Made by a program: the position numbers and the translations under genes. Shown one piece after another: positions 1 through 64,000 of a stretch of 64,000 nt of DNA. The stretch spans positions 1 through 64,000 of the forward strand of contig NZ_JAFEUV020000007.1 of assembly GCF_017355915.2 (NCBI RefSeq). The letters are read 5' to 3'. The stretch's first letter is position 1; each line of letters opens with the position of its first letter. The notes under the pieces were generated by a model. The model saw only the letters and a list, made by a program, of their open reading frames with translations, did not search any database and was not told where the DNA came from. The DNA comes from Telluribacter roseus (GTDB taxonomy: Bacteria > Bacteroidota > Bacteroidia > Cytophagales > Spirosomataceae).

Positions 1-129
1 AACGTAAGGCCAGCGGATGCTTATTGGGGCCTTCAGGATCAGATCTTGGCCCAGCGGCAAAAAATCAAGCATATGTCAATGCTTAAACGTCGGAAAAATT
101 ATATTTTTCAGCAACTCCAAAGAGGATAA
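1..129 (+). CDS. IS3-like transposase, C-terminal end (cut by window start)
   Basis: Frame 1 is open from the first base to a TAA at 127-129 and encodes about 42 residues. They include 'RPADAYWG', a stretch of alternating charged residues and 'KRRKNY'. This looks like the extreme C-terminus of rve-type (DDE) transposases of the IS3 group, which often end with a 'tPadmYfGr...KrreIkkrtlkkRR' pattern. The catalytic core lies outside the window, so intactness cannot be judged. It would place an insertion sequence immediately left of the broken S41 peptidase gene. The family assignment rests on a short tail and is moderate. Confidence 0.55.
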   Translation, partial: NVRPADAYWGLQDQILAQRQKIKHMSMLKRRKNYIFQQLQRG

Positions 130-255
130 AACCTTCTCTTCTCTTTTCACCCGCAGTTGTCCACTTTTCGCTGACGATCTACACTGTAAAGAAACTTCAT
201 TTACTTGATAATGGTAACCTCATTTTACTACCTAAGACTCATCCATTTACTTTTT

Positions 256-2463
256 TTACTGCCCATTGATGATTTCAATTGCCTTTTCCATCAGCTCATC
301 ACGTCCCTCCCTAATCCCTTGAATGGTCGGTTTAAGCTCTATATCAGGAACAATACCGACCCTCTGCGTTTCCTTTCCGTCTGGATAGTAAACTCCAATA
401 CCGCTGATCATTGTACGTATTCCGCCAGGTAATATGATATGCGATACATTCCCGTCTGCACCGGCTGTGGTTGAACCAACAACTACTGCATGGGGATGAA
501 CCCGGTAAGCCATGGTATGAAATTCTGATGAGCTTTGTGAAATCTCATTTATCAGAATAACTACTTTACCCTTATAGTGGTCGTTGTTGCCACCGCCTGC
601 GTTCCGCGTTCTGATAAAGGTAAAGAGCCCAGGGGTCTCAATGCTTCCAGTAGAGAATTTAACGAAAGGAGTACTTTTAGGAATCAAATAACTGCTTAAA
701 TCATAGATCGGAAAATCAGTAGGATAGTTTCTAATGTCAATAATTAACCCTTTTGTATCCTTCATCTCTTCCCATATCCTTGGAAGATATCTCTTTTGAA
801 GTGTTTCATTATTGATATAGGCTATATCCTTACTTACTAGTTTGAAGCAAGTATCAGAGCCATGAATTCTATAATTGAACCCCGCAAACGTTTTTAATGT
901 CATGTTCTCCTGCCTGCCGTTTCGGTTGTATTCAATCGCAATGGTTGAATCATTGGACATTAGTAGATTGTGTGCGATATTCCTTAGTTTGGTAGGGTAA
1001 TTTGAGGCTGATGTATATTTGAGCTTCCCCTTCACGATATCTTCGACCGGCCTACCATTAACCGCAGTAATGATATCACCATTCTTTAATCCCGTTTCCT
1101 TGCCTAGCCCTTCATCATAATAGCCGGTAACAACAGGAGCGTTTTCTACGAACGTAAGCTTAACAGGAGTTATCCGTCGCCCGTTATAGCTCAATAGAAC
1201 CTGGATATTTCCGCCTATGACTGCGTGGGTATCATGAATTCTGCTAATAAGCTCTAAAATCGCTAGTTCATATCCAAGCTCATCCTTCACCTCCATAAAC
1301 TTGGGGATAAACTCCTCTAATACACTTTTCCAATCCTCCTCAATCAGGTTTCGGTAGGGAAAATAGTACTGAATTATATTCCAGTACCTGAATAGAGTCA
1401 AAAGCCGAAAGCCTGCATCAGGGTATTTCATGGAGAAGTAATCATTCTCGTTCTTGAACTCCGGATTTCCAACACCCGCATACAATCCAATGTAGTAATG
1501 CTCACTGGGTCTTTTGGCACGTTTAACCTTCAACAGTAAGGATGTCAATACATTGGAATACCCGGATGTTGTAATCCAATCCAAATCAGGAGCTAACTTT
1601 ATTTCGGAAGCTACTACATGGTTACCCTTCTCCTCGGAAAACGGTCCTAAACTGTTTATCCAGCCTACTAATAGGGAATCCCTTTGATTCTTACTCTCAG
1701 CTTTTATTACTTTGGGCAGGACTCTGAACAGCTCATAATCTCAGTTATACTTCCCCTGGGCGACGTTAGGGTGGTAATACTTCAGAAATCCCCATAGTAA
1801 GCCTAGTGTCTTCAGGTTATCAACCTGGGTTTCGTCAGTAGAAATGCTGGTAATTGGGGATCCTTGGTCAAACTCCTTGTCTAGTTCAGCAGGAAACACT
1901 TCTCTTTCAATGGGCTTAAACTCCCTGATGTCTTTGCCGTCAATGGTAACTTTTAGATCATCAATCCACATCTTCCCTTTGCCTGTCAATAAGCCCCCTA
2001 TTACAATTTGCTTCGTTTTTTCAGGGTTCATCGTGAGGGTAATCTCATACCTGGTCCAGTCGGTGGTGCCTTTGACACCATTTCTGTTCATGTTGTTAAA
2101 GGCTACTGACGGGTCGATCCTCATCCATAAGCCGGCATATCCGTTCGTGACATTCTCCGTCTTGATAAAGCCGGAAAGGGTTATCTTCTTGCCTTCATAA
2201 TTGTGTGGAATGGTAAATGCCCAGGCCTTGAAGTCGGGTTTCCCCTCTTTGTACTCAATGGAAGCAGCATATCTTCCGCTATGTACATAGCTGGAGTCAA
2301 CAGCCAGATGGTAACTGGAGCTGCCGTAATTCTTCCACCCAACAGGATTTCCTCTTTCAGTAGCTTCAAAGTCTAAATTGAATTTCGAAAAGGGCTCTTT
2401 TGTCTGGCAATAAGTCGTAGAAGCAAAAAGAGAGATGAAAATTGTCAGGATTGATCTTTTCAT
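256..2463 (-). pseudogene. S41 family peptidase interrupted by one in-frame TGA
   Basis: Read through one stop, this is a 735-residue secreted protein. It has a signal peptide (cleavage near 'TYCQ'), an N-terminal beta-sandwich domain (about 25-175), a PDZ-like segment ('GLKNGDIITAVNGRPVEDI') and a C-terminal S41 peptidase domain with the nucleophile region 'SQSSSEFHT' and 'GSTTAGADGN'. The two halves (2463-1741 and 1740-256) are in the same frame. They are separated only by TGA at 1743-1741, where related proteins commonly have Trp in a 'KYxWDxEL' context, so a TGG to TGA change is the simplest explanation. There is no other frameshift or stop, so the inactivation looks recent or is a sequencing error. 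The downstream half has an internal ATG at 1584, but without the N-terminal part and signal peptide it would stay in the cytoplasm. The family role is periplasmic or surface proteolysis; the substrate is unknown. Confidence 0.85.
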
Positions 2464-2599
2464 TGTATATCTGATCTATCAAAATGGTCTGTAAACGGGG
2501 CAGCTGAAGGCGGTAAGATATAGGGCTTGCCTAGTCAGCCACCTGGCAAATAAAGCTCATGACGGTTGATGTTTTTACTGAATCCCACCCTGTTCCTAT

Positions 2600-3604
2600 C
2601 TACTCCTGCGAAAACTGCACGATCACTCGCCGGTTTTTGATGCGGTTCTCTTCGGTATCGTTGGGCGCAGCGGGTGAGCCAGATCCCATCCAACGCATGG
2701 AAAGCTGCCGGGCAGGCACACCTAAATTCTTGAGATAGTTTACTACCGTACGGGCGCGGTATTCTGAGAGCGTCTGGTTCAGTTCTTCCCGACCGGCATC
2801 ATCAGTGTAGCCAATGATGAGAGCTTTCTGCCCCGGCTGCTCGCGCAGATAGCGTGCCATACTACTTAATCGCTCCTTGACTTCAGCACTCAAATCATAG
2901 CTGCTCTGCCCAAAATACAGTATTTCTGCACCCGCAGGCTTCCCTAAAGATGTGGCAGGAGCTGAGTGATGTTTAGTAGCAGTAGGTGCATGGATAGTGA
3001 GTTCTTTGAACGTAAATCCAGCTAATACCTCCACTTCCTCGCGCAGGAGCTCTCGACCTTCTTTTGTAGATGCTGTAATAAGATAGTTGCCTGGTGTCAC
3101 ATTCCGTAAATGAAAAGCAGGCACTCTTCTCACCAGTCGTGAATCAACTTCCGTAACAAATGATTGATCGCCTGCTCTAGCTACCTTTACCTGTACATCC
3201 ACGCTGTCCGGAAAGTTAAATCCCAGGTATAGCCGGTTATCTAAATGCACAGACTGTGAATCTACTGAGCTTATAGGCACACTTATTCTAAAAGGAGCCT
3301 TACCTGCGGATCCTTTGCTAAAATGCACCGGGAAAAGGGCAGTTTGAAATCCCTGACGCTCGAATCGAAGGTACTGAGCTGAATCAGGCACCTGAAGTTC
3401 GAAAGCCCCCGTATCGCTACTCTCTCCAAGCAGCTGCTGTCCTTTTCCAAACACGGCAAAGGCTTTTACCTTCACGTCTTCGCCTGTCCCTGTATCATAA
3501 CAACTCCCCTGAACTCGGATGCTATTCTGGGCCTGAAAGGCTAATGGCTGCTTTATGCCAGGACCAAATAGAAAAGCAGCTGTCCAAAGTGTTAAAAATT
3601 TCAT
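2600..3604 (-). CDS. OmpA-family outer-membrane/peptidoglycan-binding protein
   Basis: This 334-residue protein has a signal peptide beginning 'MKFLTLWTAAFLFGPG' and ending near 'PLAFQAQ'. A carboxypeptidase-regulatory-like beta domain follows (about 30-110), then a second beta-rich stretch, then a C-terminal OmpA domain (about 230-334). The OmpA domain carries 'GYTDDAGREELNQTLSEYRA' and the 'NRIKNRRV' region that in the family contacts diaminopimelate in peptidoglycan. An in-frame ATG lies further upstream (3787), but the residues between are not typical of a mature protein. The start at 3604 gives a clean signal peptide and is preferred. The likely role is a periplasmic or outer-membrane link to the cell wall. 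It is monocistronic, with no close partner on the same strand. Confidence 0.85.
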   Translation of the reverse strand: MKFLTLWTAAFLFGPGIKQPLAFQAQNSIRVQGSCYDTGTGEDVKVKAFAVFGKGQQLLGESSDTGAFELQVPDSAQYLRFERQGFQTALFPVHFSKGSAGKAPFRISVPISSVDSQSVHLDNRLYLGFNFPDSVDVQVKVARAGDQSFVTEVDSRLVRRVPAFHLRNVTPGNYLITASTKEGRELLREEVEVLAGFTFKELTIHAPTATKHHSAPATSLGKPAGAEILYFGQSSYDLSAEVKERLSSMARYLREQPGQKALIIGYTDDAGREELNQTLSEYRARTVVNYLKNLGVPARQLSMRWMGSGSPAAPNDTEENRIKNRRVIVQFSQE

Positions 3605-3809
3605 AGTGTGCAGATTTATGGTAGGAAAAGCTGGTAATAGCCACTGTTCAGGGATTTTGGCCTGTATAGAGATATAAGCAACAAGTACTGTTGATTCTTT
3701 CGTGGAGGCAGGTAGAATGCAGGTCCACCCTACCTGGTAAAATTGGCTTTGAACGTTACAGACTAGTATCAGAAATCCTATTGTCATATAAATTAGGAAG
3801 TACTCTTCA

Positions 3810-4010
3810 CTATTCGTTATAAGGAAGGCGAAATTTTATCCTACGGTCAAACTGATCCACCTGCATCAAAAAACATTTATGGCGGTATAGTTCAAGGTTG
3901 TTGCAGGTAGTATCCTGGCTTATAATCTGGAGCATCTTCCAGATGGCTTCTGTACTACGTGTGTTACTCTCGTATACCTGTCGGACCTCTACCCTTTTTC
4001 CCGACCCCAT
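3810..4010 (-). CDS. Small ORF of unknown function (66 aa), possibly a fragment
   Basis: The 66-residue reading frame contains 'VRQVYESNTRSTEAIWKML' followed by a Cys- and Leu-rich half. No domain is recognised. A peptide at 21699-21833 (plus strand) shares the pattern YExNTxxTExIxxM, which argues that this frame is a real but perhaps truncated member of a small family. It lies between the OmpA-like gene and a divergent secreted protein. The start at 4010 is the only nearby ATG. Confidence 0.35.
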   Translation of the reverse strand: MGSGKRVEVRQVYESNTRSTEAIWKMLQIISQDTTCNNLELYRHKCFLMQVDQFDRRIKFRLPYNE

Positions 4011-4330
4011 CTACTCCTCTGGTATATTCTTACCATGAACAGCTGCAGTATGTTGAGTCTATACCCTTCATTTACAAAAACAGTTTGTACACTATCGCCT
4101 CAGGATACACCTGAACAAGTTTCTGATGGAACGGATGTATCGAAAGATAAACTACAAGAACTACCTCCTTCATGACTACCACACAGTCTGGGGTATTGGA
4201 TTTTTCGGCTGTCTATGGACCGTTGGATAAAATTTCCCAAAATCTCAGTAGCTACTGCCTAATTAATCTTGGATCGGCACCTATTTTGCTGTCCATATTC
4301 CAAGTCTTATTCTTACCTCTATCTAAATGT

Positions 4331-4768
4331 ATGCGTATTGTTAAACCTGTACTTTTCCTCTTCTTGCTCCTGTGCGGCTATTTTTCTGCTTTTTCTCAGA
4401 CTGTTATGTACGGTGGAGATAGCACCAATAGAAGCCCTGTTACCGTGATCAAAAAAAGTATGTATGTAGAAGGGCAAAGAGATGCTGAGCGTAACTATAC
4501 CAAATACAAAGCAGCAGGCACTGGTACATTATTTGCAAGCCTGGTGTCTCCTCTGATTGGCCTTATACCTGCCATAGCCTGCTCATCTACTATGCCCAAG
4601 GAGGTTAATCTGGGAGCTCCCAAGCCTGAGCTATTGGCACAAGAAGACTACTACCTGGGCTATACCCAAAAGGCAAAGAAGATCAAATCCCGTAAATCCT
4701 GGACAAACTGGGCGGTTGGCTTTGGAGTTAATCTGGCCATTGTTGTGATTGCTAGTGCAGGGCAATAA
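4331..4768 (+). CDS. Secreted/membrane hypothetical protein (145 aa)
   Basis: The preferred start at 4331 gives 'MRIVKPVLFLFLLLCGYFSAFSQT', a typical Bacteroidota signal peptide ending in S-Q; the frame is open 53 codons further upstream but that part reads like non-coding sequence. The mature part has 'SMYVEGQRDAERNYTKYKAA', a glycine-rich hydrophobic segment ('LFASLVSPLIGLIPAIACSS'), a 'YLGYTQKAKKIKSRKSW' basic stretch and a C-terminal hydrophobic helix. This layout (a repeated 'DAxxxYxxYKxAGxGT' motif, then two hydrophobic segments) is seen in small uncharacterised Bacteroidota envelope proteins. No biochemical role can be assigned. Confidence 0.65.
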   Translation: MRIVKPVLFLFLLLCGYFSAFSQTVMYGGDSTNRSPVTVIKKSMYVEGQRDAERNYTKYKAAGTGTLFASLVSPLIGLIPAIACSSTMPKEVNLGAPKPELLAQEDYYLGYTQKAKKIKSRKSWTNWAVGFGVNLAIVVIASAGQ

Positions 4769-4787
4769 AGCAAACCAGGATCAAATA

Positions 4788-4823
4788 CATTAGGAGCCTG
4801 AAAATTCTTTTTGACTCCTAATG
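4788..4823 (+). terminator. Inverted repeat after the 145-aa gene, possible terminator
   Basis: Nine-base arms CATTAGGAG and CTCCTAATG surround an 18-base loop that itself holds TTCTTTTT. It sits 20 bases after the stop codon of the gene ending at 4768. There is no T run after the right arm, so it is a weak or non-canonical terminator at best. Confidence 0.35.
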
Positions 4824-4934
4824 ATCGTATCAAATAGTGATATGGCAGCATGGCTGAAACATCAAGGTCGATCCTGGTGGAAGAACAAAGATTGATTCCA
4901 CTTGCCCCTCCACTGAATGCTACTACCTGTTAGA

Positions 4935-5360
4935 ATGAAACGAAAAGCTTATACCTGGTCTGGTTGGGCCAGCTTTCTGCTCCTATTTATACTACTCTTC
5001 AATACTATTGGATGCAACCTTCTTGTTGATCGTACGACTACTGCACATGGTAGGGTTACTGATGAAGCTGGGAATCCTGTGGATAGTGTTATCGTAGGTA
5101 TGTTTTCCGCTGGATTTGGCAAAACAGGAATTCCGCTTGGAGAAACATTAACTGACAAAGAGGGGAAATACTCCTTAGCGGTTGATGTACCAAGAGGATA
5201 TAGTACTACTACGGTTGGAGTCCCATTGGGTTATAACCCAAAAATTCTAGGCAAGTATAAATCCTGGCGTGTATCTCAAAACGGACAACGAATTAATAAC
5301 TGTTGCTATGCACCCATAGGGGAAAAAAGTAACTACGACTTTATGTTGTTACTAAAATAA
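4935..5360 (+). CDS. Lipoprotein with carboxypeptidase-regulatory-like fold
   Basis: A 141-residue lipoprotein with a lipobox ending at Cys27 ('LFNTIGC'). It continues with 'DRTTTAHGRVTDEAGNPVDSV', the start of a carboxypeptidase D regulatory-like beta-sandwich, and the usual 'DKEGKYSL' strand. ATG 4935 is chosen over 4917 because it gives MKRK directly before the hydrophobic core. It is a clear paralog of the lipoprotein at 10614-11036: both share 'TWSGWASFLLL', the DRTTT motif and a CC pair near the C-terminus. It is predicted to be anchored in a membrane facing the periplasm or surface; the ligand is unknown. Confidence 0.75.
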   Translation: MKRKAYTWSGWASFLLLFILLFNTIGCNLLVDRTTTAHGRVTDEAGNPVDSVIVGMFSAGFGKTGIPLGETLTDKEGKYSLAVDVPRGYSTTTVGVPLGYNPKILGKYKSWRVSQNGQRINNCCYAPIGEKSNYDFMLLLK

Positions 5361-5602
5361 ACCAATCAACATCTATTCTAAAAAGACCTTATTTGTATTG
5401 CACTGTATAAAACATAGCTGGAGCTGTTTCAAGGCTATAGCCCATAAAACGACTACTGATTGAAATATGAGCACACCAGCAGGAGTCATTGTCATAGTTC
5501 CGTGACAGACATCTTGGTACTCACCCAGGTGATCATACTGAATTTGGTAATCTTTTGACGTATTATTCTCCCATAGAATTTAACTTTTAGCCTCTATCTA
5601 AC

Positions 5603-8227
5603 TTGAATTTAACCTCTACCTCCATTAATGCACTATGGCTGTTTTGTGTGACTATGTTGGCCTTTGTCAGCAGGGGCTTGGCCGCACCATCAGTGGCTAC
5701 AAAGCCCGCACCTGCCTGGATTGTACCCGTTACACCATCAGGCAAGGCCCCGAATCCGAAAGAGTATGCTGATGGCTACTATGTGGCCTTCTACGATAAG
5801 CAGGTAAATATGGAGCTGAGATCTACCTACTTCCGTACCATCCGACAAATCACTACCGAAAGTGGTGTGCAGAACGGTTCAGAAATTTCTGTGCTGTTTG
5901 ATCCTGCCTACGAACGGGTAGATTTCCATTCGATTACCATCTGGCGTGGTGATAAGCCTATCCAACAGATGAAGTCGACCGAATTTAAGGTGCTTCCTCT
6001 CGAAACTGATCGACAGCGGTTTATCTACAACGGGTCTTATACGGCCTCGGTCATCCTGAAAGATATCCGGAAAGGGGACCGGATTGAGTATTCTTATTCG
6101 CTGACGGGCTCAAACCCCGTGTTCCTTAATAAGTACTCGGGCATGCTCAGCTTTGGTGTTCAGGATTATGTATCACATATACACTATGCCGTTATAGCCC
6201 CCCAAAGCCGTAAGCTCTTTTTTAAGGATTTCAACCAACCTCCCCACAAAACTATCCGGCAGAACGGTAGTCATACGATCTATGAATGGGAGCTAAAAAA
6301 CGTAAAGGGCGTTCCATACGAAGAGTATACTCCATCGTGGTTCAATAGTGATCCCTTTGTGCAGATCACGGAGTTTAGTAGCTGGCAGGAAGTGGTTGAC
6401 TGGGGCCTGGAGCTTTACCAGGTTCCTCCGGTGACAGGAGCGCTGCGAAGCAAAGTGGACCAATGGATAAAGCAGTCGAATGGGAGTGAAAATGCTTACA
6501 TAGAAGAGGCCCTTCGGTTTGTGCAGGATGAGATCAGGTACTTAGGAATTGAAACCGGCGAAAACTCCCACCGCCCCCATCGCCCCGAGGATGTCTTCCG
6601 GCAGCGTTACGGTGACTGTAAGGACAAAGTCTTGTTGCTTTGTGCACTACTTCGGGCGAATCAGATTGAGTGTGACCCGCTGCTGGTGGATACTTACAAG
6701 GCACATCATCTGTCAGACTATCTTCCTTCTCCCCTTGATTTTAACCACGTGGTTGTACGGATGCGTACGCGTGATGAGAATGTAGTGTATCTGGATGCTA
6801 CCCTTTCCTTGCAGGGAGGTACCACCTCCCGCTTCTATTTTCCACCTTATGGTAAAGGGCTACTGATAAAGCCGGGGCAGAAGGCGCTCATGGATCTGCC
6901 ATTTCAGAATGAGGGATACCTTACCGTAAATGAAGAGTTCACGGTGCCGGCTCCAAGCGAAAAGACGAACCAGGCCGCTCTGCTGGTAAGATCCATCTAC
7001 TACGGTTCTGAGGCAGACAACATCCGGCAGTGGATGCAGCAGCGGAGTATGGCCGAAACCGAAGAAAGCTATCTCAATTACTACCGGGACATCTATAAAC
7101 ATGCCCAGCTGGAGTCGCTGGATACACTGGAATACTATGACCAGCGCCAGGCTAACAACTTCTCCCTAATGGAGCGCTATGGTATCCAGAACATCTGGCA
7201 GTATGATAGTACCCGCAAGAAGTATCATTTCAGTCTGCTGGGCAAGGGTCTGTACGACCATCTGGTGGTGCTTCCTAACCGCCCTCGTAAGAGTCCGGTG
7301 GCATTGAAGTTCCCTTTCCGTATGCAGTATACCATTCAGCTCCGCATGCCCAGCTACCTCAACTTTCAAGTTGGTCAGTGGACCGTCGAAAGGGAGTCCT
7401 ATATCATTCGGTATGATTCCAGATTTTCCGAGAAGGATCAGGTCTGGGAGCTATACTACGAGATGAACACGCTAAAAGATCATGTATCAGCGGATCACAT
7501 TGAGCAATACAAGCAGGACATAGAACGGCTTTCCCAGACTCTGGAACACCAGGTTACTAATACGGATACCTCCCTGACGCAGGCAGATAACGTAAATGGC
7601 TGGATGATCCTGTTCGGCCTGCTGGCCCTGATCAGCAGCATTGGTTTCTGCTTCTGGTTGTACAGGTACTCCCCCGGCTCCCCGGTCGAAACCGACGAGG
7701 GGCTTCCACTGGGGGGGTGGTTGAGTATATTGGGTATTACTGTGCTACTGAAACCCATAGTATTACTGGCTTCTTTGATGGACCCTACCATGCTGGTTTA
7801 TTTTACAAATGCTGGCTGGAATAGTCTGGCGGGAGAACCAATGCTCAAAGAACTAAGCTTTCACCTGTTGCTGATAATCGAGACCCTGGTCAATGCCTTG
7901 CTGCTATCGGTATCGGTCCTGCTTATTGTTTTGTACTTCAAGAAACGGGACTCGTTTCCTCGGTTGTTTTCGATCTATGTTGTGGGTAGCCTGATCTTTC
8001 TGGCCGTTGATCATCTATTGAGTCAGTCTCTGCTTGCCAGTAGTCCTTCATACTTTACCGATGAGGAGTTGGGGGATCTGGTTAGGCAACTTATTTACGT
8101 GGCGATATGGGTTCCTTACCTATTCCGTTCAGAGCGGGTAAAGCAGACGTTTATTCATACCTATGGTGCTATTAGCAGTACGGATACCTCAATGGAACCG
8201 GATGTAATAAAGCAGGAAGCCAGGTAA
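5603..8227 (+). CDS. DUF3857 / transglutaminase-like / DUF2569 membrane protein
   Basis: This 874-residue protein has a signal peptide, a DUF3857 domain (about 55-230), a transglutaminase-like domain (about 270-405) and a C-terminal block of four hydrophobic helices matching DUF2569 ('LPLGGWLSILGITVLL', about 700-850). The transglutaminase triad is visible: Cys339 in 'YGDCKDKVLLLC', His382 in 'DFNHVVVR' and Asp in 'VYLDATLS'. The start is TTG at 5603, because no ATG gives a full signal peptide; the next ATG (5654) would cut the hydrophobic core. Such proteins are thought to act at the cell envelope as proteases or crosslinkers, but the reaction is not established. It is flanked by lipoprotein genes on the same strand with gaps of about 200 bases, so co-transcription is uncertain. 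Confidence 0.88.
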   Translation: MNLTSTSINALWLFCVTMLAFVSRGLAAPSVATKPAPAWIVPVTPSGKAPNPKEYADGYYVAFYDKQVNMELRSTYFRTIRQITTESGVQNGSEISVLFDPAYERVDFHSITIWRGDKPIQQMKSTEFKVLPLETDRQRFIYNGSYTASVILKDIRKGDRIEYSYSLTGSNPVFLNKYSGMLSFGVQDYVSHIHYAVIAPQSRKLFFKDFNQPPHKTIRQNGSHTIYEWELKNVKGVPYEEYTPSWFNSDPFVQITEFSSWQEVVDWGLELYQVPPVTGALRSKVDQWIKQSNGSENAYIEEALRFVQDEIRYLGIETGENSHRPHRPEDVFRQRYGDCKDKVLLLCALLRANQIECDPLLVDTYKAHHLSDYLPSPLDFNHVVVRMRTRDENVVYLDATLSLQGGTTSRFYFPPYGKGLLIKPGQKALMDLPFQNEGYLTVNEEFTVPAPSEKTNQAALLVRSIYYGSEADNIRQWMQQRSMAETEESYLNYYRDIYKHAQLESLDTLEYYDQRQANNFSLMERYGIQNIWQYDSTRKKYHFSLLGKGLYDHLVVLPNRPRKSPVALKFPFRMQYTIQLRMPSYLNFQVGQWTVERESYIIRYDSRFSEKDQVWELYYEMNTLKDHVSADHIEQYKQDIERLSQTLEHQVTNTDTSLTQADNVNGWMILFGLLALISSIGFCFWLYRYSPGSPVETDEGLPLGGWLSILGITVLLKPIVLLASLMDPTMLVYFTNAGWNSLAGEPMLKELSFHLLLIIETLVNALLLSVSVLLIVLYFKKRDSFPRLFSIYVVGSLIFLAVDHLLSQSLLASSPSYFTDEELGDLVRQLIYVAIWVPYLFRSERVKQTFIHTYGAISSTDTSMEPDVIKQEAR

Positions 8228-8444
8228 GCAAAGGCCAGGCAAAGACTTAGTTGCCGTGTGCAGTATGATGATCGGAATAGAGTAGTACCTGGCTTGGATG
8301 AGGAAACGGAATCTGATGTCGTTTTGTCTAATTGTACTTTCAACCTCGGTAGGACGTAAGCTCCTGATATGTTCTATGTAAATACCCTGTAATAAAGATT
8401 TCGTTACCAATATCCCATTCTACTATTTTCTTATTGATTCTTCC

Positions 8445-10565
8445 ATGAAACCAGCAGTACCTTTCATTCTAACGCTCACTATATTTTTAGTATTTGCTTG
8501 CCGGCAAAGGACAGTGACGCCAGATAAAACAGTAGAAGTACAGAATCCAATCATCACATTTGCCGGGGAAAGTACCGGCGATGGGGGCTTGGCCACTAAC
8601 GGGCGGTTCAGTAATCCTAGCGGCTTAGCGGTAGATGCAGCCGGAAATATATATATCGCCGATACGGGCAATGACCGCATCAGGAAAGTCTCTCCAAACG
8701 GGACTATAAGTACTGTAGCGGGCAATGGTACCAATGGCTTTAGTGGGGATGGCAGGGCTGCAACCAGTGCTGGTTTAAGCTCTCCAACGGGGGTGACCGT
8801 GGATGCCGCGGGCAATATCTACATTGCAGATAGAGGAAATCATCGTATACGGAAAGTGGCTGCTAATGGAGTAATCACAACGATTGCGGGCAATGGAGCG
8901 GCTGGATTCAGTGGTGATGGGGGGGCCGCTGATCGGTCCAGCCTTCAAAGTCCTACCAGCGTAGTAGTAGATAAAGCGGGCAATCTCTATATCGCAGACC
9001 GGGATAATCATCGTATTCGAAGGATAAATGCCCGGGACAATAAGATAAGTACCCTTGCGGGTACTGGGACGGCGGGTTTTCAGGGAGATGGAAGGGCTGC
9101 AACGAGTGCCAGTCTTAATGCTCCTACCGGAGTAGCAGTAGATGCAGCGGGCAATCTCTATATCGCCGATAAGGATAATCATCGGGTACGTAAAGTAGCC
9201 ACCAACGGAGTAATCACGACCATGGCGGGGAATGGTACATTAGGATACAATGGTGATGCTATGCCGGCAGCCAATGCCAGGTTGAACTCTCCTACGGCCG
9301 TGGCCGTGGATGCCGCAGGGAACATCTTCATAGTCGATCATTGGAACTTTAGGATTCGCAAAATAGATAGCAAGGACGGCTACATCAGCACACTAACAGG
9401 AGATGGGAGCGATCGATCCAGTGGGGATGGCAGAGCTGCCGCCAGTGCAGGAGTCTCTTTGCCTTCCGGTGTTGCCGTTGATGTCTCAGGAAACATACTT
9501 CTTACAGACGGGGGAAATATGCGAGCTCGTATCCGAAAAGTAAGCATATCTGATGGAACGATAGGGACGGTAGCTGGTAGTGGTGATTCAGGGCCCTGTG
9601 GTGACGGTGGGGCGGCAGTAAGTGCCTGTTTCATAAACCCTACTGGCATAACCATCGATACAAAAGGAAATCTATATATAGTGGACCAAGGTAATCAGCG
9701 TATCCGTAAGATCAACCCAGAGGGTGTTATCAGTACCGTAGCTGGGAATGGGCAGGATGGGTACTCTGGTGACGGAGGACCTGCAACCGGTGCCAGTATC
9801 AGGTATCCAACCGAAGTAGCCGTGGATGCGGCCGGCAATATCTACATAGCTGATAGCTTCAATAACCGTATCCGGAAGGTAGATGTCTCTACGGGCATTA
9901 TCAGTACGGTGGCAGGTAACGGTAATTATAAGTACAGTGGAGATGGCGGACCCGCTACCAGTGCCAGTATCAATCATCCTGCTGGCCTGGCCTTTGATGC
10001 AAAAGGAAACCTTTATATCGCTGAATACTGGAGTCACTGCGTACGAAAGGTTTCACCGGATGGCACGATCAGTACAGTAGCAGGTACCGGGATAGAGGGA
10101 TTTAGTGGTGACGGCAGCCGCGCTACTCATGCGCAGTTAAAGAACCCCACCGATGTCACAGTAGATGCAGCGGGTACTATCTATATAAGTGACCGTGGCA
10201 ACCAACGTATCCGTAAGGTATCGGCAGATGGGATAATAAGTACCCTGGCTGGAAATGGCACGGCAGGCTTTAGCGGCGATCAGGGGTCGGCCATCAGCGC
10301 CAGCCTTAAAGAACCTACCGGTGTAGCTGTTGATGACAAAGGCAATGTATATATCACTGAAATAGGTAACAATAGGATCCGCCGAGTGAGTGCTGGTGAT
10401 GGCACAATCAATACGGTGGCAGGGAATGGCAAAGCAGGTTTGAGTGGTGATTACGGACCGGCTCCCCTGGCCAGTCTCAATCGTCCAACAAGCATTGCTA
10501 TTGATCAGGCGGGGTATAAATACGTGGTTGACCAATGGAACCACCGGGTACGTAGGTTCAAGTGA
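8445..10565 (+). CDS. NHL-repeat beta-propeller lipoprotein
   Basis: This 706-residue lipoprotein has a lipobox ending at Cys19 ('TIFLVFAC') and then twelve NHL-type repeats, each with the core 'GNLYIADxxNHRIRKV' and a 'TVAGNGxxGFSGDGGxA' connector. Twelve repeats would make two six-bladed propellers. NHL propellers are binding scaffolds for proteins, nucleic acids or glycans; the ligand is unknown here. Repeats 5, 6 and 9 diverge most ('DHWNFRIRK', 'DGGNMRARIRK', 'EYWSHCVRK'). The same repeat family occurs in the T9SS protein at 30067-36513 and the broken gene at 29512-29910. The next gene, a lipoprotein, starts 48 bases downstream and may be co-transcribed. Confidence 0.88.
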   Translation: MKPAVPFILTLTIFLVFACRQRTVTPDKTVEVQNPIITFAGESTGDGGLATNGRFSNPSGLAVDAAGNIYIADTGNDRIRKVSPNGTISTVAGNGTNGFSGDGRAATSAGLSSPTGVTVDAAGNIYIADRGNHRIRKVAANGVITTIAGNGAAGFSGDGGAADRSSLQSPTSVVVDKAGNLYIADRDNHRIRRINARDNKISTLAGTGTAGFQGDGRAATSASLNAPTGVAVDAAGNLYIADKDNHRVRKVATNGVITTMAGNGTLGYNGDAMPAANARLNSPTAVAVDAAGNIFIVDHWNFRIRKIDSKDGYISTLTGDGSDRSSGDGRAAASAGVSLPSGVAVDVSGNILLTDGGNMRARIRKVSISDGTIGTVAGSGDSGPCGDGGAAVSACFINPTGITIDTKGNLYIVDQGNQRIRKINPEGVISTVAGNGQDGYSGDGGPATGASIRYPTEVAVDAAGNIYIADSFNNRIRKVDVSTGIISTVAGNGNYKYSGDGGPATSASINHPAGLAFDAKGNLYIAEYWSHCVRKVSPDGTISTVAGTGIEGFSGDGSRATHAQLKNPTDVTVDAAGTIYISDRGNQRIRKVSADGIISTLAGNGTAGFSGDQGSAISASLKEPTGVAVDDKGNVYITEIGNNRIRRVSAGDGTINTVAGNGKAGLSGDYGPAPLASLNRPTSIAIDQAGYKYVVDQWNHRVRRFK

Positions 10566-10613
10566 GTAGATACGTGTTCATTATTGCTAATTTCAGAGTC
10601 ATACATCCTCCAT

Positions 10614-11036
10614 ATGAAACATAATACCTTTACCTGGTCTGGCTGGGCCAGCTTTTTGCTTCTCACCGTTCTATTTTCCAACACTACCGGATGCATCTCT
10701 TTTTTAGATCGTACTACGACTGTCTATGGTAGAGTTACTGACGATAGCCAACAACCTATTGATAGTTTGGAGGTTGAGTTAAGTGGGGTATTCACCTTTG
10801 GAGGAGGACTACCATTAGCTACTACATATACGGATAGCGAAGGGAACTATAAGATTACATATAAAGTCCCAAAAGACTTCAGTAGAGGTAATGTTTTTAT
10901 TATTCCATCTGGCAAAAAATTTGATAAGTATAAACGAGAGTATTTGATTTATGTGGATGGTAATTTAACATCGTCTTGTTGTCGTATCCCTATTGGTACC
11001 AGTAAAAACTATGACTTCCTGCTGCTGAACAAGTAG
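10614..11036 (+). CDS. Lipoprotein paralog with regulatory-like beta fold
   Basis: A 140-residue lipoprotein with Cys27 after 'LFSNTTG', followed by 'DRTTTVYGRVTD' and a 'DSEGNYKITYKV' strand typical of carboxypeptidase-regulatory-like domains. The N-terminal 25 residues and the domain match the protein at 4935-5360 closely, as does the C-terminal 'CCRIPIGTSKNYDF'. The ATG at 10614 is chosen for the same MK start as the paralog. It follows the NHL lipoprotein by 48 bases, suggesting an operon. Confidence 0.75.
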   Translation: MKHNTFTWSGWASFLLLTVLFSNTTGCISFLDRTTTVYGRVTDDSQQPIDSLEVELSGVFTFGGGLPLATTYTDSEGNYKITYKVPKDFSRGNVFIIPSGKKFDKYKREYLIYVDGNLTSSCCRIPIGTSKNYDFLLLNK

Positions 11037-11320
11037 GTGGCAATGGCCTAATCAATGCAGATACTGGGTCTATTACGATTAGACTATCTCAGAACGTTTT
11101 GGGCTGTCTGATCCTAATCTAGAATGAATGTTTTAGTATATAGCCCCGGGCACTAATGTTCGGATGGTACCACATCATCTTCATGATGGCATAGTAGTTG
11201 GTCTATTAGTAAAGGCCCAATACCGGAAAAGCATATATCTTTTTTACTGTTGCCTCCCACTGTACAGGCTACAATTACAAAATTCATTATAGTTTAGCAG
11301 CACTTTTTAGCCTCCTTTAC

Positions 11321-12598
11321 ATGACATATCGTTACCTCCTTTTTCTCTTACTACTAGTTTGGGGACATACTCTCCTTGCGCAGCGGGAGTACCAGCCCGG
11401 CTATATTGTTAAACCTTCAGCAGACACACTTCGCGGATTAGTACGCTATACGGAGAACCACCAGCAGGCGCTTTCCTGCTGTTTCCGTCCCGACAAGGTA
11501 CAGCAGGTAGTGTGTTACCAGCCCAACGAGTTGGCTGGTTATGGTTTTGATAACGGCCGTATGTATGAGAGCATTATGTTTGAAGGAGAACCTATCTTTA
11601 TGCAGGTACTGGCATCGGGCAACGCCACGCTCCTGAAACACAATCAGCAATACTATGTGCAAAAAAACAGCATTCCACCCATCAGATTAGAGGTGCGGGA
11701 TACTCTAGTGTATCGGTCAGGAAGGCCTTTGCTGGCCCGGAACCGCCTGTTTGTAGGTGTACTGAGAGATCAGCTAATGGCAGACTGCCCGGCAGTGGCG
11801 CCTCTGCTCGCCCGCGCCGCGCTTCAGGACCGGGACCTGATTACAATTTTCGACGTATACAATAACTGCCGTGAAACAGACGGACTCATCCGGATTGCAT
11901 CCGTAAAAGCAGACACCCGACTACGGATCACTATGGGAGCCGGCGCTGGCTGGAGCTACTCCACGTTAGGCGTCTTTTCAGAAAGAATACTGCCAGTGCA
12001 GACCAAGCTCCACACTCACCAACCTGCGCTCCCTACCCCCTTCCTCCTGATACTTATCTCCACTCCGAGGGTATCACAGCGGTTTGAGTTTCAGACGGGG
12101 CTTAACTATCTGGCCGAAAACTTCCGTTATACCTCTACCGAATCAACCACCGACAACCTAGGTAGCTCCGGAACCGAACATAAAGCCATTTCAGTAGCTC
12201 TCCGCTCCCTACGGCTCCCAGTAATGGTCCGGTACACCGTTCCTGGTCTTCGCATCCATCCGTATCTGGCAGCAGGGCCATCGTTTATCTTCATGTTGCA
12301 CTCCGATAGCAATTTCGAAGTAGAACGAGAGTATAATCAGGTTGTGAACAGCTATCGCTACCCCTTTCTAAACACCAGGCCTGTTACATTCAGCCTGTCG
12401 GGAGCCTTAGGTCTTAAGATCCCCCTTTTCAACAGAATATCGGCCTTCTGTGAGGGACGCTATGACCATACGTTTGAGGGAATAGCCCAGGCCCGAACTT
12501 TTGACACAGAGAAATATCCACACGCATTAGGCTTCAGTTCCATACAAAAAACCATTTACAAGACCATTCAGGCTCAATTTGGCCTTATATATCGCTGA
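11321..12598 (+). CDS. Outer-membrane beta-barrel protein (PorT/OMP_b-brl-like)
   Basis: This 425-residue protein has a signal peptide ending 'LLAQ', an N-terminal soluble region of about 190 residues ('YQPGYIVKPSADTLRGLVRY') and a C-terminal half rich in alternating hydrophobic strands ('LRITMGAGAGWSYS', 'FEFQTGLNYLAENF', 'LRLPVMVRYTVPG', 'HPYLAAGPSFIFML') ending 'TIQAQFGLIYR'. The final aromatic-Arg strand fits an outer-membrane barrel. The combination of a 'tiG.I' soluble region and an 8-10-strand barrel is common in Cytophagales. It overlaps or abuts the IPT/kelch lipoprotein gene that follows, so the two are probably co-expressed. Function unknown. Confidence 0.75.
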   Translation: MTYRYLLFLLLLVWGHTLLAQREYQPGYIVKPSADTLRGLVRYTENHQQALSCCFRPDKVQQVVCYQPNELAGYGFDNGRMYESIMFEGEPIFMQVLASGNATLLKHNQQYYVQKNSIPPIRLEVRDTLVYRSGRPLLARNRLFVGVLRDQLMADCPAVAPLLARAALQDRDLITIFDVYNNCRETDGLIRIASVKADTRLRITMGAGAGWSYSTLGVFSERILPVQTKLHTHQPALPTPFLLILISTPRVSQRFEFQTGLNYLAENFRYTSTESTTDNLGSSGTEHKAISVALRSLRLPVMVRYTVPGLRIHPYLAAGPSFIFMLHSDSNFEVEREYNQVVNSYRYPFLNTRPVTFSLSGALGLKIPLFNRISAFCEGRYDHTFEGIAQARTFDTEKYPHALGFSSIQKTIYKTIQAQFGLIYR

Positions 12599-12617
12599 TT
12601 TAACCTATCTATCACCA

Positions 12618-14681
12618 GTGAAAAACCTGACCTACCTCTGGCTAATCGGGCTATTGATGCCCTGCCTACTGGTATCCTGCAACCGCGAAGACCTGGCGGA
12701 GCAGCGCGAATACCCCCGTCTGCGGGAGACATTGGTTTCCTCGGTCACCGAATCGGGAGCAACCTTTCAGAGTACGATTGCTTCGCCGGGCCGGGCCCAG
12801 ATCATAGATCATGGGTTTGTATGGCTGCGGGGATCAAATGGCAATATATTAACAGACTTTACCCAAAGTCCACAACAGGTAGAGAGGCTATCCCTTGGTC
12901 CTCTTTCGGGCTCAATGACCTTTGAGGGAAAAGCTACCTATGGCCTGCTTCGGCACACCACCTATGTAGTACGCTCCTACGTAGTGACCAAGGATGGTTA
13001 TACCGTATATGGCCATCCGGTCATCGTAGCCAGCCAGGGCTCCCAAGCCCCTGTCATTACACAACTTCAGCCCACTACCGCTAGCTGGGGCGATACTCTC
13101 ACGATCGTCGGACGCAATTTCAGCCATATCCGAGGCAACCTTAAAGTATTGTTTCAACCGTCAGAAATAGAGGCCCCCGTCATCCACGCCACGGCTACCA
13201 CCTTAAAGTGCATTGTTCCTGGCCAAATTAGTTTTAAAGAGTCTGCGGTCACCGTCCAGACTCTCCTGGGCTCCACTACCTCCCCGGAGCGCTTCAAGCT
13301 GGATGACAGCAAACCTGTTCTCACGGATTTCAGCCCGACTTCGGCCAACTCCGGTGAATTCATTACTATCAGGGGCCGCAACTTTATAGGAGACAGCAGG
13401 TATTACAGGGTAGTGTTCAGGGGTAATGACTGGGAGTACCATACAGTGCCTGTGCTTGAAATGACGCCCACCCAGCTCAAGGTACAGGTACCGGAGCTGG
13501 AGCGCCAGCACTATACCATTCGGGTAGACCGGGTCAATGCTTACGGGCATGAAGTTGCTTCCGCTACCGCAGGCGGACAGTTTAGCCTGCCTGCACCCCG
13601 CATTCATTCGGTACAGCCTGTATCAAACGGTAGCTTTACCCTCCTGAAAATAGCTGGTATCAACTTCAATAAACCTAAAGTAATATTGGCGGGCAAGCCG
13701 GCCAGAATAGAACAGTACAATAGCACCGAGATACTCGTAGATCCCATTGATGGAATATTCCCGAAGCCTACCAGCCCGGTGATTGTGGAAGTAACCTCCG
13801 GTGGGCAGGTAAGTAGCCACCAGACTTCGCTTACTTATGAGGCACCCTGGATTAAAAGAGCCTCCCGCGGAAGCGGTCACTACCCTGAATACTATTCTCT
13901 ACGGGCCCATTTCTCAATGGGTGCCTATGCCTATCTGCTTTACGCCTCCAATCCTGGCCAGCCATTACAGATGTACCGCTACCAAATGAGTACGCACGAC
14001 TGGTCCAGTCAGCCTTCACTAGCCATACCAGCAGGCAGTAGTAGCGAAGCATCAGCTGTTGGAACATTCACCTTTCCTGATAAAGCATATATCCTTACCT
14101 GGGCTCACTACCAGTATCCTTCGGCAGGGATGCAATGCTGGCAGTTCACGCCTGCTACGAATAGCCTCCGTTCGGTAAAAGCCCCTGATATTACCTCAGC
14201 CAGCGGCAACTACATGTGTACCCTGGGCCGCAAAGGGTATCTGCTCCGCAATACGCAGCTGTGGGTATTTGATGAGGCGCAGGAGTCCTGGGAGCTACGC
14301 CGTACTAATCTCACAGTAGACCCAGGCTATACCCAATCGGGGCTGTTTGCATTGCACAACAAGGTGTATGCCCTCTACACCAACAGCAGCAACAACATTA
14401 CCCGGCTGTACAGCTACCAGATAGATACCGACAGCTGGCAGTTTGAATCGTCCTTTTCACTCCCTGTATCTTATAGTGGCATAGCCGCTTACACCTACCA
14501 GAACCAGGTATACCTGGTCAGTAGGAAAGGCGTATATACATTGGAGCCCTCAACCGGCCGCCTGGAGCCTAATACCCTCAACCGCGGCCAGATATACAAT
14601 TTCCAGGCTGCTTTTCAAAATCAGAAGAAATTATTTATTCTGACTCAGGAAAGCGATTTTTGGGAGGTATCACCAGAATAG
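12618..14681 (+). CDS. IPT/TIG-domain and kelch-repeat lipoprotein
   Basis: The lipoprotein has about 687 residues and a lipobox ending at Cys21 ('MPCLLVSC'). It has an N-terminal Ig-like stretch and three IPT/TIG domains ('PVITQLQPTTASWGDTLTI', 'PVLTDFSPTSANSGEFITI', 'PRIHSVQPVSNGSFTLLKI'). The second half resembles kelch propeller repeats ('AYTYQNQVYLVSRKGVYT', 'GTFTFPDKAYILT'). The GTG start at 12618 puts KNL before the hydrophobic core and leaves a 19-base gap after the barrel gene; an ATG at 12579 would overlap that gene and add a poor N-terminus. It is probably a surface lipoprotein working with the barrel protein encoded upstream. Confidence 0.8.
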   Translation: MKNLTYLWLIGLLMPCLLVSCNREDLAEQREYPRLRETLVSSVTESGATFQSTIASPGRAQIIDHGFVWLRGSNGNILTDFTQSPQQVERLSLGPLSGSMTFEGKATYGLLRHTTYVVRSYVVTKDGYTVYGHPVIVASQGSQAPVITQLQPTTASWGDTLTIVGRNFSHIRGNLKVLFQPSEIEAPVIHATATTLKCIVPGQISFKESAVTVQTLLGSTTSPERFKLDDSKPVLTDFSPTSANSGEFITIRGRNFIGDSRYYRVVFRGNDWEYHTVPVLEMTPTQLKVQVPELERQHYTIRVDRVNAYGHEVASATAGGQFSLPAPRIHSVQPVSNGSFTLLKIAGINFNKPKVILAGKPARIEQYNSTEILVDPIDGIFPKPTSPVIVEVTSGGQVSSHQTSLTYEAPWIKRASRGSGHYPEYYSLRAHFSMGAYAYLLYASNPGQPLQMYRYQMSTHDWSSQPSLAIPAGSSSEASAVGTFTFPDKAYILTWAHYQYPSAGMQCWQFTPATNSLRSVKAPDITSASGNYMCTLGRKGYLLRNTQLWVFDEAQESWELRRTNLTVDPGYTQSGLFALHNKVYALYTNSSNNITRLYSYQIDTDSWQFESSFSLPVSYSGIAAYTYQNQVYLVSRKGVYTLEPSTGRLEPNTLNRGQIYNFQAAFQNQKKLFILTQESDFWEVSPE

Positions 14682-14716
14682 TCAGACCTTATTATAGACA
14701 TGTAAATTATTTAGTA

Positions 14717-14751
14717 AAGTCCCCCCCCTACAGGGGGACTAAGGGGGAGGC
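14717..14751. repeat. C-rich/G-rich REP-like palindromic element
   Basis: A run of eight C followed by TACAGGGGGACTAAGGGGGA can fold as CCCCC...GGGGG with two alternative G arms. Similar C-rich/G-rich palindromic elements are scattered between genes in many Bacteroidota genomes. It lies 35 bases after the stop of the IPT/kelch gene and may also act in transcript ending. Only one copy is seen here. Confidence 0.4.
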
Positions 14752-15361
14752 AAGGGCATAAGTGCTATATTGGAATGAAAGTTAGTTTGTTATAAATGCT
14801 ACTTAGTCCTTAGAGAAGAAGGCTCTGATTGATTTAGAATCATTTTCAAACAAGAGGATCTGTTGTAATACACTTTCCGAAAGCTGTTCAAGGCTGAGAA
14901 AGACAAGGTTCTTTAACTTTCCTTTGAGCTGCCTCCAAAGTAATTTCACAGGATTTAACCGCTGCGGCAGCTCGCTCTGGGCTACAAGCAGGCAGGGTTT
15001 CTAAATCAATACGTCCTGGCTTTTTCCTCAGTTAGGTTTTTACTGTTTCTCAGCGTTATATAGCTGCCCCATATTATGATTAAGTTTTTCTTCTGGTACC
15101 GGCCACACATCATACTCAAAAACCACTTGGATCATCGAAGCGACTATATCCTCACCAGTAAAGGATCAATTAAAGGACCCTTAAAGGAAAATCCATTGCG
15201 GAATTCGGCTTTTGGAATTAGAAACAAGGCGTTTTTCAAAGGCATTTGCCTAAAACGTCTTACTAGGCCTGAGTACAAGCAATAAAATATGTTAACGGCC
15301 TAAATTTTAGCTGATTATAACCTTCACGTGGCGGATTTACCCTGAATGTGTTAACTACCCC
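14752..15361. other. Gene-poor stretch containing an IS630 remnant
   Basis: Apart from the transposase fragment at 14803-15003, no gene is supported here. A near-perfect hairpin (AAGGCGTTTT against AAAACGTCTT) lies around 15225-15260. A plus-strand frame at 15076-15285 has no coding character. The stretch looks like decayed mobile DNA. Confidence 0.5.
14803..15003 (-). pseudogene. IS630-type transposase, C-terminal remnant
   Basis: Read on the minus strand, the frame ending at the TAA at 14805-14803 encodes 'PQRLNPVKLLWRQLKGKLKN' followed by 'LVFLSLEQLSESVLQQI' and a short tail. This matches the end of DDE transposases of the IS630/Tc1 group, where 'SPELNPVExxWxxLK' carries the third acidic residue. 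Here the Glu of ELNPVE is Lys and the upstream catalytic region is absent. No terminal repeats were located. It is a dead fragment. Confidence 0.65.
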
Positions 15362-16114
15362 AACGATGATGTTGCAACCTACATTTTTAGCTGCCTTGGA
15401 GCTACCTACCAGGTAATTCGGGCGGAAAACGGGCAAATAGGTGTCGATACCGCACTAACCGAAACACCGGACCTGATCCTGAGCGACGTCATGATGCCTC
15501 TGAAAGACGGATTTGCCCTATGCGATACGCTGAAGCAGGATGAGCGCACCAGCCATATCCCCATCGTGTTACTGACGGCCCGGGCCACCTTTGATGACCG
15601 CCTTGCCGATCTACGGTACGGAGCGGATGCCTATCTAGTAAAACCCTTCGAGCGAAAGGAACTGCTGGTGGTGCTGGCCAACCTGCTCAAGACACGTCAA
15701 GCAATGCAACGCTACTACACCCAATTAGCCCTTGGCACTGAAATAAGCGTACCGGCGGCCGAATCACAGGGCTGTCCCCTTGAAAACCAGTTTCTGAAAA
15801 AACTACGGGAGGGCATCGAAACACAACTTGACAATTCGGCTCTGTCCGTGGAAGACATTTGTCAAATGATGAGTATGAGCCGGACGACTCTCCACCTGAA
15901 ACTGACCGCTCTGACAGGAAAGCCAATTTCCACGTATCTCCGTCTGCTTCGGCTCCACAAATCACAAGTACTATTGGCCGACAGCGGACAAACCATTGCC
16001 GAGGTCGCTTACGGTGTTGGCTTCAGCGATCCCAAGTACTTCAGTCGTGCTTTCCGGGAAGAATTCGGTCAGTCTCCCACCGAATTTCGTAATTCGGCAA
16101 AATCCGAACGGTAG
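15362..16114 (+). pseudogene. Truncated response regulator / AraC-type HTH (tail of a hybrid sensor)
   Basis: The frame from about 15362 to 16114 encodes a receiver domain lacking its first strand: 'ATYIFSCLGATYQVIRAENG', then phosphoacceptor Asp in 'LILSDVMMP' and Lys in 'YLVKPFE'. An AraC-type HTH follows ('MSMSRTTLHLKLTALTGKP', 'IAEVAYGVGFSDPKYFSRAF'). This order is the C-terminal half of Bacteroidota hybrid two-component systems that sense glycans. The sensor, kinase and beginning of the receiver are missing, and only an internal ATG (15491) is available. It is best called a 5'-truncated remnant, though a 207-residue protein from 15491 could still be made. Confidence 0.75.
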
Positions 16115-16222
16115 TCCACCTATTTTGTATAATAGTCCACCTCATTTGATTGCGTCTTCTCTTAACTTGCAGAGCCGTTTGATACAAAAAATAACTTTAA
16201 CAACTTAAATTTTCTCACACAC

Positions 16223-16783
16223 ATGATTCACCCTGATACCTACGTTAAACCTACTTCCAAAGGACTGGGATTATTTGCCAGCCGCCGGTTTGAAACCGGA
16301 ACGATACTTTGGATTCTGGATGACATAGATGTCAAGATTGACCTGGCCCATTACCAGGCCCTTGATTCTTTCCAGCAACAGAAGCTCAATGTGTATGGCT
16401 ATCTGGACTACCAAAATCGCGTAATTATTGCCTGGGATGAAGGAAAATACGTCAACCACTCCTGCGATCCCAATTCAATAGGTGTTATTGGCTTTGACAA
16501 CATCAGCATTGCTTTGCGCCCTATTGAAACCGATGAAGAGATAGTAGAGGACTATTACTCCTACTATGGTCATTTCGAGTCATTCAAATGCGGCTGTGGA
16601 GCTCCAAACTGCCGCGGATACATTACCCAGCAAAACTCTTACCAAGCTGGTTTACGGCTGCACGTAAACGACATACGCGCTATGGTACTTGGTCAACCGC
16701 AGGAGCTTCTGCAGATCCAGTCTTCGGAGAATGATACCTTCTTTGCGTTACTTCATCAAACCGACACGATCCTGCATGAATGA
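16223..16783 (+). CDS. SET-domain protein (putative lysine methyltransferase)
   Basis: The 186-residue protein is a compact SET domain: 'SKGLGLFASRRFETGTIL' at the N-terminus, 'YVNHSCDPNS' (residues 76-85) as the SAM/knot motif, 'DYYSYYGH' as the catalytic-tyrosine region, and a post-SET cluster 'FKCGCGAPNCRG' with cysteines at 123, 125 and 130. Bacterial SET proteins are a minority and usually taken to derive from eukaryotes or to modify ribosomal or chromatin-like proteins; the target here is unknown. Its stop codon overlaps the start of the transporter gene (ATGAATGA), indicating translational coupling. Both genes sit among mobile-element remnants. Confidence 0.85.
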   Translation: MIHPDTYVKPTSKGLGLFASRRFETGTILWILDDIDVKIDLAHYQALDSFQQQKLNVYGYLDYQNRVIIAWDEGKYVNHSCDPNSIGVIGFDNISIALRPIETDEEIVEDYYSYYGHFESFKCGCGAPNCRGYITQQNSYQAGLRLHVNDIRAMVLGQPQELLQIQSSENDTFFALLHQTDTILHE

Positions 16784-17114
16784 ACCCCTGAAATGGCTTT
16801 TTCTTTTACTGATCCTTGAGGCCGCTTCGATCCTGGCTGACTACCTGATCAAAAAAGCGTCCCTGTTGGCTGGTTTTTCAGGGTGGGGGTGGCTGTTGCT
16901 GGGAGGTATCCTGTATGGGTCGACCGCGCTTGGCTGGTTCATTATGATGCGGTCCTTTAAAATTTTTACGTTGGGTGTACTTCATTCGTTTGGAGTTATC
17001 GCTTTGAGCCTGGCGTTGAGTGTGTTTGTCTTCGACGAAAAAATCACTTGGCGAGAGGTAGCAGGTATTGGGTTGGGCTGCGTATCTATTGGGCTCTTAA
17101 TACGGTTTCGTTAG
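16776..17114 (+). CDS. EamA/SMR-like four-helix membrane transporter
   Basis: A 112-residue protein with four hydrophobic helices ('LKWLFLLLILEAASILADYL', 'WGWLLLGGILYGSTALGWF', 'TLGVLHSFGVIALSLALSVF', 'VAGIGLGCVSIGLLI') and the EamA-like 'FDEKITWREVAGIGLG' signature between helices 3 and 4. This size fits the small half-transporters of the drug/metabolite superfamily that work as dimers. ATG 16776 overlaps the stop of the SET gene by 8 bases. An upstream in-frame start lies inside the SET gene and is not needed. The substrate is unknown. Confidence 0.75.
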   Translation: MNEPLKWLFLLLILEAASILADYLIKKASLLAGFSGWGWLLLGGILYGSTALGWFIMMRSFKIFTLGVLHSFGVIALSLALSVFVFDEKITWREVAGIGLGCVSIGLLIRFR

Positions 17115-17201
17115 CATCTGCGCTTTATGGTACTGCCCGGAAGGAACTGACGAAAGTTTGTCAATTCTTCCGGGCGGGAAGTGACCTGTCCTGCTTTTAG
17201 T

Positions 17202-17729
17202 TTACACCTTGTCAAATGTCAAGCAGCTCTTTTGTATTTTTTGATACCGTTCTTCTTCATCCACAGGGCCGCCTGGGCGGTTTGATAGCGTTGCTTCTGT
17301 GATGCGGTAGCGGTCGGCAATAAACTTCTGACTCGATCCGTTTAGCAGCAAGGCTTCGATCTCTGGCCTGTACTGGTCCAGCTTACTTTTCCCTAGTCCC
17401 GTTGGCCGACCCAGTTTTACTCCCGATAATCTCTTTGCCGCCAGTGACTCTCTAGTGCGCTTACTGATCAGGTCCCTTTCTATCTCGGATGCCATAGAGA
17501 AAACCATGGCCATCACTTTGCTCTGGATGGAGTCATTCAGTTGCCAGGCAACTTTTACGGTATAGATCTTGATGCCCTTTTGCATGGCGATGGAAACATT
17601 CTCCATTCATTCCATCACTGACCTGCCCAGCCTGGAGAATTCACTATGCAGGATCACATCTTCTTTCTTTAGATCTTCCAGCACAAGACCAATCTTCCGG
17701 TTGCGCCAGGCGATTTTACTCGACACCAT
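17202..17729 (-). pseudogene. Serine recombinase (resolvase/invertase) with internal stop and lost N-terminus
   Basis: The minus-strand frame encodes 'IGLVLEDLKKEDVI', 'SEFSRLGRSVME', a TGA (17609-17607), then 'MENVSIAMQKGIKIYTV', 'SKVMAMVFSMASEIERDLIS' (the E helix), 'LGRPTGLGKSK' and an HTH ('SQKFIADRYRITEATLS'). This is the resolvase domain plus the C-terminal HTH of a plasmid-type serine recombinase. In relatives the codon now TGA is usually Cys or another residue in 'SxxECMEIL', so it is a nonsense mutation. The N-terminal strand carrying the catalytic Ser is missing, and the C-terminus reads into unrelated sequence. It is non-functional. Confidence 0.8.
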
Positions 17730-18254
17730 CTATTGCGGTCCGCCGCCGCGGGATGAACTAAACTTTCACTAGATTTTTCACGTTGGCAAGGTGCAGGAGG
17801 CCTTGTTCTTTTCCAGGTCCTGGTCCAGGACGGACGGCCGCTGCCGTAGAGACCCTTAAATAGGCAATTGTCCGGGGCATTATAAAACCCAGTTTAGGTG
17901 TTTATATTATAATGTTAGCGATGTATTATTTAGAGCTTTTCTTCATAATATCATTATGGTTTATATGACCGTTTATTTTATAAATTTTTTATCAATTTAA
18001 TTATACCATATCTTACTCAACCAATTCATCTTCCTTCTATTGTTTATGTTGCTATGTAAATAACCTAAGTGGGTTACGAAAAATATGAAAGGAAGGATAC
18101 GTCAGCTTCTCTAAGGCTAATTGCACCAGTTCCGGATTAGCATCTGCCAGGGCATGGGGACACAAGGGAGGGTGGATAAAGGGCACAGGGAGTGTTATTA
18201 GAAGATTGCTGCTGGGAATCTTTTAATAAATGGACAAAGAACAGCGCTAAGGAT
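17730..18254. other. AT-rich gap without a supported gene
   Basis: No coding frame is supported. The middle part (17900-18060) is strongly AT-rich. A degenerate copy of the operator-like palindrome described at 24357 (TAACCTAAGTGGGTTA) lies at 18061-18076, but no promoter-like element stands at the matching distance. The stretch separates two transposon remnants. Confidence 0.5.
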
Positions 18255-18518
18255 TTACATTCTCAACGGGCGTATGCCATTATTTTCAAATTGCTCTACT
18301 TTCTTGAATGTGTACCTGCCTAATCGGTTGGTATGAGCAAAGTGGGCTGGCGAGTGGTGCTCAAACGGGACCTCCAGGCGATCTTTTTCATCGACTGTAA
18401 AGCCATCGGCTTGGTGCTTTTTGAGGGGCTCTAGTGTATATACCGTGTTCCAGACTACAACCAAATTAGTTAGTACGTATAAATCGCAGGCAGTCTCTTG
18501 TTGGACATCATCTTGTTA
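18255..18518 (-). pseudogene. Tn3-family transposase, C-terminal remnant
   Basis: The minus-strand frame ending at the TAA at 18257-18255 encodes 'TNLVVVWNTVYTLEPLKKHQ', then 'SPAHFAHTNRLGRYTF' and a short tail. This matches the end of Tn3-family TnpA proteins ('lvtNaivlWNTxYlxxal...lSPaxxeHinxyGrYxF'). Everything upstream, including the DDE residues, is missing. Together with the nearby serine recombinase fragment it marks the relic of a Tn3-like unit. Confidence 0.75.
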
Positions 18519-18705
18519 TCGCCTGAAATGACTGTCACCACCAAACCAAAGCCAAGCACGAAGCGCGTGCAGCTGCTCTCCTTTGTTAAGTTGTACATGG
18601 ATATGTTGACGAAAAGGTCCCAGATTTGGATCTGCAGGACATTTTACAAGATACTCCGTCACGCTAGGGTTACCATCAAGCCAATTGATCATTCAAAGCA
18701 TAAGG

Positions 18706-18909
18706 ATGATTGAAATCTTAGCGCTATTTTATGGTCAGATGAACCCCTTTCTGGCCATGGAGGAGCTAGTTACGCAGCTTTGCACCGACTTTCGTTTTTA
18801 CTATCAACAGCACACCACAGGTGAATTGCTGGAGATGACACAAAATTACACCACCGCCAAGCGTCCACCCCACACGGCCAATCTTCTAAAAGCTAAGGTC
18901 GGTCAGTAG
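18706..18909 (+). CDS. Small ORF of unknown function (67 aa)
   Basis: The 67-residue frame reads 'MIEILALFYGQMNPFLAMEE', continues with aromatic-rich 'FRFYYQQHTTGELLEM' and ends 'KRPPHTANLLKAKVGQ'. The composition is protein-like, mainly helical, but no family is recognised. It lies downstream of the Tn3 remnant on the opposite strand and may be a cargo gene or a fragment of one. Confidence 0.35.
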   Translation: MIEILALFYGQMNPFLAMEELVTQLCTDFRFYYQQHTTGELLEMTQNYTTAKRPPHTANLLKAKVGQ

Positions 18910-19044
18910 AAGCCGGACTGAATTAAGGCTGGAGCCGCCTAGGAACACGCTGACAGTAGTAGACCAAATGTTAGACTGTAGATTCAAGGCCTGAACATCA
19001 CCGTTACGGTTCGGAAGGACAAGGCTAAGAGCTAAATCAACACC
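18910..19044. other. Short gap, possible end of a decayed gene
   Basis: One plus-strand frame ends '...GLNITVTVRKDKAKS' at a TAA near 19036, just ahead of a strong terminator, but stops appear a few codons upstream. It may be the tail of a degraded gene; no family is recognised. Confidence 0.3.
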
Positions 19045-19074
19045 AAGCCGGGCAGGTGAGAGCTTGCCCGGCTT
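19045..19074 (+). terminator. Strong hairpin, probable terminator
   Basis: Perfect 10-base arms AAGCCGGGCA and TGCCCGGCTT flank a 10-base loop, followed shortly by a T-rich stretch (CGTTTTCCGTTT). The GC-rich stem stands out in AT-rich surroundings. The gene it served appears to be decayed. Confidence 0.6.
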
Positions 19075-19253
19075 AGCATCTCGTTTTCCGTTTAATAAAA
19101 ATAAGCTTTTTTTACCTAAAATTTTTTGATTTTCAATAAACCATATGTAAATTCATATTGTTGTTCACTAGCAACTTATTATAAATAAATTCACTACCAA
19201 ATTATTTCGGTAGAGGCTATATTTAAATTTATGCTTAAACCGGAGATATTGCT

Positions 19254-19319
19254 ATGACAAAATATAATCACATTCTAATTGCTCCTGTTGTTCGACTAGG
19301 AGGCGGGGTCTCGATCTAA
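19254..19319 (+). CDS. Possible 21-aa leader peptide
   Basis: ATG at 19254 opens a 21-codon frame ending 'VVRLGGGVSI'. A GGAGA sequence lies 8 bases upstream, which is notable because most genes here show no such site. The frame overlaps the first two hairpins of the structured leader. This could be a leader peptide or chance; there is no homology evidence. Confidence 0.22.
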   Translation: MTKYNHILIAPVVRLGGGVSI

Positions 19320-19413
19320 GGGAGACCACTATTCTTCCTAAGCATTACAAGTCTAGCTAGAAATAGACGGGCTACAGTTTGCTAATAGAGAGCTGTTAGG
19401 ACACCTGCCTAAC
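19279..19413 (+). ncRNA. Candidate structured RNA / 5' leader of the orphan membrane protein
   Basis: Four separate hairpins follow one another just before the ATG at 19419: CTCCT/AGGAG (19282-19302), GGTCTC/GAGACC (19307-19327), GTCTA/TAGAC (19351-19368) and GTTAGG/CCTAAC (19395-19413). The last ends 5 bases before the start codon. Such a series of short perfect stems is unusual in this AT-rich region. It may be a regulatory leader or a separate small RNA; no known RNA family is recognised. Confidence 0.35.
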
Positions 19414-19418
19414 AAGAC

Positions 19419-20201
19419 ATGACTGACCGTCAATATACTATTGTCTCAACATGGGGTGCTCTAGTTGGAGTACCTTCTACTCTATTATCTTATTTTAAGG
19501 ATGCTCCTGTCTACCTACAGATACTCGCAGGCACCTTATGTATGATTTCATTGACCTATCTTCTTTACAAAGTAACTTCCGGTAAAACTGGTAAAAGTCC
19601 AACCTCACTACCTCCCACGCCTGAACCAATCAATTTACCAGCACGATCGAGTCAAGATGTAAAAAATTGGGAACTTGAAAAGCTGGTTATTATTTTAGAT
19701 ATTTTAGATAATAAGGGAGATCAAGTAAAATGCATTCAGAAAATAGATCTTATTTGTAAAGAAGCCTGCAAATTATTTAAGATTCTTGTTAGTCCAGCGG
19801 ATAAAATCAATGACATTGAGGTGTCTGATGGGCATGATCATCGTGTTCAACGCAGACCTGATAATGGATTGGAAGTATTTATCGACTTTCCAACAGAAAT
19901 CCCCTCCAATAAACAGCTAAGTCTTCAGGTTTCGTACACATTTGTGGAATCTTTTACAGAAGACTTCGAGTTTTGGAAATTTAAAAAATATTATAACGGT
20001 AAAAACCTGACTGTTATTATTCTATATCCAAATGATAGACCTCCTAAGGGATATCAACCGCTACTCTATGATGACCTAATGAATCCCAAAAATTTGATGC
20101 ATAAGTCATCCTACACATTTATAAATAAGAGACCAACTATTAAGCTTGAAACAGACGATTTATTTAGAGATCAAGAAGTGCTTATAAGCTGGTCTTGGTA
20201 G
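19419..20201 (+). CDS. Orphan membrane-anchored protein (260 aa)
   Basis: The protein begins with two hydrophobic helices ('IVSTWGALVGVPSTLLSYF' and 'YLQILAGTLCMISLTYLLY'), then a Pro-rich linker ('SPTSLPPTPEPINLP'), a helical segment rich in Lys and Cys ('DKGDQ'-like, about 85-125) and a C-terminal beta-rich domain (about 135-260) ending 'FRDQEVLISWSW'. No family is recognised. Base composition is markedly more AT-rich than the envelope genes to the left, consistent with horizontal acquisition. The layout (two helices, linker, soluble sensor or effector domain) recalls accessory and defence proteins, but that is only an analogy. A structured leader precedes it. Confidence 0.7.
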   Translation: MTDRQYTIVSTWGALVGVPSTLLSYFKDAPVYLQILAGTLCMISLTYLLYKVTSGKTGKSPTSLPPTPEPINLPARSSQDVKNWELEKLVIILDILDNKGDQVKCIQKIDLICKEACKLFKILVSPADKINDIEVSDGHDHRVQRRPDNGLEVFIDFPTEIPSNKQLSLQVSYTFVESFTEDFEFWKFKKYYNGKNLTVIILYPNDRPPKGYQPLLYDDLMNPKNLMHKSSYTFINKRPTIKLETDDLFRDQEVLISWSW

Positions 20202-20473
20202 AATTGATTATAGCTCAACGGTTAAACTATTAAATAGTCACGCGCAACAAAGCCATTGCATATTCCTCTAATATTCGGTTGTGAATTCATTAAGATACTA
20301 GAGACTGCAAACGACTATTAGCGTTTTTTGAGAATCATGTGAGTGAAAACAGCTTCCTTGATATCTTTTCAATTTAAAGCGTCTAGGGAATCAACAGCAA
20401 CCACTTTACAAGGTAGGTGATTTAGAATGGACATAAATAAAATTTACTGGCCAAATACTGCCATGGTGACGCA
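20202..20473. other. AT-rich gap without a supported gene
   Basis: No frame with coding character is visible. A 16-codon frame starting at an ATG near 20427 ends just before the next ORF and is probably chance. Confidence 0.4.
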
Positions 20474-20737
20474 TTGAACCGAGAAGTTCAAGTGAATAAT
20501 ATTTTGATCCAGAGGAGGATCAAAATATTATTCAATCAAGTAGACATAGTTGAAAAACCCTTCGCGACCATTTGGTCAAATGAGACAGAGGTTGCAGGCA
20601 TTGCTCCAGCGAATGATTATGGTGCTCCGTCTAAGAACACGGGTATAACAGTGGGCTCAATGTTAGCCCACGATCCCGGTAGTGGTAAATACTATGGTGG
20701 GTATAAGTTTGTTAGAAAAGCATTTGTAGCGACATAA
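20474..20737 (+). CDS. Small ORF of unknown function (87 aa), carries an 18-bp hairpin
   Basis: The frame opens with TTG at 20474 and encodes 'FATIWSNETEVAGIAPANDY', 'GAPSKNTGITVGSM' and 'HDPGSGKYYGGYKFVRKAF'. The second half has the composition of a folded glycine-rich beta domain, but no family is recognised. The first third coincides with a perfect hairpin (20493-20534), so the true start could lie after it or the gene may be truncated at its 5' end. No ATG is available nearby. Confidence 0.4.
   Translation: MNREVQVNNILIQRRIKILFNQVDIVEKPFATIWSNETEVAGIAPANDYGAPSKNTGITVGSMLAHDPGSGKYYGGYKFVRKAFVAT
20493..20534. repeat. Perfect 18-bp inverted repeat with AGAGGA loop
   Basis: Arms TGAATAATATTTTGATCC and GGATCAAAATATTATTCA are exact reverse complements around a 6-base loop AGAGGA. 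The loop and right arm together make AGAGGAGG, a perfect purine-rich ribosome-binding-like sequence. It lies inside the 87-aa frame, not after a gene, so it is not an ordinary terminator. Confidence 0.8.
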
Positions 20738-20768
20738 TAAAGCGTAATCCTTAGCAGAAGCTATTGTA

Positions 20769-20966
20769 CTACAAAGCGAAATAAATGCAATCACCACCCA
20801 TTTTACCACTACCAGTAAATTTCTCCTCTTGAGCTAACAAGGGCTGATTTACTCCGGTGAAAGAAATGAAAATCAAAACGTGGATCAGCCTTATATTCAA
20901 CCTTTTTTGTATTTTTAACGCAATGTGTTGTTCGAGTAGTGGAAACTTGAATTTCGGTTTCATCAT
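20769..20966 (-). CDS. Possible small secreted peptide precursor (65 aa)
   Basis: The minus-strand frame has a basic N-terminus, a hydrophobic core ('IRLIHVLIFISFTGVNQ') and ends its presequence in 'PLLAQ', a form common to Bacteroidota signal peptides. The mature part is only 19 residues and contains 'KFTGSGKMGGDC'. On the opposite strand a 36-codon frame (20866-20976, 'MKIKTWISLIFNLFCIFNAM') also looks like a small lipoprotein precursor. At most one is likely real and neither has homology support. Confidence 0.3.
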   Translation of the reverse strand: MMKPKFKFPLLEQHIALKIQKRLNIRLIHVLIFISFTGVNQPLLAQEEKFTGSGKMGGDCIYFAL

Positions 20967-21023
20967 GGAAATGTAATAATGGTTTTTTGAATGAATTTAA
21001 TTAACCCCTTATGAAGCTGACTC

Positions 21024-21338
21024 TTAGTAGTACATGAGCGTATCGGCTTTACTCCCCACCTCGTCTACATGACCCGTCGCTCGCAAGGTCCGACCACTTA
21101 TCCAATACTTCCGCCGCTGCCGATTATCATAGGTTACAACGAAACTCTCTTCCCGACAATTCTCATCTACTGTATCCAACTCTAGTTTTTTGACCGTAAT
21201 GGTGTCACTACGGTGCGTTTCACGGTTGACTGCGGCGCTATACATAACTGGCTCTAGAGCTATCGTCAGCGTTTGTGGCTCCGGGAATTGCGATTGGGTT
21301 CCGGGGGTGACTCCACAAGTACTAGTTGCCAGGATCCC
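21024..21338 (-). pseudogene. Lipoprotein-like fragment with broken 5' end
   Basis: The minus-strand frame is open from 21338 to the stop at 21024 and reads 'ILATSTCGVTPGTQSQFPEP', then 'DTITVKKLELDTVDENC' and 'SKADTLMYY'. The first residues look like the end of a lipobox (LATSTC), but a stop (21341-21339) replaces the rest of the signal peptide and no start codon precedes it. An internal ATG at 21245 would give a 73-residue protein without an export signal. The break falls beside a large imperfect inverted repeat (21320-21410). Confidence 0.45.
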
Positions 21339-21343
21339 CTAGA

Positions 21344-21377
21344 CTCATCAAATAAAAAAACTCACTTATTTGATGAG
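21344..21377. repeat. Inverted repeat next to the broken lipoprotein gene
   Basis: Perfect 12-base arms CTCATCAAATAA and TTATTTGATGAG surround a 10-base loop. The pairing continues imperfectly outward through GATCCC/GGGATC and TACTAG/CTAGTA to 21320-21410. It may be a bidirectional terminator, or a small inserted element that cut off the adjacent gene. Confidence 0.65.
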
Positions 21378-21698
21378 CAGGGATCGCAGGCCCTGTGGGT
21401 GAGGCTAGTACCCGTAACGATTAGTAATAAAGAAAGGCGTCGGAGTTGTTTTATCATGGAAGGTTTGAATCAGGCTACAAAGGACCTTCTAGTGGCAGCT
21501 CCATATATGGCAGACAAAGTACCCGGAGAAACAAGACAAGGAGCGATGTGCAAATAACCTGGCTATATAGCCCTAGAGTCAATACTGCATTTACAGTAAT
21601 TTAGTAAAATGGTGGTAATTAAGGGTTAATCAAGATCTTGCTTTGGTGCTCAAACCGCCAAGGATTTCCATCAAAAGAATACTCCGAAAGCTAGGACG

Positions 21699-21833
21699 AT
21701 GTATGAGCGGAATACGCATAATACAGAGTCTATTCGGGAGATGTTCCAGATCAAGAGCCTGCTTACTCTCTACAAAATTTTAGATTATGACGGTGCTGAT
21801 GTTAAGGATTTTGAAATGAAAGTAAATTTATAA
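21699..21833 (+). pseudogene. Small ORF, probable fragment sharing a motif with 3810-4010
   Basis: The 44-codon frame begins 'MYERNTHNTESIREMFQ' and ends 'DVKDFEMKVNL'. Its first 16 residues share YExNTxxTExIxxM with the frame at 3810-4010 on the minus strand. Codons upstream of the ATG continue the frame ('PKAR'), so it may be the end of a longer decayed gene. It converges on the response regulator gene, overlapping its stop codon by a few bases. Confidence 0.35.
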
Positions 21834-22460
21834 ACCATACTCATTGGCAAAATCTATTAATTCAGACACGTGGTTGATTGAAAGTTTACGGTAAATGTTT
21901 TTACGATGAGAACGAATAGTTTCGAAGCTGACATACAACGTATTTGCAATCTGTTGACTAGATAAGCCTCTACGAATCATGCCAATGATCTTTATCTCAG
22001 TAGGTGTAAGCTTAAATTTTTTGATGAAAAAATCATCTTCATGGGCATTAGATGGATGCGTCTCTGGATATACTAGGTGACCATTCATCACTTTATGTAT
22101 AGTATCGATTATAGTGTCTGCACGTTCATTCTTCAAAAGATAGCCTGCAATTCCTAAGGCGTAGCATTCCTTTATAAACTTGCGATAAGCATACATCGTA
22201 AGCATGATTACTCGCACGGAAGGACTATGCTTTATAATAAGTCGAGCACAGTCAATACCATTTAGCTTAGGAAGATTAATGTCTAGTAGTACTATATGTG
22301 GAGAAAATCTTTGAACAGCAGGTAGTACATCCTCTCCTCGATATACCTGACTTATTACCTCTAGTGAAGAATCCTTTAAAGTAAGCTGCAAGGCCAGCCC
22401 ATCGTTGAACATTACATGATCATCGGCTATCAGCACTCTTATTCTAGAAGGAATCTCCAT
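21828..22460 (-). CDS. LuxR/NarL-type response regulator
   Basis: The 210-residue protein has a receiver domain (acidic pair Asp13/Asp14, phosphoacceptor Asp60 in 'VLLDINLPKLNG', conserved 'LLKNE' lysine region) and a C-terminal LuxR-type HTH ('LTPTEIKIIGMIRRGLSSQQ', 'SFETIRSHRKNIYRKL'). Its start overlaps the 3' end of the histidine kinase gene by 17 bases, so kinase and regulator are translated together. The regulator is the natural candidate for binding the palindromic sites found upstream of neighbouring secreted-protein genes, but that link is inference. Confidence 0.92.
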   Translation of the reverse strand: MEIPSRIRVLIADDHVMFNDGLALQLTLKDSSLEVISQVYRGEDVLPAVQRFSPHIVLLDINLPKLNGIDCARLIIKHSPSVRVIMLTMYAYRKFIKECYALGIAGYLLKNERADTIIDTIHKVMNGHLVYPETHPSNAHEDDFFIKKFKLTPTEIKIIGMIRRGLSSQQIANTLYVSFETIRSHRKNIYRKLSINHVSELIDFANEYGL

Positions 22461-24312
22461 CGGGCATCATGTAATTATAGGGTATATTGAAGTAAATGGT
22501 TGTTCCTTTCGTTCCTGTATCTACTATTAATTCACCACCCATATCCTTAATATGTGAATTTATACTTTTTAACCCTATTCCCTCACTACGTAGCTGATAA
22601 TTTCCAGGAAACCCCTTCCCATTATCTTCTACTGTTACATTTAGTACATCCTCGTGATAAACCAGCTGTATGACCGCTTCACTAGCTAAGCTGTGTTTGG
22701 TGACATTTGTAGTCAATTCTTGTATTATTCTATAAAGATTAAGCTCCATAGTAGGATCCAAAGCACGATATATACCAGCTTGAATAAATAAAAATGATAT
22801 GCCCGATACCTCCTCCATACGTCTAGTGAGTTCGCCTACAGCATCAACTAAGCCTAAATCCTTTAGATCTGCCGGCATCAGATTATGAGAAACAAGCCGA
22901 ACATCCGTAATAATTTTATCTAACCATGTAGATGCTTCCCCATGATTATCTAACATTCCCCGCAAAGCAACTAATGAAGTGCCTATATCATTATGTAAGT
23001 CTGATGCCAACCTTCGCCTTTCAACTTCCTGGGCTTCAAGAACTCGATTTGCTGCTTCTACTCTGGCCTTAGCAAGGTTGAGTTGCAAAGCAATATTCTG
23101 CTGCTGGAATTGGTTATAACGAATAGTCATTCCGAAAGAAAGTATCACTTGCTCTAACAAAACGCTAAATATAATCCAGCCATTATTAAAATTTCCTGTT
23201 GTTAATAAACCGAAACGACAGAACATAGATAATAATACACCTATCACCACGCTTCCTTTAGCAACAGCAAACAGTATAGCTACCTTATTTCTTTTTCTTA
23301 TTTGCTCTATGGTAGCTCCAACAAATATTAATAATTGAATAAGTAGTAGAACTTCCCAACATCTTAACCCGTATATGATAATATAAGAAGGGAGAGGAAA
23401 ATCAGCAAGCAAGGCAATTAGTAAGGCAGCACATGCACAGGCGATCGTTAACCAGCCAATTCCTGTTACAAATGAGATATAGTGGCTATTTTCTTTGCTA
23501 ATCCCATAAGCTTTTCTGTATAGGAATATTGTTAATCCACCCCAAAAGCCGGATGCTATAGTTGAGATGATAGAGCTCCTATAAGTTAGATTAGGCCAAA
23601 GATATTGAAAGTCGTATCCTAATACAGTACATATTAGAAATCCGACACTTGCAACTTCAGCCATAAAAAGTAGATGAACTGAGTCACGAAGAGAAAGCCA
23701 TAAAAAGAAATTAAATATTATAATAATACAGAGTATACCTAAAATGTACATGAATGCACCAAAAGCATACTTCGTATTTTTATAGAAGCGATCTGGAGAA
23801 GTCAAGCCTATGTATCCCCCTACATATTCATATCTCTTATCTATTAAAACAAGTATCTCTGTTTCTTCAAAAGGCTGTAATTTGATAGGAATCGCGAAGT
23901 AGTTAACAGATAGTGGACGGCTTACAAAGGGTCTTGCATCACCAGTGAGAGCTAGTGTATCAATCAGTTTAGCACTTTTTCTGAATACCTCAAAATAATG
24001 TAAATCGGGCGAATCAAAAGTAAAGACAACCGTTCTTTCTGAAGCATTATTCTTTAGTCTTAGATATAACCAACAACTTTTGGGCTCATAACCCCGACCT
24101 AAATAAGTGTTTGTAATTATTTGTGCTTTGTGCTTATAAACCTGTTCAAATACTTCTTCTGGCTTTAGATACTTAGCAGTTGTATATACATAGGCCTTTC
24201 CTCTAACAGACCAATTTTCCTGATCATTTAAATGAATAGTGTGTAGCTCTTGTGAGAGAGCTGAATATACTACTGCTAGTGAGCTTATTAGGAACAACCA
24301 AATCGACTTCAT
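22444..24312 (-). CDS. 7TMR-DISM sensor histidine kinase
   Basis: The 622-residue kinase has a signal peptide, a periplasmic 7TMR-DISM extracellular domain (about 25-170), seven transmembrane helices (about 180-400), a short coiled coil, a HisKA_3 dimerization domain with phospho-acceptor His440 in 'RRLASDLHNDIG', and a HATPase domain ('ELTTNVTKHS' N box, 'VEDNGKGF' G1 box, 'GIGLKSINSHI'). This family senses small carbohydrate-like or other ligands in the periplasm. It phosphorylates the LuxR-type regulator encoded immediately downstream. The promoter region is shared with the divergent gene at 24460 and contains an operator-like palindrome. Confidence 0.93.
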   Translation of the reverse strand: MKSIWLFLISSLAVVYSALSQELHTIHLNDQENWSVRGKAYVYTTAKYLKPEEVFEQVYKHKAQIITNTYLGRGYEPKSCWLYLRLKNNASERTVVFTFDSPDLHYFEVFRKSAKLIDTLALTGDARPFVSRPLSVNYFAIPIKLQPFEETEILVLIDKRYEYVGGYIGLTSPDRFYKNTKYAFGAFMYILGILCIIIIFNFFLWLSLRDSVHLLFMAEVASVGFLICTVLGYDFQYLWPNLTYRSSIISTIASGFWGGLTIFLYRKAYGISKENSHYISFVTGIGWLTIACACAALLIALLADFPLPSYIIIYGLRCWEVLLLIQLLIFVGATIEQIRKRNKVAILFAVAKGSVVIGVLLSMFCRFGLLTTGNFNNGWIIFSVLLEQVILSFGMTIRYNQFQQQNIALQLNLAKARVEAANRVLEAQEVERRRLASDLHNDIGTSLVALRGMLDNHGEASTWLDKIITDVRLVSHNLMPADLKDLGLVDAVGELTRRMEEVSGISFLFIQAGIYRALDPTMELNLYRIIQELTTNVTKHSLASEAVIQLVYHEDVLNVTVEDNGKGFPGNYQLRSEGIGLKSINSHIKDMGGELIVDTGTKGTTIYFNIPYNYMMPDGDSF

Positions 24313-24356
24313 ATTTCAGCTTTTAAACAAAAGTACTAACCTATTCACTTTGTAAA

Positions 24357-24374
24357 ATCCCCCATTTGGGGGAT
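24357..24374. promoter_or_regulatory. Operator-like palindrome between kinase and secreted-protein genes
   Basis: ATCCCCC-ATTT-GGGGGAT is a perfect 7-bp inverted repeat. Its core 16-mer (24358-24373) matches the sites at 29069 and 29949 (TACCCTATTTGGGGTA). In each case the site begins 43 bases before a TTT(G/A) that ends a TAnnTTTG-like promoter element. Here it lies 45 bases from the kinase start and about 45 bases upstream of the presumed start point of the divergent gene, where an activator would be expected. Confidence 0.55.
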
Positions 24375-24396
24375 ATATCCAGCAGAAACTACCATT

Positions 24397-24404
24397 TAGC
24401 TTTG
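24397..24404 (+). promoter_or_regulatory. Promoter -7 element (TAGCTTTG)
   Basis: TAGCTTTG fits the Bacteroidota -7 consensus TAnnTTTG exactly and lies 56 bases upstream of the ATG at 24460. No good -33 element is seen, which fits a promoter depending on an activator bound at the palindrome 24357-24374. Confidence 0.5.
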
Positions 24405-24459
24405 TAGTGAAGGCAGAAAATCTGCTGTAACGTCATGGTCTAACTAACCAGTATCAACT

Positions 24460-24918
24460 ATGAATAAGTCAATAAAAACTGTGGGTATATTATGCCTGAT
24501 AACCCCTACTATTTTTGCCTTTTACTCAAGCAGTACAGGCTCCAAAAAGGCATCAGGCCGCTTAATTTTTCATGAAGGCAACAAATGTTCGCAAGAAGTA
24601 AAAATGTATGTAAATACACAAGATGGTTTAACATTCAAACAAGGCGGTTCAGGATTTGTAAATGATGAAGCAAGATCTTTAACACTAGAAAATGTTGAAC
24701 AAGGGACACTGATTTATATCTATGATAGTCCGGAAGGGTCAAAAGATGACGATTGGTGCACAATCAAAGCTAAGAAGAACATAACTAGACGATGTATTGA
24801 TAGCTTCCAGCATAACATTAAAGATGATGAAGTTGAATTAGTATTCTATGGAAACAACAATTCTCCAAATGCATTAGATGGTAAAGTAAGTAGAATTGAG
24901 GTTATTAAATTTTTTTAA
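24460..24918 (+). CDS. Small secreted protein, possibly beta/gamma-crystallin-like
   Basis: The 152-residue protein has a signal peptide ('GILCLITPTIFAFYSS') and a mature domain with 'SGRLIFHEGNKCSQEVKMYV', 'ARSLTLENVEQGTLIYIYDS', 'PEGSKDDDWCTIKAKKNI' and 'RCIDSFQHNI'. The alternation of an 'xVxxGTxIxVYDxPxGSxxDD' hairpin and paired Cys residues resembles secreted beta/gamma-crystallin-type or carbohydrate-binding domains, but no family is certain. It is divergent from the two-component system with an operator-like site between, so it is probably a target of that system. Confidence 0.7.
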   Translation: MNKSIKTVGILCLITPTIFAFYSSSTGSKKASGRLIFHEGNKCSQEVKMYVNTQDGLTFKQGGSGFVNDEARSLTLENVEQGTLIYIYDSPEGSKDDDWCTIKAKKNITRRCIDSFQHNIKDDEVELVFYGNNNSPNALDGKVSRIEVIKFF

Positions 24919-24926
24919 TTTAGAAG

Positions 24927-24956
24927 TAGCGTTAGAACTCATCATTCCTAACGCTA
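24927..24956 (+). terminator. Terminator of the small secreted protein gene
   Basis: Arms TAGCGTTAG and CTAACGCTA are perfect 9-base complements with a 12-base loop, followed by TTTCC, 9 bases after the stop codon of the preceding gene. Confidence 0.65.
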
Positions 24957-25326
24957 TTTCCAAAGTATATATAATCACTTTTAGGATATAACTTTCTTGT
25001 ATCAGTACAATAGCAAGAAGGATTTACCTACTAAAAAATTATTTTTTTTACTATACTTTCCACACATTTACCCCCTAATCAAAATTATGGAACATTGTTA
25101 TTATCCAATTCCGCTGGTTTAACCGACCACTTTCTTAACTTTTGTTCTGCTACTAGCTAAGCTACACAGCTAATAGTGTTGATCTGCTTCGCCCTCAACC
25201 ATGCTATATTTAATTCAGCTGCATTCCTGTAATCTTAGAATGGTTGCTAAGGGATATTCATATGTGCTCGTGCAGGCATAAGACGTCTATGCCCTACTAT
25301 CTAAATTATTAATTCAACCTCATACT
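24957..25326. other. AT-rich upstream region of the first T9SS protein
   Basis: No gene is supported in these 370 bases. A half-site TACCCCCTAAT lies at 25069, resembling the left half of the operator-like palindrome, but the right half and the matching promoter spacing are absent. The region presumably holds the promoter of the gene at 25327. Confidence 0.4.
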
Positions 25327-28300
25327 ATGCTTTCAGATGTACGTTTTTCAAGCTCAAAGCTCAGGCTTTTGATGATAATACTGTTTTACATTATTTCATG
25401 GCGTTGTATAGCACAAACCCCAGTTCTTCTAAAGGATCTTTATCCTGGTTTACAAATGGGTGGTACCTTCAATGGCCATGGCGCTAAACCATCAACTCCT
25501 CAATGGGCAGTTGTTATCAATGGGAAACTCTATTTCAGAGGGGACAACAGAATAAATTCAGATGAGCCATGGGTCACTGATGGCACCCCAAATGGGACAG
25601 TTATGCTTGCAAATATAAATAGGTATACCTATGAGGTTTGTACTGATCAATATGGTTGTGAAATACATGATAGTGGCTCTTCACCTGATCTTTTTACTGA
25701 TGTAAATGGTGTTCCTTTTTACACTGCCTATGACCCAAACACCGGCGTTGGGATATATAAAGGATCTACCTTTATCAAGAGTCTTCCTACTGTATATATT
25801 GGCTATGAAGCAGAAAACATAAACGGTACCCTATTCTTTACTCTACATAACACACAAAGTCCACAGGATCCTTCTCAACCATATGAATTATGGAAGAGCA
25901 ATGGAAGTGCTGGCGGAACAGTAAAAGTAAAAAGCTTTAAGTGGATCAACTATCTAATAAATGGAAATGGTACAGCTTTCTTTCTAGCTGATGATGGCAT
26001 TAGCGGCGCTGAACTCTGGAAAAGTGATGGTACTCAGGCTGGCACTCGTCTCGTAAAAGATATCGAACCTGGATTCAGTGGGAATACCATTTATGGAGAC
26101 AATTATGTTACAATTGGCGGTATATTATACTTTGCAAAAGGTGGGTCTATGGGTGGTATATGGAGGAGTGACGGCACAGAAGCAGGAACCTATAGATTGA
26201 AGGATACAAATCCTGGCTTTGATAATTTTGTTGACTGGTTAACCAATGTTAATGGTAAACTATATTTCCGTGCCTTCGAAGGTAGCATGAGTGGAGGAGT
26301 TCAATACGGTCTCTGGTGTAGCGATGGCACTGAGGCTGGCACTATACGTATAAAAGACATTCTAGGCTTCCATCCTTCTACAAGCGTTAATAATACCCTT
26401 TATTTTTTTTCTAATACAGAACTTTGGCGTAGTGATGGCACTTCTAATGGTACATACTTTGTAAAAGATGTAAATATAGGAGACAATGCAGACCGAGTTG
26501 TGGAGGCAGTCAGCTTCAAGAGTTTTCTTTACTTTATGACCCATTCAGATGATGGGAGCAATGAACTATGGAAAAGTGACGGAACAGAGGCCGGCACTGT
26601 TATGCTTAAAAGATTTGTAGAAGGACATGCACATAGATTTCTATTATTTCCCTTAAAAGATAAACTCCTGGTTGTAGCTGGGGATGGTAATACAGGTTCG
26701 GAACTATGGGTGGTAGAAGATAATTCGCCTTCAACTACTCAGCAGGTGGTAAGCTTCACGCTGATGAATGCGGATAACGAGCAGCCCATACGTGATATAG
26801 CCCCTAATGATGTATTAGATCTGGCTAGCCTGCCCACCCGCAACCTGAACATCCGGGCCAACACCAACCCTTCACGCGTAGGCAGCGTCAAGTTCATTAT
26901 GAGTGGTAAGCTCAGCCGCACACAGACGGAGACGGGCTTCCCCTACGCCTTGTTCGGAGACAATGGAGGCAACTACAACGCCTGGACACCTGCTGTGGGC
27001 AGTTACAGTCTGACGTGTACACCCTATACAGGCTCCGGAGCAACGGGTACGGCAGGTGCACCTCTGACTGTTAGTTTCACCGTAGTAGAGCAGGCTACTC
27101 CTACTAATCAGGCTCCTACGGCTAACGCGGGCAATGACCAGACTATCACCTTACCTACCAACAGCGTTACCCTTACCGGTTCAGCCCATGATCCGGATGG
27201 TAGCATCAGCAGTTATGGCTGGACCCAGCAGAGCGGACCTGGTACGGCTGCATTGGCTAACGCCAACACCGCTACACTGACTGCTAGTAATCTGGTGGCG
27301 GGTACTTATGTCTTTCGCCTGACGGTGAGCGACAACCAGGGGGCCACTGCCTATGATGAAGCTTCTGTTATTGTCTATCCGGCTCCTTCAACTACCCAGC
27401 AGGTGGTAAGCTTTACGCTGATGAATGCGGATACGGAGCAGCCCATACGAGATATAGCCCCCAATGATGTATTAGATCTGGCTACGCTGCCCACCCGCAA
27501 CCTGAACATCCGGGCCAACACCAACCCTTCACGCGTAGGCAGCGTCAAGTTCATTATGAGTGGTAAGCTCAGCCGCACACAGACGGAGACGGGCTTCCCC
27601 TACGCCTTGTTCGGAGACAATGGAGGCAACTACAACGCCTGGACACCTGCTGTGGGCAGTTACAGTCTGACGTGTACACCCTATACCGGCTCCGGAGCAA
27701 CGGGTACGGCAGGTACGGCTCTGACTGTTAGCTTTACCGTTGTAGAGCAGACTGCTCCTACTAACCAGCCGCCCACAGTCAATGCAGGAGAAGATAAGAC
27801 CATCACGTTGCCTACCAACAGCGTTACGTTTACCGGTTCAGGTAGTGATCCGGATGGTAGCATTAGCTCCCATGCCTGGACCCAGCAGAGTGGTCCTAAT
27901 ACAGCTACACTGGTCAATGCTAACGGCGCTACCCTGACTGCTAGCGGACTGGTGGCGGGTACCTACGTCTTCCGCCTGACGGTGACGGATAATCAGGGAG
28001 CTACTGCCTATGATGAAGCTTCTGTTATTGTCAATCCGGCTCCTTCTACTACTCAGCAGGTAGTAAGCTTCACGCTGATGAATGCGGATACGGAGCAGCC
28101 CATACGAGATATAGCCCCCAATGATGTACTGGATCTGGCTAGCCTGCCTACACGTAACCTGAACATCCGGGCCAACACCAACCCTTCACGCGTAGGCAGC
28201 GTCAAGTTCATTATGAGTGGTAAGCTCAGCCGCACGCAGACGGAGACGGGCTTCCCCTATGCCTTGTTCGGAGATAACGGAGGCAACTACAACGCCTGGA

Positions 28301-28695
28301 CACCTGCTGTGGGTAGTTACAGCCTGACGTGTACACCCTATACAGGCTCTGGAGCAACGGGTACGGCAGGAACTGCTCTGACGGTTAGCTTTACCGTAGT
28401 GGACAATTCCATGGCTCGTCTGGCGGAGGAAGAAAAGGTAGAAAGGGGAGACATACAGGTGCAGTACTTTCCTAATCCGTTTGTTGACTCATTTACGATA
28501 CAGGTGGGGGATAAAGGGCAGGGTAAGCTACCTGTTGCAGTCTTCGATATTCTAGGCCGCCCAGTACTCCAGCTGGAAGATGTACAGCACGAGCAGAGCA
28601 TCAGCCTGGGCCGGGAAGCAAAGCCCGGAATGTACTTCCTGCAGGTCGGCACAGGACATAAAGCCAAACACTACAAGTTGATCAAAGTACAGTAG
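25327..28695 (+). CDS. ELWxxDGT-repeat and PKD-type surface protein with T9SS sorting domain
   Basis: This 1122-residue protein has a signal peptide and then about eight 'ELWKSDGTEAGT' repeats (about 60-460), a propeller-like family. Next come three copies of a 120-residue module beginning 'QQVVSFTLMNADxEQPIRDI' (from about 468, 687 and 907), separated by two PKD/REJ-like domains ('NAGNDQTITLPTNSVTLTGS', about 593 and 810). The C-terminus (about 1040-1122) is a type IX secretion sorting domain ('YFPNPFVDSF', 'VAVFDILGR', 'GMYFLQVG'). It is therefore expected on the cell surface or released. The modules are also nearly identical at DNA level to those of the 2148-residue protein downstream. Confidence 0.88.
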   Translation: MLSDVRFSSSKLRLLMIILFYIISWRCIAQTPVLLKDLYPGLQMGGTFNGHGAKPSTPQWAVVINGKLYFRGDNRINSDEPWVTDGTPNGTVMLANINRYTYEVCTDQYGCEIHDSGSSPDLFTDVNGVPFYTAYDPNTGVGIYKGSTFIKSLPTVYIGYEAENINGTLFFTLHNTQSPQDPSQPYELWKSNGSAGGTVKVKSFKWINYLINGNGTAFFLADDGISGAELWKSDGTQAGTRLVKDIEPGFSGNTIYGDNYVTIGGILYFAKGGSMGGIWRSDGTEAGTYRLKDTNPGFDNFVDWLTNVNGKLYFRAFEGSMSGGVQYGLWCSDGTEAGTIRIKDILGFHPSTSVNNTLYFFSNTELWRSDGTSNGTYFVKDVNIGDNADRVVEAVSFKSFLYFMTHSDDGSNELWKSDGTEAGTVMLKRFVEGHAHRFLLFPLKDKLLVVAGDGNTGSELWVVEDNSPSTTQQVVSFTLMNADNEQPIRDIAPNDVLDLASLPTRNLNIRANTNPSRVGSVKFIMSGKLSRTQTETGFPYALFGDNGGNYNAWTPAVGSYSLTCTPYTGSGATGTAGAPLTVSFTVVEQATPTNQAPTANAGNDQTITLPTNSVTLTGSAHDPDGSISSYGWTQQSGPGTAALANANTATLTASNLVAGTYVFRLTVSDNQGATAYDEASVIVYPAPSTTQQVVSFTLMNADTEQPIRDIAPNDVLDLATLPTRNLNIRANTNPSRVGSVKFIMSGKLSRTQTETGFPYALFGDNGGNYNAWTPAVGSYSLTCTPYTGSGATGTAGTALTVSFTVVEQTAPTNQPPTVNAGEDKTITLPTNSVTFTGSGSDPDGSISSHAWTQQSGPNTATLVNANGATLTASGLVAGTYVFRLTVTDNQGATAYDEASVIVNPAPSTTQQVVSFTLMNADTEQPIRDIAPNDVLDLASLPTRNLNIRANTNPSRVGSVKFIMSGKLSRTQTETGFPYALFGDNGGNYNAWTPAVGSYSLTCTPYTGSGATGTAGTALTVSFTVVDNSMARLAEEEKVERGDIQVQYFPNPFVDSFTIQVGDKGQGKLPVAVFDILGRPVLQLEDVQHEQSISLGREAKPGMYFLQVGTGHKAKHYKLIKVQ

Positions 28696-28829
28696 AAAGT
28701 AATTTACAGAAAATTAGATTTTACAGGAAGAGCCTGCTGGTGTAGCAGGCTCTTTTTGTGATCCTCTATTTGGCGGGTTTAAGCTCTTTGTACTTCTTGT
28801 TGATACCACTTCCGATAAATCCCTTTTAT
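28513..28829 (+). repeat. 317-bp near-identical repeat, copy 1 (gene end plus terminator)
   Basis: From 28513 the sequence is almost base-for-base identical to 36331-36647, with no insertions or deletions. It covers the last 60 codons of the T9SS sorting domain, the stop codon, the terminator and about 70 bases beyond. Only a handful of substitutions are seen. Conservation well past the stop codon shows recent duplication or gene conversion, not selection on the protein. Confidence 0.9.
28729..28757 (+). terminator. Rho-independent terminator
   Basis: Perfect 10-base arms AGAGCCTGCT and AGCAGGCTCT with loop GGTGT, followed by a T run, 34 bases after the stop at 28695. An identical copy ends the gene at 36513. 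Confidence 0.9.
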
Positions 28830-29511
28830 AATCATCCATTATCATCATAAAGCATTATTACAATTGTAGCCTGTTACATCAGCTAAGTTATGTACTGAAT
28901 GGGTTGTCTTCTGAGACGAGATAACGTTACTCTTGTAAGAAATCGACTACTTCAACAAGTATGAAAAGAAGCTATTCTCTAAGTAGATGACTCAGTGCCA
29001 TGGCAGAAAAGGGGTGGCAATAACAAAAATGGTACCAAAGTTTAAAAATTGTTATATATTTTTAAAAATACCCTAAGTAGGGTATTGATATCCAGAGCTT
29101 TGATATCTAATTTTACATCCAGATTTAGATCTCCTTTTCACAGGATATTCCTATTTTCATTTCCTACTACGAGCCTGCCGGCTTGTCCTGGTAAGTAGAA
29201 GCGATGAGTGGAGTGTTAGGTACCAGAAAACAAGTAGTCTTTATAGATAAATTAAATCCACAACTCACCCCCTATCTTATGGTAAAATACTACATGTCTC
29301 TATTGCTGTTCTGATCCGTAACTAGTCTCCTGCCTTTTGACTACACTCCTGATATTTCTGACTGATATAGCTGGATCAGTACGCGCTATTTAGCCTAAGC
29401 AGGCAAATAATCAGTTAGCTCAGCTGCCTATGCCAAGGTGGTTCAGGATGTTCTATGTCCTTGATTAAATCATTGTGCTTATACTCCAACCTCTATCAAC
29501 ACAAATATTTT
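28830..29511. other. Intergenic region with an operator/promoter site
   Basis: No gene is supported. The part around 29030-29115 is AT-rich and carries the palindrome at 29069-29084 with a TAATTTTA element (29108-29115) at the same spacing as in the two related promoters. A long untranslated leader (about 390 bases) would separate this promoter from the broken NHL gene. Confidence 0.45.
29069..29084. promoter_or_regulatory. Operator-like palindrome upstream of the broken NHL gene
   Basis: TACCCTAAGTAGGGTA, with an extra A/T pair outside, is a near-perfect palindrome sharing the layout T(A/C)CCC-N6-GGG(T/G)A with the sites at 24358 and 29949. A TAATTTTA element follows with its TTT exactly 43 bases from the site start, as at the other two promoters. 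Confidence 0.5.
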
Positions 29512-29910
29512 ATGCATCAATCTATACTCCTTAATTATCCAAAACAATTGCTATGTCTACAGTCCATACTTTGGTGTTTTTCTATAAGCAGTAAAGCTCA
29601 AATTTTTAACACCATAGCTGGTGGAAGCATTGGAGACAGAGGAGCTTCTACTTCAGCCTACCTATATCAACTTTTGGGTGTAGCTCTGGACGCCGCTGGC
29701 AATCTCTATCTCGCAGATCAGAATAACCACCGCATCCGACAGGTCACCCAAGAAGGAACTATCAGTACCGTAGCCGGTAATGGTTCTGCTAAGCACTGGC
29801 AGCTGGAACCTTTACCCATTCTCATATATTTCGATATAGCTATCGCCCTTAAAAATAAGCACTTAGCCTTATCTACCTTACCCTCCCTGACTAAACTAAA
29901 AGTACGATAG
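29512..29910 (+). pseudogene. Truncated NHL-repeat secreted protein
   Basis: The frame has a signal peptide ('LQSILWCFSISSKAQ') and one good NHL repeat ('GNLYLADQNNHRIRQV', 'TISTVAGNG'), then degenerates. The following residues no longer fit the family, but pieces of an NHL repeat seem recoverable in shifted frames up to the stop at 29910, suggesting frameshift plus deletion. The start at 29512 gives the best signal peptide; an ATG at 29455 is further upstream. It is probably a relic of a larger neighbour like the protein at 30067. Its promoter with the operator-like palindrome is preserved. Confidence 0.6.
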
Positions 29911-29948
29911 AGCCTGCTGGAAAACCCGAATAACTAACAGCATTGAAC

Positions 29949-29964
29949 TACCCTATTTGGGGTA
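29949..29964. promoter_or_regulatory. Operator-like palindrome upstream of the giant NHL/LRR protein
   Basis: TACCCTATTTGGGGTA lies 102 bases before the ATG at 30067. A promoter-like TACTTTG follows (29989-29995), its TTTG starting exactly 43 bases from the beginning of the site, as at 24358. It matches the 24358 site in the ATTTGGGG half. Confidence 0.55.
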
Positions 29965-30066
29965 TTGTCGCGCTGATTTGGACCACTCTACTTTGGCATA
30001 AATCCTTACATTATTTAGCTCACTAAATTATTATTAGTTTCCTTTCCCACAATTACACCCTATTTT

Positions 30067-33000
30067 ATGTCTAAACATTTATTCTCCCTTCTTATCAGGT
30101 ACTGCCTGTGCTTGCTGTTCATGCTCACAAGTTTTTCCTTTAACACCAGCGCTCAGTACACCATCAACACCTACGCTGGTACTGGAACTAATGGCTTCAG
30201 CGGTGATGGAGAAGCTGCTACGGCAGCTATGATAAGTAACATTCAAGGAGTAGCCGTAGATGGAGCCGGTAACCTCTACCTTGCTGATCAAGGAAACAAC
30301 CGCATTCGCAAAGTGAGTACCAGTGGCATCATCACCACTATAGCGGGTACTGGAACTTATAGCTACAGCGGTGATGGAGGACCTGCTACGGAAGCTACGA
30401 TACGTGAGCCTCAGGGAATAGCGGTAGATGGAGCCGGTAACCTCTACTTTGCTGATGGTGGTACTCGCATCCGCAAGGTAAGTACCAGTGGCATCATCAC
30501 CACGGTAGCCGGTAGTGAATTTAATGGCTGCAGCGTTGATGGGACATATTCTACGGAAGCTATGCTTAACCCTGTTGGAGTAACGGTAGATGGAGCCGGT
30601 AACCTCTACATTGCCAGTCATAGTTGTAGTCGCATCAGCAAAGTGAGTGCCGATGGCATCATCACCACAGTAGCGGGTAATGGAAATATAGGCTACAGCG
30701 GTGATGGGGGACCTGCTACGGAAGCTATGCTAAGTAACGTTCATGGAGTAACGGTAGATGGAGCCGGTAACCTCTACATTGTTGATGGCACTCGCATTCG
30801 CAAAGTAAGTACTAGTGGCATTATTACTACCATAGCGGGTAATGGAACTAATGGCTACAGCGGTGATGGAGGACCTGCTACTGAAGCTATGATAGGTTAT
30901 GCTTATGGAATAGCAGTAGATGGAGCCGGTAACCTCTACATTTCTGATCAAGGTATTTATCGCATTCGCAAAGTGAGTACCAGTGGCATCATCACCACCA
31001 TAGCGGGTACTGGAAATATAGGCTACAGCGGTGATGGGGGACCTGCTACGGAAGCTACGATAGGTCAGTCTGCTGGATTAGCGGTAGATGGAGCCGGTAA
31101 CCTCTACCTTTCTGATGCTAGTAATCGGCGTATTCGCAAAATAACTCCGACTTTAGTGCCAACTATTACGTTAGCCACGCTTCCCGCCGTTTGCCAGGGA
31201 GCTACTTCCTTTCAGATCCCCTATACAGCAACTACTAATGATCCTAACCAGTATACTGTTACAGGGCTTGGGGTTAACGCCAATCAAACGGGTAGCCTTC
31301 CTGGTACTTCAGGTACGATCACGGTCAGCATTGATCCTGCAACCTTCACCGGCAGCTTCTCGCTGGTAGTTACTAACACTACTACCAATACTTCATCCAC
31401 CCCCATTAGCGGTACGGTTACTATCCAGGCACCGCCAGTCATCACTACCCAGCCAGCGGCTAATTCGACGGTATGCCCGGGCGCCAGTGTCTCGGTGGGC
31501 GTAAGTGTAACCGGTACGGAACCATTCACCTACCAATGGTACAAAGACGGACAATCGTTAGGAGCAGTCCAAAGCAGCGCCACGCTCTCGCTAAACAATG
31601 TACAGGCCAGTGATACGGGTAGTTATAAGGTAGTAGTTACAGGTTGTAGCAGCGTAACAAGTACAGCCTTCATCCTGTCGGTGACCCCTGTCCATCCGGA
31701 CTACGCTGCCCTGGTGGACCTCTACAACAGCACCAACGGTGCGGGCTGGACCAACAAAACCAACTGGCTCACCGGCTGTGACCCCTGTAGCGGGGGGTGG
31801 TATGGCATCACTTGTACCAATGGACGCGTGACTCAGTTAGACCTCAACAGTAATAGCTTGCAAGGGACCTTACCCAGCAGCCTAAGTGGTTTGACTGACC
31901 TGCAACTTCTTTATCTAAATAATAACGAGTTGAGCGGCAGCCTGCCTGAGAGCTGGAGCGACTTAACCAATCTGCAACACCTTATACTGGGGCACAACCA
32001 GGTGAGTGGGAGCCTGCCTGATAGTTGGAGCGTCCTGACCAACCTTAGGAGTATCCATTTATACGATAACGAGCTGAGTGGCAGCCTGCCTAATAGTTGG
32101 AGCGTCCTGACCAACCTGAGGAGTATTCATTTATCCAATAACGAGTTGAGCGGCAGCCTACCTGATAGCTGGAGCGCTTTAACTAATTTGAGAATTCTTG
32201 ATATAAGTGGTAACCCGTTAAACGGCAGCCTACCTGATAGCTGGAGCGCTTTGACCAAATTGCATCAGCTTTTGCTGAGCTCCAGCCAGTTGAGCGGCAG
32301 CCTGCCTGAAAGTTGGAGTGCTTTGACTAACCTGCAAACGCTTTATCTGCAAAACAACCAGTTGAGTGGCATTTTGCCTGCGAGTTGGAGCAATTTAATT
32401 AACCTTCAATACATTCGCTTGGACAACAACCAGCTAACAGGCTGCTTACCAAAATCTTATAAGTCATTCTGTGGTAGGGAAGAGGTAAGTTTTACAGGCA
32501 ATATAGGCCTGCCAGATGGTGGTGATTTCAACGCCTTCTGTAGCAACGGCACTGGCCAATGTCCTCCTTCTATAGCTGTTAGCTTGTCTGACAGCAGTTC
32601 GGCTGTCTGTACCAGCGGCACCGTTAGGGTGAGTGCTACTGTATCTGGAACGGTGAGTACCACCACCTATCAATGGTACAAAGATGGGCAGTCGTTAGGA
32701 GCAGTCCAAAGCAGCGCCACACTCTTGCTGACTAATGTGCAGGCCAGCGATGCAGGTAGCTACTCGGTGGTGATTACAGAGGGCAATAACAGCGTGACAA
32801 GTACCGCTTTCAGCCTTACAGTGCCCCCTTCTCATCCGGACTATGCTGTCCTGGTAGACCTCTACAACAGCACTAACGGCGCAGGCTGGACCAACAAGAC
32901 CAATTGGCTTAACGGTTGTGATCCCTGTAGCGGAGGCTGGTATGGCGTTACTTGCACCAACGGACGCGTAACATCTATTAATCTGTCCAATAATGGCTTA

Positions 33001-36000
33001 AAAGGCAACTTGACCAGCAGCCTGAGTTCGTTGACTAACCTGAATTTTCTTGATTTACACAACAATCAGTTGAGCGGAAGCTTACCGGAAAGTTGGGGTA
33101 CATTGACTAACCTGCAATATCTTTATCTGCACAACAACCAGTTGAGTGGCAGCCTGCCTGAGAGTTGGAGTGGCTTGACCAATCTGCGGTATCTTTATCT
33201 GCCAAACAACCAGTTGAGCGGCAGCCTACCTCAGAATTGGAGTGGCTTGACTAACCTGCAATATCTTGCTCTGTATTTCAATCAATTGAGCGGCAGCCTG
33301 CCTCAGAGTTGGAGTGCCTTGACAAATTTGCAAAGTCTTCAGCTATACAGCAATCAGTTGAGCGGCAGCTTGCCCGAGAGCTGGAGTGCCTTAACCAACC
33401 TGCAAGAGCTTTCTCTGCATACCAACCAGTTGAGTGGCAACTTACCTGAGAGTTGGAGCGCCTTGCCTAACCTGCAAGGGCTTTATCTGCAAAACAACCA
33501 ATTGAGTGGCAATCTTCCTGAAAGTTGGAGTAACCTGACCAGCCTGCGACAGCTTAATTTAAGGAGCAACCAGTTAAGCGGTAGTCTATCAGCAAGTTGG
33601 GATGCGCTGACCAACCTGCGAATTCTTTTGCTAGATAATAATCAATTAAGTGGCAACCTACCGGCGAGTTGGAAAGCTCTGACGAACCTAGAAGTGCTTT
33701 ATTTATATGGTAACCAATTGAGCGGCTGCTTTCCGGCTTCGTATTCTGTATTCTGCGGAAAGAACGTAATCTTTACTAGTAATGCAGGCTTGCCAGGTGG
33801 TGGTGATTTCAGCGCCTTCTGTAGCAACGGTACCGGCCAGTGTCTTGATCTATCCGTTAGCCTCTCCACCAACAGTTCGGCTGTCTGTATCGGCAGCACC
33901 GTTACGGTGAGTGCCAGTGCGACTGGAACGGCGGGTACACCCACTTACCAGTGGTACAAAGATGGGCAGTCATTAGGAGCAGCTCAAAGCAGCGCCATGC
34001 TATCGCTGACTAACGTGCAGGCCAGTGATGCAGGCAGCTATACGGTGGTGGTTACGGAGGGTAGCAATAGCGTTACAAGTACCGCTTTCAGCCTTACAGT
34101 GGACAAACAGCTCGTGGTCAGTATTAGCCCTAACCCAGCTGAGCTGAGCTGTACCAACCCATCTCTAACCCTGACGGCCACTGTAGTCAATGGCGCTTCC
34201 TACAGCTTCACTGGTCCGGGTGTTACAGTGTCAAGCCCTTCAAGCAATACGGCTACCATAAATAAGCCTGGTACCTATACGGTCACGGTGACTACCTTGA
34301 TGGGCTGTAAGGCAGAGGGTGAGCTAACAGTCAAAGAAGCTATCACTACCACCTTCTACGCTGACGCAGACAAGGATGGTTTTGGTGACGCAGCTATTAC
34401 GATACAGGCATGTACTGCCCCGGTGGGTTATGTCACACTGGCTGGCGACTGCAACGACAGTGATAACAAGATCTACCCGGGAGCGCCTGAATTGTCGGAT
34501 GGAAAGGACAACGACTGTGATGGCCAAACCGATGAAGATACCCCTGTAACTTCCCAGCAGGTAGTAAGTTTCACGTTGATTAACGCCGATAACGAGCAGC
34601 CTATCCGGGAGCTGGTCCCTGATGATGTGCTGGATCTGTACAGCCTGCCTACACGTAACCTGAACATTAGGGCCAACACCAGTCCTTCTCCTGTGGGTAG
34701 TGTGAAGTTTGTGCTCAGCGGCAAGCAGAGCAGAATACAGACCGAGACAGGCTTCCCTTACGCGCTCTTCGGCGATGACAGTGGTAACTATCGCAACTGG
34801 ACACCAGCAGCGGGCAGCTATAGCCTGATAGGTACTCCTTATACCGAAGGAAGTGCCAAAGGTACAGCCGGCACCCCCTTAACTATCAGCTTCACCGTTG
34901 TGGAGCAAGCAGCTCCGATAAATCAAGTGCCTACGGCTAACGCAGGAAATGATCAGACGATCACGCTGCCCACCAATAGTGTTATCCTGGCTGGTTCAGC
35001 CCATGATCCTGACGGAAGTATCACCTCTCACCAATGGAGCCAGCAGATCGGACCAGGCGCAGCCACCCTGGTTAATGCTAACACAGCAACGCTAACGGCG
35101 AATAATTTACTAGCAGGCACCTATGTCTTCCGTCTAACGGCGACAGATAATCAGGGAGCCACTAAGTTTGATGAAGCCACTGTAACGGTCAACCCTGCGC
35201 CTGCCCCCACTACTCAGCAGGTGGTAAGCTTTACGCTGATGAATGCGGATAATGAGCAGCCCATACGTGATATAGCCCCCAATGATGTACTGGATCTGAA
35301 CAGCCTGCCCACGCGTAACCTGAACATCCGGACTAACACCAATCCTTCACGCGTAGGTAGCGTCAAGTTCGTCATGAGTGGTAAGCTCAGCCGTACACAG
35401 ACGGAGACAGGCTTCCCCTATGCCTTGTTCGGAGACAATGGAGGCAACTACAACACCTGGACACCTGCTGTGGGCAGTTACAGTCTGACGTGTACGCCTT
35501 ACACAGGATCCGGAGCAACGGGTACAGCTGGAACTCCATTGACTATTAGCTTTACCGTAGTAGAGCAGACTACTCCTACTAACCAGACGCCTACGGTTAA
35601 TGCAGGAGCGGATAAGACCATCACGCTGCCTACCAACAGCGTTACCCTTACTGGCTCGGCCAGTGATCCGGATGGTAGCATCAGCAGTTATGGCTGGACC
35701 CAGCAGAGCGGACCAGGTACGGCCTCTTTGGTTAACGCCAGCACCCCTACATTGACAGCGAATAATCTGGTCGCCGGTACCTATGTCTTCCGCCTGACGG
35801 TCACCGACAACCAGGGAGCTACCGTATTCGATGAAGCTTCTGTCACGGTCAATCCCGCGCCTTCAACTACTCAACAGGTGGTAAGCTTCACGCTGATGAA
35901 TGCGGATAATGAGCAACCCATCCGGGACATCAACCCTAATGAGGTCATAGATCTGGCCGCACTACCGACTCGTAATCTAAACATACGAGCTAACACCAGT

Positions 36001-36513
36001 CCTTCACCCGTAGGCAGCGTGAAGTTTGTCATGAGCGGCAAGCAGAGCCGGACCCAGACGGAGACAGGCTTCCCCTATGCCTTGTTCGGAGACAATGGAG
36101 GCAACTACAACACCTGGACACCCGCTTTGGGAAGTTACACCTTAAAGGCTACTCCTTATACTCAAGCAGGGGCCACGGGTACTGCCGGAACCACGCTAAG
36201 TATTAGCTTCACGGTAGTGGATCAGTCCATGGCTCGTCTGGCTGTGGAAGAAAAAGTGGAAACAGAAGCCTTACAGGTCCTGTACTTTCCTAATCCGTTC
36301 ACTGAATCCTTCGCTCTTAAGGTACAGGGAAAAGGGCAGGGTAAGCTACCTGTTGCAGTCTTCGATATTCTAGGTCGCACAGTACTCCAGCTGGAAGATG
36401 TACAGCCCGAGCAGAGCATCAGCCTGGGCCGGGAAGCAAAGCCCGGAATGTACTTCCTGCAGGTCGGCACAGGACATAAAGCCAAACACTACAAGTTGAT
36501 CAAAGTACAGTAG
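30067..36513 (+). CDS. Giant NHL/Ig/LRR/MopE/PKD surface protein with T9SS sorting domain
   Basis: This 2148-residue protein has a signal peptide ('LTSFSFNTSAQ'), about six NHL repeats (30-360), an Ig-like region, a first LRR block (about 541-830) opening with the cap 'LVDLYNSTNGAGWTNKTNWL', an Ig-like domain, a second LRR block (about 923-1254), and further Ig-like domains. A MopE-type metal-binding motif follows ('FYADADKDGFGD', 'DCNDSDNKIYPGAPE', 'DGKDNDCDG', about 1428-1488), then three 'QQVVSFTL' modules alternating with two PKD-like domains, and a T9SS sorting domain (about 2060-2148). All parts are extracellular binding or structural modules, so an adhesin or glycan-binding role is likely; no catalytic domain is seen. 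An operator-like palindrome and promoter element lie upstream. Confidence 0.9.
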   Translation: MSKHLFSLLIRYCLCLLFMLTSFSFNTSAQYTINTYAGTGTNGFSGDGEAATAAMISNIQGVAVDGAGNLYLADQGNNRIRKVSTSGIITTIAGTGTYSYSGDGGPATEATIREPQGIAVDGAGNLYFADGGTRIRKVSTSGIITTVAGSEFNGCSVDGTYSTEAMLNPVGVTVDGAGNLYIASHSCSRISKVSADGIITTVAGNGNIGYSGDGGPATEAMLSNVHGVTVDGAGNLYIVDGTRIRKVSTSGIITTIAGNGTNGYSGDGGPATEAMIGYAYGIAVDGAGNLYISDQGIYRIRKVSTSGIITTIAGTGNIGYSGDGGPATEATIGQSAGLAVDGAGNLYLSDASNRRIRKITPTLVPTITLATLPAVCQGATSFQIPYTATTNDPNQYTVTGLGVNANQTGSLPGTSGTITVSIDPATFTGSFSLVVTNTTTNTSSTPISGTVTIQAPPVITTQPAANSTVCPGASVSVGVSVTGTEPFTYQWYKDGQSLGAVQSSATLSLNNVQASDTGSYKVVVTGCSSVTSTAFILSVTPVHPDYAALVDLYNSTNGAGWTNKTNWLTGCDPCSGGWYGITCTNGRVTQLDLNSNSLQGTLPSSLSGLTDLQLLYLNNNELSGSLPESWSDLTNLQHLILGHNQVSGSLPDSWSVLTNLRSIHLYDNELSGSLPNSWSVLTNLRSIHLSNNELSGSLPDSWSALTNLRILDISGNPLNGSLPDSWSALTKLHQLLLSSSQLSGSLPESWSALTNLQTLYLQNNQLSGILPASWSNLINLQYIRLDNNQLTGCLPKSYKSFCGREEVSFTGNIGLPDGGDFNAFCSNGTGQCPPSIAVSLSDSSSAVCTSGTVRVSATVSGTVSTTTYQWYKDGQSLGAVQSSATLLLTNVQASDAGSYSVVITEGNNSVTSTAFSLTVPPSHPDYAVLVDLYNSTNGAGWTNKTNWLNGCDPCSGGWYGVTCTNGRVTSINLSNNGLKGNLTSSLSSLTNLNFLDLHNNQLSGSLPESWGTLTNLQYLYLHNNQLSGSLPESWSGLTNLRYLYLPNNQLSGSLPQNWSGLTNLQYLALYFNQLSGSLPQSWSALTNLQSLQLYSNQLSGSLPESWSALTNLQELSLHTNQLSGNLPESWSALPNLQGLYLQNNQLSGNLPESWSNLTSLRQLNLRSNQLSGSLSASWDALTNLRILLLDNNQLSGNLPASWKALTNLEVLYLYGNQLSGCFPASYSVFCGKNVIFTSNAGLPGGGDFSAFCSNGTGQCLDLSVSLSTNSSAVCIGSTVTVSASATGTAGTPTYQWYKDGQSLGAAQSSAMLSLTNVQASDAGSYTVVVTEGSNSVTSTAFSLTVDKQLVVSISPNPAELSCTNPSLTLTATVVNGASYSFTGPGVTVSSPSSNTATINKPGTYTVTVTTLMGCKAEGELTVKEAITTTFYADADKDGFGDAAITIQACTAPVGYVTLAGDCNDSDNKIYPGAPELSDGKDNDCDGQTDEDTPVTSQQVVSFTLINADNEQPIRELVPDDVLDLYSLPTRNLNIRANTSPSPVGSVKFVLSGKQSRIQTETGFPYALFGDDSGNYRNWTPAAGSYSLIGTPYTEGSAKGTAGTPLTISFTVVEQAAPINQVPTANAGNDQTITLPTNSVILAGSAHDPDGSITSHQWSQQIGPGAATLVNANTATLTANNLLAGTYVFRLTATDNQGATKFDEATVTVNPAPAPTTQQVVSFTLMNADNEQPIRDIAPNDVLDLNSLPTRNLNIRTNTNPSRVGSVKFVMSGKLSRTQTETGFPYALFGDNGGNYNTWTPAVGSYSLTCTPYTGSGATGTAGTPLTISFTVVEQTTPTNQTPTVNAGADKTITLPTNSVTLTGSASDPDGSISSYGWTQQSGPGTASLVNASTPTLTANNLVAGTYVFRLTVTDNQGATVFDEASVTVNPAPSTTQQVVSFTLMNADNEQPIRDINPNEVIDLAALPTRNLNIRANTSPSPVGSVKFVMSGKQSRTQTETGFPYALFGDNGGNYNTWTPALGSYTLKATPYTQAGATGTAGTTLSISFTVVDQSMARLAVEEKVETEALQVLYFPNPFTESFALKVQGKGQGKLPVAVFDILGRTVLQLEDVQPEQSISLGREAKPGMYFLQVGTGHKAKHYKLIKVQ

Positions 36514-36647
36514 AAAGTAATTTACAGAAAATTAGATTTTACAGGAAGAGCCTGCTGGTGTAGCAGGCTCTTTTTGTGATCCTCTATTTGGCGGGTTTAA
36601 GCTCTTTGTACTTCTTGCTGGTACCACTTCCGATAAATCCATTTTAT
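36331..36647 (+). repeat. 317-bp near-identical repeat, copy 2
   Basis: Second copy of the repeat at 28513-28829, covering the T9SS domain end, the stop codon, the terminator and 3' flank. Differences are a few substitutions (for example GGCCGCCC against GGTCGCAC near position 36375). Confidence 0.9.
36547..36575 (+). terminator. Rho-independent terminator
   Basis: Arms AGAGCCTGCT and AGCAGGCTCT, loop GGTGT and T run, 33 bases after the stop at 36513; identical to the terminator at 28729. Confidence 0.9.
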
Positions 36648-36830
36648 CCTTGCAACTCAATATGAAGGTATTTCACGAGCAGGATATACAAGCTGATCTA
36701 TAAACTTTGTGCAAACCAAGGGTCGTTTCTTCATAAGAATACACGCAATTAGGCAATTAAAGTAAAGAAATAAGGGAAATACGCAACTTAACCTTATTTT
36801 TAACTTTCAACCACTTCAACCCATCAGGAA

Positions 36831-37511
36831 ATGAATCGTCTGTATGTTTTACAAAGCCTTATCAGGCACAAAAAGCTTAAGAACTACCTCGAGATTGGCG
36901 TACTAAACGGGCATATTTTCTTCAAGATTCAAAGCCCTTTCAAAGTTGCTGTGGATCCCAAGTTCAAGTTTGATCGGTTGCGTAGAATTGGTAAAACTAT
37001 TCTTAATCCTTACAATTTGACTAGCCAGTATTTTGAGGTGACAAGTGATGATTTCTTTGAGCAGCACGCTCAGCAGGTGTTCGCCAACAGATCTATCGAT
37101 CTATGTCTCATAGACGGTATGCATGAGTACGGGCACGCCCTACGTGATGTTGAAAATACACTCAGGTACATGAGCGATAAAGGAGTGATTGTAATGCATG
37201 ATTGTAACCCGGTCACACCCCAGGCGGCAAGACATTTCCGGGAGTGGAATGGCCAGGGTTTCTGGAACGGAGATGTCTGGAAAGCTATCCTGCACCTGCG
37301 TAGCTCACGTACGGATATCAATGTATTTGTACTGGATTGTGATTACGGCCTAGGCATCATCACCAAAGGTAATTGTGAAAATCCACAGAGAATGGCGTTG
37401 GAAGATATAAACAGCCTCAGTTACCAGGATCTTTCCGAAAATCGGGAGCAGTGGCTAAACCTTAAGCCTCAGGAATATTTCTACGAATACTTTAAGGTGC
37501 CCCGGCAGTAG
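36831..37511 (+). CDS. Class I SAM-dependent methyltransferase
   Basis: The 226-residue protein has the motif I region 'NYLEIGVLNGHIFFKI', an acidic 'VAVDPKFKFDRL' after strand 2, 'SIDLCLIDGMHEYGHALRDV' and 'GVIVMHDCNPVTPQAA'. These fit the Methyltransf_24 group of class I methyltransferases, where the Asp and His of 'DGxHxY' and 'HDC' often bind a metal. Family members frequently act on sugars or glycolipids, but no glycosyltransferase lies nearby. The C-terminal 'EPxEYFYEY'-like tail is intact. It appears monocistronic. Confidence 0.8.
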   Translation: MNRLYVLQSLIRHKKLKNYLEIGVLNGHIFFKIQSPFKVAVDPKFKFDRLRRIGKTILNPYNLTSQYFEVTSDDFFEQHAQQVFANRSIDLCLIDGMHEYGHALRDVENTLRYMSDKGVIVMHDCNPVTPQAARHFREWNGQGFWNGDVWKAILHLRSSRTDINVFVLDCDYGLGIITKGNCENPQRMALEDINSLSYQDLSENREQWLNLKPQEYFYEYFKVPRQ

Positions 37512-37633
37512 CGTATCAAAAACTATATAATTAAATATATAGGTTTGTAAGGAAGGCTATAGAGTGCCTTGTCCTGCTTTTAGTTGTCATTTTATAGTGA
37601 GAATCTAACAATCCATTTAAGACTTAGACCAGT

Positions 37634-38814
37634 CTACTTCTTCCGGTAGTGAGAGTTAGCAAATTCAATAAAATTAGCCCAATCGTACTTTGTAAGGTCA
37701 TGAATTCCTTCCCGGTTGTGGTATCCCATAGGGGGAGCGTTAACAGGCGTATTTATGGCAGGAGGACTACCGGGCAGGGCTGAGTCCAACCCAAATAAGC
37801 TATACACTGGTTCCGCTTCTTTCAGTGCCAGAAAAGTACCCGTCGGATCGGCCCACAAGTCTTTGGATGCATTGGTCACATATACCGGACGGGGAGCTAC
37901 CCGTTGATCAGCATATGCTGATCAACGGGTAAGGCGTTCTCGTTGTTATTATACTTCTTATAGTTTGTAGTAAACCAGTGGGGAAAAAAGGTATTGATCC
38001 GTTTGACGCTCTCGCCAAAGTTACGGCGTGATAGGGAAGCTCCCGTATTTCCTGAGCAGTTAGAGGCACAGAGGGCAAACCGCTGGTCCTGTGCCGCAGC
38101 CTACAGCGAAACTTTACCCCCGCGGGAATGCCCTACTACGGCTACCTTTTTGGCATCTATATCTTAATCCTTCTCAAAATATTCCATTACACGGCTGGCT
38201 CCCCAGGCCCAAGCGCCGATGGCTTTCATCCCATTTTCTGCTCCGATCTGCTCCGGGTATAACTGCAGTACTCCATTCTGGTAGGTGTTCTTATTATCAG
38301 GTGCCAGATCACTATTATAAAATGCAGCTACCGCGTAGCCTGCATCTATGACTAACTCGGCTGGCCAGAATTCTCTTAGGGTATCGCGGGTAGGGGCCGT
38401 GTTACGCCTACTGCGGTTGTTGACCAGCAGAAACGCTGGCACCGGCCCCTTCGCATTAGTAGGTACAAACAAGACCACATTAATCCTGACGGGCTTGCTG
38501 TTATTATACACGGTCAGCTCTACTTCTTTCAGGTGGTCTTTGCCATTCATGGCCTGTTTGTTCTCGTTTTTGATGGTGTACTCCAGACGGTCGTACTTTT
38601 TAGGAAACTGCCCATATACATGCTCCTCAAAAAGGCGGAGTATTTCGGGTCTTCTGGCTTGTTCCCACTCTCTCTTTGTGGTAATCTTCTTTCCACTCGC
38701 GGTGGTAAGGACGTCGGGCAGCGTGTACTTACCTACTTTGGATTCATCGTAGTTTTGGGCGTGCAAAAACGGTATAAAAAGGAAGGTGGCTAGAAGCAGG
38801 ATAATTGGTTTCAT
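37634..38814 (-). pseudogene. CE15-type glucuronoyl/acetylxylan esterase, multiply broken
   Basis: Read through its lesions, the gene has a signal peptide ('LLLATFLFIPFLHAQ'), the N-terminal 'LPDVLTTASGKKITTKREWE' motif, a catalytic-Ser region 'VAVVGHSRGGK', '[15 protein letters not shown]' and the His region 'HNREGIHDLTKYDW'. This is a carbohydrate esterase of the CE15/acetylxylan esterase group, which cleaves lignin-glucuronoxylan or similar esters. Damage seen: TAA at 38166-38164 (after 'YFEKD'), TAG at 38103-38101 (where 'SLWAAA' is expected) and a frameshift at a 34-bp palindrome (37898-37931). The start at 38814 is chosen over 38832 because it begins the signal peptide directly. The gene is inactive. 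Confidence 0.85.
37898..37931. repeat. 34-bp perfect palindrome inside the esterase pseudogene
   Basis: The half TACCCGTTGATCAGCAT is followed directly by its exact reverse complement, with no spacer. The left-hand copy in coding sense encodes 'LPVDQHM', expected in the esterase; the other copy replaces a few codons and shifts the frame. This looks like an inverted copy templated from the neighbouring sequence. Confidence 0.9.
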
Positions 38815-38852
38815 ACAGTTAGTTTTAAGCATTTAGAGGCTCTCAGGCTGAG

Positions 38853-39072
38853 CTATTTTATAATGTTCTTAGTCCATTGCAGTACGGAGTTTCTTATATC
38901 ATGGGAGAATCGGTTATAGTCATCAGGAGTTAGAAGCTGTATGTTAGATTCTGCCTTATAAAGCTGATAGACTTTTATTGTCTCCAGTACGCCCTTCTGA
39001 ACATCCGGAAGCGTAGCCGCTCTGTCTCTTTGCGGGGCTACTATGAGAAGGGGCCGGGGAGCAAAGAAGAGC
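38853..39072 (-). pseudogene. Alpha/beta-hydrolase, C-terminal fragment
   Basis: The minus-strand frame ends at the TAG at 38855-38853 and reads 'KLFFAPRPLLIVAPQRD', then 'LPDVQKGVLETIKVYQLY' and 'SHDIRNSVLQWTKNIIK'. It is the end of a dienelactone-hydrolase or acetylxylan-esterase-like protein ('APRPLLIVaxxxD' carries the catalytic Asp region, 'H' the last triad residue). A stop and unrelated sequence precede it. It stands just upstream of the esterase pseudogene on the same strand and may be part of the same lost carbohydrate locus. Confidence 0.6.
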
Positions 39073-39402
39073 TTTGCCTATTTCCTAAACTCCTACATTG
39101 AGCTTTTACAGAAAAAGAAAAATGAAGTAGCCTCTGAGCTTGCTATTCATAAAACCAAGCTAAGTCAGTTACTCTTTGATCATCGTGACCCCTCGGAAGA
39201 AATATTTATTCGTTAAGAACTTCACTCAAACAGGTTTATACCTGCTCACTACTGGTTTCGCCTTTCTATGAAAAAGCAGGAGCATGTCCTTATGACCAAC
39301 AGCTCATTGAGGAACCGGGAGAGTGCACATGTAAAAGCAGGTATAGATCTAGCGTTAAAGCTAACCAGGAAAGGAAGGGCATATAGCCCCCCCTTTCCCT
39401 AA
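39070..39402 (+). pseudogene. HTH (XRE/HigA-like) antitoxin fragment with internal stop
   Basis: The plus-strand frame from about 39070 reads 'FAYFLNSYIELLQKKKNEVA', an HTH-like 'SELAIHKTKLSQLL', 'HRDPSEEIFIR', then TAA (39214-39216), and resumes in the same frame with 'ELHSNRFIPAHYWFRLSMKK' and 'HVKAGIDLALKLTRK'. This resembles XRE-type antitoxin-like regulators in Bacteroidota. The stop probably replaces Leu (TTA to TAA). The 5' end abuts the oppositely oriented hydrolase fragment, so a rearrangement joined them. No toxin gene is seen. Confidence 0.55.
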
Positions 39403-39453
39403 ACCAAGAGCTAGGAAGTTTAGCAGCCTTTCAAAAGAATGACAGGATAACAA

Positions 39454-40305
39454 TCAACGTTGTCTCCGCCGTTTTACTTCCTGAACCTGCCTGATGAGGA
39501 CCTGCTTCTGTTCTTGGCCCTTCTGCTGCTCTATTTGCTCTTGAGCCTGCTGCAGGCGTTCCTGCTCCTTTTTCTGAGTCTCTGCCCGCAGGATCTCCAA
39601 CCGCTGTGCTACGCGCTCCTGCTGCGTGCCATGCTGCTGAACACGGCTGTACTCAAAGCGCTCGGTCAGCGGCCGCTCGTAGTGGAACTGCCGGTCAAAC
39701 TGCTCTTCGCTCATCCGGATGAAGGCACTTCGGTCAAAGCCTCCTTTGACAGCTCCCTTCTCCGTAGCCCGATGATTGGTGGCCGGGCTCAGCTTCAAGG
39801 GGTGCTTCCGCTGGAGCTGCCCAGACTGCTGCTGAACCTTAAAGCCCTGTAGATTCTCCGTCCGGCTTACGATCACGTGTACGTGCGTCTGCGCCCCGGG
39901 CTTTTTCTTTCCCTTTTGTTCTTCTCCCAGCTGCACCGCCCGGTCCTGTCTGGTATGACTGCGTTCCCTTTCGATCTTGCCGAACCACACCAGATCCTTT
40001 CCCGCTATGCCCTTACCAAAGTTGTGGGCATAGTGGTTCATAACCTGCCGGACATACTCCCTGAGCCTGACCGGATCCTCTCCTATGTGCTTTAGCTCTG
40101 ATTGGCTGGGACTGATGATCACCTGGTAAAACTTCTCCTCCTGCCGTCCCAGATTCCGCTTGTTCTGGTCAATGGCCGGCGTCACCACAAGGGCAGGTAG
40201 CCCCTGCTGCTCCTGGCTGAACCACTGCCCCCTCTCCTGCTTCTCCAGATAGTTGACCAGTCCTTCGCAACTGCCCGCACTTCCCCCGCTTATCTTGACT
40301 ACCAT
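39454..40305 (-). CDS. mobB: MobB-type relaxase/mobilization protein
   Basis: The 283-residue protein begins 'MVVKISGGSAGSCEGLVNYL' and has a 'NFGKGIAGKDLVWFGKIERE' region, the metal-binding H-x-H pair in 'AQTHVHVIVSRT' and a long Gln/Glu-rich coiled coil at the C-terminus (about 225-283). This fits the Bacteroidota MobB/DUF5712 relaxase-like family, which nicks the transfer origin of mobilizable elements. It starts 6 bases after the stop of the BfmA gene, so the two form one unit. It depends on a conjugative element elsewhere for transfer. Confidence 0.85.
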   Translation of the reverse strand: MVVKISGGSAGSCEGLVNYLEKQERGQWFSQEQQGLPALVVTPAIDQNKRNLGRQEEKFYQVIISPSQSELKHIGEDPVRLREYVRQVMNHYAHNFGKGIAGKDLVWFGKIERERSHTRQDRAVQLGEEQKGKKKPGAQTHVHVIVSRTENLQGFKVQQQSGQLQRKHPLKLSPATNHRATEKGAVKGGFDRSAFIRMSEEQFDRQFHYERPLTERFEYSRVQQHGTQQERVAQRLEILRAETQKKEQERLQQAQEQIEQQKGQEQKQVLIRQVQEVKRRRQR

Positions 40306-40311
40306 GCGGGC

Positions 40312-40746
40312 CTAGTTCTTTTTCGGTGCGTTGGGATCAACAGGTGGCACCGGTGGCTTCGGCGGGCCGGCTAAGCCCGCCTTGAAGCGGTCGCTCAGCA
40401 GGTCAGGCCGGATCGAATTGCCAATAGCGCGCAGGTGGGCCTGCCCGATCTTCCGGGGCAGGTCTTCCTGCATCAGCGTGATCAGCACCTTGACATCATC
40501 CGACAGCGGGCGCAGGATCTTCTTTTCCTGCTCGCGGATAAAGCCGATCAGCCGCTTGTCGAGGGCTTTGATGGCATCGGTTGGATTGACAGTCTGGGGA
40601 TCACGTGGATCGGCCTGGGTTACTTTGAAATACCGGATCATGGCACCAAACAGGTCTTTGTTGGTCATACCGTAGGATTTAGCCAGCCGCTTGAATTCTT
40701 CGTACAGCTCAGGATCCACATCTACACTTTTCAGCGATCTACTCAT
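40312..40746 (-). CDS. bfmA: BfmA/BtgA-family mobilization accessory protein
   Basis: The 144-residue protein opens with a ribbon-helix-helix-like segment ('LKSVDVDPELYEEFKRLAKS', 'MTNKDLFGAMIRYFKV'), continues with a helical 'AIKALDKRLIGFIREQEKKI' region and ends in a Pro-rich tail ('GPPKPPVPPVDPNAPKKN'). It is typical of BfmA/BtgA proteins that bind at oriT and assist the relaxase. It lies directly upstream of MobB. The 730 bases upstream contain a candidate oriT hairpin and a helically phased repeat array, both plausible binding targets. Confidence 0.85.
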   Translation of the reverse strand: MSRSLKSVDVDPELYEEFKRLAKSYGMTNKDLFGAMIRYFKVTQADPRDPQTVNPTDAIKALDKRLIGFIREQEKKILRPLSDDVKVLITLMQEDLPRKIGQAHLRAIGNSIRPDLLSDRFKAGLAGPPKPPVPPVDPNAPKKN

Positions 40747-40893
40747 AATACGTACGGAAACAAAAACGGAAATTGAGCCCTCTATATCAGCCAGTTAGCA
40801 GCTATATACGGACACCTTCCATTTTATTGAATTGTTGATAGTAAATTAAGTTGTTGATAAACAGCCACTTTCAGCCCCGCAGGGCGAGCCACA

Positions 40894-40922
40894 GAACAGT
40901 CTGGCCGCAGGAAATACTGTTC
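40894..40922. other. Inverted repeat, candidate oriT core
   Basis: Arms GAACAGT and ACTGTTC surround CTGGCCGCAGGAAAT. A short hairpin with a GC-rich spacer 150 bases upstream of a BfmA/MobB pair is where a transfer origin is expected. A second small stem (GCCCCGCAGGGCG) lies just left at 40874. The nick site is not determined. Confidence 0.4.
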
Positions 40923-41125
40923 CGGCTCCTTCTTACGAATTCAGAGAAAAACGGACAGTCGCTAAGAGACGATAAAAGATGAAGCAAGGAGATCAAATTC
41001 AGCCTTAATCTCTCTGCGCCCCTATTAACTCCCTCAGTGCCAGGGCTGAAAACCTGGGGGTAAAGATACAAAGGAAAGCAATGTGAAGGTTGTTAAAAAA
41101 TAAGTTTATCTACCTAGCAACCAGG

Positions 41126-41279
41126 GTGTTAGAAACGTGTTAGTTTGTGTTACCTGCTTGTTAGCAACGTGTTATTTTGTGTTGCCGGCGTGTTACTGAT
41201 GTGTTGCTTTGTGTTGCTTTGTGTTACTGACGTAATACTTTGTGTTACTGTCGTGTTACTTTGTGTTAACAACGTGTTA
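41126..41279. repeat. Array of 15 GTGTTA-like repeats phased at one helical turn
   Basis: The hexamer GTGTTA or a close variant (GTGTTG, TTGTTA, GTAATA) starts at 41126, 41137, 41147, 41158, 41169, 41179, 41190, 41201, 41211, 41221, 41232, 41242, 41253, 41263 and 41274. Steps alternate between 10 and 11, averaging 10.57 bases, so all copies face the same side of the helix. It can also be read as a 21-bp iteron (two hexamers each). It lies 380 bases upstream of the BfmA gene. Such arrays are typical of replication iterons or plasmid centromeres; here no rep or par gene is visible. Confidence 0.85.
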
Positions 41280-41377
41280 GTCTACCAGGTAAGGAGCTGG
41301 ACCTGCTACCTTTGAGTGGACTGTGAGTTAAGTAAGAAATAAAAAACTTATCACTATGTCCAGGGAGAGAACCGGGC

Positions 41378-41418
41378 GGAAATCTACCGGTTCATAACCA
41401 CTAATAGCTCAGATTTCC
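41378..41418. repeat. Inverted repeat right of the GTGTTA array
   Basis: Arms GGAAATCT and AGATTTCC with a 25-base loop that itself contains ACCGGT. It lies between the array and the hydrolase gene at 41512 and could be part of the mobilizable element boundary or a regulatory structure. Confidence 0.4.
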
Positions 41419-41511
41419 GGCGGCCACCGCGCGGTTGAACATAACTTATAGTTTAATATTTAGGCATTCTGCGCATTGCATACGGGTCTTAGGCCTATAT
41501 TGAAGCTTTAT

Positions 41512-42348
41512 ATGAATGTAACGCTTGTTCTTCCCGTGAACCCTTTCAAACACTTACTTTTGGCTGTCCTTGTACTTGTGGCTCTGAATGCGAAGGCACA
41601 GCTGCTGGATACACTAATTGATGCCGGGCCCTACAAACTTCATTTTAAAATCCTAAAAGGGAGGAATCCACCCATACTCTTTGAATCAGGCGGTGGGATG
41701 GATGCCTCTCAATGGGATTCAATCGCCACAACCGTGCACCGGCAGCTCCAAGCAACAGTGATAACGTATGATCGCGCTGGTTTTGGTAAAAGCAGTCTTG
41801 ACACAACAAACTACAATATCTTGCAAGAAGTAAAGAGCTTAGAAGCAGCCCTTGAATATCTTGGCTATCATGATGCTAACTTTCTCGTGGTTGGGCACTC
41901 GCTAGGTGGCTTTTACAATCGCGTTTTCGCAGCGCGGCATTCAAAACAAGTTAAAGGAATTATTTTTCTGGATCCACGGATACCATCAGATGAGGATAGA
42001 AAATTTGCCAGAAATTATTTTCAGACTCTTAGACGTAAAGATTTTGAACCTGGCTATATGAGCTTGTACTACCTGCTTGCAAATATGGAGCAGATGAGTG
42101 ATTATGTGAGACAGGTACCGCTCCCCCCCAGCATTCCCATATTGAATATTATGGCAGAGGCTGGACCTTTTACAGAAGCAAATGAGAATGAACGATTTAA
42201 AACAGAGCAGCGCAACCTGGTTAAAGCACACAGAAATCGAACGTTACTTGTAGCCAAAGGCAGTTCACACAATATTCCTTATGATAAGCCAGGTTTAGTT
42301 ATTGAGCAAATAATAGATTTTTATGGGAGATACCTCATGAAGAATTGA
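41512..42348 (+). CDS. Secreted alpha/beta hydrolase
   Basis: The 278-residue protein has a signal peptide ('LLLAVLVLVALNAKAQ'), the oxyanion region 'ILFESGGGMDASQWD', 'TYDRAGFGKSS', nucleophile Ser130 in 'VVGHSLGGFYN', an Asp in 'IIFLDPRIP' and a His in 'GSSHNIPYDKP'. This is a standard alpha/beta hydrolase; the substrate is unknown, with esterase or lipase-like activity most likely. ATG 41512 is preferred to the TTG at 41476 because it starts directly before the signal peptide. It stands alone between the mobilization module and a resolvase fragment and may be cargo. Confidence 0.82.
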   Translation: MNVTLVLPVNPFKHLLLAVLVLVALNAKAQLLDTLIDAGPYKLHFKILKGRNPPILFESGGGMDASQWDSIATTVHRQLQATVITYDRAGFGKSSLDTTNYNILQEVKSLEAALEYLGYHDANFLVVGHSLGGFYNRVFAARHSKQVKGIIFLDPRIPSDEDRKFARNYFQTLRRKDFEPGYMSLYYLLANMEQMSDYVRQVPLPPSIPILNIMAEAGPFTEANENERFKTEQRNLVKAHRNRTLLVAKGSSHNIPYDKPGLVIEQIIDFYGRYLMKN

Positions 42349-42439
42349 GCTATTTAATTACGTACGCTACTGAAATAGCCTAACGCTTATTTCTTAATTA
42401 TTCCGTTTTAGCAAACATTATAATACCAGGAAGTACCAA

Positions 42440-42597
42440 GGCATTGGCCGCAGAACGTACAAAAGCCGGGCTGCAGTCGGCACGAGCGAGGGCCGGAACG
42501 GTGGCCGCCCCGGGGCGTAAACCCCAAATACCAAAAGATAGCTCCCGCCGTAAAGAACCTTTACGAATCTGGCCAGGGGTCGATAACGCAGGCATGA
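42440..42597 (+). pseudogene. Tn3-type resolvase C-terminal fragment in three frames
   Basis: The segment reads 'ERTKAGLQSARAR' in one frame, 'GRNGGRPGA' in a second and 'NPKYQKIAPAVKNLYESG' in the third. Together these follow the order of a serine resolvase tail (E-helix end, 'GRxGGRP' linker, HTH entry). Two small frameshifts and the loss of both ends make it inactive. A 97-codon open frame here (42444-42737) is a by-product and not a gene. Confidence 0.65.
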
Positions 42598-42876
42598 TAG
42601 GAAACCCGGATTTTAAAGAGGGTTCCGAAATCATGAAAAGATCGGCTTCACCTTCCAGATCATACTCAACACCAACAGCGACCCTCGCGCTGAGGGGACT
42701 GTATATACGCATGCTGTGCAGAACCTGCTCCTTATAGATAAGTGCTTAGGGTTGTAAAGCATGCAATGTATGCGACCAGATTTGTCAGTCCGAGCAGCGT
42801 AGTAGACAGGTAAGGTGCTAGTTCTTGACTCTTCCCGGACTGACATAAGATTACAAATTAATTTACCCATGAATAA
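42598..42876. other. Gap without a supported gene
   Basis: No frame with coding character is seen after the resolvase fragment. The last 30 bases before the protease gene form its likely leader (AAATTAATTTACCC). Confidence 0.4.
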
Positions 42877-43794
42877 ATGGAAAAGTTGAGGTCTGTTCTG
42901 CTCTTTTGGGGTTGTGTACTTATTGGTATATCAGTTGGATCCGCCTTGAATTGGCTGCTCATTTTTGGGCCAGGGGACACTAATGGGACCGATCCAATCC
43001 CTACTGTTATTCAACAGGTCACTCAGTTTCCTAATGGGTGGTACCTTCTCATCCTTTCACAAGACATTGGCCATTTGTTTAGCTACCTTATCCCTGCTTT
43101 ATTTTTCTGGTACTACTTTGAGAACAGTCAATGGAATGATTTCAACCGAAAACCTTTACGTGCTGTTTCTGCCCTTTGGATTGGTCTGTTGGGTGTTATT
43201 GCTATTTTCCCCTTCAATGAATTAATAATTGATTGGAACCAGCGCCTGGAGCTACCGGAACTACTAGGGCCGGTTGAAGATTGGATGCGTTACAAGGAAC
43301 AGCAGAATGAGTTACTAACCAATCAGTTAATCAGATTTGATTCTGCCGATCAGTTTATAATTGCTTTGGCTGTCATTGGATTTATTGCTTCACTTGGTGA
43401 AGAGGTATTCTTTCGTGGCATTGTACAGCGGAAGTTAGTCGAGTGGATGCGAAATGCTCACGCCGGCATCTGGTTAGCAGCCGTTCTGTTTAGTGCCATG
43501 CACTTTCAGTTCTTTGGTTTTTTCCCAAGACTCGTGTTAGGAGTAGTATTTGGCTATCTATACCTCTGGTCAGGTAATATTTGGGTGCCCACTATGGCTC
43601 ATTTTCTTAATAACGGATTGATAGTAGCCATCATCTACCTTCAACAACAGCCAATGTATGCAGGTATTGAACTTACTGTTGATATCAAGTCTTGGCTTTG
43701 GGTATTTATCTCGGGCTTCGGGTCAATTTCCTTGTTATTAATCTTCTATAAAGCAAATCTGAAAAGCCTGAACAAAGGGTTACTGGGCCAATAG
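42877..43794 (+). CDS. CPBP family intramembrane metalloprotease
   Basis: The 305-residue membrane protein has about eight hydrophobic helices and the CPBP/Abi signature: 'GEEVFFRGIVQRKL' with Glu175, Glu176 and Arg180 (motif 1), 'LFSAMHFQFFGFFPRLVLG' (motif 2 His) and 'PTMAHFLNNG' (motif 3 His/Asn). These proteins are relatives of CAAX prenyl proteases (Rce1) and act in membrane protein processing or bacteriocin self-protection in some bacteria. The substrate is unknown. The long N-terminal half (about 100 residues before motif 1) fits Bacteroidota members. Confidence 0.88.
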   Translation: MEKLRSVLLFWGCVLIGISVGSALNWLLIFGPGDTNGTDPIPTVIQQVTQFPNGWYLLILSQDIGHLFSYLIPALFFWYYFENSQWNDFNRKPLRAVSALWIGLLGVIAIFPFNELIIDWNQRLELPELLGPVEDWMRYKEQQNELLTNQLIRFDSADQFIIALAVIGFIASLGEEVFFRGIVQRKLVEWMRNAHAGIWLAAVLFSAMHFQFFGFFPRLVLGVVFGYLYLWSGNIWVPTMAHFLNNGLIVAIIYLQQQPMYAGIELTVDIKSWLWVFISGFGSISLLLIFYKANLKSLNKGLLGQ

Positions 43795-43993
43795 TGCTCA
43801 TCTGTGAGTAACGGCCTGGTTTACAATACTTGCTCTCATCTTACAATGACTCTGCCGAATATCATGCGATTACACCACTCAGCATCGGTGTTGAATGTAC
43901 TCTTTCACTGGCCTATGAAGCATTCGTGCTAAGGATATCCGATTATACAAAGACATGATAGATTTTTACAATTAATAGCTGATTCCTACCCTT

Positions 43994-44001
43994 TAGTTTT
44001 G
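43994..44001 (+). promoter_or_regulatory. Promoter -7 element (TAGTTTTG)
   Basis: TAGTTTTG fits the Bacteroidota TAnnTTTG consensus and lies 30 bases before the ATG at 44031. No clear -33 element is visible at the right spacing. Confidence 0.4.
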
Positions 44002-44030
44002 GGCTATTATAACCTGTGTAATTTTTTATT

Positions 44031-44900
44031 ATGAAACAGATCTGTTTGTATTCTGCGATTATAGTTTCCTTTTTCATGCTTTCATCCATGCGTGAGTCAG
44101 ATGAATGGGTAGTATTACTTGACAAAGACCTGACTCAATGGGAACGGTACTTAAGTTACCGTCATAGTACAAAATATAATGGAAGTGTACCTAAGGACGA
44201 TTTAGGTAATCCTATTGAGCCCATTGGCTATAATAAAGATGAAAGCCGTGTATTCTCAATAGTTAATGAGCCGTCAGGTCCTGTACTACGAGTAAGTGGC
44301 GAGGTATACGGGTGTCTGTTTACGCGTCAATCTTACGAAAACTATCATCTAAAACTTCAGGTAAAATGGGGCAAGGACAAGTATACACCCCGTAAAGATA
44401 AACTGCGTGATTCGGGTATTCTCTATCATTCCATTGGCGAAGCAGGTAAGGAATATTGGCGGTCATGGATGCTTTCTCAAGAATTCCAGATAATGGAAGG
44501 ACACATGGGTGATTTCTGGTGTCAAGCCAATTCTTCCATTGACATACGTGCTTTTCAGTCAGAAGGTACCATGAATTGCGTGGCTGATGAAAAACAGCCC
44601 TTCAGACAATTTAAAAGCGGAAGTGATTTTTATTGTCAGCGCTCAGCGAACTATGAAAGCCCTGCCGGAGACTGGACTACCCTAGAACTTATCTGTTTTG
44701 AAGGTAAGAGTATCCATATCGTCAACGGACATGTAGTCATGATCCTAAAAAACTCTCGTTATATACAGCCAGATGGGAAAGAGGTACCCATGACTAGTGG
44801 AAAGATCCAATTGCAAAGCGAGGCAGCCGAGGTGTTTTACCGCGATATCCGTATCAAAAAGCTGAACGCTTTGCCAGAGGAATATGCGCAACTGTTCTGA
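44031..44900 (+). CDS. DUF1080 (3-keto-disaccharide hydrolase-like) protein
   Basis: The 289-residue secreted protein has a short signal peptide ('IIVSFFMLSSM') and one DUF1080 domain, seen in 'VVLLDKDLTQWERY', 'FSIVNEPSGPVLRVSGEVYG', 'HLKLQVKWGKDKY', 'DSGILYHSIG', 'SQEFQIMEGHMGDFW' and the last strand 'GKIQLQSEAAEVFYRDIRIK'. This concanavalin-like domain is found in carbohydrate-active proteins; some members hydrolyse 3-keto-glycosides. It is 660 bases from the sulfatase genes on the opposite strand, so a functional link with the polysaccharide locus is possible but not shown. Confidence 0.88.
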   Translation: MKQICLYSAIIVSFFMLSSMRESDEWVVLLDKDLTQWERYLSYRHSTKYNGSVPKDDLGNPIEPIGYNKDESRVFSIVNEPSGPVLRVSGEVYGCLFTRQSYENYHLKLQVKWGKDKYTPRKDKLRDSGILYHSIGEAGKEYWRSWMLSQEFQIMEGHMGDFWCQANSSIDIRAFQSEGTMNCVADEKQPFRQFKSGSDFYCQRSANYESPAGDWTTLELICFEGKSIHIVNGHVVMILKNSRYIQPDGKEVPMTSGKIQLQSEAAEVFYRDIRIKKLNALPEEYAQLF

Positions 44901-45150
44901 CAGTCACAAGATAATGCTACTGTTGATTCGCAGGGAAAAGCGGACAATTTGAGGGACCGCCTTGCAGTTGAAAGTCTCTGTTGAAACTATTACTTCTAAA
45001 AAGAAAGCACTATCAGAAATACGTTCAGGGGTATCCTGAGTCTGTACTAACTAATCTATCAACCAACTAAGGGCTGTTTTATTTCAGGCTAACACACAAA
45101 CATGGATTAGTTACAAATAGTAGAAAGGCCATAGTGACAGAATAAAAGTA

Positions 45151-45176
45151 GTCGGCAGTGAATATTCACTGCCGAC
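45151..45176. repeat. 26-bp perfect palindrome
   Basis: The half GTCGGCAGTGAAT is followed at once by its exact reverse complement. There is no T run, and it is 250 bases from the nearest gene, so it does not look like an ordinary terminator. Confidence 0.8.
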
Positions 45177-45260
45177 CGACATACTAAAGTTTCTTCAAGA
45201 ACGAAACAGTGTAATGAGTACTGCTTTTGTAGTAGCCCCCAAAAAACCTGGAACTGGATT

Positions 45261-45288
45261 CTACTAATTAAACCCCTCGAATTAGTAG
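45261..45288. repeat. 9-bp inverted repeat
   Basis: Arms CTACTAATT and AATTAGTAG with a 10-base loop (AAACCCCTCG). Its role is unknown. Confidence 0.6.
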
Positions 45289-45475
45289 GTGTCGGGGCAT
45301 ATAATAAGTTTACGAGCTACTCCCTCATTGTATGGAGCCCTTCCGCTCCCTCACCTGCAAATTCCAGGAACCTACTGAACCACCTTGCCCCTGATCTTAT
45401 CATTTCCCGCATAATCACTGTGTTAGGTGTACTAAATACATCAAGCCACTCGAATAGCAGTTGGCTGTAATAGAA

Positions 45476-45509
45476 AACAGGTAGCAAGGTATACACCTTA
45501 CTACCTGTT
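45476..45509 (-). terminator. Terminator of the SusCD/sulfatase operon
   Basis: A long hairpin (AACAGGTAG-c-AAGGT ATAC ACCTT-a-CTACCTGTT) lies 50 bases after the stop of the last sulfatase gene. On the minus strand it is followed by TTTTCT, as expected for an intrinsic terminator. Confidence 0.65.
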
Positions 45510-45559
45510 ATTGAACTATCAGTTATGCTTTGACTACTAAGCCTGACGCTTAGTATCCA

Positions 45560-47017
45560 TTAATTAGCCTGTGTGATGCGTTTTTCAAGATTACTTTTCA
45601 CCGGTGCCACTCCTGCTTTATGCTTTTCAACCATGTCAACGATTTCCTTGATGATCTGCGGATTTTTATCGGCTACATTGTAGCGCTCGGATGGATCATG
45701 CTGAAGGTTGAATAGCTGGTATTTCTCCAGTTTTTCCAGCTTTTGGGGATAACCCTTTGGATCATTGCTGTAAAAGTAGAGTTTGTAATCGCCTTTACGC
45801 GCTGCAAAAATAGATGTGCTATGATAGAAGATCATTTCGTTGCGGGGGTTTCCGCCCTTGCCATGCAGCAGAGTGGTCAGGTCATAGCCGTCGTATACGC
45901 GGTCGGTTGGCAATGTAGCACCCGCTAGTTTGCTGATGGTTGGAAGCAGGTCCAGGGTACTGCCCATGTTGGAAACCACAGCCGGCTTGATCTTGCCCGG
46001 TGCCCAGAAAACGGCAGGTACCCGTACCCCCCCTTCATAGCTGGTACCTTTGCTACCGTAGAGCAGGCCAGCCGAACCGGCGTGCTCGTTGAATATAGCC
46101 CAGGGCCCGTTGTCAGACGTAAATACTACATACGTGTTCTTATCCAGTCCTTCTTTCCGTAGTGTATTCAGGATCTCACCTACGCTCCAGTCAATCTCTT
46201 CGATTACATCACCATATAAGCCACGTTCGCTTTTACCTTTGAACTCCTTGGAAACAAAGAGCGGTACGTGAGGAAGCGAGTGCGCTACGTACAGAAAGAA
46301 AGGCTTATTCTTATTATCCCTGATGTACTTTACAGCTTCCTGGGTATAGCGTTTGGTGATGGTATTCTGATCAGCGGGTTTTTCTATGACTTCGGTGTTC
46401 CGCATCAGAGGGACCTGGAAGTACTCAATCTTAGGGTCGGCAAAGGAAGCTTTATAGTCTACCGAATTCACCCGGTCCATATCATTACTATACGGGATAC
46501 CGTAGTAGGTATCAAAGCCGTGGCTGGTCGGCAGGTACTGAGGGAGGTGTCCCAGGTGCCACTTTCCGATAGCAGCGGTATTGTATCCTTTTTCTTTCAA
46601 AACACGGGCAATCGTTTTTTCACTTTGTGGGAGACCGCCATCCGAGTCCGGGAAAAGTACCCGCCGGGTATCGCTGGTCATGCCACTACGTATGGGGAGT
46701 CGGCCCGTGAGCAGACCCGCCCGGGATGGGGTGCAGACGTTTTCGGCTACATAAAAGCTGGTCCACTTCTGCCCTTCTGCCGCCATGCGGTCAATATTAG
46801 GTGTTTTGAGGGTAGGATGTCCATAGCACCCCAGGTCACCATACCCCTGATCATCCGTAAAGATGATGATGAAGTTAGGCTTGTCAGTGGCCTTTTGTGC
46901 TTCTGCCGGACCTACACTGGCAATAGCGGCTACCATCAGAGTAACTGGCAATAAGCTTCGTATTCGCCGGAAGGCCACCCGTAAAATGCTTTTTTCTTTA
47001 TTGTGCATCATTGTCAT
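45560..47017 (-). CDS. Sulfatase (type I, formylglycine-dependent)
   Basis: The 485-residue enzyme has an N-terminal signal segment ('LPVTLMVAAIASVGPAEAQ'), the metal-binding pair Asp55/Asp56 in 'IIFTDDQGYGDLGCYG', the formylglycine site Cys95 in 'ENVCTPSRAGLLTGR', 'IGKWHLGH', 'PFFLYVAHSLPHVPL' and 'VFTSDNGPW'. It removes sulfate esters from glycans in the periplasm after Cys95 has been oxidised by an FGE or anSME maturase (not in the window). It is the last gene of the locus and starts 20 bases after the preceding sulfatase. The exact substrate cannot be told. Confidence 0.92.
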   Translation of the reverse strand: MTMMHNKEKSILRVAFRRIRSLLPVTLMVAAIASVGPAEAQKATDKPNFIIIFTDDQGYGDLGCYGHPTLKTPNIDRMAAEGQKWTSFYVAENVCTPSRAGLLTGRLPIRSGMTSDTRRVLFPDSDGGLPQSEKTIARVLKEKGYNTAAIGKWHLGHLPQYLPTSHGFDTYYGIPYSNDMDRVNSVDYKASFADPKIEYFQVPLMRNTEVIEKPADQNTITKRYTQEAVKYIRDNKNKPFFLYVAHSLPHVPLFVSKEFKGKSERGLYGDVIEEIDWSVGEILNTLRKEGLDKNTYVVFTSDNGPWAIFNEHAGSAGLLYGSKGTSYEGGVRVPAVFWAPGKIKPAVVSNMGSTLDLLPTISKLAGATLPTDRVYDGYDLTTLLHGKGGNPRNEMIFYHSTSIFAARKGDYKLYFYSNDPKGYPQKLEKLEKYQLFNLQHDPSERYNVADKNPQIIKEIVDMVEKHKAGVAPVKSNLEKRITQAN

Positions 47018-47037
47018 TAAGGTTTAAATAAAAAATG

Positions 47038-48435
47038 TTAATTAACAACCGGACCATCAGGTTGCTGCCAGGGTACCTTGCCCGCTTTCTGGATGTGAAG
47101 CATGAGTAGCTTGTTCAGCTTTTTATAGATTTCTGGTTGCTCTTTCAGCACATTTTTCTTTTCCAGCGGATCGCTTTTCAGATTGTACAGCTCCATGGGC
47201 TCGTATGGCTTGTTCTGCAGGAGCTTCCAGTCCCCCAGCCGCAGAGCATAGATGCACTGACCGGCGTAGTCGGTACCTCCCTCACGCCGGGTGAAGTACA
47301 GTGGCCGCTCAGCCTCATCCATTGTCTCACCTAGTAGAGTCTTGAGAAAACTCCGGCCTTCAACCTGGTGCGTGGCCTTACTACCAGCTACTTCCAGCAG
47401 CGTCGGGTAAATGTCCATGGACAGATTAACCTGATCCGAAACAGAACCCGCTTTGATCCTGCCGGGCCACGTGATACTGGTAGGTACCCGTAGTCCCCCC
47501 TCGTACATGCTCTGTTTACCGTCGCGCGCAGGGCCATTATTGGCCAGACTAGGCAGATGACCACCGTTATCGCTGGTGAAGATAATCAGGGTATTCTCGT
47601 ACTGACCCGTCTCCCTGAGCGCCCAGATGACCTGACCAATGCTCTCGTCCATGTGTTCAATAAAGGCAACCAGCTCGGCCCGTTTTTCCGGTAGATCAGG
47701 TTCGCGCTGCTTTACCTTTTGTAGCCACTCTTTGGGCGGTTGCACCGGAAAATGCGGCGCATTGTAAGCCAGGTACAGGAAGAAGGGACTCTTGTCTTTT
47801 TGCTGCTTCTTGATATACTCCACCGACCATTGGGTAAACAGATCCGTAGCATGCCCCTGTGGATCAATGGTCTGTCGGTCCTTACGCATGTAGTTAACGC
47901 CGTGCCGGCGGTGCGTCCAGTAGTCATCCATCATGTCGCCCAGCCAGCCGTGGAAGTAGTCAAAGCCGTGTTCGTTGGGCGTATTAGGTGCCTCTAGCCC
48001 CAGGTGCCACTTGCCGATCAGGGCTGTGTGGTAACCCGCTTTCCTGAGCATGGCGGGCAGTAGCCTGGCCTTTGGGTCGAGGTACCCCCAGCTATCTTCG
48101 TCATACGTACGGATTACCCCCGGTACACCCACATAATCAGGGTAGCGTCCTGAAAGCAGGGAGGCACGGGTAGGCGAGCAGACGGTACTATTGGCATAGA
48201 AGTTGTCAAACCGCATCCCGTCACGGGTCAGCTGGTCCAGGTTGGGGGTGCGCAGGTCTTTGGTGCCGTAGTAGGATACATCATGGTAGCCCTGGTCGTC
48301 GGTCAGAATAAGCAGGATATTAGGGGCCGGAGCCCTCGCAGGAACTGCACCTATAAAGGTGACGCATACAACGGCAATGGCTGGTACCAGCACACCTACC
48401 AAGATTTTTCCCGTATGTTTAAGTGGCTCTCTCAT
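47038..48435 (-). CDS. Sulfatase (type I, formylglycine-dependent)
   Basis: From the ATG at 48435 this is a 465-residue secreted sulfatase. It has a hydrophobic signal segment, Asp46/Asp47 in 'LILTDDQGYHDVSYYG', formylglycine Cys86 in 'NSTVCSPTRASLLSGR', 'IGKWHLGLEAPNTPNEHGFD' and 'IFTSDNGGHLPS'. The frame stays open upstream to 48684, but those residues overlap the SusD gene end and read like out-of-frame SusD sequence, so the shorter start is used. It differs clearly from the other sulfatase, suggesting that the two enzymes remove sulfates at different positions of one glycan. Confidence 0.9.
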   Translation of the reverse strand: MREPLKHTGKILVGVLVPAIAVVCVTFIGAVPARAPAPNILLILTDDQGYHDVSYYGTKDLRTPNLDQLTRDGMRFDNFYANSTVCSPTRASLLSGRYPDYVGVPGVIRTYDEDSWGYLDPKARLLPAMLRKAGYHTALIGKWHLGLEAPNTPNEHGFDYFHGWLGDMMDDYWTHRRHGVNYMRKDRQTIDPQGHATDLFTQWSVEYIKKQQKDKSPFFLYLAYNAPHFPVQPPKEWLQKVKQREPDLPEKRAELVAFIEHMDESIGQVIWALRETGQYENTLIIFTSDNGGHLPSLANNGPARDGKQSMYEGGLRVPTSITWPGRIKAGSVSDQVNLSMDIYPTLLEVAGSKATHQVEGRSFLKTLLGETMDEAERPLYFTRREGGTDYAGQCIYALRLGDWKLLQNKPYEPMELYNLKSDPLEKKNVLKEQPEIYKKLNKLLMLHIQKAGKVPWQQPDGPVVN

Positions 48436-48512
48436 AGGGTAAACAGCTACCTTGCATGAAGTGCAGCGTCGAAAGGTGTGGTATTCCTTCCGACGCCATG
48501 TATTCACTTTAA

Positions 48513-49922
48513 TTAGTATCCGGTATTCTGGTTCAGATTGGCATTGGCATTGAGTTCCGTGATCGGCAGGGGAAATAGTACGTGGAAAGCCTGCGCATTT
48601 TTGCCTCTGGCTTTGGCAGTAGTGATAAACTTGCCGTGACGGATCAGGTCTTCGCGTCGTTTCATTTCCGAATAAAACTCCCATTCTCTTTCCTGCAGGA
48701 GCTGGTCACGCAGGGTTTCCTTGGTGAATCCGCCCAATGTCAATGGAGCTACTCCCGCTCGGTTACGAACCATATTGATCAGGTCAATAGCCTCCTGAGT
48801 AGGACCAGTCAACTCGTTAAGTGCTTCGGCCCGGGATAGCAGTATATCGGCGTAGCGTACCACCGGAATGTCATTACCTTGTACCGCGCCGGCCGCGTTA
48901 GGGTCAAACTCATACTTGCCGGATAGAGACTGGTCAACACCCAGTAGCTTGAAGTATTTACCCGATGTGTTGGTGTACTCCGTTACAATCATATTGCGGC
49001 GGGTATCTCCGGCCGGAAATGAATTGACGAAGCTATCGTAGAAATAAGTACGCGCCGCAAATACCTGCTGGTTGGGCTGTGGCAGGGGATAATCGGTCGG
49101 GAATGTTAGAGCCACTATGTTATGCCCGGCCTGGGGAGAAGCCGGAATTACCCACAGCATCTCGGCATTGCCTTCGTTCGCCAGGGCAAATACATCCTTG
49201 TACTTCGGTACCAACGTGTACTTGTTCAGGTCCATGATCTGCTTGGTGATATCCGCCGTTTTCTGCCACTGCCTGGTGTTCAGGTAAAACTTGGCCAGTA
49301 TTCCCAGTGCCGCCCCCTGGGTGGCTCTGCCATATTGCGCCTGATTGAGCGGCAGTACAGCAGCCACTTCTTTCAGCTCCTTCTCAATAAACTGTTTTAC
49401 CTCCTCGTCGGTAGCACGAGCCAGCTTGAACTCGGATGGTGTGGAGGAAAGATACAGCGGAACAGGACCAAACCAGTCGTATAGCTGTACGTAGCTAACG
49501 GCCCGCACAAAGCGCGCTTCGGCATTGAGCTGCTTGTCAAGGGCCGAAGCGTCCGCAGCACTGGTATTATCAATAACAATGTTGGCATCCCGGATGGCAG
49601 CGTACAGCCCACTCCAGGCATCGCTAAAATACTGGTGGTTGCTGTCCCAGGTGAAGTTGGTCAGGGGGGTGAGGAGCGCTTCGATACTGCCTCCCCGGTT
49701 CCAGGCCTCCTGACCCGTATAGGCCGACAGGAATAGATAAAAATGGCCCTTCATTTGTATGTTACCGTAGGCTGAGGTGAGTACAGCCTGCTTACCCGAA
49801 GGCGTATTGAGGAAGTTGCCCGGGGTCAACTCTGAATACACATTTTCTTCGAGCGCACTCTCGCAGCCAGCACCTTGAAGTAGTAGTACCAGCAGCAGTG
49901 CAGATAGGGTATTTCGTTTCAT
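48513..49922 (-). CDS. susD: SusD/RagB family glycan-binding lipoprotein
   Basis: The 469-residue lipoprotein has a lipobox ending at Cys20 ('LLLQGAGC'), then the SusD N-terminal region 'ENVYSELTPGNFLNTPSG', TPR-like helices ('DKQLNAEARFVRAVSYVQLY' followed by DWFGPVPL) and the C-terminal 'YADILLSRAEALNEL', 'AIDLINMVRNRAGV', 'ERExEFYxExxRREDLIRHG'-like motif and a final 'FPLPITELNANANLNQNTGY'. It forms the surface lid over the SusC transporter and binds the oligosaccharide. It is short for the family (usually 480-600). It is encoded directly after SusC. Confidence 0.93.
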   Translation of the reverse strand: MKRNTLSALLLVLLLQGAGCESALEENVYSELTPGNFLNTPSGKQAVLTSAYGNIQMKGHFYLFLSAYTGQEAWNRGGSIEALLTPLTNFTWDSNHQYFSDAWSGLYAAIRDANIVIDNTSAADASALDKQLNAEARFVRAVSYVQLYDWFGPVPLYLSSTPSEFKLARATDEEVKQFIEKELKEVAAVLPLNQAQYGRATQGAALGILAKFYLNTRQWQKTADITKQIMDLNKYTLVPKYKDVFALANEGNAEMLWVIPASPQAGHNIVALTFPTDYPLPQPNQQVFAARTYFYDSFVNSFPAGDTRRNMIVTEYTNTSGKYFKLLGVDQSLSGKYEFDPNAAGAVQGNDIPVVRYADILLSRAEALNELTGPTQEAIDLINMVRNRAGVAPLTLGGFTKETLRDQLLQEREWEFYSEMKRREDLIRHGKFITTAKARGKNAQAFHVLFPLPITELNANANLNQNTGY

Positions 49923-49951
49923 ATAGCTTATGACGTTTTTCGTTGGAATGA

Positions 49952-52900
49952 TTAAAAACCTACATTGACACCCAGCATCCAGGTGCGGGCCAGCGGGTAA
50001 CCGTTGTAGTCTAACCGTACGTTGCTCCGGCCAAAGGCATTAGCCTCGGGGTCAAAACCTACGTAGTTGGTGAAGGTGGCCAGGTTCTGCCCTACTACGT
50101 ACACCCGCGCCGATTGAATGAATTTCAGCTTCTCCACGGGCAGGTTATACCCCACCGAGAGGTTACGCAGACGGATGTAAGAGGCATCCTGCAGGGCCAG
50201 AGTATTTACTTTTCCGCCACCGTAGGCTGAGGGCTGTACACCCGAAGGCCACTTAGCCGTAGGGTTCTCCGGTGTCCAGCGGTCAAGTACCTGTTCCGCA
50301 ATCCGGTTCCGGCGGACGTTGTTGGGGTACATACTTTCCAGCACGTTTATGTTCAGCATATCAGCTCCCTGCTGCCCCTGGAAGAAGAAGTCCAGCTGGA
50401 AACGCTTGTAGATAATGGTATTACTGATACCAAACGTAAAGGCAGGGAAGGGGCTTCCTATTATCTGCTGATCGAGCGGAGTAATCTTGTTATCTCCATT
50501 GACATCCTTGAAAATAGGGTACCCAGGCTTGGAGTTCGGCTGGGCCGATCCGGCGATATTATCCCCCTGCTGGAATAGACCCGTTACCTCGTAGCCATAG
50601 TACGAAAACGCCGGATACCCTACCGTAACGATGGTGGTAGGTCCGATGGACTCAACCCCACCCGTGATGATATTCTTTACATCGCCCAGGTCGGTAATCT
50701 TGTTTTTGATGGCGGCGAAGTTCAGCGTGGTGCTCCACGAGAAGCGGGCTTTATTGATGTTGGTAGAAGTAAGCATCACTTCCACTCCCTTATTCTGCAT
50801 CTTACCTACGTTGGACAGGATGGAGTTAAATCCGGTGGCCCGGGGCAGTGGCAGGTCAATCAGCATATCGCGGGTATTCTTGATGAAGTAGTCAATGGTA
50901 GCGCTAATGCGTCCCTGCAGTATACTCGCATCAAGTCCAATATTGGTTTGCTCGGTCGATTCCCATTTCAGATCAGGATTGGCAATTCGGGAGGGACGCG
51001 TACCTACCACGACCGCATTGCCGAATACCGCAGTAGCTCCGGTGGTGTAGGTAGTCAGGGAGGCGTAGTTGTTAATCTCCTGGTTACCGGTCAGGCCCCA
51101 GCTGGCCCGCAGCTTCATGTCGTAGAAGAAGCTGGGCAGAAAGCCTTCTTCGCTCAGACGCCATCCCAGAGCCACCGACGGGAAGTAGCCAAACTTGTTA
51201 TTGGCACCGAAACGCGAAGAGCCGTCGGCGCGTAGTGAAGCCGTAAACAGGTACTTGTCATTGAGGGTATAGTTGACCCGGCTCAGGTAAGACAGGATGC
51301 TGTTATCTTCCTGACCGCTGAAGAGGTTATCATTGTTGGTATCACCCAGGCCCAGGTTATTGGTGGATAAGGCATCGGATGGGAAGCCTCTGATCACACC
51401 AGAGAAAGACCTGTTGTTAAAGTACTGGTACGTCACCCCACCCAGCAGGTTCAGCGTGCTCTTCTCGTTGAGCTGCTTGCTGTAGTTCATGGTATATTCC
51501 ATCAGTACGTTGGAGCGCTCCATGGTAGCGATGTTGGCGATACCCTTGGCCGACAGACCATTAAGCGTCTTGGTGGAGTTGAACAAATCCCGGCGGGAGG
51601 TCTGGCGGTCCGAACCGAAGTTCAGCTTGGCATCCAGCCCGGGCAGAATCGTATACTTTACGAAAATACTTCCCATGGTCCGGTTGGTGAAGTTGGTACT
51701 GGTCAACCCCTCCACCAGACTCATCGGATTGTTGATGGTCAGGTGCTTTGACTGGGAGAATCTGCCATCTTCGGTATACACAGGCTCGGTAGGATCATAC
51801 AGTAACGCGGCATTGATGGGACCCGCGTTTTCGTTGTTGTTCACCCCGTCAATGCTGTTGTTATCTTTGACCAGGCTGGTATTCACATTGACACCCACGC
51901 TTACGCGCTCGCCCAGCTTTCTTTCCAGGTTTACACGAGCTATGTACTTCCGGATGCCGGACCGCTTAACTACCCCCTCCTGATCAAAGTAGTTCAGAGA
52001 AGAGAAAAAGGTTGTTTTGTCGTCGCCACCGGATACTGATATATTGTGGCTGTTGAGCGGGGCCTTCTGGTATACCTGATCCTGCCAGTCAGTACCGGCA
52101 CCAATCCGGCTAATGTCAGCATCGGTAAATTCGGGCGCTCTTCCTTCATCCTTGGCCAACGCATTCATGAACTGGATGTACTGGCTGGTGTTCAATACAT
52201 CCAGCTTGTTGGGGACGGTCTGCAGTCCGGTGTTGAAGTCGTAGTTCACCCCGATTTTGCCCTTGGATCCTTTTTTGGTAGTAATCAGAATTACCCCATT
52301 CGCACCTCTGGATCCGTAAATAGCCGTCGCCGAGGCATCCTTCAGGATCTCGATGGAAGCTATATCATTCGGGTTGATGGAGTTCAGAGGGTTACGGGGG
52401 TTGTTGTTGGTACCGGTACCCGCTCCGCCGCTCGATGCCGAAAGCAGAGAACCGTTGTCGATGGGTAGTCCGTCAATTACATACAAGGGTTCGCTGCCGG
52501 CGTTGAGGGAGTTGGCCCCTCTGATGCGAATAGACACTCCCCCACCCGGCTCTGAGCTGGTCTGGTTGATCTGCACTCCGGCCGAGCGGCCCAGCATCAT
52601 CTGGTCTACCGAAGCGTTAGCGCCGGGATTAAAGTCTTTATCACGCAGAGAGGAAACGGAGCCGGTCAGGTCACTTTTCTTCTGCGTACCGTAGCCTACT
52701 ACTACCACCTCTTCCAGGGCCCGTTCGTCGGTTTTCATACGTACGTCAAGTACCGACTGATTTCCGACAACTACCTCAACGGGTGCATACCCCACGAAGG
52801 AGAAGGTAAGTGTGCTGTTGGTATTATCCGGAATAGCAAGGCTAAATTTCCCGTCGGAATCGGTGGTAGTCCCACGCTGGCTCCCCTTCAGGATCACACT

Positions 52901-53431
52901 TACACCAGGCAGTCCCGCTCCGGCTTCGTCACGTACCGTACCGGATACCGTACGGTCTACCGTGGCCTGTGTACCCGTGGCATTGGTCAGCCTGCTGTTA
53001 CCTTCGGCAGATCTATCCGGCAGGCTTAGGCCGTCTTCCTGCAGTCGGGCATTGGCTTCGACCCGCTTGGCAGGCTTCCGGTTTTCAATGATCAGGTAGG
53101 AGCTGTTATTGACTTTCTTATACTGCAGTCCCGATGTCTTCAGTACCTTTTCCAGGTTTTTTTCAATATCCTGGCCACGATTCACCAGGTTGGTAGGTAC
53201 TGTTACCCCCTCTACCACCTTGAGCTCAAACAGAATATCTACCTGGTACAGGCTCTTCAATTCGTTAAGTACATCTTTCAGTTTCTGGGTACTGGCTTTA
53301 GTAGCCTGCTGGCTTTCCTGCTGCATTCCCCGGGCCATCGCAAACGTCTGGCAATGTCCGGAATGCTGCGAAAAAAGCAAAACGGTCAGGAGCAGCCCCA
53401 GCGCTGGGGCTTCGCGTAGCATTTTCATCAT
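49952..53431 (-). CDS. susC: SusC/RagA TonB-dependent transporter
   Basis: The 1159-residue receptor has a signal peptide, an STN domain (about 48-115, 'LKDVLNELKSLYQVDILFEL'), a carboxypeptidase-regulatory-like domain (about 160-233, 'VSGTVRDEAGAGLPGVSVIL'), a TonB-box-like 'LEEVVVVGYGTQKK', a plug with 'YVIDGLPIDNG' and 'ATAIYGSRGANGVILITTKK', and a C-terminal barrel ending 'ARTWMLGVNVGF'. The STN domain marks it as a transducer that signals through FecR and the ECF sigma factor encoded immediately upstream. It imports oligosaccharides released by surface enzymes. The start may be either of the first two codons (both ATG within MMK). Confidence 0.95.
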   Translation of the reverse strand: MMKMLREAPALGLLLTVLLFSQHSGHCQTFAMARGMQQESQQATKASTQKLKDVLNELKSLYQVDILFELKVVEGVTVPTNLVNRGQDIEKNLEKVLKTSGLQYKKVNNSSYLIIENRKPAKRVEANARLQEDGLSLPDRSAEGNSRLTNATGTQATVDRTVSGTVRDEAGAGLPGVSVILKGSQRGTTTDSDGKFSLAIPDNTNSTLTFSFVGYAPVEVVVGNQSVLDVRMKTDERALEEVVVVGYGTQKKSDLTGSVSSLRDKDFNPGANASVDQMMLGRSAGVQINQTSSEPGGGVSIRIRGANSLNAGSEPLYVIDGLPIDNGSLLSASSGGAGTGTNNNPRNPLNSINPNDIASIEILKDASATAIYGSRGANGVILITTKKGSKGKIGVNYDFNTGLQTVPNKLDVLNTSQYIQFMNALAKDEGRAPEFTDADISRIGAGTDWQDQVYQKAPLNSHNISVSGGDDKTTFFSSLNYFDQEGVVKRSGIRKYIARVNLERKLGERVSVGVNVNTSLVKDNNSIDGVNNNENAGPINAALLYDPTEPVYTEDGRFSQSKHLTINNPMSLVEGLTSTNFTNRTMGSIFVKYTILPGLDAKLNFGSDRQTSRRDLFNSTKTLNGLSAKGIANIATMERSNVLMEYTMNYSKQLNEKSTLNLLGGVTYQYFNNRSFSGVIRGFPSDALSTNNLGLGDTNNDNLFSGQEDNSILSYLSRVNYTLNDKYLFTASLRADGSSRFGANNKFGYFPSVALGWRLSEEGFLPSFFYDMKLRASWGLTGNQEINNYASLTTYTTGATAVFGNAVVVGTRPSRIANPDLKWESTEQTNIGLDASILQGRISATIDYFIKNTRDMLIDLPLPRATGFNSILSNVGKMQNKGVEVMLTSTNINKARFSWSTTLNFAAIKNKITDLGDVKNIITGGVESIGPTTIVTVGYPAFSYYGYEVTGLFQQGDNIAGSAQPNSKPGYPIFKDVNGDNKITPLDQQIIGSPFPAFTFGISNTIIYKRFQLDFFFQGQQGADMLNINVLESMYPNNVRRNRIAEQVLDRWTPENPTAKWPSGVQPSAYGGGKVNTLALQDASYIRLRNLSVGYNLPVEKLKFIQSARVYVVGQNLATFTNYVGFDPEANAFGRSNVRLDYNGYPLARTWMLGVNVGF

Positions 53432-53465
53432 AAGATCTGGATTAAGTGTAGTAGTTGGTTAGCGT

Positions 53466-54467
53466 CTATTTATCTGAGAGTTGTACAAGGTTGCCTTGTC
53501 TGACGACATTGATATCCAATAATTCTGAAATGGTCTGAAGTAGCTCATCAACGCTGGTTGCTTTGAAAGAGCCCATAAGTACGCGTTCAGAAAGTACTTT
53601 GCCCCTGATCTCTACCTGCAGTCCGTAGTTTTCCTGGAGCATAAAGGCCACTTCTTCTAAGGTGGTTTCCTCGAATACAAATCGCTGCTCTTCCCATTCG
53701 GAGTATTTCTGGGCCTGTTGGGTCGTTTTTATTTCAATCTTATTATTCCGGTTAAGCGTCACCAGATCACCCGGCTTCATCAGGAGGTCTTTTCTGGTAT
53801 TATCCTCCTGGTATCGTACCTGAACCTTACCTTTTTTGAGAACTACCTTTGAGTTGTGCTTACGGGCGTACATCGTGAACTCAGTGCCAAGTACTACCAC
53901 CTCAAAGTCCTTTGGTGTTTTGACGACGAACCGTTGGTTGTCGGCGGTGTGGGTGATGGAGAAATGGGCCTCCCCCGCCAGAAACACTTCCCGGGTTTTC
54001 TTCCCGAAGCCCCAGCGGGGTACTCTGAGCGAGGAGTTGGAATTCAGCTTAACTACGCTACCATCCGAAAGCGTATGGGTTTTGACTTCGCCAAAGGCGG
54101 TCTGATACGTAGTATAGAGCAGATAATCCTTTGTTACCAGCCCCCCCAATCCCAGCAATACAACCACCGCCGCGACCGAAAGCCAGCGTGTCCAGCCCCG
54201 GTTCGTCGCCTTCGGTTCCTTGTAAGTCGTTGCCTCAACAGCCTCCGTCTGAGTATGCGGATTAGCCTCCAGATATTCTGAAAATTGATCAAACGCCTGG
54301 TCCGTCTGAGCTACATACTGAAGGTTGGTACTTTCCCATTCCTCAAGCCACATGTAGTACAGTTCTTCGTGCTCCTGAGCTTGCAGCCATCTTTCGATCA
54401 TCTCCCGCTGCAGGGGGGAAGTTTTTCGGGCGAAATGGTCAAATATCAGTTGTTTGGTGATTTCCAT
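53466..54467 (-). CDS. fecR: FecR-type anti-sigma factor
   Basis: The 333-residue protein has a cytoplasmic N-terminal domain with 'WLEEWE', one transmembrane helix (about 94-112, 'WLSVAAVVVLLGLGGLV'), a FecR domain ('YQTAFGEVKTHTLSDGSVVK', 'LNSNSSLRVPRWG', 'REVFLAGEAHFSI', 'FVVKTPKDFEVVVLGTEFTM') and a C-terminal STN-like DUF4974 domain ('ETTLEEVAFMLQENYGLQVE'). In this family it holds its sigma factor inactive until the STN domain of SusC signals substrate. It lies between the sigma factor and SusC genes in the standard order. Confidence 0.94.
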   Translation of the reverse strand: MEITKQLIFDHFARKTSPLQREMIERWLQAQEHEELYYMWLEEWESTNLQYVAQTDQAFDQFSEYLEANPHTQTEAVEATTYKEPKATNRGWTRWLSVAAVVVLLGLGGLVTKDYLLYTTYQTAFGEVKTHTLSDGSVVKLNSNSSLRVPRWGFGKKTREVFLAGEAHFSITHTADNQRFVVKTPKDFEVVVLGTEFTMYARKHNSKVVLKKGKVQVRYQEDNTRKDLLMKPGDLVTLNRNNKIEIKTTQQAQKYSEWEEQRFVFEETTLEEVAFMLQENYGLQVEIRGKVLSERVLMGSFKATSVDELLQTISELLDINVVRQGNLVQLSDK

Positions 54468-54533
54468 CGTAGTAGTAGGTTCAAGGCTAATTTGATAGTG
54501 GTACAGCTATGGTGACGGGCTTTTCAGTTGATC

Positions 54534-55187
54534 TTAAAGTAAATGGTCCCTAAGCCCCTGTCTTACCGTTTGCAAAGCTTTACTCATGTGTACTTCCACC
54601 GTTTTTACCGAAATACCCAATTCATCGGCTATGTCCTTGTACTTCATCCCGTCAAACCGGTTCATCAAAAAGACTTTCCGGCATTGGGGACTCAGAGAAT
54701 CAACCAGTGATTCAAGGCGGGTCTGGATTTCATCCAGCTGTGTTATATGATCAGGCCGCTGTGCAGGTGAGGATTCTTTTGTCTCGGCCATTTCGATCCC
54801 CTCCAGGTTTTTGAATTCCTGCCTGAGGTAATTATAGGCTTCATTGCGTACGCACCGAAACAAGTAGAACCGGTACGAAGTGGTTACAGCTTCGTAGGCC
54901 CTGGTCTTCCAGAATTTATAGAATACTTCACTAACAAGGTCCTCGGCAATCTCTTTGGAATAGATATACCGTACGGCATGACTGCACAGCACTTTATAGT
55001 ACCGGCGAAACAGGAGCTCACTTCCTTTGCGCGGACATTCTTCAAATGTTTTCCGGATGAAAAACTCAGAATCAGGATGCTGATTAGGTCCCTGTACTAG
55101 TTCGTTATCGCCAACGCTCTGAATAAAAGACTGCCTTACTGACTGCGAATTGCCCTCGGAGGGTATTATGGGTACATATGCATGCAT
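54534..55187 (-). CDS. ECF sigma factor (SigZ/FecI-like) of the polysaccharide locus
   Basis: The 217-residue protein has sigma region 2 ('LFRRYYKVLCSHAVRYIYSK', 'AEDLVSEVFYKFWKTR', about 58-95) and region 4 ('LSPQCRKVFLMNRFDGMKYK', then DIADELGISVKTVEVHMSKAL, about 165-210). It has the typical order with FecR 66 bases downstream. It should direct transcription of the SusCD/sulfatase genes in response to substrate. The N-terminus is about 50 residues longer than usual; a later internal start is possible. Confidence 0.93.
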   Translation of the reverse strand: MHAYVPIIPSEGNSQSVRQSFIQSVGDNELVQGPNQHPDSEFFIRKTFEECPRKGSELLFRRYYKVLCSHAVRYIYSKEIAEDLVSEVFYKFWKTRAYEAVTTSYRFYLFRCVRNEAYNYLRQEFKNLEGIEMAETKESSPAQRPDHITQLDEIQTRLESLVDSLSPQCRKVFLMNRFDGMKYKDIADELGISVKTVEVHMSKALQTVRQGLRDHLL

Positions 55188-56236
55188 AGCCTTCGCCTAC
55201 TTTATTGGTGACCTCTATATGTAGAGACACGATCTACACAGATTACCCTTAGTTCTTTTTAAATATTTCCCTATTTTTTTTTGTTATTCCAAGCCAGTGT
55301 ACCCAATAGCCAATACGGGTATACTATCTGCACTTACCTAAAGCCCACTAGTAAGAAAGCACAGGCAATAGAAAGGGATAGTAAGACGGAATTTTGGGTG
55401 TTAGTCACACCTGCACTACACCATGTACAGTCCTGGACATGGGCAGCAATTTGTTCTAACAGGGAATAGTATGGAGGCAACAGGACTCTGACAGAAGGCT
55501 CTTTTCTGTCAATTGTAATTTGTAATCAGAAGGATAGAGTGAAGTGAGGAGCTGGTGATGCAAGCCAAACGAGCCTGTTCCGGAAGACAAGAAGTACCAT
55601 CTTTCGAGCAATAGGTTGACTTCCTTAAGGTAATTTTTCATAATTTTGAATTGGTTTAATTGAAAAGGTTAGATCAAGTGCCCCCCATGCGTGTCTGATG
55701 GTCCAGATCAGATGTAGTAGCAGGGGGGTATTTTTTGTACTTGTCTTTCATCCCTACAAACGTTAAGTAGAAGACAGAGTACGTACTTATAGAAGCGTAC
55801 AGTCTATATCATAATTATGTGGTTACTGATTAGGTACTCCGTTATTACTCTACTAAATTCGTAGACAAAGTAGATTTTAATATTTTAGATAATCAAGGTT
55901 TCCTGAAAAAATATTTGATCTGCTTAGGAAGCTGCTGGTACTCAGATGCAGTCCTACCGTACGTAGTGGGTAAGGAACCGACCATTCCTTTTCTTTAATT
56001 CATTCCACTAGCTACTCATCGATACAGTTGGGCGGTTAATCTATACACTCCATTTCGCACGCACCTTTGCCTCTCCCGCTGACGTTAGCCGTACATAGCA
56101 CTGTACATCTGACCTACGTACAACTAGGCCTGGAATGAGAGGACCTGAAATCAGGCTGGTCCACTGATAAAGTACACATACACTTCATACGGAGAACCAG
56201 CCTTAGTGCGTAATTCATTTAAATCCATATAAGCCT
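55188..56236. other. Long gene-poor region between two sigma factor genes
   Basis: No gene is firmly supported in this kilobase. One minus-strand frame (55456-55641) is listed separately. The part 55780-55920 is AT-rich. Promoters of the two divergent ECF sigma genes presumably lie at its two ends. Confidence 0.5.
55456..55641 (-). CDS. Possible small peptide (61 aa)
   Basis: ATG at 55641 follows an AAAATT-rich leader like those of true genes here. The frame encodes 'MKNYLKEVNLLLERWYFLSS', 'GTGSFGLHHQLLTSLYPSDY' and a tail 'SESCCLHTIPC' with three cysteines. No family is recognised. It may be a short translated peptide or chance. Confidence 0.3.
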   Translation of the reverse strand: MKNYLKEVNLLLERWYFLSSGTGSFGLHHQLLTSLYPSDYKLQLTEKSLLSESCCLHTIPC

Positions 56237-56833
56237 TTGTTCTTTGGGAAGAAAATAGCATTCGCAGAAGAAGACTTTGAAAGCGTGGTGCGGGCCTGTA
56301 TAGCGGGCAGCGAGCGGGCCCAACGGACGCTTTACGGGCAGTACTTTGGCTATGCCAAAAGCATCTGCCTGCGCTACTGCTCCTCATCAGCCGATGATGT
56401 CCTGAACGAAGGTTTCCTTAAGGTGTTCCAGCACCTCCATAGGTATGATTCCGGCCAACCATTTAAGGCCTGGCTCCGTACGATCCTGATCAATACTGCT
56501 ATTAGCCACTACCGCAGGAACGTCAGGTACACAAAAGATACAGCAGGACTGGAAGATGCCACGTATTCTACATTTGATGAAGGTGTCATTGAGCATATTA
56601 CAGCTGAGGAAATCCTGGTGCTGGTACAGCAAATGAAGCCTGTCTACCGCATGGTATTTATGATGTACGTAGTAGAAGGCTACAACCACCGCGAAATTGC
56701 GGACCTGCTGGAAATAAACGAGGCGACGGTTCGCTCCCACTACGCCAGGGCCCGTGCCCGGTTGCTACATCTGATCCAACGGTCCTACCCTGATCTATAT
56801 AGCAGAGCTAAGCCTATGTCGGGCTCAGTGTAG
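56237..56833 (+). CDS. ECF sigma factor without adjacent anti-sigma gene
   Basis: The 198-residue protein has region 2 ('AQRTLYGQYFGYAKSICLRY', 'SADDVLNEGFLKVFQHLHRY', 'PFKAWLRTILINTAISHYRR') and region 4 ('MKPVYRMVFMMYVVEGYNHR', then EIADLLEINEATVRSHYARARARLL). The start must be TTG at 56237, because a stop lies three codons upstream and no ATG occurs in the first 60 codons. No FecR or other anti-sigma gene follows; the next gene is a minus-strand response regulator. It may therefore be controlled at the level of its own expression or by a distant partner. Confidence 0.88.
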   Translation: MFFGKKIAFAEEDFESVVRACIAGSERAQRTLYGQYFGYAKSICLRYCSSSADDVLNEGFLKVFQHLHRYDSGQPFKAWLRTILINTAISHYRRNVRYTKDTAGLEDATYSTFDEGVIEHITAEEILVLVQQMKPVYRMVFMMYVVEGYNHREIADLLEINEATVRSHYARARARLLHLIQRSYPDLYSRAKPMSGSV

Positions 56834-56958
56834 AAAATCTAACAAGATGATTAGCCCGAAACTATACTCCTGCCAGTAGTATAGGAGGAGCCACTTCGAA
56901 GATGATAACCTATGGGGTAATAATATGAGTACATGTAACTAGCTGAGTAATGTATAAA

Positions 56959-56986
56959 ATCCTCAATCGTTGATTGGGGCTTTTTT
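56959..56986 (+). terminator. Terminator after the second ECF sigma gene
   Basis: CCTCAATC-gtt-GATTGGGG (one G-T pair) is followed by CTTTTTT, 125 bases after the stop at 56833. Confidence 0.7.
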
Positions 56987-57115
56987 ATGGGCTGATTATG
57001 AACTGATCATGGTGGCGATATGGAGACAGAGTGAACAGGTACCTACTCGAGCTACCTGTTTGATACGGTAATTCAGAGAAGCGAAGCAAGACGTCTACTA
57101 CTTTCGAAATACCTG

Positions 57116-57529
57116 TTATTTAAAGAAATACCTCAGTCGGGGGTGGCTGCGTAGCATAGCCATATTGTCGAGTATAATGGGCTTGCTGATAAAGGCAATT
57201 ACGCTGGGATAACGGGAGGCTTTTTCCTGATCTTTCGGATCAAGGGATGAGGTAAGCATGCAAATGCTGGTTTGGGGGAAATAGTTTTCAAAACGCTGGG
57301 TGTACTCTTCCAGAAACTCCCAGCCATCCATCACAGGCATATTAATATCCAGAAAAATCAGGCTCGGAGGTGCTTTTTCCCTGACTACCAGATCCTCCAG
57401 ATAAGCGAGCCCCTCTTTTCCATTCTTCATCGTTGAGATATGCTGAGCAAAATGATAGCGTTTTACAGTGAGTGACACTATCTTCAATGAAATATCATCA
57501 TCGTCTATCATTAACAGGTCATTGATCAT
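57116..57529 (-). CDS. Single-domain response regulator
   Basis: The 137-residue protein is a lone receiver domain: acidic cluster 'MIDDDDIS', phosphoacceptor Asp61 in 'LIFLDINMPVMDGWEFLEEY', Thr/Ser switch in 'CMLTSSLDPKD' and Lys116 in 'FISKPI'. There is no output domain. Such proteins in Bacteroidota relay signals in phosphorelays or act on flagella-independent motility and stress systems. No histidine kinase is adjacent. Confidence 0.9.
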   Translation of the reverse strand: MINDLLMIDDDDISLKIVSLTVKRYHFAQHISTMKNGKEGLAYLEDLVVREKAPPSLIFLDINMPVMDGWEFLEEYTQRFENYFPQTSICMLTSSLDPKDQEKASRYPSVIAFISKPIILDNMAMLRSHPRLRYFFK

Positions 57530-58033
57530 CAGGGATAAAGGAAATTGGCGCTATGTACTATTAATTTAGTGCACAAGATAAAATCCTGATGATAAATATT
57601 ACAAAAATCCAGTGACAACTTAGTGAATGGTCATGAAATTAACCCGATAAAGTCTACAGATGATCTAAACAGAGACTGTGCGGGGTAGATATAGACACTA
57701 CCAGTGAGTAAGGCAGCGACAGTTTCCTCAGCGGGCGCTTTCATATTTAAAAGAATTTACTGTAATAGCACTACGTACGAGCTATCAGGTGGTGAAACTG
57801 TGTAACGGACGGCTATATACGACTATCTATACTGCTGCTGAGACGGCTGCTTTAAGTTCAGTCATTAGAGTTACTACTCAGGGTACTTTTACTGAAAGTT
57901 TCGGAAGTAAGCCCGCGGAGAAATACGGGTTATGGTATCATAACTTTTTCTTCTACACGTTTAGTGACTATATTTCAGCCGTTACAGGCAGCGGATATAA
58001 CCGATTTCCATTGAAGTAATCAACGATTACCCT
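57530..58033. other. Gap without a supported gene
   Basis: A plus-strand frame (57789-58019) is open but starts with GTG/ATG in poor context and lacks family features. Otherwise nothing is recognised. Confidence 0.4.
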
Positions 58034-58216
58034 ATGAATTATACAAAGCACTTGCTGTACTACATCCTGCTGGGACCTGTCTGCATCCTGAGCAGTTGCC
58101 AGTACATGTCTTATACTTCCAGCAAGGCAGGGGTATGTGGTGGTCTCTTCATGTTGGTACTTGTCCTTGTGATTACCATTTACATAGTCTCCAAAACTCT
58201 CACCAACCGGGACTGA
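58034..58216 (+). CDS. Small lipoprotein with one transmembrane helix (60 aa)
   Basis: The 60-residue protein has a lipobox ending at Cys22 ('PVCILSSC') and a second hydrophobic stretch ('LFMLVLVLVITIYIVSK') that would span the membrane. Small double-anchored lipoproteins of this type are often found in Bacteroidota but have no known role. It converges on the phosphorylase gene. Confidence 0.55.
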   Translation: MNYTKHLLYYILLGPVCILSSCQYMSYTSSKAGVCGGLFMLVLVLVITIYIVSKTLTNRD

Positions 58217-58284
58217 AGGAGGAGGTTTCGGTATGTACTTCATTCCTCCTCCCACGGGCCGCGTTTACTCCTGGTTGAGCACGA

Positions 58285-59967
58285 TCAGGATGAATATTGC
58301 TTAGCTACCGGGCTCCGGACCTCCTGATGATACATGCGGTCGTAGTACTCGGCCACCATACGCTCCGAGTCGAAGTACGGCAAAATGTCATCCATACTAC
58401 TCCGCATCATAGCCGCCCACCGCCCGGGCTCCTGATAGTACATGGGCAGTACCTTGTTCTCCAGCAAGTCATAGAGTTGCGCCGCATCGGCAGCATCCTG
58501 CTCAAAGTGCGGCTTCTGGTAATCCACCGGCGGGATTACAAACCCGTTGATCCCATCTCTTACAAACTCGGGAAACCATCCGTCCAGGGTTGACAGATTG
58601 ATGGCTCCGTTCATGGCCGCGGTCATTCCACTGGTACCTGATGCCTCGCGGGTAACCCGCGGAGTATTCAGCCATACGTCCGCCCCCTGTTTGAGCTCTT
58701 TGGATAGCCGCAGCTCGTACCCGGTGAGGATAGCGCAGTTGGGGTACTGCTTACAAGTCTCCACGATCAGGTCAAAGGTACCAATGGCTGTGTAATCGGT
58801 AGGGTAAGGCTTGCCCGACCAGATAATCTGAATCGGGAACTGCTTGTTGGAAAGCAGCCTCTGGAAGCGGTCCATATCGTGCAGTAACAGCTCCGGACGC
58901 TTATAACCCGCAAAGCGCCGCGCCCACACCATCGTCAGTACCCTGGGACTAAAGATCTTACCGGTCTGGTCGGCTACCTCTTCCAGCATGGGCTGCTTCA
59001 TGGCCTGTTTGTGCTCCAGCAGGGCGGCCAAATCGTGCTGATGCGTATGGCGGTACAGGTCCTTGTCGGCCCAGTAGTGCTGATCCTGAGCGTTGGTGAT
59101 GGCAATAGTAGGGCACAGGCCCCCGTGCTGGCTATAGGTACGTTTGACGGTTTCGGTGTGCATACGGGATACGCCATTGGCAATGGACGAAAGCCGAAAA
59201 GCTGCCAGCGTATGATCAAACACCTGACCCGCTTGCTGGGTAGCACGCAGTGCTTCCTCCACTGTAACCTGCCCGAAAAAACTCATTCGGTCCAGTAAGC
59301 GCAGGTCGGTTTTCTGGTTACCTGCTTCTTCCGGCGTATGATTGGTAAACACCATCTTACGGCGAACCACCTCCCAGTCGTGGTACTTTTCGTACAGGGC
59401 AAAGGCCGCCGACAGGGCATGTGACTCGTTGAGGTGGTATACTTCGGGGGTCAGTCCGAGTTCGTCCAGCAGCTTTACCCCACCTGTTCCCAGGAGCATT
59501 TGCTGCGCCAGCTTTGTCTCTGGATTGGCATCATAGAGCCGGTGTGTAATCGTGCGGGCCAGGTAGTCGTTTTCGGGTAGATCGGTCGATAGCAGGAATA
59601 GCGGCGCCGTACCAAAGTACCTGGGGTCAAGGTAGTATGCTGTGACCATAACGGGAGCCTGGTGTACAGTGATCTGAAATTTGATATGAGTCGGCTCCAG
59701 AAACTCATAGTGCTTCTCTACAAACGTGGCTCCCATATGCTGATCCTGCTGGCGGGTCTGGTCGTAGTAGCCATACTTCCACAGGATACCAATACCGATG
59801 GTATTCTGAAGCAGATGCGCCGCGCTACGCAGGTGCGAGCCGGCCAGGTAGCCCAGACCGCCGGCGTAGATCTTGAGAGGTTGATGAATCGCATACTCCA
59901 TGCTTAGATAAGCAACCCGGGTGGTATACTTCGGATCGGGAATATAAGGGAGTGAATAATTGGTCAT
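58285..59967 (-). CDS. glgP: Alpha-glucan phosphorylase family protein (GT35-like) with Thr at the PLP-lysine position
   Basis: The 560-residue protein has GT35 landmarks: 'RVAYLSMEYAIHQPLKIYAG' with GGLGYLAGSHLRSA, 'YHLNESHALSAAFALYEKYH', 'MVFTNHTPEEAGN', 'WARRFAGYKRPELLL', 'IIWSGKPYP' and 'EASGTSGMTAAMNGAI' followed by NLSTLDGW. Glycogen and alpha-glucan phosphorylases release glucose-1-phosphate from glucans using PLP bound to the Lys of 'EASGTxxMK'. Here that position is Thr449 (ACC), so classic PLP binding is doubtful. The length suits the short bacterial branch. It is divergent from two universal stress protein genes. It may be an inactive or altered phosphorylase, or a subfamily with another Lys. 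Confidence 0.82.
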   Translation of the reverse strand: MTNYSLPYIPDPKYTTRVAYLSMEYAIHQPLKIYAGGLGYLAGSHLRSAAHLLQNTIGIGILWKYGYYDQTRQQDQHMGATFVEKHYEFLEPTHIKFQITVHQAPVMVTAYYLDPRYFGTAPLFLLSTDLPENDYLARTITHRLYDANPETKLAQQMLLGTGGVKLLDELGLTPEVYHLNESHALSAAFALYEKYHDWEVVRRKMVFTNHTPEEAGNQKTDLRLLDRMSFFGQVTVEEALRATQQAGQVFDHTLAAFRLSSIANGVSRMHTETVKRTYSQHGGLCPTIAITNAQDQHYWADKDLYRHTHQHDLAALLEHKQAMKQPMLEEVADQTGKIFSPRVLTMVWARRFAGYKRPELLLHDMDRFQRLLSNKQFPIQIIWSGKPYPTDYTAIGTFDLIVETCKQYPNCAILTGYELRLSKELKQGADVWLNTPRVTREASGTSGMTAAMNGAINLSTLDGWFPEFVRDGINGFVIPPVDYQKPHFEQDAADAAQLYDLLENKVLPMYYQEPGRWAAMMRSSMDDILPYFDSERMVAEYYDRMYHQEVRSPVAKQYSS

Positions 59968-60262
59968 TGGTCTGAAGTGATTTTAGAGTGACTGATTATT
60001 TATAGCGTATTCGGTACCGGACATTCAAAAATACCCGTACACCCACCTCACTGCACCGGAGCCGTATCTATTTGCAAAGTAGCAACCTCACCGGATGTAA
60101 ATTGACTGATGGTAGTCAGTTCTGAAACTGATCTTTAAGACCGTCCATCCACCGCGCCACTTCGGGCGGTATACATGACCAAGCTCATGTTTTGGGCGTA
60201 ACTGCCATCATAGACACTCAGGGTGCGTACCTCTACCTTTGCTTAAAATCATATAACTCAAC

Positions 60263-61096
60263 ATGGCACAAACGGTTCTTGTTACTACGGATTTCTCTGC
60301 TAACTCAAAGGCAGGCATACGGTTTGCCGTTCAGCTGGCAGCCCAGACAGGAAGCTCACTGGTATTCCTGAATATCATTGAAGAACTGAGGAACCCTTGG
60401 CTTGCAGAAGAGAGCTTTACTGATAAAACCCTGCTGAAACACCAGGAAAAGCTTAACCGCTTTGTCAGCAAAGTATACAAGCAAGCCGGTGTAACACCCG
60501 GTAACTATACGTGTGTCGTGAGAGGTGGTGCACCCGTTGACCAATGTATCATAGACTATGCCTTAGAAGAAAAGGTGGACCTGATCTGTATGAGTACCCA
60601 GGGGGCCGGAGTCATGGGCCGACTGGTAGGTACCCTGAGCTCAGCCATCATGGCTAGTTCCCCGATACCGGTAGTAGTGGTTCCTGCCCGGTACAGGAGA
60701 GTACCCGTTACTCACCTGCTGTATGCCAGTGACCTGCAAGACCTGAAGCATGAACTAGACCTGGTAAAGAGCGTGGCTGGTCCACTGGATGCCGCTATTT
60801 CCACAGTTTACTTTGAGTACAGCCCTCTGCTTGAGGTGGCTGATCAACTGGTCAGCAAAGCAGAAATAAACCACCAGACCGACAGGGTAACGTTTATGCT
60901 CAAAAAGGCTACGCTCGAAAAATCGCTGCCGCAGCATCTTAACGATGAGGTACATAATTCCAGGCCTTCGATGGTTGTTCTGTTCACGAAGTCAAACCGT
61001 AGCTGGCTCGACCGCCTGTTCTGGCCCAGCAACTCAGCGGAGCTCTCTTTTATTACCAAAGTACCCTTGCTGATTTTCAGGAAAAGACCCCTGTAA
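60263..61096 (+). CDS. Universal stress protein, two tandem domains
   Basis: The 277-residue protein has an N-terminal UspA domain with 'TVLVTTDFSANSKAGIRFAV', 'KVDLICMSTQGAGVMGRLVG' followed by TLSSAIMASSPIPVVVVP (the G-x2-G-x9-G(S/T) nucleotide site region), and a second, more degenerate domain ('HLLYASDLQDLKHELDLV' to 'LSFITKVPLLIFRKRP') that lacks the glycine signature. Such tandem USPs bind ATP or act as partner subunits under stress or starvation. A similar gene follows 161 bases downstream. Confidence 0.9.
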   Translation: MAQTVLVTTDFSANSKAGIRFAVQLAAQTGSSLVFLNIIEELRNPWLAEESFTDKTLLKHQEKLNRFVSKVYKQAGVTPGNYTCVVRGGAPVDQCIIDYALEEKVDLICMSTQGAGVMGRLVGTLSSAIMASSPIPVVVVPARYRRVPVTHLLYASDLQDLKHELDLVKSVAGPLDAAISTVYFEYSPLLEVADQLVSKAEINHQTDRVTFMLKKATLEKSLPQHLNDEVHNSRPSMVVLFTKSNRSWLDRLFWPSNSAELSFITKVPLLIFRKRPL

Positions 61097-61257
61097 ATGT
61101 ATCCCCACGTAGACAATCGGCACGTATTGGTGGTTATATAGATTACTCACAGCGAGTCCTTTCTCTAAAGATAGTAGCAGTCCCTCGAAGGCTCCTGATC
61201 TGAGTACGATTTAGTATTGTAAAACACTGGTTTCTATACCCTTAAACACTTTAACTC

Positions 61258-62172
61258 ATGAATGCCATCCATAAAATACTGGTTCCAACCGATTTTTCTC
61301 CGGCGGCTCAAAACGGACTTCACTATGCTGTACAGTTGGCCCCCCTGCTTGGTGCTTCCATTATTTTATATCATTCGTATTCGCCCATCGAAAGCGGATT
61401 TTTTCCGGAGGCCATGCGTGATGAGGAAAATAACGAAGAAGAACAAAAACTCAGGGATCGACTGAACACCATCAGGGATGAAATAATCAGAAGTGGCAGC
61501 CAGGTACCAGTTAGTATCTATCTGGAAAAAGGTACAGATATCAAACGTATTACAGCCTATTGCACCACGAATTGTGTTGACCTGGTTATAATGGGTACTA
61601 CCGGAGCCACCGGCGCCAAAGAAGTCTTGATTGGTAGCTTTACCTCCCATGTCATTAGTGAGGCCGCCTGTCCGGTGCTGGCTGTTCCTCCTACTTTTGA
61701 GTTCAGAGTACCTAAGAAGATCTTCTACGCCAGTGACTACAAAAGTACTGACTTCAAAGGTATTCATTACACCGCCAGGCTGAAAGACCAGCTTCATGCC
61801 GAGTTGCAGATGGTACATGCTGTATTCAATATGACTTTTGCGGCACAGGAAGATAAGCTCCTTAAATCGTATCAGGCCAAACTAGCCAAACTACTGCATC
61901 TGGATGTGGCTGAGCTGCCCTACCACCTGGTTCGGGGTGAAGATACGTCCGATACGCTCCTGCATTACGCAGTAAAAGAAAGGGCGGATATGCTGGTGAT
62001 TGCGCAATCAAAGCAGACCAACCTGCTGGACTGGATGTTTCACAGGAGCCTAACCAAAGAGGTAGTCCATCAGGCTACGGTCCCCATTCTGGCACTTCCG
62101 GTGGATTTTCTGGAGACGCTGCCTGCACCTGAGCATGCCCCTGATTCAACCCAATCCATTTCCAATAGCTAA
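61258..62172 (+). CDS. Universal stress protein, two tandem domains
   Basis: The 304-residue protein has two UspA-type domains: 'KILVPTDFSPAAQNGLHYAV' with 'DLVIMGTTGATGAKEVLIGS' in the first, and 'KIFYASDYKSTDFKGIHYTA' with 'ADMLVIAQSKQTNLLDWMFH' in the second. The first domain keeps the glycine-rich nucleotide motif; the second is degenerate. It is paralogous to the gene just upstream and probably in the same transcription unit, which ends at the terminator 62241-62286. Confidence 0.9.
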   Translation: MNAIHKILVPTDFSPAAQNGLHYAVQLAPLLGASIILYHSYSPIESGFFPEAMRDEENNEEEQKLRDRLNTIRDEIIRSGSQVPVSIYLEKGTDIKRITAYCTTNCVDLVIMGTTGATGAKEVLIGSFTSHVISEAACPVLAVPPTFEFRVPKKIFYASDYKSTDFKGIHYTARLKDQLHAELQMVHAVFNMTFAAQEDKLLKSYQAKLAKLLHLDVAELPYHLVRGEDTSDTLLHYAVKERADMLVIAQSKQTNLLDWMFHRSLTKEVVHQATVPILALPVDFLETLPAPEHAPDSTQSISNS

Positions 62173-62240
62173 TTGTATAGATCCGATAACCTAAGTAAGT
62201 AGGAAACGGTAGTAGTCTTAGTGAGCCTACTATTGATATG

Positions 62241-62286
62241 ACCTGAGGTAAAGTGAGCTTCTTAACAGGCTTACCCTACCTCAGGT
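62241..62286 (+). terminator. Terminator of the universal stress protein pair
   Basis: ACCTGAGGTA pairs perfectly with TACCTCAGGT, with an inner GTGAGC/GCTTAC stem (one G-T pair), and is followed by TTTTTC, 69 bases after the stop at 62172. Confidence 0.85.
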
Positions 62287-62457
62287 TTTTCTTTGTTATA
62301 AAGGGTACTTATTGCTCATATTTCAGCGCATTTCCGGTTGATAAACCAGACTCGTCCAGCCTCTAAAGTACTTACTAACTGGCTCGATTCTTGCTTAAAA
62401 ATTAACGTTTTAAAGGGTTAACTCTACCTCTAACTGTTAATTATTCAACCACAATTT

Positions 62458-64000
62458 ATGCGCACTATCCCCACACAAGCGTACCTGTACCTCCTGGTAC
62501 TTCTATTTTCTGGCTGTATCCCCAAGCACCTGGATCCCACCCGCAACCAGACACAGGTAGTCATTCAGGACATGAAAGTCAACGATAGTTTTGATTTTAA
62601 GTCCACCCGCGACATCCAGCTGAATATTAAGGCAGGCAGTCCCTCCTTTGCCGGTGAACGAATCCGGATCAATGTCTACAATGATCTGCCTACAGTAGGT
62701 GAGGTACTGGCCTCAGGCATCACCGCCTCCGACCAGAGTCTGAAGCTGGAATTCAGGGCCCCGGCTCCGCTGACTGAGCTATACATCGAGAAGATCAATG
62801 CCTACGGCGCTTCGGAAGTCAAGAAAGTAAAGGTCGACAGCTACATTTCTGCCGAATTCAAAACCACTACTCCAACGCTGGCTTTGCGTATGCAGGCCAA
62901 TTCCGGCCTTGACTGTGCGACAGGAGTAACCAAGCCCTATACCAATCACAAGAGTAATATTACCATCAATGAGGGGGAAATAGTAAGCCTCAAAGGTACC
63001 TACAGCGGCACCATCACCATGAGGGGGGGTGAGCTACGTATATGTGGTACCGCTACCGGGCTGAAGATCAATCTGAATAACAACAACGGGAAAGTGTACT
63101 TCCTGGAAGGATCAATTGTTGAGCTACTGGACATCGTAGGCAACACACCCAGTACCAAGGTGTACAATTACTCTCAGTCCCTTACCATGGCAGATAAAAT
63201 CTCCATGGGAGGCTCCTTTGAGAACCATGGCAAAATACTGGTGAACGGTAACTTCACGGTCAGCAATAACAATACCAATACCTTTGTGAACAACGGTGAG
63301 CTTCACGTTAAAGGTACCTTCAGCAACAACCGTCATTTTGTCAACAACAACATCATGATCGTGGATGATAAGTACCAGGCCGAAGGCAGCTCTATCAACG
63401 AAAACAATTGTAACCTGTATGTAGGTGATGAGTTCAAGACCAACAACAACTTCGTTAACCGGGGATACATCAAGGTAGATGGCGAAACAACCATCACCGG
63501 CAACAGCAGCCTGAAACTGGCCGACGGCGCTATGCTCAGCACCCGCGATATCAACCTCAACGGTACCATTACCGGTAGTGGCTCCAGCTCGGTTGTAAAG
63601 GTTTCGGGTCAGTCAAAGCTCACGGGAAGTGCCGCTATGTCAGGAGCCGTGGTGCTTTGTGACGCCAATGGAGTGGAACAGAACAGCTCCCGCATTACCG
63701 GCAGCTACCTGAGTTGTACAGGCAGTTTCGTGCCCAAATCAGCTTGTAATCCGGAGGGCTTTGGTACTCCCACCCTGGTTGATACCGATAAAGACGGCGT
63801 AGCCGATGCACAGGACGATTACCCTACCGACCCCAACCGTGTGTACCAGAGCTATTACCCTTCGGCTACCGGCTGGGCCACCTACGGCTTCGAGGACCTG
63901 TGGCCGGCTCAGGGTGACTACGATTTCAACGACCTGGTGATCAACTCCCGCATTACCCGCGTATTCAACGCCGACAACAAAGTGATTGAGCTTCATAACC
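62458..64000 (+). CDS. LruC-domain lipoprotein (3' end outside window)
   Basis: The frame is open from ATG 62458 to the window end (514 codons). It has a lipobox ending at Cys21 ('LVLLFSGC'), an Ig-like region, long Asn-rich beta-solenoid-like repeats ('TFVNNGELHVKGTFSNNRHF', 'NFVNRGYIKVDGETTITGNS'), a calcium-type 'DTDKDGVADAQDDYPTDPN' motif and 'TYGFEDLWPAQGDYDFNDLV', the signature of LruC domains. LruC proteins of Bacteroidota are leucine-responsive surface lipoproteins of uncertain role. The rest of the LruC domain lies beyond the window. Confidence 0.88.
   Translation, partial: MRTIPTQAYLYLLVLLFSGCIPKHLDPTRNQTQVVIQDMKVNDSFDFKSTRDIQLNIKAGSPSFAGERIRINVYNDLPTVGEVLASGITASDQSLKLEFRAPAPLTELYIEKINAYGASEVKKVKVDSYISAEFKTTTPTLALRMQANSGLDCATGVTKPYTNHKSNITINEGEIVSLKGTYSGTITMRGGELRICGTATGLKINLNNNNGKVYFLEGSIVELLDIVGNTPSTKVYNYSQSLTMADKISMGGSFENHGKILVNGNFTVSNNNTNTFVNNGELHVKGTFSNNRHFVNNNIMIVDDKYQAEGSSINENNCNLYVGDEFKTNNNFVNRGYIKVDGETTITGNSSLKLADGAMLSTRDINLNGTITGSGSSSVVKVSGQSKLTGSAAMSGAVVLCDANGVEQNSSRITGSYLSCTGSFVPKSACNPEGFGTPTLVDTDKDGVADAQDDYPTDPNRVYQSYYPSATGWATYGFEDLWPAQGDYDFNDLVINSRITRVFNADNKVIELHN

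Follow-up and report, generated by a model that had tools for sequence, protein, structure and literature searches.

A helically phased GTGTTA array in a bfmA-mobB module of Telluribacter roseus and its likeness to an array ahead of a plasmid tra operon

How mobilizable elements that carry their own relaxase and oriT come to suit one helper and not another is, to our knowledge, poorly understood. The question is raised by a locus of Telluribacter roseus in which a long array of short repeats lies beside two mobilization genes: which protein would read such an array, and what would the genes next to it gain? The window, that is the whole stretch analysed, comprises bases 1-64000 of contig 7 of a genome of 43 contigs and 6.3 Mb (G000), and it was compared with the genome of a sister species (G219) and with a family set of 222 genomes, probably Spirosomataceae. 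An earlier note on this DNA had described 15 phased GTGTTA-like units and had suggested a protein that assembles along the DNA much as at a plasmid centromere, with BfmA, the product of the adjacent mobilization gene, as the proposed binder. The idea of such a protein fits the results given below; BfmA in that role fits them poorly.

The array and its mobilization module

The 15 units were confirmed at their place (Table 1). The steps between them run 11, 10, 11, 11, 10, 11, 11, 10, 10, 11, 10, 11, 10, 11, which makes 148 bp over 14 steps. Ten units read GTGTTA, four are one-base variants (TTGTTA once, GTGTTG three times), and the unit GTAATA at 41232 is two bases off. The chain score of the array was 23.5, against a best of 5.0 in 200 dinucleotide shuffles of the 64-kb window on both strands, and in a motif-free scan of the window the longest exact 5-mer chain with strict 10/11 steps had 6 members, against at most 3 in 200 shuffles. 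The pattern RTGTTRN{4,5}RTGTTRN{4,5}RTGTTR matched seven times in the whole genome, each time inside the window array, and the reversed control pattern gave no match in the whole genomes of G000 and G219. The steps often alternate, giving a 21-bp double unit, RTGTTR-NTTT-RTGTTR-NTGNC, which is clearest in the sister species. The GTGTTA strand of the window array is directed away from the oriT and the relaxase genes.

Table 1. Positions of the features discussed (window numbering unless a contig is named)
Feature	Location	Strand	Description
C-terminal gene remnant	38855..39064	-	cut at module start; intact gene (810 aa) elsewhere in G219
Whole shared module	39062..41298		89.6% identity over 2241 bp to G219:C19
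HTH (antitoxin-like) gene fragment	39062..39216	+	cut at module's left edge
mobB	39454..40305	-	283 aa, DUF5712 / MobB-like relaxase; Pfam PF18976, E 2e-75
bfmA	40312..40746	-	144 aa, BfmA/BtgA family mobilization protein; NCBIfam NF041200
oriT-like hairpin	40874..40939		inverted repeat related to GAACGGTAT...ATANCGTTC
GTGTTA-like array	41126..41279	+	15 units; steps of 10 or 11 bp with a mean of 10.57 bp
C1 array	C1:92861-92982		11 units; mean step, counted by hand, 10.55, with one position skipped

The array ends 19 bp short of the right edge of a 2.24-kb module shared with the sister species. The mobilization genes were found beside it as the earlier note had described them: MobB is a DUF5712 protein (Table 1), and the N-terminus of BfmA matches mob_BfmA_Nterm (NF041200) with 72.5 bits at a cut-off of 24. 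Against the NCBIfam model MobB_relaxase (NF041495), MobB scored 167.9 bits, under the cut-off of 200. The GAACGGTAT...ATANCGTTC inverted repeat sits upstream of bfmA on plasmids, and the related hairpin of the module, which folds better than shuffled sequences (z -2.2 and -2.7), is the probable nic region and the predicted site of BfmA/MobB. With a BfmA domain over the cut-off, an adjacent DUF5712/MobB gene and a related upstream hairpin, the block has the make-up of a BfmA/BtgA-type module except for a coupling-protein gene of its own, which is common in such modules and not universal. A search with the coupling protein (T4CP) of the plasmid relative L040 found no T4CP gene in the window or in the G219 module. 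Of the 22 sequences covered, namely the window, the G219 module and 20 relatives including the source of the query, 11 had an L040-like T4CP, a count that gives no strict rule, as some relatives are cut by contig ends and several small plasmids also have no T4CP. Among the module ORFs, no insertion or excision gene, no rep gene, no actin-like or ParA-like ATPase gene and no small HTH-like partner was recognised. The HTH gene cut at the left edge is complete (184 aa) in the G219 copy, with a weak HTH_19 match there that is under the cut-off. The stretch 37638-39064 of the window has a 72.7% match to G219:C19, at another place than the module, and this match ends at 39064. Farther to the left, the window encodes a 2148-aa protein (30067-36513), in whose gene a 168-bp unit recurs about six times and several blocks of 72-bp repeats occur.

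In G219, the module lies at a different genomic place, and over the stretch compared its flanks showed no similarity to the window on either side. The array of the G219 module has 12 units, and the alignment gap of 21 bp corresponds to exactly two units. The two copies agree at 86.5% of positions over the array and at 93.9% over the hairpin (62/66), compared with 77-82% over the remaining upstream noncoding DNA. Hexamer positions are identical at 70 of 78, against 246 of 312 in the other upstream noncoding DNA (Fisher p 0.035), and at 67 of 72 (p 0.004) without the first, misaligned unit, whose removal was a post hoc choice; the array spacers (45/55 identical) do not differ from other noncoding DNA. 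The module hexamers are conserved above the other upstream noncoding DNA, in a comparison of few sites and of repeats that can be homogenised. The dN/dS values between the two genomes (0.07 for bfmA and 0.23 for mobB) indicate that both genes are under purifying selection.

The same array type on a conjugative-plasmid contig, and the place of BfmA

All 19 RTGTTR triples of G000 and G219 fall in three arrays, the two of the modules and one on contig C1 of G219. This contig of 121.7 kb encodes Rep3, TraG, a relaxase and a NikA/MobC-like protein; inspection by eye added ParA and more genes that resemble tra genes. The RTGTTR chain of C1 scored 12.8, and none of 100 mononucleotide shuffles exceeded 3.8. 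A 21-bp profile made from the module arrays only placed its top three hits in 120 kb of C1 within the C1 array (scores 23.4, 19.5 and 18.1; the next 14.0); a single hit of the 23.4 type is within the range of shuffles (50 mononucleotide, maximum 24.0), and the three in one place are the point. The C1 array is flanked by a minus-strand tra operon, whose first gene begins about 100 bp away, and by plus-strand mobC-relaxase genes. The operon encodes, in this order, a 138-aa protein, a ParA/TraL-like ATPase, which matches Pfam CbiA and a TraL model (both under cut-off), and a 184-aa protein, followed by tra genes. As in the module, the GTGTTA strand of this array reads away from the relaxase genes.

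Two familiar kinds of repeat site were rejected for the array. Rep iterons were set aside because no rep gene was recognised among the module ORFs and the Rep gene of C1, about 15.5 kb from the array, has 21-bp repeats of its own with another sequence (C1:77177-77321); the counter-case named in the earlier note, an array of this kind beside rep on plasmids, was accordingly not seen. A type II centromere of the ParR/ParM kind was rejected because the C1 array precedes genes for a small HTH-like protein and a ParA-like ATPase, not parMR with an actin-like ATPase. A second ParA gene of C1, recognised by eye, lies about 2.3 kb from the Rep gene.

The BfmA domain gave 66 matches in 38 of the 222 family genomes, with 36 genomes over the cut-off. 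Among 30 bfmA loci examined with up to 1.5 kb of flank, several of these flanks being shortened by contig ends, only those of the window and of G219 show the GTGTTA array. A profile search of the G219 genome found no second bfmA. The plasmid relatives L038-L040 encode a BfmA with 70-76% identity in the matched part and hardly any difference at the N-terminus, and the oriT hairpin is kept (by pattern match in L038 and L039, by alignment in L040); they show no GTGTTA array, and 9-bp GTTGTACC-like repeats are found at the corresponding place. A related hairpin was detected in 9 of 18 bfmA loci searched with a strict pattern that missed others, e.g., L040. Since bfmA relatives have the hairpin without the GTGTTA array, BfmA and MobB probably act at the hairpin. 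BfmA, whose N-terminus may be a ribbon-helix-helix as the earlier note read it (a single-sequence structure prediction was poor, with pLDDT 51, and lends this reading no support), was therefore rejected as the most likely array binder. On C1, moreover, the genes next to the array encode another relaxase and, in place of BfmA, a NikA/MobC-like mobilization protein. Because this array type occurs there without bfmA, and because it tracks the small protein and the ParA-like ATPase of the tra operon, array and bfmA do not form the arrangement of their own that the earlier note had proposed; the array appears to be of a conjugative-plasmid type. Repeats of another kind, about 21 bp long and AACGAGTTTTGATCCGTGAAA-like, lie beyond the hairpin on two small bfmA plasmids, L035 (G111:C11; seen in L016) with five copies and L036 (G202:C15; seen in L009) with at least three, and are probably Rep iterons.

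Array type and the small protein-ParA cassette

The 138-aa small protein has matches in 7 of the 222 family genomes including G219, the other six being L252-L257. Phasing at 10/11 bp was found upstream of the small gene at 6 of the 7 loci (p 0.003-0.010). The seventh, L259 of G050, gave p 0.066; its RTGTTR chain was nevertheless above 200 shuffles, as was that of G152 and not that of G174 (2.3 vs. a maximum of 3.4). In G050 and G152, the units are 11 bp apart without the 10/11 alternation. The unit is TGTTR in G219, G050, G152, and G174, GCCAGTTATCT in G063 and G074, and GTACATGCATG in G054.

G054 and G063 are 96% identical in MobC, 99% in the N-terminus of the relaxase and 94% in oriT, whereas their small proteins are 38% and their ParA proteins 63% identical, and their arrays are entirely different. 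G219 compared with G050, G152, and G174 shows 22-28% identity in MobC and 31-32% in the relaxase, whereas the small proteins are 42-49% and the ParA proteins 70-75% identical, and all have TGTTR units. From these contrasts, the array type appears to track the small protein-ParA cassette and not the relaxase, MobC or oriT, on evidence that is strong but not decisive and comes from seven loci, several of them related. The small protein, the ATPase and the third operon gene vary together, so the covariation picks out the cassette and not one protein in it. The small protein is taken as the candidate array binder because it is the most variable of them and part of its sequence resembles the second half of an HTH. 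The putative recognition helix differs by array type: it reads GVQTIRTLR, GIQTIRTLR, or GIQTMRTLR in the TGTTR group, SHHTIRRIR in G063 and G074, and SVNTIRKIR in G054. We read the protein as helix-turn-helix-like; it has no family match in Pfam or NCBIfam, and the best hit of its alignment against PDB (E 0.06, a GntR-family regulator) is unconvincing. The ParA-like ATPase has no match in PDB. In G000, the small protein has no match and the sole ParA-like match (on C21) is 41% identical, so that the array of the window is now without a visible partner in the absence of the small protein.

A module and a plasmid with a common array type were found in one genome (G219). In G063 and G074, no second CCAGTTATC-type array was found apart from one stray two-mismatch match in G063, and 48 genomes of their genus gave no clear case of a shared CCAGTTATC-type array, single two-mismatch matches aside. 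In G158, a suggestive second case of array sharing was noted, in which a 41-bp piece of a bfmA-plasmid array recurs inside a mobC open frame. The contigs concerned, C15 (L040 7782-7842) and C17 (L374 5709-5749), are plasmid-like with different relaxases, and the common piece of the 9-bp GTTGTACC-type array (41 bp, 90%) lies near or in mob genes; a third match, on C5 of G158, is part of an ordinary coding frame.

Matches to the ParA-like ATPase occur in 64 of the 222 family genomes, and in 27 of the 30 best-scoring loci a small ORF lies directly upstream. At 10 of these 27 loci, 10/11-bp phasing was found with p <=0.023, and an eleventh, L268, gave 0.050 (values uncorrected for multiple tests); composition may account for the phasing at L268 and L277, both of them AT-rich. 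Arrays with a 9-bp repeat of the GTTCCA type stand at other tra operons of the family, one of them on G000 contig C21. Phased arrays ahead of such tra operons are not rare, and the repeat differs between elements; the GTTCCA-type arrays are probably a second class of the same phenomenon. Long arrays of this type occur within about 2 kb of a TraL/ParA-like ATPase gene in G000:C21 (L270 78-156), G051:C3, G053:C2, and G055:C1, and the same pairing was seen in G075:C1, G076:C31, G077:C28, G080:C1, G085:C9, G090:C13, and G092:C7; in G052 and G109, GTTCCA-type arrays have no ATPase gene listed nearby.

Short repeats of the TGTTA kind are more widespread. Triples and quadruples at 10-11 bp occur in 96 of the 222 family genomes, and 15 of 20 loci examined have 3-4 units with one mismatch allowed; L201, also among the 20, is the C1 plasmid array. 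At L208 (649-685) and L218 (2990-3027), TGTTA repeats precede genes that by eye are sensor kinase/response regulator-like, and they may be PhoB-like operators; they were set aside. An order-wide search of 390 genomes, G219 not among them, matched three, with the array in G000 only. A plasmid search with the array DNA (low-complexity filter on) returned only two 31-bp Proteus matches, one with the small protein returned none, and viral contigs gave 14 single matches, none with a long array. Outside the family, the matches listed include GTGTTA runs in unrelated genomes of Paludibacteraceae, Hydrogenedentes, Treponema, and Nitrosotalea, mostly with near-identical units, and at the 9 of these loci inspected no mob gene was seen by eye in the flanking ORFs. 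Runs of 6-19 GTGTTA-like units at 10-11 bp were recorded at L108, L109, L123, and L168 (rumen Paludibacteraceae MAG contigs, L108 and L123 from one MAG) and at L121, L156, L061, L116, and L135. A minisatellite was rejected for the window array, whose spacers are more variable than those runs of mostly near-identical units and whose module occurs in two genomes.

Proposed function and its alternatives

On balance, we lean toward reading the array as the recognition array of a helper plasmid, carried by a module that has its own relaxase and oriT. It would be the site for a small HTH-like protein encoded outside the module, by a tra-operon gene of a conjugative plasmid in the same cell; G219:C1, where the small gene is followed by the ParA/TraL-like ATPase gene, may exemplify such a helper. 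The copy on the plasmid, with the tra operon on one side and the relaxase genes on the other, would serve as a tra operator, a centromere-like loading site or both. The module has an oriT-like hairpin and bfmA-mobB but no coupling-protein gene, and it has the array on the far side of oriT, in the geometry of the plasmid. With the plasmid present, the small protein would line up along one helix face of the module array, and the ParA-like ATPase would bring the module relaxosome to the coupling protein and type IV channel of the plasmid, like VirC1/VirC2 at overdrive. In G000, without the helper protein, the module would be waiting for a C1-type plasmid or would be a relic.

A wider proposal is put forward tentatively, as possible rather than probable. 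The small HTH-like protein, the TraL/ParA-like ATPase and the 10.5-11-bp phased array may together form a "transfer centromere" of the conjugative plasmids of this family, in which the protein would line the array and the ATPase would hand the DNA over to the secretion channel. The array and its protein would then evolve as a matched cassette that can be exchanged independently of relaxase and oriT, and a mobilizable module that already has a relaxase would gain access to a given plasmid by acquiring its array.

Type I partition loci consist of a ParA-like ATPase, a small DNA-binding partner and an upstream site array, and the ATPase, the small DNA-binding candidate and the upstream array of C1 resemble them. 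The array might thus be a segregation site of the plasmid small protein-ParA pair, by which the module is stabilised or the plasmid displaced. The precedent is SGI1, in which two 31-bp repeats with 22-bp inverted repeats are bound by ParB, as reported from EMSA, with effects on stability and incompatibility (PMC10954446). However, C1 has another ParA gene near Rep, the small protein-ParA pair heads a tra operon with an ATPase that matches the conjugal TraL model (under cut-off), and a chromosomal module in which no replication gene was seen would gain little from segregation unless a circular form exists; this explanation is considered unlikely. Titration, by which the module copy of a plasmid tra operator would soak up the repressor and switch on the helper transfer genes, would agree with the closeness of the C1 array to the first tra gene and with the many units, which would titrate well. 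A decoy, however, needs no fixed place or orientation beside oriT, yet the module keeps both, and a single chromosomal copy is a weak sponge, so that titration is held to be slightly less likely again.

It is still a little more doubtful that the module is a relic excised from a plasmid transfer region, with the array as a leftover or as iterons of a lost rep gene. The partner protein is missing in G000, the left edge of the module cuts two genes, and the two small bfmA plasmids of the family have probable iterons of about 21 bp beyond the hairpin; yet the hexamers are conserved above the other upstream noncoding DNA, the copy-number gap is exactly two units, bfmA and mobB are under purifying selection, and the Rep gene of C1 has its own repeats of other sequence. 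Least likely, and in our view improbable, is that BfmA coats the array as a relaxosome accessory: it is a member of the BfmA/BtgA mobilization family (NF041200), and BtgA of pBFTM10 has been reported to bind its own oriT (PMC10865816), but bfmA relatives with nearly the same N-terminus keep the hairpin without the array, and C1 has the array without bfmA.

The borrowing of helper sites by mobilizable elements is already known. It was reported that in the pWBG749 family of Staphylococcus the helper encodes a small DNA-binding protein, SmpO, a ribbon-helix-helix protein that binds two GNNNNC sites per oriT and whose specificity decides which mobilizable plasmids are carried (PMC8136818). As described there, sites and factor change together and mobilizable elements carry the sites of the helper, as may be the case here. 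In that account, however, the whole oriT is mimicked, whereas here relaxase and oriT belong to the element itself and the array alone appears borrowed; its 12-15 units are in helical phase, and the protein proposed to bind them is HTH-like. An oriT mimic of the SmpO type was rejected for the module, which has its own relaxase and a bfmA-type hairpin. SGI1 is likewise an integrated mobilizable element with sites of a helper (IncC) protein that partners a ParA ATPase (PMC10954446), and the array type common to module and plasmid recalls that parS hijack, if the array is indeed bound. The present locus differs from SGI1, as described in that source, in its long direct-repeat array beside oriT, its small HTH-like protein and its tra-operon ATPase. 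The layout of a ParA-like ATPase, a small partner and a site beside oriT is also that of VirC1/VirC2 and overdrive of the Ti plasmid, where overdrive, next to the transfer origin, helps recruitment to the channel (PMC4949242), a function that would be comparable here. In NAH7, ParR binds oriT and ParB binds sites near tra genes, and both raise transfer (PMC12421886), so that partition-related DNA-binding proteins act at oriT/tra sites there too. The account of NAH7 drawn on here has a KorA-like ParR and an inverted-repeat parS, in contrast to the present case, with neither a phased array nor a hijack by a second element.

What seems new is that a module equipped with relaxase and oriT of its own should carry the phased tra array of a helper, of a type matched to the small protein; searches of open-licence papers did not bring up such a case. 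If the array is the key, compatibility between module and helper would be readable from sequence, by comparing array type with small-protein type, and the ParA-like proteins that head these tra operons would have a testable role. The matched natural pairs of protein and site may also serve the study of how DNA-binding specificity switches.
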